NCBI GenBank assembly: GCA_013297765.1
Contig: JAAFID010000017.1
Coordinates: forward strand, 1-35,638
Length of the DNA stretch: 35,638 bases
Direction: 5' to 3'
From: Cytophagales bacterium
GTDB lineage: Bacteria; Bacteroidota; Bacteroidia; Cytophagales; Cytophagaceae
Shown here: in pieces, positions 1 through 35,638 of the stretch
How positions within the stretch are numbered: position 1 is the first letter of the stretch
Layout: each line of letters starts with the position of its first letter
Notes under the pieces: model-generated
Seen by the model: the letters and a program-made list of their open reading frames with translations, nothing else
Told to the model about the DNA's origin: nothing
Databases searched by the model: none
Program-made: the position numbers and the translations under genes

Positions 1-3000
1 TGTTTGTTACTGCCAAGCTCACATTGTAGGTGGCTTCTATACCGTATATGTGTTTCACGTTTTGAATTTTTAAGGTATCGGTACCATCGCCAAAGTTCCA
101 AGCCCATTTAACAGCATTTTTTGAAAGGTCGGCAAAGGTTATTTCTTTATTGATCACCAACTCAGCCTCGTCGGTAGTAAAGTCGGCAACCGGGCTTTCT
201 CTTAATGTTACTGCCTTTGTAGATGAATCTTTACAACCGAGGTTTGATTCTACAATTAAAGTCACTTGATAGGTTTGATCTCTTTCAAATATATGCACTG
301 GGTTTGGCATGGCCGAGCTAGAGTTGTCTCCAAAATTCCAAATACGGCTTTTAACATTTCCCACCAAAACTTTGGTAGTATCTAAGAAAGCTACCTTTTG
401 TTTGGCACAAGGGTTACTAAATACAAAGCCTGGTGCTATTGGATTTTTAACAATTACCTTCAACGTATCAGATACCACTTGACATGCTTCCTTGTCATTA
501 GAAATGGCAACCAGCAATACCTCTCCATTTAGGCTATCAGCTCGACCTATCACATAGTCTATGTTGGTAGTGGTATCTGTAGGAATAAATGTTCCAGACC
601 CCAAAGTTTTCCAGCGTATGCCTGATAAATTGGTAATTGTAGGCTTAAGATTGACCGTTGTTGCACCTTTGCAAAGTGCCCTGTCGTTGCCTACTTCTAG
701 TTTAGGGAAGTTTTTGAAAGAGATCTTAATGGTATCTTTTCCTGGCAAACATATACCGTCGTTGGTAGAGGATAGTATTAATCTTACAAAGCCTCTTGCT
801 GAGTCTGTAGGAGTGAAGGCATATACACCATTCAATGTGGTATCAGATGGTAGAAATATTCCATTCCCTTCGAGCCTGCTCCACTTGCCTTTTTCTGTAG
901 TGCCAGCAACAATTCCAGCCAACTGCAACCCATCAGTAGCGGTACATGTAAAGAAGTCTTTGCCTGCATCTACAAAGTTTTTACCGCCAAAGCTGATAGA
1001 AAGAGAATCGGAAACACTACAAACAGATTGGCTGCTGTTCAACACTAACGTTACTTTCCCATTTGCAGAATCAGCTTTGCTAAAGAAATATTCGGCATTA
1101 GTAGTTGTTGCAGTAGGGAAAAAGAATCCAGTTCCTTTTGATTGCCACAAGACAGAAGCGGTATTTGATGTACCATTCAGCACTATTGATTTGGCTCCAA
1201 TACAGATATTCTTGTCTTTGCCGGCATCTAAAGTTGGGTTAGGTTCTAGTGCTATCGTTACGGTATCTCTGCCCGCTTGACAATTGCCATTGTTGGTAGA
1301 TACGAGCATGATTTTTACTTGCCCTGCCGCAGAATCTGATTTGCTCAATACATAAGTAGTGGCGAGTTCTGCATTATTGGGGGTGAATGTGCCAGTACCT
1401 AGCGTAATCCAGTTTCCAGTAGTAGATCCACCTGCAATTAACCCTTTTAATGCTACAGATTTTTGTGATTCACAAACCTTCTTGTCTATCCCAGCATCTG
1501 CAAATGTTGTTGTTCCTAATTTTATAATTACCTCGTCCGATTCCACATTGCAATTGCCATTTTCAGTAGTGACTAAGGTTAATTTTACGCTACCTAAAAT
1601 AGAGTCTGTTTTGCTGAAATTGTACGTAGCAGTGAGGTTGGTGTCGCTCGGGAAGAATGTACCTGTTCCTTGAGTACTCCATTTACCTTTGCCCGACCCA
1701 CCAATAATGGAGGCATCTAGCAAAGTATTACTACTGCTGGAACATACATTTTGGTCTTTCCCAGCATTGATTATTGGTCGTGGCGAAATATCCAGTTTTA
1801 CGGTATCGGTTACTGCATTGCAATTGCCATTGCCTGTAGAGGTGGCAAACAAGTATGTAACTTGGTTTTTCTTGTCTAAAACGCCAGGTTGGTAAGTGTT
1901 GTTTGTGGCGGTGTTTCCTGCTGCAAAACTACCATCGCCAGAAGTACTCCAGGTAATACCTGTAGCCCCATCTATTACTACTGCTAAATCTATGGTTGCA
2001 TTGTTTTCACATACTTTTTTGTCGCTACCCGCATTCACTTTTGGTGCTGCACTAAAGGTAGCTCTCAATTCATCTTTTACTAGGTCGCAGCTATTGCCAG
2101 TTAAGGTAAGCAACACAAAGCCCGCTTTAAGATCTAATCCTGATGGGGTATAAGTAGTTTTTAAATCTGCCTTACTTGGCAAGAATACGCCTGTACCTGT
2201 ACTAGACCATACACCTGCATCTGCACCTCCGCCTACAATACCTGATAATTTTACTTCTGCATTGTTGTTACAAACTACTTGATCTTCTCCAGCATTGGCA
2301 GTACCCGAGGTCGTTATTCTTATTTTCATGGTGTCTCTCACCGCAAGGCAACTGCCATTGCCAGTAGAGGTAAGTACTATGGTCACCCCATTACTTGCCG
2401 AATCTGCTTTACTGGCTTTGTATTGGGCATTCAAATCATTGGCATTTGGTAAAAATATTCCAGAGCCAGAGGTTGTCCATGTACCTGTGGTGGCACCACC
2501 AAATACGTTTCCTTCTAATGGAATATTAAGATTATTCAAACAAACTATTTTATCAAACCCTGCATCTACAGAAGGGGCGGGGCTAATGGTTACATTTATA
2601 GCATCTGTTGCCGAATTACAACTATTTGCAGTAAGAGTTAGGGTTACATTGCCTTGTGCAGTATCGGCCTTGCTAGGGATATAGGTGGCAAGAAGTGTTT
2701 TGTTATTGGGAATGAAAGTACCATTGCCCGATGAAGACCAAACGCCTGCTGTAGCACCACCCGATACTTGACCAGAAAGAGTTACCGCCGATTTATTCGC
2801 ACAAACAGTTTGGTCTAGGCCAGCATTTACATTGCCCGCTGGCAATATAAATACTTCCATCGTATCTACTACCTGAGTGCAGTTTCCATTGTTGGTAGAG
2901 GTCAAAAATAGTTTTGCACCTTTATTCAAAGAGTCTGCAGCACTCGGCTTGTAGGTAGCTGTTAATAAATTAGGATTGGGAAGAAATATCCCCGTACCAG

Positions 3001-6000
3001 AGGTAGACCATTTGCCCGTGTTTGTTTTACCTGATACAAACCCCGTCAAATCTACTGTTAAGTTATTTACACACACCGTTTGATCTGTTCCAGCATTGAC
3101 GAATGGTGCAGGGGTAAATTCTAAATCTACTTTACTTATTACTGCCTTACAATTTAAGTTACCAGTGGAAGTCAAGGTTAATGTAACCAACCCAGAAGCT
3201 ACTTCTGCAGCGGTAGGGGTGTAAGTGGCATTTAGAGTAGTATTGTTGAGTGCAAAACTACCTGCACCACCAGACCATATTCCGCCAGTAGCTACATTCA
3301 CAGACCCATTCAATATGGCCGATGGATTATTGGCACAAAGGCTTTGTTTTGATCCAGCACTAACTGTAGGGGCATTGGTAAAGGTAACGGTCACATTGTC
3401 GCTTACTGGGCTACAGTTTCCATTGCCAGTAGAAGTTAGCGTAAGCGAAAGCGTGCCTGCATTTATCTCAGATTGTGTGGGAGAATATATATTACTAAGC
3501 GAGGTTGCACCTTGCTTGAATAAGCCTAAGCCGCCTGACCATAGACCACCACTAGCAAGCGAAACATTTCCATTCAATACAACATCTGCATTGTTACTAC
3601 AAACAGCCACATCTGTTCCAGCATTCACAGTGGGAGATGGGTTGATGGTAATAGTTACTAAATCAGCAACTGGGTTGCAGCTACCATTGCCAGTAGAAGA
3701 AAGTGTAAGGGTTACTGTTCCTGCAATTATTTCTGCCGCACTAGGTATGTAGCTTGCATTTAGCAAAGATGCTGAAGGATTAAATACACCTGTTCCACCA
3801 CTCCATACCCCACCTGTAGCATTGGTTACAGAACCATTGAGGGCAACGGCTGGGTTGTTGGCACATGATACAATATTTGCACCCGCATTTGTGATTGGCG
3901 ACGGGGTGATAGCGATGTCGATATCATCAAATACTGAGTTGCAATTTCCATTTCCAGTCGTTGTAAGGATTAATTTTACAGAACCACTCGCTATCTCTGA
4001 TGCAGTTGGACTATAATTTGTAATCAAAGAGTTATTATCTGGAACAAACGTACCCAACCCGCCAGACCAAGTACCTCCAGTTGCAACGCTCACCGCACCA
4101 CTAAGTGTAATACTTGAATTGTTGGCACATACGGTTTTATTCACACCTGCATTTGCTATTGGTGCTGGTGTAAATGAAATAGTCACTTGATCTGTTACGG
4201 TATTACAAGTACCATTGCCTACCGATGATAATGTTAAGGTAACACTTCCAGCAGCTATTTCATTGGCTGTAGGAGTATAAGACGTTGTAAGGCTGCTGTT
4301 CCCAGGATTAAACAATCCTAACCCACCTGACCAGCTACCCCCAGTTGCTAGGGTAATTGCTCCATTTAAGTTTACCGATGGGTTATTTGCACATACCGAT
4401 ACATCTGTACCAGCATTTACAGTAGGTGCAGGGTTAATCGTTATTTTTACCTGATCACTTACAGCAATACAATTTCCATTGCCAGTAGAGGTAAGGGTTA
4501 ATATAACACTACCAGTAGCAATTTCAGAAGTTGAAGGTATATAGGAAGAAATTAGTGAAGCACTACTTGGGTTGAATATTCCCAAACCCCCTGACCATGA
4601 TGCACCAGTTGCATTTTGAACTGTACCTGATAAATTTACACTTGGGTTATTAACGCAAGAACTAAGGTCAGCACCTGCTGTAACTATAGGCGATGGGGTA
4701 ATGGTAATCACCATTTCGTCTGATACAGCTTTACAATTATTGTTTCCCGTAGTAGTTAATGTTAATGTTACCTTGCCAGCAGCAATTTCAGATGGAGAAG
4801 GTTGGTAGGTGGCGGCCAATACTGCATTGTTGGGAGTAAATATACCCCCTCCACCCGACCAACTACCACCAGCAGCAACTACTACACTGCCATTGAGTGT
4901 TACATTGCTATTATTAGCACAAACCGTTTTGTCAAAGCCTGCATTGGCTTCGGTGGGTGCTGTAAAGTTAATTTGCACTTGGTCTGATTCAGAGTTACAC
5001 ACCCCGTTGCCAGTTGAAGTAAGCGTAAGGGTAATACTACCAGAGGCTATTTCTGCATTGGTAGGGGCATAGGTTGCCGAAAGTGTATTGTTGTTTGGGC
5101 TGAATGTTCCTAATCCACCTGACCATTGACCACCTGTAGCTATTGATACGTTGCCATTTAAAGTAATCACGGAATTGTTCGCACATAAGGTTTGATTAAT
5201 ACCTGCATTGACCACAGGTGCTGGATTGATTACTATTTTTACTTGGTCGCTAGTTGCAATACAGTTACCATTACTAGTAGAAGTAAGGGTTAGTGTCACG
5301 CTACCCGCAGTGATTTCTGCTGCTGAAGGAGTATAGCTAGAGGTGAGTACATTGCTAGCAGGGTTGTATGTTCCAGTTCCTCCTGACCACTGCCCACCAC
5401 CAGCATTTTGTACCAAGCCGTTCAAGGAAACACCTGCCTTGTTGGCACACGAAACCAAATCTGCACCAGCATTTACAATAGGCGAGGGAGTAATGGTTAC
5501 TTCCATTTCGTCTGTAACAGGGTTACAGTTATTATTGCCAGATGTGGTAAGTACTAGTTTAAATTTGCCCGAAGTTATTTCAGCGGGAGTAGGCGAGTAG
5601 GTAGTGCTAAGTGAAGTTGCATTAGGGGTAAATAAGCCACCGCCTGCCGAACTCCATACACCGCCAGTAGCTATGGTAACACCTCCATTTAGGGTTACAT
5701 TGGCATTGTTGGCACATACTGTTTGGTCGGCTCCTGCATTGGCTTCTGGGCTGGCGGTAAAGGTAAACTTTACGTTGTCTGAAACAGGATTACATTGCCC
5801 ATTGCCTGTAGAGGTTAGTGTTAATGTAATACTTCCAGATAGTATTTCAGCAGTAGTAGGGTTGTAAACTGCTGTCAAAGAATTGTTGTTGGGAGTAAAT
5901 GTTCCCAAGCCTCCTGACCATTGACCACCACTAGCTATGGTAACACTTCCAGCAAGTGATATGGCAGGTTTGTTTGAACAATAGGTTGCATCATTTCCAG

Positions 6001-8926
6001 CATTTACAACTGGAGCAGGGTTGTAAATTATTTTTACTACGTCTGAAGATGGGTTACATTTACCATTACCTATAGAGGTGAGGGTAAGGTTTAATGTTCC
6101 TGCAGCAATTTCTGCGGCTGTAGGTGTGTACGTTGCACCCAATACCGATGTGCTGGGGCTGAATATACCAGCACCACCAGACCATTGACCACCACCAGCA
6201 TTTTGCACAAAACCTGACAAGGTTACTGTGGGGTTATTAACACATGAAGATAAATCTGTACCTGCACTTACCACTGGTGCAAGGGTAATGGTTGTAGCTA
6301 TAGCATCCGATACTGCTAAACAATTCCCATTGCCAGTAGAGGTAAATGTCAATGTTACATTTCCTGCAGATATTTCAGATGGAGAAGGAGAATATATAGC
6401 ATTGGCTGTAGTATTGTTTGGGTTAAATGTTCCCGAGCCACCACTCCAAACGCCACCAGTAGCGATACTAATTACTTGTCCATTCAAGGTAATGTCTGCT
6501 TTGTTGGCACAAACTGTTTGATCTATACCTGCACTCACATCAGGCGATGCAGTGTAGGAAATAACAATAGATTGTGCTACCGCTAAACAATTTCCATTGC
6601 CCGTAGAAGTAAGTGTTAAATTGCTACTTCCAGAAAGTACCTCAGCAGTACTAGGGGTGTACACTGTATTTAAGCTCGTGTTCGAAGGGCTAAATGTTCC
6701 CAAACCTCCTGACCATATTCCTCCAGTAGAGGGAAGCGATACACTGCCAGCCAAAGTAGCTTTGGCATTATTGGCACATAATATTTGATTACCTCCTGCA
6801 TTTACTACTGGTGGTTGGGTAAATGTAATTTTTATTTGATCATTTACTGCATTGCATTGCCCATTACCAGTAGTGGTCAATGTAAGGTTTAGTGTACCTG
6901 ATGCTATTTCTGCAGCGGTGGGTGTGTAGGTTGCATTCATTACAGTAGCACTGGGGTTGTATGTGCCCGCCCCCCCTGACCACTGCCCCCCTGTAGCTAC
7001 GGTAAATGTACCATTCAACGCAACTATTGCATTATTAGCACATTTTGTTTGGTCTGCACCTGCATTTACAGTGGGTGTAGGTGTTATGTTGATAATCATA
7101 CTATCTTTTACAGGTATGCAATTTCCATTGCCAGTAGAGGTGATGATTAATTTTACTTTTCCTGCTGCAACTTCTGTAGCACTTGGGGTGTAGCTGGTTG
7201 CAAGCGAAGTATTATCAGGGTTAAATATTCCTGTTCCTCCAGTCCACTGACCACCTGCAGAAATAGTAACTGTTGCGGCAAGGTTAGTTAATGATTTATT
7301 AGCACAAACTGTTTGGTCTACCCCAGCATCCATGGTTGGGGCAGCAGTAAAGTTTACTTTCATCTTATCTGTTACTGGAAAACAAATACCAGTAGAGGTT
7401 AGAGTGAAATCCAAACTTCCTAATGCCAAATCAGAAATGCTGGGGGTGTATGTAGCTGTTAGTGCAGTTGCATTGGGCGAGAAAGTACCTGAGCCATTGG
7501 TTGTCCATTCACCAGTAGTAGTACCCCCTGAAACGGTGCCTACCAGTTTCACTACATTATTTTTACATACAAACTGGTCTGCACCTGCATTGATGTTTAT
7601 GGCAGCTTTAAATTCAGAAAAATAGCCATAGCGGCATGTTGTAGTAGAGCCACCATTGATTAGACCCATTGCAAATATTTCACCAGTATTTTTAATCATG
7701 TTGGCAGTGCCAACGGGAATATCTGTTGTATTGAAAGCCACTACAGCACCGACCCATTGTCCACCTGTACCTGGAACCACACTAAAGCTCGCTGGATTTA
7801 TTAATGTAGTGCTTCCATTGAGTACAAACTTGTCTTGATTGCCAGCTTTTACCAATAAATTTAAGCCAAAATATTCAGAGGTACCTCTTACAAAACTAAC
7901 TTGCGAGGAGCCTGCACAATTTAGCGGTGGCAGTATTGCAGACCCTAATTCACACCCAAAACCAGAGTAGTGAACAGTATATACTGGTTTACTAGCCTTG
8001 ATGTAAGTAAATTTTTTGCTTATAGGTACACGATATGTTTCGCTACCAAACAAGGTGGTTTCGTAAACCCCATCAATAGTGATTACAGTATTGTTTTGAG
8101 TAGCCACTATAAATGCGGCTTCATTATTTACTGAGCCTTGTATTACTATGTATTCTTTCCCAATAATGTCTGTAGGTACTATTTGGTCACCACATAAATC
8201 CCTACAAACACCTTCGGCATCTGAATCAGTTTTAACAGTAATTGCTATAGGCTTATCGGAGACTACAATGCTGCCGCTTGGGTTATTTGCTCCCAATTGA
8301 GTAGGATTTGCCCCAGACCATGTTTGCCCTTTATTAAGAATGATGCTGAATTTCTGTTGAGCCACATGGCCTACTAGTGCAGTTTTAGGATATATGAATA
8401 TTGTGGTATTGTCTTCCGTGGCTACAATATCGAAGGAAGAATAAGGAGTTGGTGTATAATTACCATTATTCCAGTAGGTTTGAAATGGAGTGTAGAATTC
8501 AGTACCCAATGCACTTTCTCCTTTTAATGCAAATATTTCTCCGTTCAATGGCTGGGTTGGGGCAGTAGGAACATCTACATCATAATAAACTGATATTAAT
8601 CTATTGGAGGTAATGAACAATCCATTATTTAATATTGTATTTGCTGGCTTCGTTTCAATTAAATTAATGCTAGATGTGAGGTCTACAGAAGTTGCCGAAT
8701 TAGGTGCTAGATTTACTGTAATAGGGGTAAATGCACCATTTGCAGGCATAGAAATAGTAACAGTTGCAGCAGTATCGAGCGATGATATACGCAAAGCAAC
8801 GGGTCTGTCTCTGTGACCAGCACTAGCTTCTGGTGCAACAAACCAGAATTGTTTCCCTGTTTGCCCTACCACACTCCCGATAGAAACCCAAAATAAAATG
8901 ATGCTTAGTAGTCTAAGTTTTCGCAT
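1..8926 (-). CDS. Giant secreted repeat protein: IgGFc-binding-like N-terminus, ~27 Ig-like repeats, PKD domains (C-terminus outside window)
   Basis: One frame stays open from ATG 8926 to the window edge (about 2975 codons). I followed the frame at the start, in many repeats and at the end, and it does not shift. Residues 1-21 form a signal peptide (MRKLRLL, hydrophobic core, cleavage near VVG-QT). Residues ~25-430 resemble the IgGFc-binding N-terminal domain found in large Bacteroidota surface proteins (FWFVAPEAS near the start, later IVATEDNTTI and ATQNNTVITIDG). Residues ~440-2830 are ~88-residue repeats, and ~2840-2975 are two PKD-like domains (WNFGDNSS, WNFGDGTD). The role is probably adhesion or gliding at the cell surface. 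Export by T9SS is inferred, because a C-terminal sorting domain would lie beyond position 1. No exact promoter is seen upstream; TATAATTTG (9066-9058) is a near match with one extra spacer base. Confidence 0.93.
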   Translation of the reverse strand, partial: MRKLRLLSIILFWVSIGSVVGQTGKQFWFVAPEASAGHRDRPVALRISSLDTAATVTISMPANGAFTPITVNLAPNSATSVDLTSSINLIETKPANTILNNGLFITSNRLISVYYDVDVPTAPTQPLNGEIFALKGESALGTEFYTPFQTYWNNGNYTPTPYSSFDIVATEDNTTIFIYPKTALVGHVAQQKFSIILNKGQTWSGANPTQLGANNPSGSIVVSDKPIAITVKTDSDAEGVCRDLCGDQIVPTDIIGKEYIVIQGSVNNEAAFIVATQNNTVITIDGVYETTLFGSETYRVPISKKFTYIKASKPVYTVHYSGFGCELGSAILPPLNCAGSSQVSFVRGTSEYFGLNLLVKAGNQDKFVLNGSTTLINPASFSVVPGTGGQWVGAVVAFNTTDIPVGTANMIKNTGEIFAMGLINGGSTTTCRYGYFSEFKAAININAGADQFVCKNNVVKLVGTVSGGTTTGEWTTNGSGTFSPNATALTATYTPSISDLALGSLDFTLTSTGICFPVTDKMKVNFTAAPTMDAGVDQTVCANKSLTNLAATVTISAGGQWTGGTGIFNPDNTSLATSYTPSATEVAAGKVKLIITSTGNGNCIPVKDSMIINITPTPTVNAGADQTKCANNAIVALNGTFTVATGGQWSGGAGTYNPSATVMNATYTPTAAEIASGTLNLTLTTTGNGQCNAVNDQIKITFTQPPVVNAGGNQILCANNAKATLAGSVSLPSTGGIWSGGLGTFSPSNTSLNTVYTPSTAEVLSGSSNLTLTSTGNGNCLAVAQSIVISYTASPDVSAGIDQTVCANKADITLNGQVISIATGGVWSGGSGTFNPNNTTANAIYSPSPSEISAGNVTLTFTSTGNGNCLAVSDAIATTITLAPVVSAGTDLSSCVNNPTVTLSGFVQNAGGGQWSGGAGIFSPSTSVLGATYTPTAAEIAAGTLNLTLTSIGNGKCNPSSDVVKIIYNPAPVVNAGNDATYCSNKPAISLAGSVTIASGGQWSGGLGTFTPNNNSLTAVYNPTTAEILSGSITLTLTSTGNGQCNPVSDNVKFTFTASPEANAGADQTVCANNANVTLNGGVTIATGGVWSSAGGGLFTPNATSLSTTYSPTPAEITSGKFKLVLTTSGNNNCNPVTDEMEVTITPSPIVNAGADLVSCANKAGVSLNGLVQNAGGGQWSGGTGTYNPASNVLTSSYTPSAAEITAGSVTLTLTSTSNGNCIATSDQVKIVINPAPVVNAGINQTLCANNSVITLNGNVSIATGGQWSGGLGTFSPNNNTLSATYAPTNAEIASGSITLTLTSTGNGVCNSESDQVQINFTAPTEANAGFDKTVCANNSNVTLNGSVVVAAGGSWSGGGGIFTPNNAVLAATYQPSPSEIAAGKVTLTLTTTGNNNCKAVSDEMVITITPSPIVTAGADLSSCVNNPSVNLSGTVQNATGASWSGGLGIFNPSSASLISSYIPSTSEIATGSVILTLTSTGNGNCIAVSDQVKITINPAPTVNAGTDVSVCANNPSVNLNGAITLATGGSWSGGLGLFNPGNSSLTTSYTPTANEIAAGSVTLTLSSVGNGTCNTVTDQVTISFTPAPIANAGVNKTVCANNSSITLSGAVSVATGGTWSGGLGTFVPDNNSLITNYSPTASEIASGSVKLILTTTGNGNCNSVFDDIDIAITPSPITNAGANIVSCANNPAVALNGSVTNATGGVWSGGTGVFNPSASLLNASYIPSAAEIIAGTVTLTLSSTGNGSCNPVADLVTITINPSPTVNAGTDVAVCSNNADVVLNGNVSLASGGLWSGGLGLFKQGATSLSNIYSPTQSEINAGTLSLTLTSTGNGNCSPVSDNVTVTFTNAPTVSAGSKQSLCANNPSAILNGSVNVATGGIWSGGAGSFALNNTTLNATYTPTAAEVASGLVTLTLTSTGNLNCKAVISKVDLEFTPAPFVNAGTDQTVCVNNLTVDLTGFVSGKTNTGKWSTSGTGIFLPNPNLLTATYKPSAADSLNKGAKLFLTSTNNGNCTQVVDTMEVFILPAGNVNAGLDQTVCANKSAVTLSGQVSGGATAGVWSSSGNGTFIPNNKTLLATYIPSKADTAQGNVTLTLTANSCNSATDAINVTISPAPSVDAGFDKIVCLNNLNIPLEGNVFGGATTGTWTTSGSGIFLPNANDLNAQYKASKADSASNGVTIVLTSTGNGSCLAVRDTMKIRITTSGTANAGEDQVVCNNNAEVKLSGIVGGGADAGVWSSTGTGVFLPSKADLKTTYTPSGLDLKAGFVLLTLTGNSCDLVKDELRATFSAAPKVNAGSDKKVCENNATIDLAVVIDGATGITWSTSGDGSFAAGNTATNNTYQPGVLDKKNQVTYLFATSTGNGNCNAVTDTVKLDISPRPIINAGKDQNVCSSSSNTLLDASIIGGSGKGKWSTQGTGTFFPSDTNLTATYNFSKTDSILGSVKLTLVTTENGNCNVESDEVIIKLGTTTFADAGIDKKVCESQKSVALKGLIAGGSTTGNWITLGTGTFTPNNAELATTYVLSKSDSAAGQVKIMLVSTNNGNCQAGRDTVTIALEPNPTLDAGKDKNICIGAKSIVLNGTSNTASVLWQSKGTGFFFPTATTTNAEYFFSKADSANGKVTLVLNSSQSVCSVSDSLSISFGGKNFVDAGKDFFTCTATDGLQLAGIVAGTTEKGKWSRLEGNGIFLPSDTTLNGVYAFTPTDSARGFVRLILSSTNDGICLPGKDTIKISFKNFPKLEVGNDRALCKGATTVNLKPTITNLSGIRWKTLGSGTFIPTDTTTNIDYVIGRADSLNGEVLLVAISNDKEACQVVSDTLKVIVKNPIAPGFVFSNPCAKQKVAFLDTTKVLVGNVKSRIWNFGDNSSSAMPNPVHIFERDQTYQVTLIVESNLGCKDSSTKAVTLRESPVADFTTDEAELVINKEITFADLSKNAVKWAWNFGDGTDTLKIQNVKHIYGIEATYNVSLAVTN
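430..7605 (-). repeat. About 27 tandem ~264-bp (88-aa) Ig-like repeats inside the giant surface gene
   Basis: The unit recurs every 260-274 bases. Its conserved landmarks are NAGxDQTVCANN at the start, GGxWSGGxGTFxP in the middle, YTPTxAEIxxG, then LTLTSTGNGxC and a closing DxxxITxxPxP. Approximate plus-strand positions of the first-cysteine motif are 7565, 7301, 7040, 6776, 6507, 6241, 5973, 5713, 5444, 5180, 4918, 4653, 4390, 4125, 3861, 3598, 3336, 3071, 2803, 2540, 2272, 2010, 1743, 1477, 1203, 943 and 670. Nearly every unit has two cysteines at fixed places, which suggests one disulphide per beta-sandwich domain. Units in the middle are most alike; those near either end are more diverged and shift from WSGG to WTT/WSS-type sequences. 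Confidence 0.93.
3336..6525 (-). repeat. Higher-order three-unit repeat (~792 bp) nested in the 88-aa repeat array
   Basis: Every third unit carries a variant start. GTDLSSC (6241), GADLVSC (5444), GADLSSC (4653) and GANIVSC (3861) are spaced 797, 791 and 792 bases apart, and three of them continue with VQNA before the WSGG motif. The unit before each variant tends to end in ITPSPI (5713, 4918 and 4125, but not 6507). The unit after it also recurs: GTDVSVC at 4390 and GTDVAVC at 3598. The pattern is not visible outside this stretch. The simplest explanation is amplification of a three-domain block, followed by divergence. Confidence 0.75.
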
Positions 8927-9235
8927 AGTGATGTACTTAAAATGTTATAATAAATAAATAGAGCCTTAAATTAATAAGCACTCTCAGAAAAATAAATAAT
9001 GGCCTACTTTGCCTATATAAGGGGAAAATTTGTTTAATCCAATAAGCATTCCATCACCAAATTATACATTTTAATTGGCTTTACCTTAAAATATGTGAAA
9101 AAAAATCATTTCTAATTCGATTTTGCAAAACAAAAAAAGTGATAAAATGTTAAGAATTTGATTTATAAAATTGAATTTTTTATCAAATATTTATTAAAAA
9201 TTTTCTACTATTCATTTTTGAATAAAACAGATAGA
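8927..9235. other. Intergenic, AT-rich, 5' region of the giant surface gene
   Basis: These 309 bases separate the start of the giant gene from the end of lpxB; both are on the minus strand. The stretch is strongly AT-rich with A and T runs near 9100-9200. I see no coding frame, no strong hairpin with a T-tract and no exact TAnnTTTG element in the minus orientation. The closest is TATAATTTG at 9066-9058. The promoter of the giant gene presumably lies here. Confidence 0.5.
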
Positions 9236-10348
9236 TTATTGTTCTAAATATCTATACATCAGCTTAGCTGTTTTATCAGATGTTCCTGCATCTCCCAATA
9301 TTTTTTTGATTTTGGTATAGCCATCTAATTGTCTATTGCGTATGGTTTCGTTTTTTAAAATTTGATTCAAATGGTCACTTACTATTGCTGATGTAAACTG
9401 AGATTGAAGCAACTCTTTTACTACTTCATAGCCCGCAATCAGATTAGGTAACGACACATATTTTATTTTTAAAACAGACATGGCCACCAAATATGAAAAC
9501 CAATTGGCTTTAAAAACTACCATGTGAGGTATATTTAGTAGTGCCGTCTCTAAACTTGCAGTACCCGATGTTACTACTGCAGCTTGGGCATGTGCCAGTA
9601 TATCGTATGTTTTTTCATATACAATTTTTACTTGCGGATATTTCTTTTCAAAATCATCGTAATACTGCCTAGGAAGGCTGTTCACTGCGGCTACTATATA
9701 GCTATAATCCTTATTTTGGTTCATCACCTCACCAATTACTGAAAACATATTTAGTACTTCATATTTTCTGCTTCCAGGAAGTATGGCTACAATTGGTTTT
9801 TTTAAATCTTTAAAAAAAGCTACTAAATTTTCATCCATGACAAATGACGATATGCTGTCATTTACGGGATTTCCAACATAGTCTACTTCATAATCAAATT
9901 GCTTGAAAAAATCTTTCTCAAAAGGCAATATCACAAACATTCTATCTACATATTTTTTTATGTTGTAGGCTCTACCTGTATTCCATGCCCAAACCTTTGG
10001 CGATATGTAGTAAAATGTTTTGATATTTTGTTCTTTGGCAAATTTTGCCATTTTCATATTAAACCCTCCAAAGTCTATTAAAATCAATACATCAGGGCGG
10101 TGTGCCAATATATCTTCTTTGCACGCTTTGAGATTTCTTAATATTATTTTCAAATTTTTAATTACTTCCCATACGCCCATATAATTTATTTCGTGGTAGT
10201 ATCGGTATATTTTTGCACCTGCTGTCTCCATCATCTCTCCTCCCAAGGCTCTAAAATCGGCATTGATATCTTCTTTTTTTAGCGATTTGATGAGATTGGA
10301 GGCATGCAAATCGCCCGACCGCTCGCCTGCAATGAGGTAGTATTTCAT
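9236..10348 (-). CDS. lpxB: Lipid-A-disaccharide synthase
   Basis: LpxB joins UDP-2,3-diacylglucosamine and lipid X to form the lipid A disaccharide at the inner face of the cytoplasmic membrane. The 370-residue product is close to the usual family length and starts MKYYLIAGERSGDLHAS, the typical LpxB N-terminus. Further family features are IDFGGFNMKMAKFAK, YYISPKVWAWNTGRA, LPFEKDFF, VGNPVND, ILPGSRKYEV and the C-terminal TSGTASLETALLNIPHMVVF nucleotide-sugar binding region (glycosyltransferase family 19). The ATG lies 21 bases after the stop of engB on the same strand, so the two genes are probably co-transcribed. Its presence implies a lipid A outer membrane. Confidence 0.95.
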   Translation of the reverse strand: MKYYLIAGERSGDLHASNLIKSLKKEDINADFRALGGEMMETAGAKIYRYYHEINYMGVWEVIKNLKIILRNLKACKEDILAHRPDVLILIDFGGFNMKMAKFAKEQNIKTFYYISPKVWAWNTGRAYNIKKYVDRMFVILPFEKDFFKQFDYEVDYVGNPVNDSISSFVMDENLVAFFKDLKKPIVAILPGSRKYEVLNMFSVIGEVMNQNKDYSYIVAAVNSLPRQYYDDFEKKYPQVKIVYEKTYDILAHAQAAVVTSGTASLETALLNIPHMVVFKANWFSYLVAMSVLKIKYVSLPNLIAGYEVVKELLQSQFTSAIVSDHLNQILKNETIRNRQLDGYTKIKKILGDAGTSDKTAKLMYRYLEQ

Positions 10349-10369
10349 GAATGAGTAAAGTAGAATTTA

Positions 10370-10981
10370 CTAATAATTATCTTTATCAAAATTTTTGTTT
10401 AGCACATCAATAAAGGCTAGAAGCTCTTCTTTACCTGTTTTTTCTTTCGACGAGGTTACAATCATTTTCGGCAACTCATCCCAAGTTTCGAGCATTTTCT
10501 CTTGATATTTCGCCACTAATCCAGCAATCTTGTTTTTATTATTTTTATCTGCTTTTGTAAATACAATAACAAATGGAACTCCATGTGTTGCTAAGCCACC
10601 CATGTAATCAAGATCTATAGGTTGTGCCTCTATGGAAATATCAATAAGCACTAAAGCACAAATCATATTGGTGCGGTGCACCAAATATTCTTTTGTCATC
10701 ACATCCCACTCAGCTTTTGATGTTTTACTGGTTCTAGCCCAACCGTAGCCTGGTAAATCTACTAAATACCAGTGGTCATTAATCAAAAAATGGTTGATGA
10801 GTTTTGTCTTTCCTGGGCTGGCCGATATTTGAGCCAGTTTACGATTGTCAGTAAGCATATTTACTATTGAAGATTTCCCCACATTCGACCGCCCCACTAA
10901 GGCATACTCAGGCAAGTCTAGTTGTGGGCATTTTTTATAATCTACATTGCCTTGAAAATAGACAGCTTTGGTAATCTTCAT
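10370..10981 (-). CDS. engB: Ribosome biogenesis GTPase EngB/YsxC
   Basis: This is a small TRAFAC-class GTPase needed for late assembly of the large ribosomal subunit. The G1 P-loop is GRSNVGKSS (residues 30-38), G3 is DLPG (75-78) within VDLPGYGWAR, and G4 is TKAD (142-145). The 203-residue length is normal for the family. It is the first gene of a probable two-gene unit with lpxB and is divergent from the OmpA-like gene across 132 bases. I see no exact minus-strand TAnnTTTG element in that gap. Confidence 0.95.
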   Translation of the reverse strand: MKITKAVYFQGNVDYKKCPQLDLPEYALVGRSNVGKSSIVNMLTDNRKLAQISASPGKTKLINHFLINDHWYLVDLPGYGWARTSKTSKAEWDVMTKEYLVHRTNMICALVLIDISIEAQPIDLDYMGGLATHGVPFVIVFTKADKNNKNKIAGLVAKYQEKMLETWDELPKMIVTSSKEKTGKEELLAFIDVLNKNFDKDNY

Positions 10982-11113
10982 TGTTATAAAATTTATTGAA
11001 AAAAATGAACAATCGACTTAAAATTATTGAAAAATATCGAGGTTTGTTTTAGTTTACATACTATTCTTTGAAGTGTTTGAAGAACCTCAGAAATATACAT
11101 AATATAAACTATA

Positions 11114-13042
11114 GTGGAAATCAACTACAAGCCTAATTTTTTACATTCATTGATTTCATTAGGTATGATGCTAATGGTATTGACATGCAGCCCTATATTT
11201 GCTCAATCCAATATATTAAAAAATCTTCAATTTCGTGCCGATGATTTCTTTAATGCAGAGCTATATACCCATGCACTACATACATATAAAGAGCTAGATA
11301 GTTTAAACCCAAATGATGCATCAATCAATTATAAATTAGGTATCTGCTACTTGCAAATATCCTCAAAAAAGAAAGCACTAGATGTATTGCTCAAGGCACA
11401 GCAACTCGGCTTTCAGTCCGATGGTTTGGCGTTTAACTTGGGCAAAGCTTATCATTTCAATAATCAATTTTTAGAAGCTATCGCACAATTTGAGAAAGCA
11501 AAAATGTTAATATTAGATTCCCTAACAACGGGCAAATGGCGTCATGAGCAAATAAAAAGATTAATTCAAAATTGCAAAAATGCTATTGCATTGCAGCAAC
11601 ACTCACAGCAAGTTAAAATCACAAATTTGGGAGCATCCATCAACAGTAAATATCCAGATTACGCACCATTGCTGGTAGCCAATGAGACAGAACTTATTTT
11701 TACCTCGTCCCGAGTTGGTAGCATAGGCAATAAAAAAGATTCCAAAACAGGCTACTTTTTTGAAGATGTATGGGCATCTTCAAAAAATGAAAAAAAGGAA
11801 TGGATGCCTGCAAAAAATATGGGAAAACCCATCAATACCGAAGGCCACGACGCTACAGCCACAATATCTTTAGATGGCCAAACATTGATTATTTATAGAA
11901 ACGAAAATCTATATGTAAGTTATTTAAAAGGCAAAGTATGGAGTGAGCCCCAATTACTACCCAAAACCATCAATACAGATGCATGGGAAAGTAGTGCTAG
12001 CATTAGTGCAGATGGTAAAACACTATATTTTTCGAGCAATAAAAAAGGGGGATTTGGAGGGAAAGACATATATCAATCTCATAAAAATGCCAAAGGTCAT
12101 TGGGAAACAGCTATCAACCTAGGAAGTGCTGTAAATACTGTATCTGACGAAGAATCTCCATTTATACATCCTAATCAAACAACTTTGTATTTTAGTTCCG
12201 ACCGGGAAGAAAGCATAGGTGGTTTCGACATATTTTTCACCACAACAGATTCGTTGCACAATTGGACAAAGCCAGTAAATATTGGTTTACCAATCAACTC
12301 ACCCGAAGATGAACTCGATTTTGTGTGGTCGGCCGATGGTAAGCGTGCTTATTTTTCTTCCATACGAGAAGGTGGGCTAGGAGCAGAGGATATTTATATG
12401 CTAGAAAGAGATGCCCTAGAAGCTCGATTGATACTGCTTACAGGAAAAATTTTAGACAAACACTCGATGCAATCTATTTCTGCTTTAGTAACCATTACCG
12501 ATTTGCAAAATCCTGCAAATACCACTACCGTAGCTGCTAATGAAGCCAGTGGAATCTACACCATAATTGTGCCCCCTAGGAAAAATTATGCTGTCAATAT
12601 AACTGCAACTAATTATTTGCCCTATTCAGCACATTTATATGTATCTGATACTACTAAATATTTGGAGCAGCAACAGGATTTTTTGCTACAAGCTATAGCT
12701 GTAGGTAATACTACTGCTTTGCGTAATGTGTTTTTTGACCATAATAAGTCAGCCTTGCGTAGTGAATCTAAAATTGAACTGAACGAAATAGTACAATTTT
12801 TACAAAAAAATAAAAACCTTGAAATCAAAATTGTTGGTCATACAGATAACGTGGGAAGCGATGATTATAACTTGCAATTGTCGCAAGCACGTGCAGATGC
12901 CGTAAAAACGTTTCTTGTAGGTAATGGAATTGATGCCAAACGCCTTGTATCAATAGGCAAAGGGAAAACAGAACCCATAGCTACAAACGACACTGAATTT
13001 AACCGCCAACAAAATAGAAGAATCGAAATAGAGGTTAAATGA
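11114..13042 (+). CDS. TPR / beta-propeller / CRD / OmpA-C envelope protein, PorE-like architecture
   Basis: The order of parts is: a signal peptide (residues ~1-31, ending SPIFAQS); TPR helices (~35-130); a WD40-like PD40 propeller (~180-430) with the recurring blades YFSSNKKGGFGGKDIY, YFSSDREESIGGFDIF and YFSSIREGGLGAEDIY; a carboxypeptidase-regulatory-like beta domain (~440-530); and an OmpA C-terminal peptidoglycan-binding domain (538-642). In the last domain D578 of GHTDNVG and R593 of QARADAV match the usual diaminopimelate-binding residues. This order is that of PorE, which links T9SS to peptidoglycan in Porphyromonas, but Bacteroidota carry many paralogues with similar layouts, so identity is not settled. 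The start is GTG at 11114: an in-frame stop lies just upstream, and later ATGs would cut into the signal peptide. Confidence 0.88.
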   Translation: MEINYKPNFLHSLISLGMMLMVLTCSPIFAQSNILKNLQFRADDFFNAELYTHALHTYKELDSLNPNDASINYKLGICYLQISSKKKALDVLLKAQQLGFQSDGLAFNLGKAYHFNNQFLEAIAQFEKAKMLILDSLTTGKWRHEQIKRLIQNCKNAIALQQHSQQVKITNLGASINSKYPDYAPLLVANETELIFTSSRVGSIGNKKDSKTGYFFEDVWASSKNEKKEWMPAKNMGKPINTEGHDATATISLDGQTLIIYRNENLYVSYLKGKVWSEPQLLPKTINTDAWESSASISADGKTLYFSSNKKGGFGGKDIYQSHKNAKGHWETAINLGSAVNTVSDEESPFIHPNQTTLYFSSDREESIGGFDIFFTTTDSLHNWTKPVNIGLPINSPEDELDFVWSADGKRAYFSSIREGGLGAEDIYMLERDALEARLILLTGKILDKHSMQSISALVTITDLQNPANTTTVAANEASGIYTIIVPPRKNYAVNITATNYLPYSAHLYVSDTTKYLEQQQDFLLQAIAVGNTTALRNVFFDHNKSALRSESKIELNEIVQFLQKNKNLEIKIVGHTDNVGSDDYNLQLSQARADAVKTFLVGNGIDAKRLVSIGKGKTEPIATNDTEFNRQQNRRIEIEVK

Positions 13043-13136
13043 ATTTATTTTTCTAGTTAGCTAGAAGAGTCATTTGTTTATATGTGATGTATGTACGGTG
13101 ATTCGTAGCCATTATTTTCTACAAACCAAAGGCAAT

Positions 13137-13170
13137 AAAAAAGCTCCAAATGGAATTTGGAGCTTTTTTT
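13137..13170. terminator. Bidirectional intrinsic terminator between the OmpA-like gene and rpsB
   Basis: AAGCTCCAAA (13141-13150) pairs with TTTGGAGCTT (13156-13165) around a 5-base loop. It is flanked by an A-run on the left and a T-run on the right, so it can act in both directions. It sits between two convergent genes and would end both the OmpA-like transcript and the rplM-rpsI-rpsB transcript. Confidence 0.9.
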
Positions 13171-13188
13171 ATAATATGTAATAAAAAA

Positions 13189-13956
13189 TTAATCTTCTAT
13201 CTCTGCTTTAGAATCAATGCCTCTTTTTACATTTTCTTCATCAGATAATTTTTGATCATCTTTATCTTTTTTTCTATCTATCAAACCTTCTTCTATTGCT
13301 TTGCCAATGATGCTAGTGATGATGGCTACAGATTTGTATGCATCGTCATTGGCAGGGATTGGAAAATCTGCTACAGTAGGGTCTGAATTTGTATCTACAA
13401 TAGCAAATACAGGAATATTTAACTTCTTAGCTTCTTTAATAGCGATATGCTCTTTTTTTGCATCTACTACAAACAAAGCAGCTGGAAGCCTTGTCAATTC
13501 AGCGATACCACCAAGGATTCTTTCAAGTTTTTCACGCTCTCTAGTAATCATTAGTCTTTCTTTTTTTGCTAAGTTTAGGTAAGCCTCATCTTTCATCAGC
13601 TTATCTATGGAAGTCATTTTTTTCAATGACTTTCTTACTGTAGCAAAATTTGTAAGCATACCACCCAACCATCTTTCTGTAGTATAAGGCATTTTCAACC
13701 TTCTTGCTTCTTCAGCTACTATTTCTTTTGCTTGTTTTTTGGTAGCTACAAAAAGAATTTTTCTTCCCGAGCGGACTACATTTTTTATTGCAGCACTTGC
13801 CTCTTCAAGGCAACCTACCGTCTTATTCAAATCTATTAAATGAATTCCGTTTTTCTCCATGAAGATATACGGAGCCATTTTAGGATTCCATTTTCTAGTC
13901 AAGTGGCCAAAATGTACACCTGCGTCTAATAACTCTTTGTATTCAACTATTGCCAT
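13189..13956 (-). CDS. rpsB: 30S ribosomal protein S2
   Basis: S2 is a late-binding protein of the small subunit. The 255-residue product starts MAIVEYKELLDAGVHFGH and carries the S2 signatures HLTRKWNPKMAPYIF, FVATKKQAKE, TERWLGGMLTNF and the C-terminal IPVFAIVDTNSDP with IPANDDAYKS. It is the third gene of rplM-rpsI-rpsB and begins 19 bases after rpsI. A terminator follows directly, so elongation factor Ts (tsf), which normally follows rpsB, is absent here. The tail after residue ~230 is highly charged and probably flexible. Confidence 0.97.
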   Translation of the reverse strand: MAIVEYKELLDAGVHFGHLTRKWNPKMAPYIFMEKNGIHLIDLNKTVGCLEEASAAIKNVVRSGRKILFVATKKQAKEIVAEEARRLKMPYTTERWLGGMLTNFATVRKSLKKMTSIDKLMKDEAYLNLAKKERLMITREREKLERILGGIAELTRLPAALFVVDAKKEHIAIKEAKKLNIPVFAIVDTNSDPTVADFPIPANDDAYKSVAIITSIIGKAIEEGLIDRKKDKDDQKLSDEENVKRGIDSKAEIED

Positions 13957-13975
13957 GTCTGATATGTTTCTGCTC

Positions 13976-14362
13976 TTAACGTTTGCTGAATTGGAATTTC
14001 TTTCTTGCTTTTCTTCTACCTGGTTTCTTTCTCTCTACCATTCTAGGATCTCTAGTCAAGAAACCTTCTTTTTTCAAAGCTGGTCTGCTCTCTGCATTGT
14101 TTTCACACAATGCTCTTGATATTGCCAATCTGATTGCTTCTGCTTGACCTGTGTATCCGCCACCTTTTACATTGGCTTTGATGTCAAATTTTGCAATCTC
14201 ATCTATGGTACTAAAAGGTTGATTAATGATTAACTGAAGAATTTCAGAGGGAAAATAAGTCTTAATATCCTTATTGTTAATTGTAATTTGACCTGTGCCT
14301 GGAGTCATGTAAACTCTTGCTGTAGAGGTTTTTCTTCTACCTAATTTGTTGATTATTTCCAT
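13976..14362 (-). CDS. rpsI: 30S ribosomal protein S9
   Basis: The 128-residue protein starts MEIINKLGRRKTSTARVYM and ends with the basic RKKPGRRKARKKFQFSKR tail that reaches the P-site tRNA in the 30S subunit. The central GGGYTGQAEAIRLAISRAL segment is typical of S9. It follows rplM by 11 bases and precedes rpsB by 19, so it is in the middle of one operon. Confidence 0.97.
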   Translation of the reverse strand: MEIINKLGRRKTSTARVYMTPGTGQITINNKDIKTYFPSEILQLIINQPFSTIDEIAKFDIKANVKGGGYTGQAEAIRLAISRALCENNAESRPALKKEGFLTRDPRMVERKKPGRRKARKKFQFSKR

Positions 14363-14373
14363 TAATGCTAATA

Positions 14374-14814
14374 TTATTTAATAACCGTTGGCTGTTGAGC
14401 TGTGTGAGGATGTTCTGCACCATTATAAACATGAAGGCTTCTGAAAAGTTCTCTACCTAATCTATTTTTAGGAAGCATACCTCTTACAGCACTTTCAATG
14501 ATTAATGAAGAAGATTTTTCTTTCAACATTTTAGGAGTAGCAAAACGCTGACCTCCTGGATGACCAGTGTGTCTTGTATATACTTTTTCATCCCATTTTC
14601 TACCAGTCAATCTTATTTTGTCGGCATTTACCACAATTACATTATCCCCACAATCCACATGTGGAGTATAACTTGGTTTGTGTTTGCCTCTCAATACCAT
14701 AGCAATTTTGCTAGCTAGACGACCTAGTACTTCGTTTTCGCAATCTACAAGAATCCAGTTTTTTTGAACTGTTTCTTTATTCGCAAAAATCGTTTTATAG
14801 CTTAAACTATCCAT
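14374..14814 (-). CDS. rplM: 50S ribosomal protein L13
   Basis: The 146-residue large-subunit protein has L13 signatures NWILVDCENEVLGRLASKIA, HVDCGDNVIVVNADKI, TGHPGG and MLPKNRLGRELFRSLHVY. I place the start at ATG 14814, giving MDSLSYKT, because Bacteroidota L13 proteins begin this way. The frame stays open upstream to 14898, but those 28 extra codons do not look like L13 and overlap a good promoter and a possible hairpin. First gene of rplM-rpsI-rpsB. Confidence 0.96.
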   Translation of the reverse strand: MDSLSYKTIFANKETVQKNWILVDCENEVLGRLASKIAMVLRGKHKPSYTPHVDCGDNVIVVNADKIRLTGRKWDEKVYTRHTGHPGGQRFATPKMLKEKSSSLIIESAVRGMLPKNRLGRELFRSLHVYNGAEHPHTAQQPTVIK

Positions 14815-14841
14815 TATTAAAACTTCTTTATTAACTATTAA

Positions 14842-14869
14842 ATGCACAACCCCTAAAAAAGGGAATGCA
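14842..14869 (-). promoter_or_regulatory. Small hairpin in the rplM 5' leader, possible r-protein leader
   Basis: In the mRNA sense, TGCATTCCC, a T-rich loop and GGGG TTG TGCA can form a short interrupted stem between the promoter -7 region and the rplM start. The stem is weak (TGCA/TGCA plus CCC/GGG), and it would be complete only in transcripts from the distal promoter. Autoregulatory leaders are common for ribosomal operons, but nothing here proves one. Confidence 0.25.
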
Positions 14870-14898
14870 AAGATATGTGAATATTTTTCAAAAAACAA
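14868..14898 (-). promoter_or_regulatory. Proximal rplM operon promoter
   Basis: On the minus strand TTG (14898-14896), a 20-base spacer and TATCTTTG (14875-14868) match the Bacteroidota -33/-7 consensus TTG...TAnnTTTG. A transcript would begin near 14861, about 47 bases before the rplM ATG. Confidence 0.65.
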
Positions 14899-14989
14899 TA
14901 CAGGTGTGGATAAAATGTGTAGATTCTAGAAAGTATTTTATTTTCTTATTTGATTTCTAAAATTACTTGTACTTATTTTTACAGAGTTG

Positions 14990-14997
14990 CAAAGGTA
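14990..14997 (-). promoter_or_regulatory. Possible distal -7 element for the rplM operon
   Basis: The minus strand reads TACCTTTGCA here, a perfect TAnnTTTG with the same GCA-type extension as the proximal promoter. No TTG is well placed upstream. If used, it would give a longer leader of about 170 bases containing the CCC/GGG hairpin at 14842-14869. Confidence 0.45.
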
Positions 14998-15047
14998 GCT
15001 TTCTTATTTGAACATTATACCTTTTAGCAAAAACAATAGGTCAATAT

Positions 15048-15773
15048 TTAAGAATATTTTTCTAATTGCTTTACCAGTACACCGAAGTCTTTTGCGTATG
15101 GTGCTGTAGCAGTGGTTATCGTGCCATCCATTTTTGCAAATGTGAGTGATAATGCATGTAATGCAACCCTTCGCATGATGGGTTGTTCTTCTTCTTCTTC
15201 CTCATTTTTGCTGGCGTTGTAGCGCTTTTTTAAATTGGAAAGAAATATGGGATTGCCACCATATAGTTCATCGCAAACGATGGGCGACTTTAGGCATGCA
15301 AGGTGTATGCGAATTTGGTGCATGCGACCAGTGAGTGGGTAACAGCGAACCAAAGTGTGCTTTTTGAATGCTTTTTCGGTAAAAAAAACGGTCTCAGCTT
15401 CTTTACCTTCTACTTTGTTTATCCTTACGGCGGCCGCCCCTGGCTTGGTTTCTATAGGCAAGTAAACATTTACACCATCAAAATCATGTTTGCCTTCTAC
15501 TACAGCATGATAGATTTTTTCCAATCTTCTTTTTTCAAATTGAATAGATAAATTTCTATAAGCATCGGTACTTTTTGCCAATGCCAATATGCCAGAGGTT
15601 TCCTTATCTAGTCTATGGCACACGTGGGCTTCAGGATGATAGTCTTTAGCGATTTTGTTGATGTTTAGCGGATCTGTTCTATCCTCTAGGGTAGATACAA
15701 ATGGTGGCTTATTGATACAAATATAATCGTCGTCTTCAAAGACTATGAGGCTTTCAAAATCAACCTTTTTCAT
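15048..15773 (-). CDS. RluA-family RNA pseudouridine synthase without S4 domain
   Basis: This enzyme converts uridine to pseudouridine in rRNA or tRNA. The catalytic aspartate is D56 in the family motif HRLDKETSGILALAK. ICINKPPFVS (residues 18-27), EKIYHAVVEG, LTGRMHQIRIHLA and DELYGG are further RluA/RluD motifs. The protein is 241 residues and starts directly with the catalytic domain, so the S4 RNA-binding domain of RluC/RluD is missing. A glutamate-rich insert (NEEEEEEQP) lies near residue 190. The start overlaps the end of the histidine kinase gene by 14 bases in another frame, so it is probably translated from the two-component transcript. The target nucleotide cannot be predicted. Confidence 0.9.
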   Translation of the reverse strand: MKKVDFESLIVFEDDDYICINKPPFVSTLEDRTDPLNINKIAKDYHPEAHVCHRLDKETSGILALAKSTDAYRNLSIQFEKRRLEKIYHAVVEGKHDFDGVNVYLPIETKPGAAAVRINKVEGKEAETVFFTEKAFKKHTLVRCYPLTGRMHQIRIHLACLKSPIVCDELYGGNPIFLSNLKKRYNASKNEEEEEEQPIMRRVALHALSLTFAKMDGTITTATAPYAKDFGVLVKQLEKYS

Positions 15774-16815
15774 TTATTACTTTTCCTTTTTTTAGCTTGA
15801 AAGAGAATATAGTGCCATCGCCTTGCTTGCTGGATACAAATATTCTCGAATTGTGAGCCTCTAATATATGCTTTACTATGGCAAGTCCCAAACCTGTGCC
15901 GCCTTTGTCTTTCGAGCGGCTTCGGTCTATGCGGTAAAATCGCTCAAAAATTCGGTGTAAATGTTTCTGTTCTATTCCTGGTCCATCGTCTTTTACAGAT
16001 ACAAATACCCCTTCATTTTCTATTGCTAGCGATACCAATATATGTCCTCTATCGTTTCCGTATTTGATGGCATTCACAATCAAATTTGTCATCACCTGAC
16101 CAATTCTAAATTTGTCGGCAAATACATAACAAGATTTTGGGGTGTTTTTAGAAAATCGCATTTTGGTGGCTCTAGCTTTGGCGGCCTCGTCTAACTCGTC
16201 AAATATATCTTCTGTTAATTTATGAATGTCGAAGTTTTGTTCATTCATTTTTATTTCTCCTATCTCCATTTGAGATATGGTAAGTAGATCTGCTACTAAA
16301 ACGTTGAGCCCTTCGAGGCTATTGGCGGCTTTTTGCAAAAAGCGATCTCGAACCATTAAATCATCCATAGCCCCATCTAAAAGGGTGTGTACAAATCCCT
16401 GTGCAGCAAAAATTGGTGTTTTTAATTCATGAGATACATCGGCTAGAAATTCTCTACGAAAAGTTTCTAGCTTTTTCAATTCGTCTATCTCCATTTGCTT
16501 TTTTTCGGCAAATTCGGCTATCTCTCTTTTTATTTTTATCAGGGGATTATTTTCATGACGTTTTTCTTTTTTAAATCGCACCGAATAATCTTCATTTTTA
16601 ATTCGTGCTAGTAGGGCATAAAAATTATATATTTCTTTAAAAATAAAATATTTTAATATCAAAAATATCAACCCTCCTGCTACTAAAGCACTGGCTAGTG
16701 AGGCGTAGAGTGATTGATAAAAATCTAGCCTAGTTGCCAAAAACAACACACCAAATACAAACGCCCATGTGCACAGGGCAATGATAGCAGTTATAAATTT
16801 TGAGTTAAAATACAT
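15760..16815 (-). CDS. Sensor histidine kinase, PhoR-like
   Basis: The 351-residue membrane kinase has two N-terminal transmembrane segments (about 7-27 and 36-56) with almost no periplasmic loop between them. A short HAMP-like linker leads to a HisKA domain with the phosphorylated histidine H129 in FLADVSHELKTPIFAAQGF. The HATPase domain shows the N box NLIVNAIKYGN, the G1 box DDGPGIE, then FERFYRIDRSRS and GGTGLGLAIVKHI. It follows the response regulator by 87 bases and overlaps the pseudouridine synthase by 14. Layout and small sensor resemble PhoR/YycG-type kinases, but no phosphate gene is nearby, so the signal is unknown. Confidence 0.92.
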   Translation of the reverse strand: MYFNSKFITAIIALCTWAFVFGVLFLATRLDFYQSLYASLASALVAGGLIFLILKYFIFKEIYNFYALLARIKNEDYSVRFKKEKRHENNPLIKIKREIAEFAEKKQMEIDELKKLETFRREFLADVSHELKTPIFAAQGFVHTLLDGAMDDLMVRDRFLQKAANSLEGLNVLVADLLTISQMEIGEIKMNEQNFDIHKLTEDIFDELDEAAKARATKMRFSKNTPKSCYVFADKFRIGQVMTNLIVNAIKYGNDRGHILVSLAIENEGVFVSVKDDGPGIEQKHLHRIFERFYRIDRSRSKDKGGTGLGLAIVKHILEAHNSRIFVSSKQGDGTIFSFKLKKGKVINEKG

Positions 16816-16902
16816 GCAGCATTAAAAAATATAACAGCAATTTAATTCAAATATCTTTCTATCTATAAATTTACTGCTGTATTCTATTTTTAGTATATCT
16901 AT

Positions 16903-17592
16903 CTAGTTGGCTTCAGTATCAAATTTATAGCCTATTCCTTTTATAGTTTTGATGTTTTCTTCTCCTATTTTTTCACGCACTTTTCTTATGTGTACGTCTA
17001 CAGTGCGTGGCACTACATATACATCTGTTCCCCAAATATTTTTCAATAAATCATCTCTATTAAATACAATATTGGGATGCTGAGATAGAAAATACAGCAA
17101 TTCAAATTCCTTTTTTGGCAGCACTACTTTGATGCCATTTTTGTGTACTGTATAGCTGCCTCGATCTATAATTAAATCCGTAATATGAATAATGTCAGGG
17201 GCAACGATGGCAGAGTTTTCTCTTTTAAAAAATGCTGAAATCCTACTCATCAATGCTCTCGGTTTTATAGGCTTTGTGATATAATCATTAGCTCCTACTT
17301 CAAATGCCGCTACTTCTGAATATTCCTCAGATCGTGCAGTAAGAAAAATGACAAATACCTCTTTCAGTTTTGGCAATTCTTTTATTTTTCGACATGCCTC
17401 AATGCCATCCATTTTTGGCATCATGATATCCATTAAAATTAAATGAGGGGTAAAATCTTTAGCTATTTCTAGTGCTTTTTGCCCATTTAATGCCGTTTTT
17501 ACCTCGTATCCCTCTTTTATTAGATTATATTCAAGTAGCTCTAAAATGTCTTGTTCATCATCGACTACTAAAATTCGGTGCAGTTTGCTCAT
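16903..17592 (-). CDS. OmpR/PhoB-family response regulator
   Basis: This is a two-domain transcription factor of 229 residues. The receiver has the acidic pair D11-D12, phospho-acceptor D55 in LILMDIMMPKMDG, T85 in FLTARS and K107 in ITKPIKP. The C-terminal winged-helix domain shows LPKKEFELLYFL, RTVDVHIRKVREKIG and IKTIKGIGYKF, the classic OmpR/PhoB DNA-binding region. It is the first gene of a probable operon with the kinase and the pseudouridine synthase. It is most similar in layout to PhoB, but regulated genes cannot be inferred from the window. Confidence 0.93.
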   Translation of the reverse strand: MSKLHRILVVDDEQDILELLEYNLIKEGYEVKTALNGQKALEIAKDFTPHLILMDIMMPKMDGIEACRKIKELPKLKEVFVIFLTARSEEYSEVAAFEVGANDYITKPIKPRALMSRISAFFKRENSAIVAPDIIHITDLIIDRGSYTVHKNGIKVVLPKKEFELLYFLSQHPNIVFNRDDLLKNIWGTDVYVVPRTVDVHIRKVREKIGEENIKTIKGIGYKFDTEAN

Positions 17593-17659
17593 AAAAATTT
17601 TTGTTTAATATATTTTTAGAAATAAAATTTGATTTTTAAAATATATCAAACTCCATTTC

Positions 17660-19015
17660 TTATTTGTTAAATAGCTCTACCAACTTGGCTTCTAGCTCTT
17701 GACCTCGCAAATTGGTAGCAATTATTTTCCCATCTTTACCTATTAAAAATGTAGCAGGAATTCCTTTTACACTGTAAATTTGAGCTCCTGCAGACTGCCA
17801 ACCTTTTAGGTCTGATACATGATTTGGCCATTTTAATTGGTCTTTTTGAATTGCTTGCAACCATTTTTCTTTTTCTTGATCTAGCGATACGCTGAATACT
17901 GTAAATCCTTTGTCTTTGAACTGGTCATACACCCGCACTACATTTGGGTTTTCTTTTCTACAAGGCCCACACCATGATGCCCAAAAATCTAGCAATACTA
18001 CTTTTCCCTTCAACGATGATAGTTTTATTGGTTTACCGCTGGCATCGTTGAGGGCAATCTCTGGTGCCATATCGCCCGCCTGAGGTGCTCCTTTAGGCAA
18101 TGATTTAAATACTTTTTTTGCAAATTTTGAATTTGGATATTCTGATTTGTACACCTGCCCAAGTGTGCGGGCATAGTCGGCATCATAAGGAGCAAAAATA
18201 CGGATGAGTGTACTGTAAAATACTTCTTTATTTTTAGTACCTGTAGTAGGTTTTACCAGCATATTGCTAGATTCCTGCACCACATCGATACCTTGTGTCT
18301 GCATAAACTTTTGCATGTAGAGGATAATTTTATTGCTCAAAAAATCTCCTCTGGTCATTTCTTCATCTGTAAGGTCGGCTACGGTAAAAAAGTCTTCTTT
18401 GCTAGTATTGTCGGGGGTAGCAAATACAGTAGCAAGTTTGGTCGCAAATAATGAAGTATTGGTCTTGATTATTTCTGCATAAAAGCTGCTACGAACCTTA
18501 TTGAGCGAGTCCATTTTAATTTGCAATTTTCCAATCTCTTTATTAAACTTATCAGGATCACTTTGGCGGTATGCTAGTATAGGCTGTGCAGCTTGGTCAA
18601 GGCTATTTACTTGAGCGGTGTAAGCCGAGTTGTAAAGCAGTATTGATTGGTACACTTTGTTCTCTGTAGAATTAGTTACCGAAGGCAATTCATTTGGCTT
18701 GTTGACATCTGCTACTAAATCTATGTCTTCGTCGGCTATAATTATGTTGAAATTTGAGGTTTCGCTCAAGCCAATTTTATACATGCCACGAGGCAAATCT
18801 ATTGGCTTAAATTTAAAGTTAGTGTTGGTTATTTTGGTGGAATCTAATTTTGATACTTCCATACCTAATACCTGATACAGGTAAATAGTAGCGGTACTAG
18901 GGGTGTTTTTTAATACTCCTTTGATGACTATACTTTTTGATATGCTACGATGCATAGTAATTGCCGATAGTGCAATTACAAAACAAAATAAAAAGTATTT
19001 ATTGTATAACTTCAT
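17660..19015 (-). CDS. TlpA-like thioredoxin-fold protein with DUF4369-like N-terminus
   Basis: A 451-residue protein with a signal peptide (about 1-26). The N-terminal part (~30-130) resembles the beta-rich DUF4369 domain, a helical linker spans ~140-300, and a TlpA/AhpC-TSA thioredoxin fold covers ~315-451. The redox motif is WCGPC (C349, C352) in LLDFWASWCGPCRKENP, with the cis-proline at P420 in KGIPATFLIG. Such proteins are common in Bacteroidota and reduce or exchange disulphides in the periplasm. The next upstream gene on this strand, the DUF3108 gene, starts 200 or more bases away, so this gene may have its own promoter, though no exact consensus is seen in the gap. Confidence 0.9.
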   Translation of the reverse strand: MKLYNKYFLFCFVIALSAITMHRSISKSIVIKGVLKNTPSTATIYLYQVLGMEVSKLDSTKITNTNFKFKPIDLPRGMYKIGLSETSNFNIIIADEDIDLVADVNKPNELPSVTNSTENKVYQSILLYNSAYTAQVNSLDQAAQPILAYRQSDPDKFNKEIGKLQIKMDSLNKVRSSFYAEIIKTNTSLFATKLATVFATPDNTSKEDFFTVADLTDEEMTRGDFLSNKIILYMQKFMQTQGIDVVQESSNMLVKPTTGTKNKEVFYSTLIRIFAPYDADYARTLGQVYKSEYPNSKFAKKVFKSLPKGAPQAGDMAPEIALNDASGKPIKLSSLKGKVVLLDFWASWCGPCRKENPNVVRVYDQFKDKGFTVFSVSLDQEKEKWLQAIQKDQLKWPNHVSDLKGWQSAGAQIYSVKGIPATFLIGKDGKIIATNLRGQELEAKLVELFNK

Positions 19016-19228
19016 AAATATTGAGTTTAAAAGTATGGTAATTTTTAATCTAAGTTAATTGTAAATATAAAATTTAACAATTAATTAATCTTGGGGAAAC
19101 CCTTTGGTAATCGACAATACAGCATTAAAAATAGTTTAATAGCTAGCTTGTAAACCATAGCAAAGTGAACTTTACTTAATTGACAATAAACTTGTACTTT
19201 GTTGCACAATACTACTTATTGGCAATAG

Positions 19229-20050
19229 CTAATTATCTTCAAATTTGATGGGGTTGCGAAGATTTTTGCAAACTTTAATATCCATAGCTACTTTGCCTAC
19301 CCACATATCGGCTTCTATGCGTATGGGAATTTTGTTTAAGTCGTCTGATATCCAAAATCGAATGGAGTTGCCGCCTTCAAATATGCCGTTTTTTTCCATA
19401 ATAGGGTTTAAGCGAATACAATTGATGTCGCCCAGTTTGGTATCAATTTTTTCTTTGCCCGAGTATCGCACCTTGAACAGGTATATTCTGTCTTCCAAAA
19501 AAGCATTCATAGATATAGTATCGCCAATTTTCTTTTTATTAAAATCTATATTGCGCAGGTAAAAAAAACCACTTACGATATCTTGAATATTGTCGGGTAC
19601 TTTGTAGCATACGGCAGGCGTAGTAGAACCTTCACGCTCTATGGTGAGTTGATTGTTTTTATAATCATAAGTGGTGTATTCACGTAGGCGATATTTATTT
19701 TCTGCAATATCTCTCATGGCTCTTTGTGGTGCACGTGTTGCGGTGTCGAGATAGGTTGCCCAAGAATCTCTAACACGCATGGCCATATCGAAGGGGCCAG
19801 TGGTAGCACCCATTACAAATGCTTTATGGCACACTTTATTGTTGATGACATAGAGTTTGTCATCTACCTGCATTTTTGCTTCGCCGGCATTGATAAAGCC
19901 ATAGTGAACACGATATACAATATATTCTCCAAGACCATAAGGCATAGGAGGTTTTATTTGAATGGTATCAGCAGTAAAAGAGCATAAAAAAAATGGTATT
20001 AATAATATCAAAATTAGATTCTTCATGGTGTAATTAAATTGGTTCAACAT
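19229..20050 (-). CDS. DUF3108 domain-containing periplasmic protein
   Basis: The protein starts with a signal peptide (KNLILILLIPFFLCSF) followed by a DUF3108-type sequence: PYGLGEYIVYRVHYGFINAG, then AMRVRDSWATYLD, FFYLRNIDFNKKKIGD and a closing FWISDDLNKIPIRIEADMWV. DUF3108 proteins are secreted beta-rich proteins without a firmly known role. Two starts are possible: ATG at 20050 (273 residues) or at 20026 (265 residues). The second places the lysine and hydrophobic core right at the N-terminus and is my preference. It lies 81 bases downstream of the predicted aminopeptidase gene, possibly in one unit. Confidence 0.85.
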   Translation of the reverse strand: MLNQFNYTMKNLILILLIPFFLCSFTADTIQIKPPMPYGLGEYIVYRVHYGFINAGEAKMQVDDKLYVINNKVCHKAFVMGATTGPFDMAMRVRDSWATYLDTATRAPQRAMRDIAENKYRLREYTTYDYKNNQLTIEREGSTTPAVCYKVPDNIQDIVSGFFYLRNIDFNKKKIGDTISMNAFLEDRIYLFKVRYSGKEKIDTKLGDINCIRLNPIMEKNGIFEGGNSIRFWISDDLNKIPIRIEADMWVGKVAMDIKVCKNLRNPIKFEDN

Positions 20051-20131
20051 TGATTTGAAATGTTCGTGCCACTATGGTGCTGTGGGCTTTGCAAATGGCA
20101 TACCAATTCTGATAGATTGCAAAATACAATT

Positions 20132-21184
20132 TCAAATGGAAGGATATTTTTCTTTAAGATATTTTAAATATGCTGTAAAATTAGAATGAAATTTGGTTTT
20201 AAATTCTACTTCAAAATAATTTTGTTTTTCTCTATATCTTTTTTCGTCCATGTAAAAGGTATTATTTATTTTTTCAAAATCTTTTTCAAGTTGGGGATAG
20301 TACATTTGATTTTGCTTGTACAATACTAACAGTTCTTGAATTGCTTGGTGAAAAAAAATCTTTTTGAGCATTGATTTTTCTTTGCTAGAAGTTGATTGTT
20401 TGAATGAGTGATATAGTTGATTTAATCTAATGGATTGCCCCAATACCAATTCAGAATATTGCTTATAAAAAGCCTTTCGTTTTTGATATTTTATCAACTC
20501 TGTAGATGCCTTGCCAAATTTTGCTGCAAGAAATAATTCTGCACCATAATCGCCCACAAAACTAGCTAGATTTTCATTGAAATCTACATTGTCTTTGATG
20601 TACAATGTGCCGTGTGTAAGCTCGTGAATGATGAGGTTTGCCAAGCTGCCTGGGTATCGCTTAAGCATGCTCGATAAAATAGGATCCTGAAACCAGCCCA
20701 AAGTAGACCAGCCTGACACCTCGTCTAATGAGGTGTCTAGCCCTTGCTTTTTTAATAAATTTTCTTCGGCTTTTGCTTTTTCTATTTCAAAAAAACCTTT
20801 GTAAGAAACAGTTCCTAAAAATGGAAATTTCCATTCCTTTGCTTTTAATTTATATGGCTCGCAGGCGGTTACTACCCACAGTATGGGCTTGTTTTTCTGG
20901 TCGTATAGTGTGGTGTAATTTTTAGAAAAATTGATACCTAATGAATCGAAAGCAAATTGTCGAATTTCTTCAACCAATCGAATTTTTGTTTTCAAACTAT
21001 CGGGAAAATTGGGGTCTTGCAATACTTCTGATACTGGTCTAGTATTGTACACTATTTTTAGTTGCCCTATGCCTTGAGATATGCCATAACTAATGATTTC
21101 AAAATACCAAACCACCAATGTTGCAGCCAATAGTAGTAAACCGAGTAAAATTTGCTTGATTTTTGAAATGGATTTAAAATTCAT
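20132..21184 (-). CDS. Predicted membrane-anchored zinc aminopeptidase (PF10023-like)
   Basis: A 350-residue protein with one N-terminal transmembrane segment (about 10-30), so the body should be periplasmic. The zinc-binding motif HELTH is at 187-191 and E204 in FNENLASFVGDYG is a likely third ligand. Around it, GWSTLGWFQDPILSSM and LIIHELTHGTLYIK match the family known as predicted aminopeptidase. Function is inferred from the motif; the substrate is unknown. It is divergent from the haem-binding gene over 144 bases. Confidence 0.82.
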   Translation of the reverse strand: MNFKSISKIKQILLGLLLLAATLVVWYFEIISYGISQGIGQLKIVYNTRPVSEVLQDPNFPDSLKTKIRLVEEIRQFAFDSLGINFSKNYTTLYDQKNKPILWVVTACEPYKLKAKEWKFPFLGTVSYKGFFEIEKAKAEENLLKKQGLDTSLDEVSGWSTLGWFQDPILSSMLKRYPGSLANLIIHELTHGTLYIKDNVDFNENLASFVGDYGAELFLAAKFGKASTELIKYQKRKAFYKQYSELVLGQSIRLNQLYHSFKQSTSSKEKSMLKKIFFHQAIQELLVLYKQNQMYYPQLEKDFEKINNTFYMDEKRYREKQNYFEVEFKTKFHSNFTAYLKYLKEKYPSI

Positions 21185-21328
21185 GAATTTGGTTGAATTA
21201 AGATTTCAATGTTACTTCAAAAACAGAAACAATAAAAGTGTTAGTTTTTGATTTAGAAAATTGGAATAAATAAACTTCATTTGTCTTTCATATATTTTAT
21301 GTTCATTGCACTATTTCATTAACTTCTT

Positions 21329-21781
21329 ATGAGAAAGAAAATATTAATAGGTATTCTACTGTTACTGGCGGCTATTCAATTTTTCCAGCCCAATAAAAAT
21401 ATAGCTACAGGCATTGCCAAAGATGACATTAGGAATAAATATTTGGTAACAGGCGAGGTGATAACCATACTAGAAAAAGCCTGTTACGACTGCCATTCCA
21501 ATAATACAAATTATCCGTGGTATGCCTACATACAGCCTGTTGCTTGGTACACCGCCCATCATATCAATGAGGGCAAAGCAGAATTAAATTTTTCAGATTT
21601 TGCAAATTATCCCGAGAAGAAAGCCCATCACAAACTAGAGGAAGTAGAGGAAACTGTTGCCAATGGCGAAATGCCCAACAATGCTTACCTACAATTGCAC
21701 ACCAATGCAAAGCTTACAGACACAGAAAAACAAATACTAGTAGGGTGGTCAAGGTCGCTACGTGAAGAAATTTTAAAATAG
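21329..21781 (+). CDS. Haem-binding domain protein with a single CxxCH
   Basis: A 150-residue protein with an N-terminal hydrophobic segment (residues 4-19) that is a signal peptide or anchor. The cytochrome-c-type site CYDCH (C52, C55, H56) follows LEKA, and NNTNYPWYAYIQPVAWYTAH continues as in the Haem_bd (PF14376) family. It is probably a periplasmic haem protein. The neighbours do not include an oxidase or a cytochrome maturation gene. No exact TAnnTTTG promoter is found in the 144-base upstream gap. Confidence 0.85.
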   Translation: MRKKILIGILLLLAAIQFFQPNKNIATGIAKDDIRNKYLVTGEVITILEKACYDCHSNNTNYPWYAYIQPVAWYTAHHINEGKAELNFSDFANYPEKKAHHKLEEVEETVANGEMPNNAYLQLHTNAKLTDTEKQILVGWSRSLREEILK

Positions 21782-21808
21782 CAATTGGTCACTGCTATAT
21801 TAAATTTT

Positions 21809-23098
21809 CTAGTTGGTTTTTATATTGGCTTTTAGTTCGGTAAGTAGCGAGTATAGCCCAAAATAGGTTCTATTTACATACAGCGAATGTTTTGAACCTC
21901 TAGCCAAATTGGATTCTCTAATTTCTTTCAGATTTCCCAAATATTCTCCATAAGCATATATTTCTTGAAAATATGCAGGGTTGCCAAAATCGAAATAGGT
22001 AGATTTGAAAGGAAGGCTAAGCAAATCGATCATTTTTTGAAATAACGCAGAAAAGAATTGTACTTCAGTTTCTGAATCTTCGTCGTGAATCATTTCAAGT
22101 GCTCTGTAAACCTCTCTTCTTCGGCTTTCGCTATCGGCAAGGCTAGGGTCTAGCATAGCAAAATAATTGGTATAGAAATCGGATGGAATTTCCTTTACAC
22201 AGCCAAAATCAAATATAGAAAGTTGTCCATCGCTACGCATTAAAAAGTTGCCTGGATGTGGGTCGGCATGTACTTTTCTAATGCTGTGTACCTGAAAATC
22301 GTAAAAATCCCACATTGCTTGCCCTATCTTATTTCTAATCTCTTGGGAAGGATTGGTAAGCAAAAATTCTTTTAAATGTTGTCCTTCTAGCCAATCCATA
22401 GTGATTATTCTAGCAGAACTTAGTTCAGGGTAGTAGGTAGGAAAATGTAAATTAAGAATATGTTTGCATTGGTTAGATAGCTCTATAGACCTTGCTAACT
22501 CTAGCTCGTAGTTGGTTTCTTCAATTAATTTACTTTCTACTTCATCAAAATACTTATCTACTTCTGAATTTTTCATCCCTACCAATCTGGTTGCAAAAGG
22601 TTTTACCAGTTTCAAATCAGAACTGACACTATTGGCAATACCAGGATATTGTATTTTTACAGCCAATAATTTCCCATCTTTTTTTGCCTTATGTACTTGC
22701 CCAATAGAGGCGGCATTGGTGGCTTTCATGTCAAATTCGTCGAACAATTGTGTGGGTGTTTTACCTAGCGTTTTCACAAAGGTATTCATCACCAACGGCC
22801 CTGAGAGTGGTGGTGCACTGTACTGAGACAACGAAAATTTATCCACATATTCCTTTGGCAACATGCCTTGATCCATGCTTAGCATTTGTGCTACTTTGAG
22901 GGCACTGCCTTTTAGGTTACTTAGCACATGGTATATATCTTCAGCATTATCGGCATGTAGCTCGGCCTTGCTAAGATTGGGGTCTATAATTTTTTTTGTA
23001 TAATGTTTTACATAATTGCCACCTACTTTGATGCCTGTGCCTACAAACTTCATGGCACGCTCTACTTTGCTGGTGGGTATGCTGGATTGCTCGTACAT
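21809..23098 (-). CDS. ABC1/AarF/UbiB-family atypical kinase
   Basis: The 429-residue product belongs to the UbiB/COQ8 protein-kinase-like family. The N-terminal LKGSALKVAQMLSMDQG is a form of the family KxGQ motif (here KVAQ, as seen in many members). NAASIGQVHKAKKDG is the A-rich nucleotide loop and VKIQYPGI carries the conserved lysine. HADPHPGNFLMR is the catalytic loop and FDFGCVKEIP the metal-binding DFG. The family supports quinone synthesis or lipid homeostasis in some organisms; in Bacteroidota the role is not established. It begins 6 bases after the upstream TetR-like gene, so the pair is almost certainly one operon. Confidence 0.9.
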   Translation of the reverse strand: MYEQSSIPTSKVERAMKFVGTGIKVGGNYVKHYTKKIIDPNLSKAELHADNAEDIYHVLSNLKGSALKVAQMLSMDQGMLPKEYVDKFSLSQYSAPPLSGPLVMNTFVKTLGKTPTQLFDEFDMKATNAASIGQVHKAKKDGKLLAVKIQYPGIANSVSSDLKLVKPFATRLVGMKNSEVDKYFDEVESKLIEETNYELELARSIELSNQCKHILNLHFPTYYPELSSARIITMDWLEGQHLKEFLLTNPSQEIRNKIGQAMWDFYDFQVHSIRKVHADPHPGNFLMRSDGQLSIFDFGCVKEIPSDFYTNYFAMLDPSLADSESRRREVYRALEMIHDEDSETEVQFFSALFQKMIDLLSLPFKSTYFDFGNPAYFQEIYAYGEYLGNLKEIRESNLARGSKHSLYVNRTYFGLYSLLTELKANIKTN

Positions 23099-23104
23099 GA
23101 ATGG

Positions 23105-23749
23105 TTATTTTTTTTGAAGTATAAATTTCCCGAAATCGACTAAGGCATCAAGCGAGTTTTCGCTTATCAATTGAAAACTGAGGTTTACCGCTTTCTCTAT
23201 CGCTGCATCGGTGTTTTCAAAATTTTGACTGGTATCGTCTATCCAATAGTTGAGTACAAATAATGCCTGTAACCAAAACCCATGAGCATATTTGTCAGAT
23301 ATAAATTTTCTTTCTTTTACTTCTTTGGTTAGCTCTGCACTTCGCACTAGGTCTTTGGCAAAACTAGTAAAGGCAATTTTGAGCAATTTTAATTCTTTAT
23401 CTTTCCATTTTCCCCAGCCTATATGCTGCTTTTGTAGCAATACATAGCTTCTATTTTCTTTTAATTTTTGAACCCATAAAAAATAAAATGCAAGTAATTT
23501 TTCTCTAGAACTGTATCGCATGAACACTTCATCGCCCATTAATTGATTTTTGGTATCTTCAAATATTCCCAGCCAAATGTCTTGCGATACGGCCTCTAGC
23601 GAATTGTAAGTATTGTAAAATTCTTGCTCGGGTATATTCAAAATCTTGCAAAAAGCAAAAACAGAATTTGGCATATTGCCATGCTCTAATTTGTAGTGAA
23701 TAAAAGCTTGGCGAATGTGGTGCTTGTCCATAATAGTATGTGTTTTCAA
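23105..23749 (-). CDS. TetR-like transcriptional regulator, operon partner of the UbiB-like kinase
   Basis: This all-helical protein of about 208-214 residues has the size and layout of a TetR regulator. The N-terminal segment (IRQAFIHYKLEHGNMPNSV, then CKILNIPEQEFYNTYNSLEA) fits a TetR helix-turn-helix, though it is diverged from the usual TYEEIA form. The C-terminal part (~80-214) would bind ligand and dimerise. Starts at 23749 or 23731 are possible; MDKHHIRQAF (23731) looks more natural. A TetR-like gene directly before an ABC1 kinase gene is an arrangement I recall from other Bacteroidota. Its promoter overlaps one arm of an unusual repeat (see 23810-23899), which suggests autoregulation. 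Confidence 0.75.
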   Translation of the reverse strand: MKTHTIMDKHHIRQAFIHYKLEHGNMPNSVFAFCKILNIPEQEFYNTYNSLEAVSQDIWLGIFEDTKNQLMGDEVFMRYSSREKLLAFYFLWVQKLKENRSYVLLQKQHIGWGKWKDKELKLLKIAFTSFAKDLVRSAELTKEVKERKFISDKYAHGFWLQALFVLNYWIDDTSQNFENTDAAIEKAVNLSFQLISENSLDALVDFGKFILQKK

Positions 23750-23809
23750 AGATTTAACAACTGAAGAGTAAAATAGTTTCGAGTACTATCCTTCTTTGTA
23801 AAATGTGCT

Positions 23810-23899
23810 ATAGGCCAAAGGTATAATTGCTAGTAAGGCAACTAAACTTTAGCTAAAATTTATAGATTTATTTGGCCTATGGTAATACTTTTAGGCCAA
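23810..23899. repeat. Three copies of TAGGCCAA/TTGGCCTA in alternating orientation, candidate operator
   Basis: ATAGGCCAAA (23810-23819) and its exact reverse complement TTTGGCCTAT (23871-23880) are followed by TAGGCCAA at 23892-23899. The third copy overlaps the stop codon and last codons of the histidine kinase. The right-hand pair forms an 8-bp inverted repeat with a 12-base spacer. The left copy overlaps the TetR/UbiB promoter. The right-hand pair could instead be a weak hairpin at the end of the kinase transcript, but no clear T-tract follows it. Confidence 0.5.
23816..23823 (-). promoter_or_regulatory. -7 element for the TetR/UbiB operon
   Basis: The minus strand reads TACCTTTG, a perfect TAnnTTTG. 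A TTG lies 15 bases upstream, slightly closer than usual. The last TTTG is shared with the TTTGGCCTAT arm, so a protein bound to that arm would cover the promoter. The expected transcript start is near 23809, about 80 bases before the ATG at 23731. Confidence 0.5.
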
Positions 23900-26800
23900 T
23901 GGCAATTGAATAAAAAAGGAAGTGCCTTTGTCGGGTTCCGACACAAACCAAATTTTACCACCTACATGCTCTACGCCTTGTTTTGCCAAGGATAAACCTA
24001 TGCCAGAGCCTGTATATTTGGTGCTAAAGTGGGGTGCAAAAACCTTGTGTTGCATGGCTTGCGGAATGCCGATGCCGTTATCTTTAAATTCTAAAATAAT
24101 ACTTTTATCCACCATCTGCCCAATGATGGCAATATGCGGAAGCCTATCATTAGGGATAGATTGCACGGCGTTAAGCAAGATATTAGAAAATATAGCATTC
24201 ATTATTTGTGGGTCGCCATATACTTGTACGGCTTTGGCTGGCAATGCAATGGTTTTGATATTTTCTACAGTATTATTGAATAGATTTGCAGAATTTTGAA
24301 GCAGTGCAACAATGTCGAAGAGTTCATTTTTGGGTACAGGCATCTTGGCAAAGCTGGCAAATGAGGTGGCTATTTCATTCAGCGTTTCTATTTGATTTAA
24401 AATTGTGACCAAGCCTTTGTTTATTTTTTCGTGGGCTACATCTTTATCATTCAATATATTTTGAGTCAAATACTGAATTGTCAGTTTCATTGGCGTCAGC
24501 GGATTTTTGATTTCATGGGCTACCTGTTGTGCCATTTCTCGCCAAGCATTTTCTTTTTCACTGCTACGCAAGGCATCTTTGCTGGTTTCTAGCTTTTGCA
24601 GCATGGCATTGTACTCGCCCACCAGCAGCCCCAGCTCATCTTTCGATTCCCAATTTATTGGCTCATTGGTATTGCCAAAAGATGTTTTTTTAATGCTGTG
24701 GGTAATCAGTTTTAGAGGTACTGTTAGGGCCCTTGATACAATGTAAGACAGCATCAAAAACACAATAAAAATGGAACTAAAAATATTGATGATAGTGGTA
24801 AGCACCTGTATGATTTGCTTCTCCAATTCTTGCCTAGATTCAAAAAAAGGGATGCTCAATATACCCAGCAACTTGCCGCTATCGTATGCCTTTACGGCAA
24901 GGTACACCGAGTGATAATGCAAATTTCCTACCTGCTCGGTAAGCATAATCATGTTGTTTTTTCGCTCTTTTATTTCGCTCATCGCTTCTGGATTCAGATA
25001 TTTCGAGAGCAATCCTTTTTGATAAATTAAAGCCTGATTCGATGATACTAAAAGGCCATTGCCGTTGTAAAAATTGATGTCGGTCTCCGTAAAACGGGCA
25101 AGCTGCAGAACAAAAGAATTTAGATTTTCTTTTTTGATTTTTTCTTTGGTGTAATCCTCAAAAAATATGGATATTCTATTGCCAATATTTTCTGCTTTTT
25201 TTACAAATGCCAAGTTTAAATTATTTTGGTACATTGTACTGATTACGCTCAACGTGGTCACCGCTATTACAAACAGAGGCAGGAAGAAGGCGACATTAAG
25301 GTATATTTGAATTTTGGAGGCATAGCTTACCAGCACATTTTTTTCTTTAGAAAATAACCGTATGCCAAATAAATACGCCGAAATAAGCAGCAAAAAAAGG
25401 ATAAATAGAAACGAAAAATTAGAAAATATTTTTATCCAAGAATAGGATTCTGAAGATACCACAATGATCGTATTTGAGGTGGAATCCTTGAACCCAATAT
25501 GGTGTAGCTTGCCTATATTTAGGCCTTCGTTGTATAGTGCAGTGTTGCTTAGCAGCAATTTTGGAAAATCTTTTTCATAGTTCACCAATCCATAATTTGA
25601 TTGCATTTCTCCCTTAGAAAAAATGGCATAACTGTAGCTTTTTGGTTGGTTTAGCGAGCTGTATTTTTTATCTACCAGCAGTTCGGGGAATACACTGTAG
25701 GGAATAATTTTTTTTGTATTGAGCTGAAGTAAAATATAGCCCACAGGTATCCCATTTTTTTCTACTTTATTAAACACTACATACCTAGGCAAGTCTTGAT
25801 TGCTAGATGTTTTTATAAAGAAGATATTTTTGTATTCTGTACTGTAATTTTTCTTGGCCAATGTTTTTACAGCATCGTTGTATTTGGGGTAATTTTCTTC
25901 TCCAAAATACGAGTCTCCATAGGGGTTGTAGAGGGCTATTTTAATGTCAAATTTCTCAAAATAATTGGCCAAAAATATTCTTTTTATTTTTTGAAATATC
26001 AAATCTTTAGACGTTAGTGGCGAGGCAAAAATATTTCTAATAAATACATCGTTTTTAATTTTTTCATGAATGTCGTGCAGTAAATATTCTTCTAGCACAT
26101 CGCTCTCTATCAGTACTTGCGACGCAAATTTGTTTTTATCTACTACTGTTCGTTGTACATTGATTTTGTATATAGCCAGCGACCCAGCCAAAGCACACAT
26201 GATAGATACTGCTATAAAGTAAACATAACTAGAATACCTGATTTTGCTCAGGAAGCGGGGCATGTGCAACTGGTATTGAAGACTTATAAATATAAAATTG
26301 ACGGCTACCAGTGGCCAATAAAAATTTTTATCACCCCAAAAAATAATGGGAGTAACCAAGCTGCCCAATGCCGCAATGAAGATGTAAATTTTTAAATTTT
26401 GTTTGTTCAAGGTCAAGTACAGTCGCAGCAGTAGATGGTTGATGCAAAAAAATGAAATGCTGATTAATACAAATACCAACAAAGAAAAGCTTCTAAAATA
26501 GTTAAAATCTATAGTGGTAGTGATGTCAAAAATCCATTGCGAATGTTGATTAATGATGCGAAATATAGCATACACCAGCCCATAAATAAGTTGCGATGCG
26601 GCTATCAATAAAAACGAGATACAGTGTTTGAAATAGCCCTTGATTTGCAATATTTTCTTTGCCAGCGATAGTTTGAAAAAGTACCTAAAAAGTAATAGTG
26701 AACCAATAAAAACAGCTACAGCATTGAACACAAAATCGCCTAAAGATGGCGATATGATGGAGGAAGCAAAGAATTTTGAATTAAACAAATCAAATGCAAT

Positions 26801-27649
26801 GATAGAATAAGGAAAATTAAATTGTAGTAAAATTATCCTAATGAAAATAATCAAAATGAAAGCCGAACTTATTCCTTTGAAATATTGTTTTTCTTTAAAA
26901 AAATATTTCGCCCAAAGTGTTCCATACGCTACTATAGATAGCAGGTAGGCGAGGGTAAGCATAAAAATAATTTGTTGAATATTGGTCGAAACCCAATTGT
27001 CGGTATTGCTGAAGAAAATGCTAAATAATGGTACTTGGTTGGGTGCAACTATGGCGTCATTGCTGGTATTGCTATGAATTACAGTTTCTAGATTGGGGTT
27101 GAATATTTGGTTGTTGAAACTAGAAGCTATGTAGTCGTTTTGAATACTAGATTTACTAAAAAGTGGGATTAGAAAATAGAGTTTATAGACCGCTTTGTCT
27201 GTTCCAACCGCTTGGATATAGTACCTTAAAAATTTGCTTTGTTTTTCTTCTACATACTTGTACTTGCTAGTGTCGGCAAATATATTTTGTTCCGGCACAT
27301 GTTGGTTTGTAGACCAGAAATACAGATTCCCATCCCGCAAAATATAATAGGGGTAACGTGTGGGCTGTACCAGAATGGAAAAAGAAAGACGGGTATTTTC
27401 TTTAATTATTTTGGCAATTTTTGAGGCATCGTTTTCTGCTTCTTTAAAGGCTACTGCTGTATTGGTTTGTATTTTTTTTAACTCTTGTATTTTATTTACT
27501 TGCTTCATAGCACTATTGCTGTAACGTTGCACTACCGTTGCAGCAGCAAACAATACTATTGCTAAGACTAGGAAATAATAATATTTAAAATAGTGTTTCA
27601 AAATAAAGTAATGGGGCCACAAACAAAAAAATGGAAAGCGATGGCTCAC
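23891..27649 (-). CDS. Very large polytopic NtrY-like sensor histidine kinase
   Basis: Up to 1252 residues with about twelve predicted transmembrane segments: one near 24-41, a periplasmic region to ~225, eight between ~225 and ~495, a second periplasmic region (~500-740), two near 745-805, a third periplasmic region (~806-945) and one near 952-975. A HAMP domain (~975-1020) and a kinase core follow. H1045 in VAHEIKNPLTPMKLTIQYL is the phospho-acceptor, of the NtrY type, with NILLNAVQSIP, DNGIGIP and GSGIGLSLAKQGV in the ATPase domain. No response regulator lies next to it. The first possible start (GTG 27649) lies inside the upstream gene's terminator; TTG at 27601 (LKHYFKYYYF), just before the first membrane segment, is a better candidate. 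Confidence 0.88.
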   Translation of the reverse strand: MSHRFPFFCLWPHYFILKHYFKYYYFLVLAIVLFAAATVVQRYSNSAMKQVNKIQELKKIQTNTAVAFKEAENDASKIAKIIKENTRLSFSILVQPTRYPYYILRDGNLYFWSTNQHVPEQNIFADTSKYKYVEEKQSKFLRYYIQAVGTDKAVYKLYFLIPLFSKSSIQNDYIASSFNNQIFNPNLETVIHSNTSNDAIVAPNQVPLFSIFFSNTDNWVSTNIQQIIFMLTLAYLLSIVAYGTLWAKYFFKEKQYFKGISSAFILIIFIRIILLQFNFPYSIIAFDLFNSKFFASSIISPSLGDFVFNAVAVFIGSLLLFRYFFKLSLAKKILQIKGYFKHCISFLLIAASQLIYGLVYAIFRIINQHSQWIFDITTTIDFNYFRSFSLLVFVLISISFFCINHLLLRLYLTLNKQNLKIYIFIAALGSLVTPIIFWGDKNFYWPLVAVNFIFISLQYQLHMPRFLSKIRYSSYVYFIAVSIMCALAGSLAIYKINVQRTVVDKNKFASQVLIESDVLEEYLLHDIHEKIKNDVFIRNIFASPLTSKDLIFQKIKRIFLANYFEKFDIKIALYNPYGDSYFGEENYPKYNDAVKTLAKKNYSTEYKNIFFIKTSSNQDLPRYVVFNKVEKNGIPVGYILLQLNTKKIIPYSVFPELLVDKKYSSLNQPKSYSYAIFSKGEMQSNYGLVNYEKDFPKLLLSNTALYNEGLNIGKLHHIGFKDSTSNTIIVVSSESYSWIKIFSNFSFLFILFLLLISAYLFGIRLFSKEKNVLVSYASKIQIYLNVAFFLPLFVIAVTTLSVISTMYQNNLNLAFVKKAENIGNRISIFFEDYTKEKIKKENLNSFVLQLARFTETDINFYNGNGLLVSSNQALIYQKGLLSKYLNPEAMSEIKERKNNMIMLTEQVGNLHYHSVYLAVKAYDSGKLLGILSIPFFESRQELEKQIIQVLTTIINIFSSIFIVFLMLSYIVSRALTVPLKLITHSIKKTSFGNTNEPINWESKDELGLLVGEYNAMLQKLETSKDALRSSEKENAWREMAQQVAHEIKNPLTPMKLTIQYLTQNILNDKDVAHEKINKGLVTILNQIETLNEIATSFASFAKMPVPKNELFDIVALLQNSANLFNNTVENIKTIALPAKAVQVYGDPQIMNAIFSNILLNAVQSIPNDRLPHIAIIGQMVDKSIILEFKDNGIGIPQAMQHKVFAPHFSTKYTGSGIGLSLAKQGVEHVGGKIWFVSEPDKGTSFFIQLPLA

Positions 27650-27660
27650 TTTCCATTTTT
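27625..27660 (-). terminator. Intrinsic terminator after the A-type Fe-S protein gene
   Basis: On the minus strand AAAAATGGAAAG, a loop of about 10 bases, CTTTCCATTTTT and further T residues form a near-perfect 12-bp hairpin with a T-tract. It begins about 18 bases after the Fe-S gene stop codon. The first possible start codon of the histidine kinase lies in its loop. Confidence 0.85.
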
Positions 27661-27678
27661 ATTGCTTTTAAATAAAAT

Positions 27679-28005
27679 TTATACCGAAAAACTTTCGCCA
27701 CAGCCACAAGTGCGGGTAGCATTGGGATTCACAAATTGAAATCCTTTTCCGTTTAGGCCATCGCTAAAGTCAAGGGTAGTGCCTAATAGGTACAATAAAC
27801 TTTTTTTATCTACCATTATTTTGATGCCTTTGTCTTCAAATATTTGGTCTGCAGGGTTGGTTTGATTGTCAAAATCTAGGTCGTACATCAATCCTGAACA
27901 TCCACCACCTTTTACCGATACACGAATGTTGTAATCGCTGCTGTAGCCTTCTGTTTTGCGTAGATTATCTACGTGGTTTTTGGCTTTATCTGTTATATTT
28001 ATCAT
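27679..28005 (-). CDS. A-type iron-sulfur cluster carrier (HesB/IscA/ErpA family)
   Basis: The 108-residue protein has the family fold and the three ligand cysteines: one in VKGGGCSGLMYDLDF and two in the C-terminal TRTCGCGESF. Such proteins bind and pass on [2Fe-2S]/[4Fe-4S] clusters during maturation of client enzymes. IscA, ErpA and SufA cannot be told apart from the sequence alone, and no other isc or suf gene is in the window. A 49-codon lipoprotein gene ends 42 bases upstream on the same strand, and a strong terminator follows. Confidence 0.93.
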   Translation of the reverse strand: MINITDKAKNHVDNLRKTEGYSSDYNIRVSVKGGGCSGLMYDLDFDNQTNPADQIFEDKGIKIMVDKKSLLYLLGTTLDFSDGLNGKGFQFVNPNATRTCGCGESFSV

Positions 28006-28047
28006 GATTTTTTTAAGTTTAAAATAGGTATGTAAAATATTGCTGTA

Positions 28048-28197
28048 CTACATAGTAAAATTAGGATTGTTTTTTCTCATCTGTTTAATTTTTTTAGCAT
28101 TTTGTTTACATCGCTTGTCATGTGGCACACATGAAAAACTCAATATTAGCAAGGTGAGTACAGAAACAAGAAGGCTATATTTATTAAATTTAATCAT
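28048..28197 (-). CDS. Small predicted lipoprotein, 49 residues, unknown function
   Basis: ATG at 28197 to TAG at 28048-28050. Residues 1-22 form a short signal peptide (MIKFNKYSLL, then a leucine/valine-rich core) that ends in SFSC, a relaxed lipobox with C23 as the likely lipidated cysteine. The mature part is about 27 residues, contains a second cysteine (C30) and is strongly basic (KRCKQNAKKIKQMRK), ending NNPNFTM. It is encoded 42 bases upstream of the A-type Fe-S gene on the same strand, so the two may share a transcript. I do not recognise a family. The plus-strand frame over the same bases does not look like a real protein. Confidence 0.6.
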   Translation of the reverse strand: MIKFNKYSLLVSVLTLLILSFSCVPHDKRCKQNAKKIKQMRKNNPNFTM

Positions 28198-28372
28198 TAC
28201 AAATATTTTTGAATATACATGGTAGTTAGTAGTGAATTGACCAAGATTCTGCTTTATTATTAAATATTGTTTTAAGATTTTTAATGCTATTCTAATTTAA
28301 ACAAATATTGAGCGATAGTCAAAAAATATCATCAATTGTAAATCCATGCTAGGGCAAGGCTGATTAAATCGT

Positions 28373-28380
28373 TAATTTTG
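28373..28380 (+). promoter_or_regulatory. Possible -7 element for thiL
   Basis: TAATTTTG is a perfect TAnnTTTG lying 26 bases before the thiL ATG. No TTG sits at the expected distance upstream, so support is moderate. Confidence 0.35.
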
Positions 28381-28406
28381 AAATTCGAAAAAAAGAAAAT
28401 ACAAGT

Positions 28407-29444
28407 ATGGAAAATACAACAGAAAGAACCGAACTGAGCAGTTTAGGAGAATTTGGATTGATTGATAGATTGAAAAAATTTGCCCATTTAAAAAATACTG
28501 ATTCGCTATTGGGTATAGGCGACGATGCTGCTGTTATTGATTGCGGCGACCATGTACGTTTAGTTTCTACCGACATGATGGTAGAGGGAATACACTTCGA
28601 TTTATCATATATGCCTTTAAAACATTTGGGATATAAAGCCGTTGCTACCAATGTTTCAGACATTGCTGCTATGAATGGCAAACCTACCCAATTGACGGTG
28701 AGTATTGCAGTAAGTAGCAAATTTTCTTTAGAAGCCATCGAAGAACTTTACAGGGGAATACAAGCAGCATGCGAGGTTTATAATGTAGATTTAGTGGGGG
28801 GTGATACTACTTCATCTCGCAGTGGCTTGATGATTAGCATCACAATAATAGGTACAGCAAATAAACAGGATGTGGTATATAGAAGTACAGCCAAAGACAA
28901 AGACATTATCTGCGTTACAGGCGACTTGGGCGGTGCATACATGGGTTTACAATTGCTCGAAAGAGAAAAGCAAGTATTTCTGGCAAACCCCAATGCACAG
29001 CCGCAGCTAGAGGATAAAGATTATGTAGTACAGCGGCAATTGAAACCTGAAGCCAGAATGGATTTTATCCATGAATTGAAAAATCTTGAAATTCGCCCTA
29101 CATCTATGATTGATATTTCTGACGGCCTAGCATCTGAACTCATGCACTTGTGTAAAGCTTCGGGACTTGGTGCTAGAATATACGAAGACAAGTTGCCCAT
29201 AGATAGCCAAACCGAGCAAATTGCCAATGAATTTAATATCTCGACAAACACTTGTATGCTGAACGGTGGCGAAGATTATGAGCTATTATTTACGATATCA
29301 CAAGACGATTATGCCAAGCTGAGAAACCACCCAGACGTTACCACTATTGGCTATATGCACAGTGCAGACAAGGGAATTCACATGGTTTCTATAGGGCAGC
29401 AATTGGTGCCTTTGACCGCTCAAGGTTGGAATCATTTTGAATAA
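28407..29444 (+). CDS. thiL: Thiamine-monophosphate kinase
   Basis: ThiL phosphorylates thiamine monophosphate to the active cofactor thiamine diphosphate with ATP, in the cytoplasm. The 345-residue product starts with the TELSSLGEFGLIDRL region, then GIGDDAAVID (residues 36-45), the metal-binding acidic motif of the AIR synthase/ThiL fold. STDMMVEGIHFDL, ATNVSDIAAMNG, LVGGDTTSS, IDISDGLASEL and GGEDYELLF follow in the order seen in ThiL. No other thiamine genes are adjacent. The DEAD-box gene starts 49 bases downstream on the same strand and may be co-transcribed. Confidence 0.95.
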   Translation: MENTTERTELSSLGEFGLIDRLKKFAHLKNTDSLLGIGDDAAVIDCGDHVRLVSTDMMVEGIHFDLSYMPLKHLGYKAVATNVSDIAAMNGKPTQLTVSIAVSSKFSLEAIEELYRGIQAACEVYNVDLVGGDTTSSRSGLMISITIIGTANKQDVVYRSTAKDKDIICVTGDLGGAYMGLQLLEREKQVFLANPNAQPQLEDKDYVVQRQLKPEARMDFIHELKNLEIRPTSMIDISDGLASELMHLCKASGLGARIYEDKLPIDSQTEQIANEFNISTNTCMLNGGEDYELLFTISQDDYAKLRNHPDVTTIGYMHSADKGIHMVSIGQQLVPLTAQGWNHFE

Positions 29445-29493
29445 TATGCGTCGCTATTTCCACTTATTGCAGGCAGGCTAAAACTATATATTT

Positions 29494-30750
29494 ATGAAAT
29501 TTGAAGATTACCACATTGCCCCCGAAATTAAAAAAAGTCTTCAAGAACTAGGCTTTAGAAGGCCTACAGATATACAATTTAAAGCCATTCCACCCATATT
29601 GAATGGAGAGGATGTATTGGCAATTGCACAAACTGGTACAGGTAAAACGGCTGCTTTTGCAATTCCTGTTTTGCATATATTGCAAGAAAGAAAAAAGGCA
29701 CAGAACATAGACCATATTCAATGTTTGGTCATGGTACCCACCCACGAGCTGGCCATTCAAATAGGTGAAGTATTTACACAATTAGCGAAATACACCAATC
29801 TTAAAATTTATAGTTTGTATGGAGGTATAGACCAAGCCCCACAAATTGCAGCATTAGCAGCAGGGATAGATTTATTGATTGCTACACCAGGTAGAATGTT
29901 TGACTTAATCAAACAAGGGCATTTGAAAATTACTAAAGTTGAAATGTTGATTCTCGACGAGGCAGATCACATGCTGGATTTAGGCTTTATCAACGATATT
30001 CATGATGTGATTAAATTTTTACACCGCAAGCATCAAACCTTATTTTTTTCTGCTACTATCAATACCGAAATCAAAGATTTGGCCTATTCATTGGTTCGTA
30101 ATGCCATTCGTATCCAAATTTCGCCTAAAGATCCAGTCTCTAAAAACATCAATCACTCGGTAGCTTTTATAGCCATGGACGACAAACGTTTTTTTCTAGA
30201 ACGTATCATCAAAGAGCAACCTGACTGTAAAATGCTGGTATTTGTGCGTACCAAAGTACGTGCAGAACGTGTAGCCAAAGCCATGGAGCGTGTAGGCATA
30301 GCAACCGTAACCATACATGGGGGTAAAGAGCAAGACGATAGGATAGGGGCAATGCAACAATTTAAAACGGGCGAAATAAAAATATTAATCGCCACCGATG
30401 TTTCAGCCCGAGGTATTGATATTGCCAAAGTAGAATATGTAATTAATTACGATTTGCCCGACAAAGCTGAAAACTATGTGCATCGTGTAGGCCGCACAGG
30501 GCGTGGCGATGCTAGAGGTATAGCCATTTCTTTTTGTAGTGAAGAAGAGCGAGAAGTACTAGCCGAAATTCAAACATTTTTGGGCAAAGAAATTAAGGTA
30601 TTAGACATCTCTAAAGAAACGTATTTTGAAACCAAAGACCTTACCGACGACCATACCAATGATTGGCGAGCATTGATGAAAGAAGCTGAAAAAGAGTCGC
30701 AACCTGTTGTTAAAAAATATACAAGTAGTAAAGGCAAAAAAAGAAAATAA
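29494..30750 (+). CDS. DEAD-box ATP-dependent RNA helicase
   Basis: The 418-residue product carries the full DEAD-box motif set: Q motif RRPTDIQFKAIP, motif I AQTGTGKT (45-52), Ia PTHELA (the usual PTRELA with H for R), Ib TPGR, II DEAD (155-158), III SAT (186-188), IV region LVFVRTK, V ATDVSARGID and VI HRVGRTGR. The C-terminal ~40 residues are lysine-rich, ending SSKGKKRK, typical of RhlE-like helicases that act in ribosome assembly or RNA turnover. I do not assign a specific name. It converges on the tRNA-Pro gene. Confidence 0.95.
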   Translation: MKFEDYHIAPEIKKSLQELGFRRPTDIQFKAIPPILNGEDVLAIAQTGTGKTAAFAIPVLHILQERKKAQNIDHIQCLVMVPTHELAIQIGEVFTQLAKYTNLKIYSLYGGIDQAPQIAALAAGIDLLIATPGRMFDLIKQGHLKITKVEMLILDEADHMLDLGFINDIHDVIKFLHRKHQTLFFSATINTEIKDLAYSLVRNAIRIQISPKDPVSKNINHSVAFIAMDDKRFFLERIIKEQPDCKMLVFVRTKVRAERVAKAMERVGIATVTIHGGKEQDDRIGAMQQFKTGEIKILIATDVSARGIDIAKVEYVINYDLPDKAENYVHRVGRTGRGDARGIAISFCSEEEREVLAEIQTFLGKEIKVLDISKETYFETKDLTDDHTNDWRALMKEAEKESQPVVKKYTSSKGKKRK

Positions 30751-30766
30751 GAGTTTGATTATTTTT

Positions 30767-30802
30767 AAAAAAAAATCCACCAAGTAAAACTCAATGGATT
30801 TT
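30767..30802 (-). terminator. Intrinsic terminator of tRNA-Pro
   Basis: On the minus strand AAAATCCA pairs with TGGATTTT around a 15-base loop and is followed by a run of nine T residues. It lies 20 bases beyond the tRNA 3' end. Confidence 0.75.
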
Positions 30803-30821
30803 AAAACTAAAAGTTTTATTG

Positions 30822-30895
30822 TCGGGGTGGCCGGATTTGAACCGACGACCTCCAGCACCCCATGCTGACGCGATACCGGGCTACGCTACACCCCG
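30822..30895 (-). tRNA. tRNA-Pro (anticodon GGG)
   Basis: The 74-base minus-strand sequence folds as a full cloverleaf. The acceptor CGGGGTG pairs with CACCCCG, the D stem is GCG/CGC, the anticodon stem TCAGC/GCTGG encloses loop ATGGGGT with anticodon GGG, and the T stem GTCGG/CCGGC encloses TTCGAAT. The discriminator base is A, and no 3' CCA is encoded. The gene has its own promoter and terminator between the helicase and purB. Confidence 0.95.
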
Positions 30896-30911
30896 AACTA
30901 TTTAAGGTTTG

Positions 30912-30941
30912 CAAATATAAGGGAATATTTAATTCTCCCAA
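30912..30941 (-). promoter_or_regulatory. Promoter of tRNA-Pro
   Basis: On the minus strand TTG (30941-30939), a 19-base spacer and TATATTTG (30919-30912) match the Bacteroidota consensus. It places the transcript start about 10 bases before the tRNA 5' end. Confidence 0.75.
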
Positions 30942-30975
30942 ATCATTTTTTACCACAACTATTGAAATCTAGTTC

Positions 30976-32322
30976 TTAAAATTTAATACCTGTATAACTA
31001 AATGGCGTAATCTTTTTCAATTCTTCTTTCACCACAGCACTTACTTCTAAGCCTTCTATAAAATCTACCAATCTTGCTTGGGTTATTTTCTCGTTTTTTC
31101 TAGTCAATTCTTTCAATTTTTCATAAGGCTCTGGGTATCCTTCCCTACGTAGCACTGTCTGTATGCCTTCTGCTACTACTGCCCAGTTATCTTCTAAATC
31201 TTGATGAATAGCATCTGCATTTAATTTCAATTTTTCTAAACCCTTAATCAATGATTTTAGCCCAATAAAACTATGTGCTATAGGTACCCCTACATTACGT
31301 AGCACGGTAGAATCCGTAAGGTCTCTTTGCAATCTAGAGATGGGTAGCTTTGCTGAAAGGTGTTCAAAAATAGCATTTGCCATTCCTAGATTGCCCTCTG
31401 AGTTTTCAAAATCTATAGGGTTCACCTTATGCGGCATGGCCGACGAGCCTATCTCGCCTTCTTTAATATTTTGTTTAAAATATTCCATGGAAATATACTG
31501 CCAAAAATCCCTATCCAAATCTATCAGTATGGTATTGATTCTTTTTAAATTGTCAAATAGTGCTGCAAGCTGGTCGTAGTGCTCTATTTGGGTGGTATAT
31601 TGGCTGCGATGTAGTTTAAATCCAGCTACAAATTGATTGGCAAATTTTGCCCAATCAATAGCAGGATAGGCTACGTGATGGGCATTGAAGTTGCCCGTAG
31701 CCCCACCAAACTTAGCTGTGTAAGGTATGGTATTTAGCAAATCCATTTGCTTTTCTATACGCTCATGAAATACCAAAATTTCTTTACCCAATTTTGTGGG
31801 CGATGCAGGCTGTCCATGGGTTTTTGCAAGCATAGGAACATCTTTCCATTCTTTTGCAAAGCTCGCCAATTGCACTTGAATTAATACCAACAGAGGAATC
31901 AATTCTTCTGTTACGGCATCTTTAATCAATAGCGGAATGGCTGTATTATTGATGTCTTGAGAGGTGAGCCCGAAATGTATAAATTCAGCATAGGTACTCA
32001 AGTTCAGTAGCGTAAATTTTTCTTTAATAAAATATTCAACAGCCTTTACATCGTGATTTGTTCTTTTCTCAATTTCTTTGATGCGCAAGGCATCTGCTGT
32101 TGAAAAATTAGTATAAATAAGCCTTAAATCTTCAAAATGGTTTTTGGGAAATGCAGCCAATTGCGGTAGCGGTATTTCGCACAAGGCTATAAAATATTCT
32201 ACCTCTACCAAAACCCTATATTTTATCAATCCAAATTCAGAAAAGTATTGTGCCAAATTTTTTACCTGTCTTCTATATCTCCCATCAATAGGCGATATGG
32301 CACTTAGTTCATTCAATTCCAT
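30976..32322 (-). CDS. purB: Adenylosuccinate lyase
   Basis: PurB cleaves adenylosuccinate to AMP and SAICAR to AICAR, releasing fumarate, in purine synthesis. The 448-residue protein belongs to the fumarase/aspartase superfamily. The signature loop SSAMPHKVNPIDFENSEG spans 293-310, and the catalytic histidine is H169 in KTHGQPASPT. LTSQDINNTA and GGATGNFNAH are further substrate-site motifs. Length and signature fit the E. coli-type PurB. It is monocistronic here, divergent from sucD. Confidence 0.96.
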   Translation of the reverse strand: MELNELSAISPIDGRYRRQVKNLAQYFSEFGLIKYRVLVEVEYFIALCEIPLPQLAAFPKNHFEDLRLIYTNFSTADALRIKEIEKRTNHDVKAVEYFIKEKFTLLNLSTYAEFIHFGLTSQDINNTAIPLLIKDAVTEELIPLLVLIQVQLASFAKEWKDVPMLAKTHGQPASPTKLGKEILVFHERIEKQMDLLNTIPYTAKFGGATGNFNAHHVAYPAIDWAKFANQFVAGFKLHRSQYTTQIEHYDQLAALFDNLKRINTILIDLDRDFWQYISMEYFKQNIKEGEIGSSAMPHKVNPIDFENSEGNLGMANAIFEHLSAKLPISRLQRDLTDSTVLRNVGVPIAHSFIGLKSLIKGLEKLKLNADAIHQDLEDNWAVVAEGIQTVLRREGYPEPYEKLKELTRKNEKITQARLVDFIEGLEVSAVVKEELKKITPFSYTGIKF

Positions 32323-32424
32323 GCTTACAATTTTAATTTTTAAAATGTAAAAATACAGACTTTATTCCAATACTTGCTATTGAAATATTCCACTGCATTT
32401 GTAAGGTTAGATTCTATTTTTATT

Positions 32425-32453
32425 TTGTTAAGCCATAAAATAACCTATTTTTG
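32425..32453 (+). promoter_or_regulatory. Promoter of sucD
   Basis: TTG (32425-32427), an 18-base spacer and TATTTTTG (32446-32453) match TTG...TAnnTTTG. A transcript would start near 32460, about 26 bases before the sucD ATG. Confidence 0.65.
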
Positions 32454-32485
32454 TAGGCATTTAAATTTTCAATTATTAGAATATC

Positions 32486-33367
32486 ATGAGCGTATTAGTA
32501 AATAAAAATTCAAAAGTAATTGTTCAAGGCTTTACAGGAACAGAAGGGTCATTTCACGCAGGTCAAATGATAGAGTACGGTACCAACCTTGTTGGCGGTG
32601 TTACCCCGGGCAAAGGAGGTTCTACTCATTTGGACAAACCAGTATTCAATACCGTAAAAGAAGCAGTAGATAAAACAGGAGCCAATGTTTCTATCATATT
32701 TGTACCACCAGCATTTGCAGCCGATGCCATTATGGAAGCAGCCGATGCAGGCATAGGAGTGATTATTTGTATCACAGAAGGTATTCCTGTAAAAGACATG
32801 ATTGCTGCAAAAGAATACATCAGCACCAAACATACTACATTGATTGGGCCTAATTGCCCAGGAGTAATCACCCCAGGCGAGGCAAAAGTAGGCATCATGC
32901 CAGGCTTTGTATTTAAAAAAGGCAGAATAGGTATTGTGTCTAAATCGGGTACGCTTACTTACGAAGCAGCAGACCAAGTAGTAAAAGCCGGGTTGGGAAT
33001 CTCTACAGCCATAGGTATAGGTGGCGACCCTATTATTGGTACTACCACCAAAGAAGCAGTTCAACTTTTGATGGCCGATCCTGAGACAGATGCCATCATT
33101 ATGATAGGTGAAATAGGTGGTAATCTAGAGGCCGATGCTGCACGCTGGATCAAAGCAAATGGAACAAAACCTGTTGTAGGTTTTATTGCTGGGCAAACAG
33201 CCCCGGCAGGTCGCCGTATGGGTCATGCAGGAGCAATAGTAGGAGGCAAAGACGATACAGCAGAAGCCAAAATGAAAATCATGGCAGATTGTGGTATTCA
33301 CGTGGTCATCTCTCCAGCACTTATTGGCGACACTATGCTAAAGGCATTGGAAGCTAAATTAGTTTAA
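32486..33367 (+). CDS. sucD: Succinyl-CoA synthetase, alpha subunit
   Basis: SucD with SucC interconverts succinyl-CoA and succinate with substrate-level phosphorylation in the TCA cycle. The 293-residue product has [18 protein letters not shown] and GVTPGKGG for CoA binding, [20 protein letters not shown], and the phosphorylated histidine H247 in [13 protein letters not shown]. Length is normal. The beta-subunit gene sucC is not adjacent: a strong terminator follows at once and ilvC comes next, so the two subunits must be made from separate loci. Confidence 0.97.
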
Positions 33368-33385
33368 GTTTATATTATTGTATAT

Positions 33386-33419
33386 AAAAAAAGACTCCAC
33401 AATTATGGAGTCTTTTTTT
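33386..33419 (+). terminator. Intrinsic terminator after sucD
   Basis: AGACTCCA (33392-33399) pairs with TGGAGTCT (33406-33413) around a 6-base loop, with an A-run before and a T-run after. It lies about 20 bases past the sucD stop. Confidence 0.92.
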
Positions 33420-33713
33420 ATGAATGAGCTGCACTATAAGTGTATTTTTACACATTTTTTTAGGTATTCTTAATACACTATATATAAAAGTGATTATTAT
33501 TTAGATGCTAATATCAGTTATATTTTATTCTTTGTGTGCAAGCTATTTAAGGAATGTAAAAAATGCTTATAAACATCCAGTTTTAGAGTGGTAAAAAAAC
33601 ACCAAAATATTTTAACCCATAAAAACTACCTAAACAAAATATAAAATCACCATTGTTTGATGATATAATAAACGAATTTTAAAAATCTATTTTAAACATT
33701 AAAAATTAAATCT
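33420..33713 (+). other. Long AT-rich 5' region of ilvC
   Basis: About 294 bases without a credible gene. AGTGTATT (33439-33446) has an exact reverse complement AATACACT at 33472-33479 and a competing short partner TACAC at 33449-33453 that is followed by a T-run. These could form alternative hairpins. TATTCTTTG at 33526-33534 is a -7-like element with one extra spacer base, about 180 bases before the ilvC ATG. No leader peptide rich in branched-chain codons is evident. Confidence 0.3.
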
Positions 33714-35195
33714 ATGGCAAATTATTTCAATACTCTTTCATTAAGAGAAAAATTAAACCAATTAGGCGTATGCGAATTCATGGATAGCAGTGAATTTTCG
33801 GATGGAGTTGCGGCTTTAAAAGGCAAAAAAATAGTGATTGTAGGTTGCGGTGCACAAGGCTTGAACCAAGGCTTGAACCTTAGAGATTCTGGATTAGATA
33901 TCGCTTACGCCTTGAGAAAAGATGCCATTGACAGCAAAAGACAATCTTGGAAAAATGCGTCGGATAATGGTTTCAAAGTAGGTACTTACGAAGAATTGAT
34001 TCCTTCTGCCGACCTAGTGATTAACCTTACGCCAGATAAGCAACATACAGCAGTAGTATCGGCTGTGATGCCGTTGATGAAAAAGAATTCTACTTTATCT
34101 TATTCTCATGGATTCAACATTGTAGAAGAAGGAATGCAAATTCGTAAAGACATCACCGTTATCATGGTGGCTCCTAAATCGCCTGGTTCAGAAGTAAGAG
34201 AAGAATACAAAAGGGGCTTCGGCGTACCTACTTTGATAGCCGTACACCCAGAAAATGACCCAGAAGGTAAAGGTTGGGATTATGCCATGGCCTATTGCGT
34301 AGGTACAGGCGGTCACCGTGCTGGGGTATTGAAATCTTCATTTGTGGCAGAGGTAAAATCAGATTTGATGGGCGAGCAAACCATTCTTTGTGGTTTGTTG
34401 CAAACGGGTTCTATCCTTTGTTTCGACAAAATGGTAGAGAAAGGAATTGACAAAAGTTATGCTTCCAAATTGGTTCAATACGGCTGGGAAGTAATCACCG
34501 AATCGTTGAAACATGGCGGTATCACTGGTATGATGGATCGCTTAACCAATCCTGCAAAAGTAAAAGCATTCGAACTTTCTGAAGAATTGAAAGAAATCAT
34601 GCGTCCACTTTTCGAGAAACATCAAGACGATATCATGAGTGGTGAATTTTCCTCTACCATGATGGCTGATTGGGCCGCAGATGATAAAAATCTATTGACA
34701 TGGCGTGCAGCAACTGCAAACACTGCATTTGAAAAAACACCAGCAGGCGATATGAAAATAGCTGAACAAGAGTATTATGACAATGGTTTGCTTATGGTTG
34801 CTATGGTAAGGGCTGGTGTAGAGCTGGCTTTTGAAACTATGGTAGCGGCTGGTATCATTGAAGAATCGGCTTACTACGAGTCTTTGCACGAAACACCTTT
34901 GATTGCCAATACCATTGCTCGTAAAAAATTATTTGAAATGAACAGGGTAATTTCCGATACTGCCGAGTATGGCTGTTATTTATTTGACCATGCGTGCAAG
35001 CCTCTATTGGCCGACTTTATGAAGAAAATAGATACCGATGTAATAGGTAAAAACTTCAATGCTGGTAAAGACAATGGTGTAGATAATAAATTGCTCATCA
35101 ACATCAACGAAATTATCCGTTACCACCCAATTGAAGAAGTAGGTGCAGAGTTACGTGATGCTATGACAAGTATGAAACAAATTAGTTTAGGGTAA
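33714..35195 (+). CDS. ilvC: Ketol-acid reductoisomerase, class II (long form)
   Basis: IlvC isomerises and reduces acetolactate and acetohydroxybutyrate with NADPH, the second step of valine and isoleucine synthesis. The 493-residue product is the long class II type, with the NADP-binding [10 protein letters not shown] at 44-53 and two C-terminal knotted domains. Conserved segments include [50 protein letters not shown] and [13 protein letters not shown], very close to the enterobacterial protein as I recall it. It stands alone here; ilvB, ilvN, ilvD and leu genes are not in the window. A strong terminator follows. Confidence 0.97.
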
Positions 35196-35221
35196 TTTTT
35201 TTTCAGTTTGTTACATTTATC

Positions 35222-35259
35222 AAAAAGGTTCATTCCATTTGCTGGGATGAACCTTTTTA
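35222..35259 (+). terminator. Intrinsic terminator after ilvC
   Basis: GGTTCATTCC (35227-35236) pairs with GGGATGAACC (35244-35253), with one G-U pair. An A-run precedes and a T-run follows. It lies about 30 bases after the ilvC stop. Confidence 0.9.
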
Positions 35260-35260
35260 T

Positions 35261-35289
35261 TTGACAACATATTTTACAGTATATTTTTG
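35261..35289 (+). promoter_or_regulatory. Possible promoter of folC
   Basis: TTG (35261-35263), an 18-base spacer and TATTTTTG (35282-35289) match the Bacteroidota consensus just after the ilvC terminator. The leader to the folC start would be about 138 bases. Confidence 0.5.
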
Positions 35290-35433
35290 GGTTGTTCTTT
35301 ACATTTATTTCATTCAATAACTCTACTGATTTTTTTAGTTACAACACAAATCAAAAACACCAATTTGGTTGAAATAGCAACTACTTTTTATTTATATTAG
35401 AACTCATTTTTATTTTTTTTAATTGCAATAACA

Positions 35434-35638
35434 TTGAATTACGAACAAGTTTTAAGCTACATGTACAGTAGTTTGCCCATGTTTCATAGGGTAGGGGCGG
35501 CGGCACTTAAGCCAGGGTTGCAAAATACCATTGCACTTTGCAATGCCGTTGGCAATCCACAGCATCAATTCAAAACCATACATATTGCTGGTACCAATGG
35601 TAAGGGAAGTAGCTCGCACCTACTTGCAGCCATATTGC
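35434..35638 (+). CDS. folC: Folylpolyglutamate/dihydrofolate synthase, 5' part only
   Basis: The first 68 codons are present and the gene runs off the window. The frame reads NYEQVLSYMYSSLPMFHRVG near the start, matching the typical N-terminus of FolC/Mur-ligase relatives. It then reads KTIHIAGTNGKGSSSH, whose AGTNGKGS is the FolC ATP-binding P-loop. FolC adds glutamate to dihydropteroate and to tetrahydrofolates. The start is probably TTG at 35434, which gives the expected (M)NYEQ beginning. No in-frame ATG occurs upstream in the AT-rich leader, and the next ATG (codon 10) would remove conserved residues. Confidence 0.9.
   Translation, partial: MNYEQVLSYMYSSLPMFHRVGAAALKPGLQNTIALCNAVGNPQHQFKTIHIAGTNGKGSSSHLLAAIL

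Follow-up and report, generated by a model that had tools for sequence, protein, structure and literature searches.

The window analysed here (35,638 nucleotides) is an entire contig, C79, of a Cytophagales genome (G000; 3.56 Mb, 290 contigs, 99.34% complete), and it carries at one end a single stop-free frame of 2,975 codons (positions 2–8926, minus strand) that reaches past the contig end. We read this frame as the first 2,975 of about 3,091 codons of a gene for a predicted giant T9SS type B surface protein. From its N-terminus onward, and on the minus strand throughout, it encodes a putative signal peptide picked out by eye in the translation (residues 1–21; 8864–8926), an IgGFc_binding-type head (residues 22–444; 7595–8863; assigned from PF17517, an AF2 model, and head alignments), a stalk of two-cysteine Ig-like repeats, 27 in tandem and each some 88 residues long (residues 445–2830; 437–7594; assigned from a regular expression, a repeat HMM, and AF2), and PKD domains (residues 2831–2975; 2–436; PF18911 and PF00801), the Pfam matches of which fall at residues 2856–2905 and 2910–2975. 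A preliminary description of the window had listed the same elements, namely a signal peptide, an IgGFc-like N-terminal domain, about 27 two-cysteine repeats, and PKD domains within one incomplete open frame, and had expected a T9SS type B sorting domain beyond the window, all of which agrees with what we found. Extended past position 1, the frame indeed meets no early stop: the remaining 116 residues lie on the end of another contig of the same genome (C29), which has five bases in common with the window at the join and carries on the reading frame up to a C-terminal CHU_C domain (PF13585, 2e-12, over its cut-off). The TIGR04131 model also matches this C-terminus (3.9e-8, 33.3 bits), albeit under its cut-off of 35.

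Of the 98 genomes searched, two belong to the genus: our own and G001 (MAG Cytophagales bacterium PH2015_01D_33_11), which encodes a complete orthologue of 3,098 amino acids on a single contig (REBA01000010.1), with head, repeats, PKD, and CHU_C (7.8e-11, over cut-off; TIGR04131 at 1.5e-5 and 25.1 bits, under it), and the last 116 residues of this orthologue are 78% identical to the end of C29. Since a separate assembly thus holds the orthologue unbroken, its 27 repeats co-linear with those of the window, we reject the idea that the frame arose by chance or as an artefact. Directly downstream of the giant gene on C29 comes a PorP/SprF gene (PF11751, 4.3e-35), the counterpart of which in G001 starts 8 bases past the stop of the orthologue (PF11751, 4.1e-33; TIGR03519, 3.1e-44), the two products being 79% identical; cognate shuttles of this kind are described as required for secretion (PMC12618676). 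At the scale of the genome, 31 CHU_C matches were found, 29 of them over cut-off, together with a SprA_N match (3.2e-146) that marks the T9SS translocon as present. The order engB, lpxB, giant gene is common to the window and G001, with an OmpA-type gene placed divergently ahead of them. Thioredoxin-like (ResA/TlpA-like) and response regulator genes (window 16903–19015; L078:17315–19424) come after SprF in G001 and, in the window, lie 8 kb away on the opposite side of the giant gene, so that the gene order has been rearranged.

The assignment of the head rests on a PF17517 match over residues 138–391 (E 6.6e-31 to 1.1e-32; 108.1 bits against a gathering score of 25.6). Its AF2 model is of high confidence (pLDDT 93.0, pTM 0.92), the mature head is 84% identical between the window and G001 with 8 gap columns, and 39 columns are invariant across an alignment of 54 heads. 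Foldseek returned only low-TM matches in the PDB for this model, none convincing overall. A second structure comparison placed Thermotoga TM1070 first (1nc7; Z 10.2, rmsd 3.8, 104 aligned residues, 12% identity), over residues 1–117 of the head model, the remaining rows shown having Z of at most 7.0; with a model of more than 400 residues, such a search may miss single-domain matches. The TM1070 superfamily is described as predicted to be sugar-binding (PMC2739507), and we treat this modelled likeness as a lead toward a putative sugar-binding subdomain rather than as a finding. A profile of the head matched none of the PDB sequences, the 5,898-residue GhpA included. IgGFc is here a family name only and conveys no evidence for IgG binding. 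An open-access literature search for IgGFc heads in Bacteroidota gave none, the titles found being concerned with host tissue, gut, or mucus; the kind of protein is already known, and the IgGFc-headed, repeat-stalked family itself seems undescribed in the literature searched.

In the stalk, the regular expression and the repeat HMM both count 27 repeats, spaced by 86–91 residues, the first starting at residue 445 and the last ending at residue 2830, and the two cysteine columns are invariant in 54/54 repeats of the window protein and the G001 orthologue. Pfam and NCBIfam offered no credible family for the repeat. A FAD_binding_6 match (21.3 bits, cut-off 21.1) covers 42 residues of one repeat with no stretch passing alone and was set aside as noise, as were weaker matches to DUF6791, PARP, Gp18, Sul7s, FlgD_ig, and DUF3244. 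Between the two species, 2,386 stalk residues align without any gap, with 73% identity in repeats 1–17 and 67% in repeats 18–27 (61% in the PKD part and 83% in CHU_C), and each of the 27 repeats is closest to the repeat at the same position in G001 (mean 71% vs. 43% elsewhere). Because repeat number and order are kept between species, the reach of such surface poles lends itself to study as a trait that is inherited.

The array also appears to have an internal period of three. Within repeats 2–17 of the window protein, repeats at lag 3 share 59.6% identity, compared with 53.6 ± 1.2 after shuffling (reached in 0/5,000 shuffles), and those at lag 6 share 57.3% (p 0.006), the lags 1, 2, 4, 5, 7, and 8 not being above shuffles in this segment. 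Across whole arrays of at least eight repeats, complete or cut, lag 3 was the highest of lags 1–7 in 20 out of 24, a set in which the window protein and its orthologue both figure; L116, L118, L130, and L142 have no lag-3 maximum. Near neighbours are generally more alike, as lags 1 and 2 beat shuffles in many whole arrays, that of the window included. When the phase of this period was compared between proteins (leaving out the orthologue and each first repeat, and using up to 14 repeats per protein), 72 of 253 pairs shared a phase at z >2, 53 of them also agreeing in phase when counting starts at the head, and the other 181 never reached z 2, the period and phase counts alike being inflated by kinship among the proteins.

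In two comparisons, three repeats have been gained or lost as one block: L130 (18 repeats) and L144 (21) differ by a single block, repeats 5–7, and this block recurs between L112 (19) and L135 (22), along with one unmatched last repeat in each; no clean block of difference emerged for L112 against L121 and L115. Among nine pairs of complete arrays whose heads are at least 75% identical, eight have equal counts and the ninth is off by three. The counts found among 24 complete arrays (4, 5, 10, 12, 18, 19, 21, 22, 25, 27, and 31), judged by themselves, lend weak support to stepping by three. L151 and L171 have 31 repeats each, yet the best match is at the same place for only 13 of the 31. In another genome, nine repeat matches of equal score follow one another at exactly 258 bases (G227:C1:3796741-3799053), and because of this exact spacing and these identical scores the array is perhaps nearly uniform and young.

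One scan of genome contigs yielded 449 relatives of the head, of which we kept the best 80, that is, the closest ones, which are not independent of each other. Among these 80, the repeat is present in 36, with 2 to at least 38 copies per frame, many arrays being cut by the locus end; the head of Taishania pollutisoli CZZ-1 carries 5 repeats, its gene standing in line with SprF and a PorE-like gene, and the array of Cryomorpha ignava QSSC 1-22, one of those so cut, has at least 38. Two or three IgGFc head genes per locus were seen in 18 of the 80 named loci (e.g., L140, L145, L150, L157, L168, and L175). In a draw of 395 genomes across the phylum, our own included, with at most 13 candidates scored per genome and the repeat alone counted, with or without a head, the repeat was detected at 1e-5 in at least 20. 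As for the 17 genomes of the same family, 11 encode one stalk-less head (frames of 704–774 amino acids) and 6 none; these heads are 36–45% identical to that of the window and end in CHU_C in the two cases tested (2/2), and they differ from it by having neither the 88-residue repeats nor SprF directly downstream.

The stalk and the SprF gene tend to go together. Taking the 53 complete head genes from named loci for which 900 or more downstream bases are available, drawn from the best 80 of the 449, a SprF gene follows on the same strand within 2.5 kb in 16/20 repeat-bearing genes vs. 0/33 repeat-less ones (Fisher p 3e-10), and after clustering the heads at 65% identity (25 clusters) in 7/9 vs. 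0/15, with one mixed cluster (p 1e-4). Three of the exceptions (L150, L155, and L168) have a second head gene next, then SprF and a PorE-like gene; the fourth, L135, has no SprF within 2.5 kb, a second head coming next and the locus ending about 1.3 kb beyond. Three further loci with short downstream sequence (L151, L165, and L171) stand outside the 20, and the start of a SprF gene is seen at their edge. The 11 same-family stalk-less loci are not among the 53 genes, and since in four of them (L079, L081, L085, and L088) the opposite strand carries SprF-like and PorE-like genes no more than 5 kb away, the split between stalked and stalk-less heads is not a clean one. Eight of these 11 loci (L079, L081, and L083–L088) have a PorE-like gene some 5 kb or less from the stalk-less head, four of the eight being without a SprF-like gene.

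From the domain order, the sorting domain, the SprF neighbour, and the cysteines missing from the C-tail of this neighbour, all read from the DNA and its translation, we consider it probable that the giant protein is a surface-anchored, long-reaching type B T9SS adhesin that does not take part in gliding. Exported via Sec, it would be directed by its CHU_C domain across the outer membrane through SprA/Sov, and the PorP/SprF-family barrel encoded immediately downstream would then retain it on the surface. An Ig-like domain measures about 4 nm as a rule of thumb, so that some 27 such beads, together with the PKD domains, would set the N-terminal head perhaps 100 nm off the cell. The head is presumed to be the candidate binding part. 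The preliminary description had likewise proposed a long stalk with an N-terminal binding head: the domain order it implied is seen, and surface display and binding by the head are what we infer from it. If so, the giant protein would exemplify widespread, little-studied bacterial surface poles.

The same two-gene plan is that of SprB/SprF in Flavobacterium johnsoniae, where a giant repeat protein with a type B sorting domain is likewise encoded directly upstream of a PorP/SprF gene. This plan, along with GldJ-like matches in our genome (best 8e-41), would also suit a mobile, SprB-like gliding adhesin that its SprF partner moves along a GldJ/GldK track, an alternative that we regard as unlikely. 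In F. johnsoniae, a Cys-X-Cys motif is described as tying SprF to GldK, the motif being needed for gliding and not for the display of SprB, and some adhesins are described as still moving with one tail cysteine left (PMC12635249). However, the only cysteine in the SprF partner of the window lies 72 residues before its end, and the G001 partner has none, which argues that the giant protein is probably no gliding adhesin. Unlike SprB, it combines its Ig-like repeats with an IgGFc head. A Cys-X-Cys in the last 60 residues was found in 0/16 partners of the family and in 0/18 PorP/SprF genes of our genome. A single cysteine is present in the last 40 residues of 4/16 family partners (L123, L132, L139, and L170) and 7/18 PorP/SprF genes of our genome, and as one cysteine allows some movement, it is for the window's own partner alone that we take the non-gliding reading as firm. 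These single cysteines slightly lower our confidence in the overall reading. The GldJ-like matches, for their part, come in pieces, the best reaching 140 bits of the 458 needed, and seven loci of the family have a porE-like neighbour, contrary to what is described for sprB/sprF of F. johnsoniae (PMC9143113).

The non-gliding adhesin that we favour may be clamped to peptidoglycan via a PorE-like protein. PMC9143113 describes a complex of PorE, PorP, and PG1035 in Porphyromonas gingivalis and proposes PorP-PorE as the clamp of those type B proteins that do not move. As stalked heads have SprF as a neighbour and stalk-less ones lack it, comparing the two would allow this proposal to be tested. 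The likeness to our locus lies in a type B substrate, a PorP-like barrel, and a TPR/propeller/OmpA protein nearby. PG1035, however, runs at about 50 kDa according to the same source and thus lacks a long stalk, and the corresponding gene of the window (11114–13042, plus strand), for a TPR/PD40/OmpA protein that is PorE-like or CHU_0125-like, is divergent from the giant gene and outside its operon, with engB and lpxB in between. Its product scores over the cut-offs for PD40 (PF07676) and OmpA (PF00691) and under those for TPR and CarboxypepD_reg; it obtains 319 bits with T9SS_PorE (NF052230, cut-off 600) and 322 bits with CHU_0125 (NF053607, cut-off 620), and the OmpA-type gene of G001 obtains 265 and 285 bits, respectively. 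Because CHU_0125 thus slightly outscores PorE in both genomes, the OmpA-type protein of the window is no more than a possible wall clamp. In four other loci (L123, L132, L139, and L170) a PorE-like gene comes right after SprF, and in L123 and L155 the PorE model (cut-off 600) gives the matched stretch 315 and 311 bits, against 268 and 270 from its OmpA-type rival (cut-off 620).

Binding could also take place through the stalk rather than the head, in the manner of a cell–cell or matrix adhesin, and it is true that our genome puts the same stalk under other N-termini, on C135 (23 repeats) and C243 (at least 6). We nonetheless hold this to be very improbable, as the head is more conserved between species than the stalk (84% vs. 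67–73% identity) and keeps its 39 invariant columns over 54 heads. The C135 frame is a second giant one of 3,393 codons (G000:C135:6165-16343; L097:2166-12344) with an N-terminus without PF17517; it carries CHU_C and adjoins a PorP/SprF gene, so that another head reuses the stalk there. The C243 frame (L096:3-3005), also with another N-terminus without PF17517, is cut by the contig end.

As for the fold of the stalk, repeats 9–11 gave an AF2 model of high confidence (mean pLDDT 97.3, pTM 0.81) with Ig-like matches, and the repeat is thus confidently modelled as an Ig-like domain with GhpA as its best match. Foldseek ranked the base of GhpA first in the PDB (9fly, 6.3e-12), with cadherins almost level (1.8e-11), and VIA-align 2 again placed it first (Z 13.2, rmsd 8.4, 235 aligned residues, 26% identity), ahead of another GhpA fragment (Z 10.3), NCAM2 (Z 10.2), and lower matches in which further GhpA pieces are mixed with unrelated Ig proteins. 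A profile of 61 repeat triples matched GhpA with an overall E of 1.7e-27 (2.2e-10 for the best stretch), and one built from the 27 single repeats of the window gave no PDB match with E of 1 or below. GhpA, the grappling hook of Aureispira sp. CCB-QB1 (PDB 9flp-9fly, 9g8b), is a chain of Ig-like domains related to the stalk by profile and fold, and in ixotrophy this hook has a T6SS alongside. That the giant protein is itself a prey-capture device of this kind, kin to GhpA, nevertheless strikes us as scarcely credible, since the single-repeat profile and the near-equal cadherins weaken the match, the likeness is confined to the shaft domain, no IgGFc head being detected in the GhpA sequence, and no VipB match was found in our 99.34% complete genome, E. 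coli serving as the one control, which was positive. GhpA differs further in being described as heptameric, with 5,898 residues (PMC13319060).

Extending the anchored, non-gliding adhesin reading to the phylum, we can only tentatively, and with some doubt, envision Bacteroidota-wide, wall-clamped poles of fixed reach, with an IgGFc-type head, a grappling-hook-related Ig stalk whose length would be passed on over long times and change by entire three-domain units, and a dedicated non-gliding SprF-PorE anchor. If this were true, stalks would be built up from such three-domain units, the number of which would be under selection. Besides the genes discussed above, the window encodes at 20132–21184 (minus strand) a protein of 350 amino acids in which a HELTH motif was noticed by eye, perhaps a metallopeptidase, with no NCBIfam match at 1e-5.
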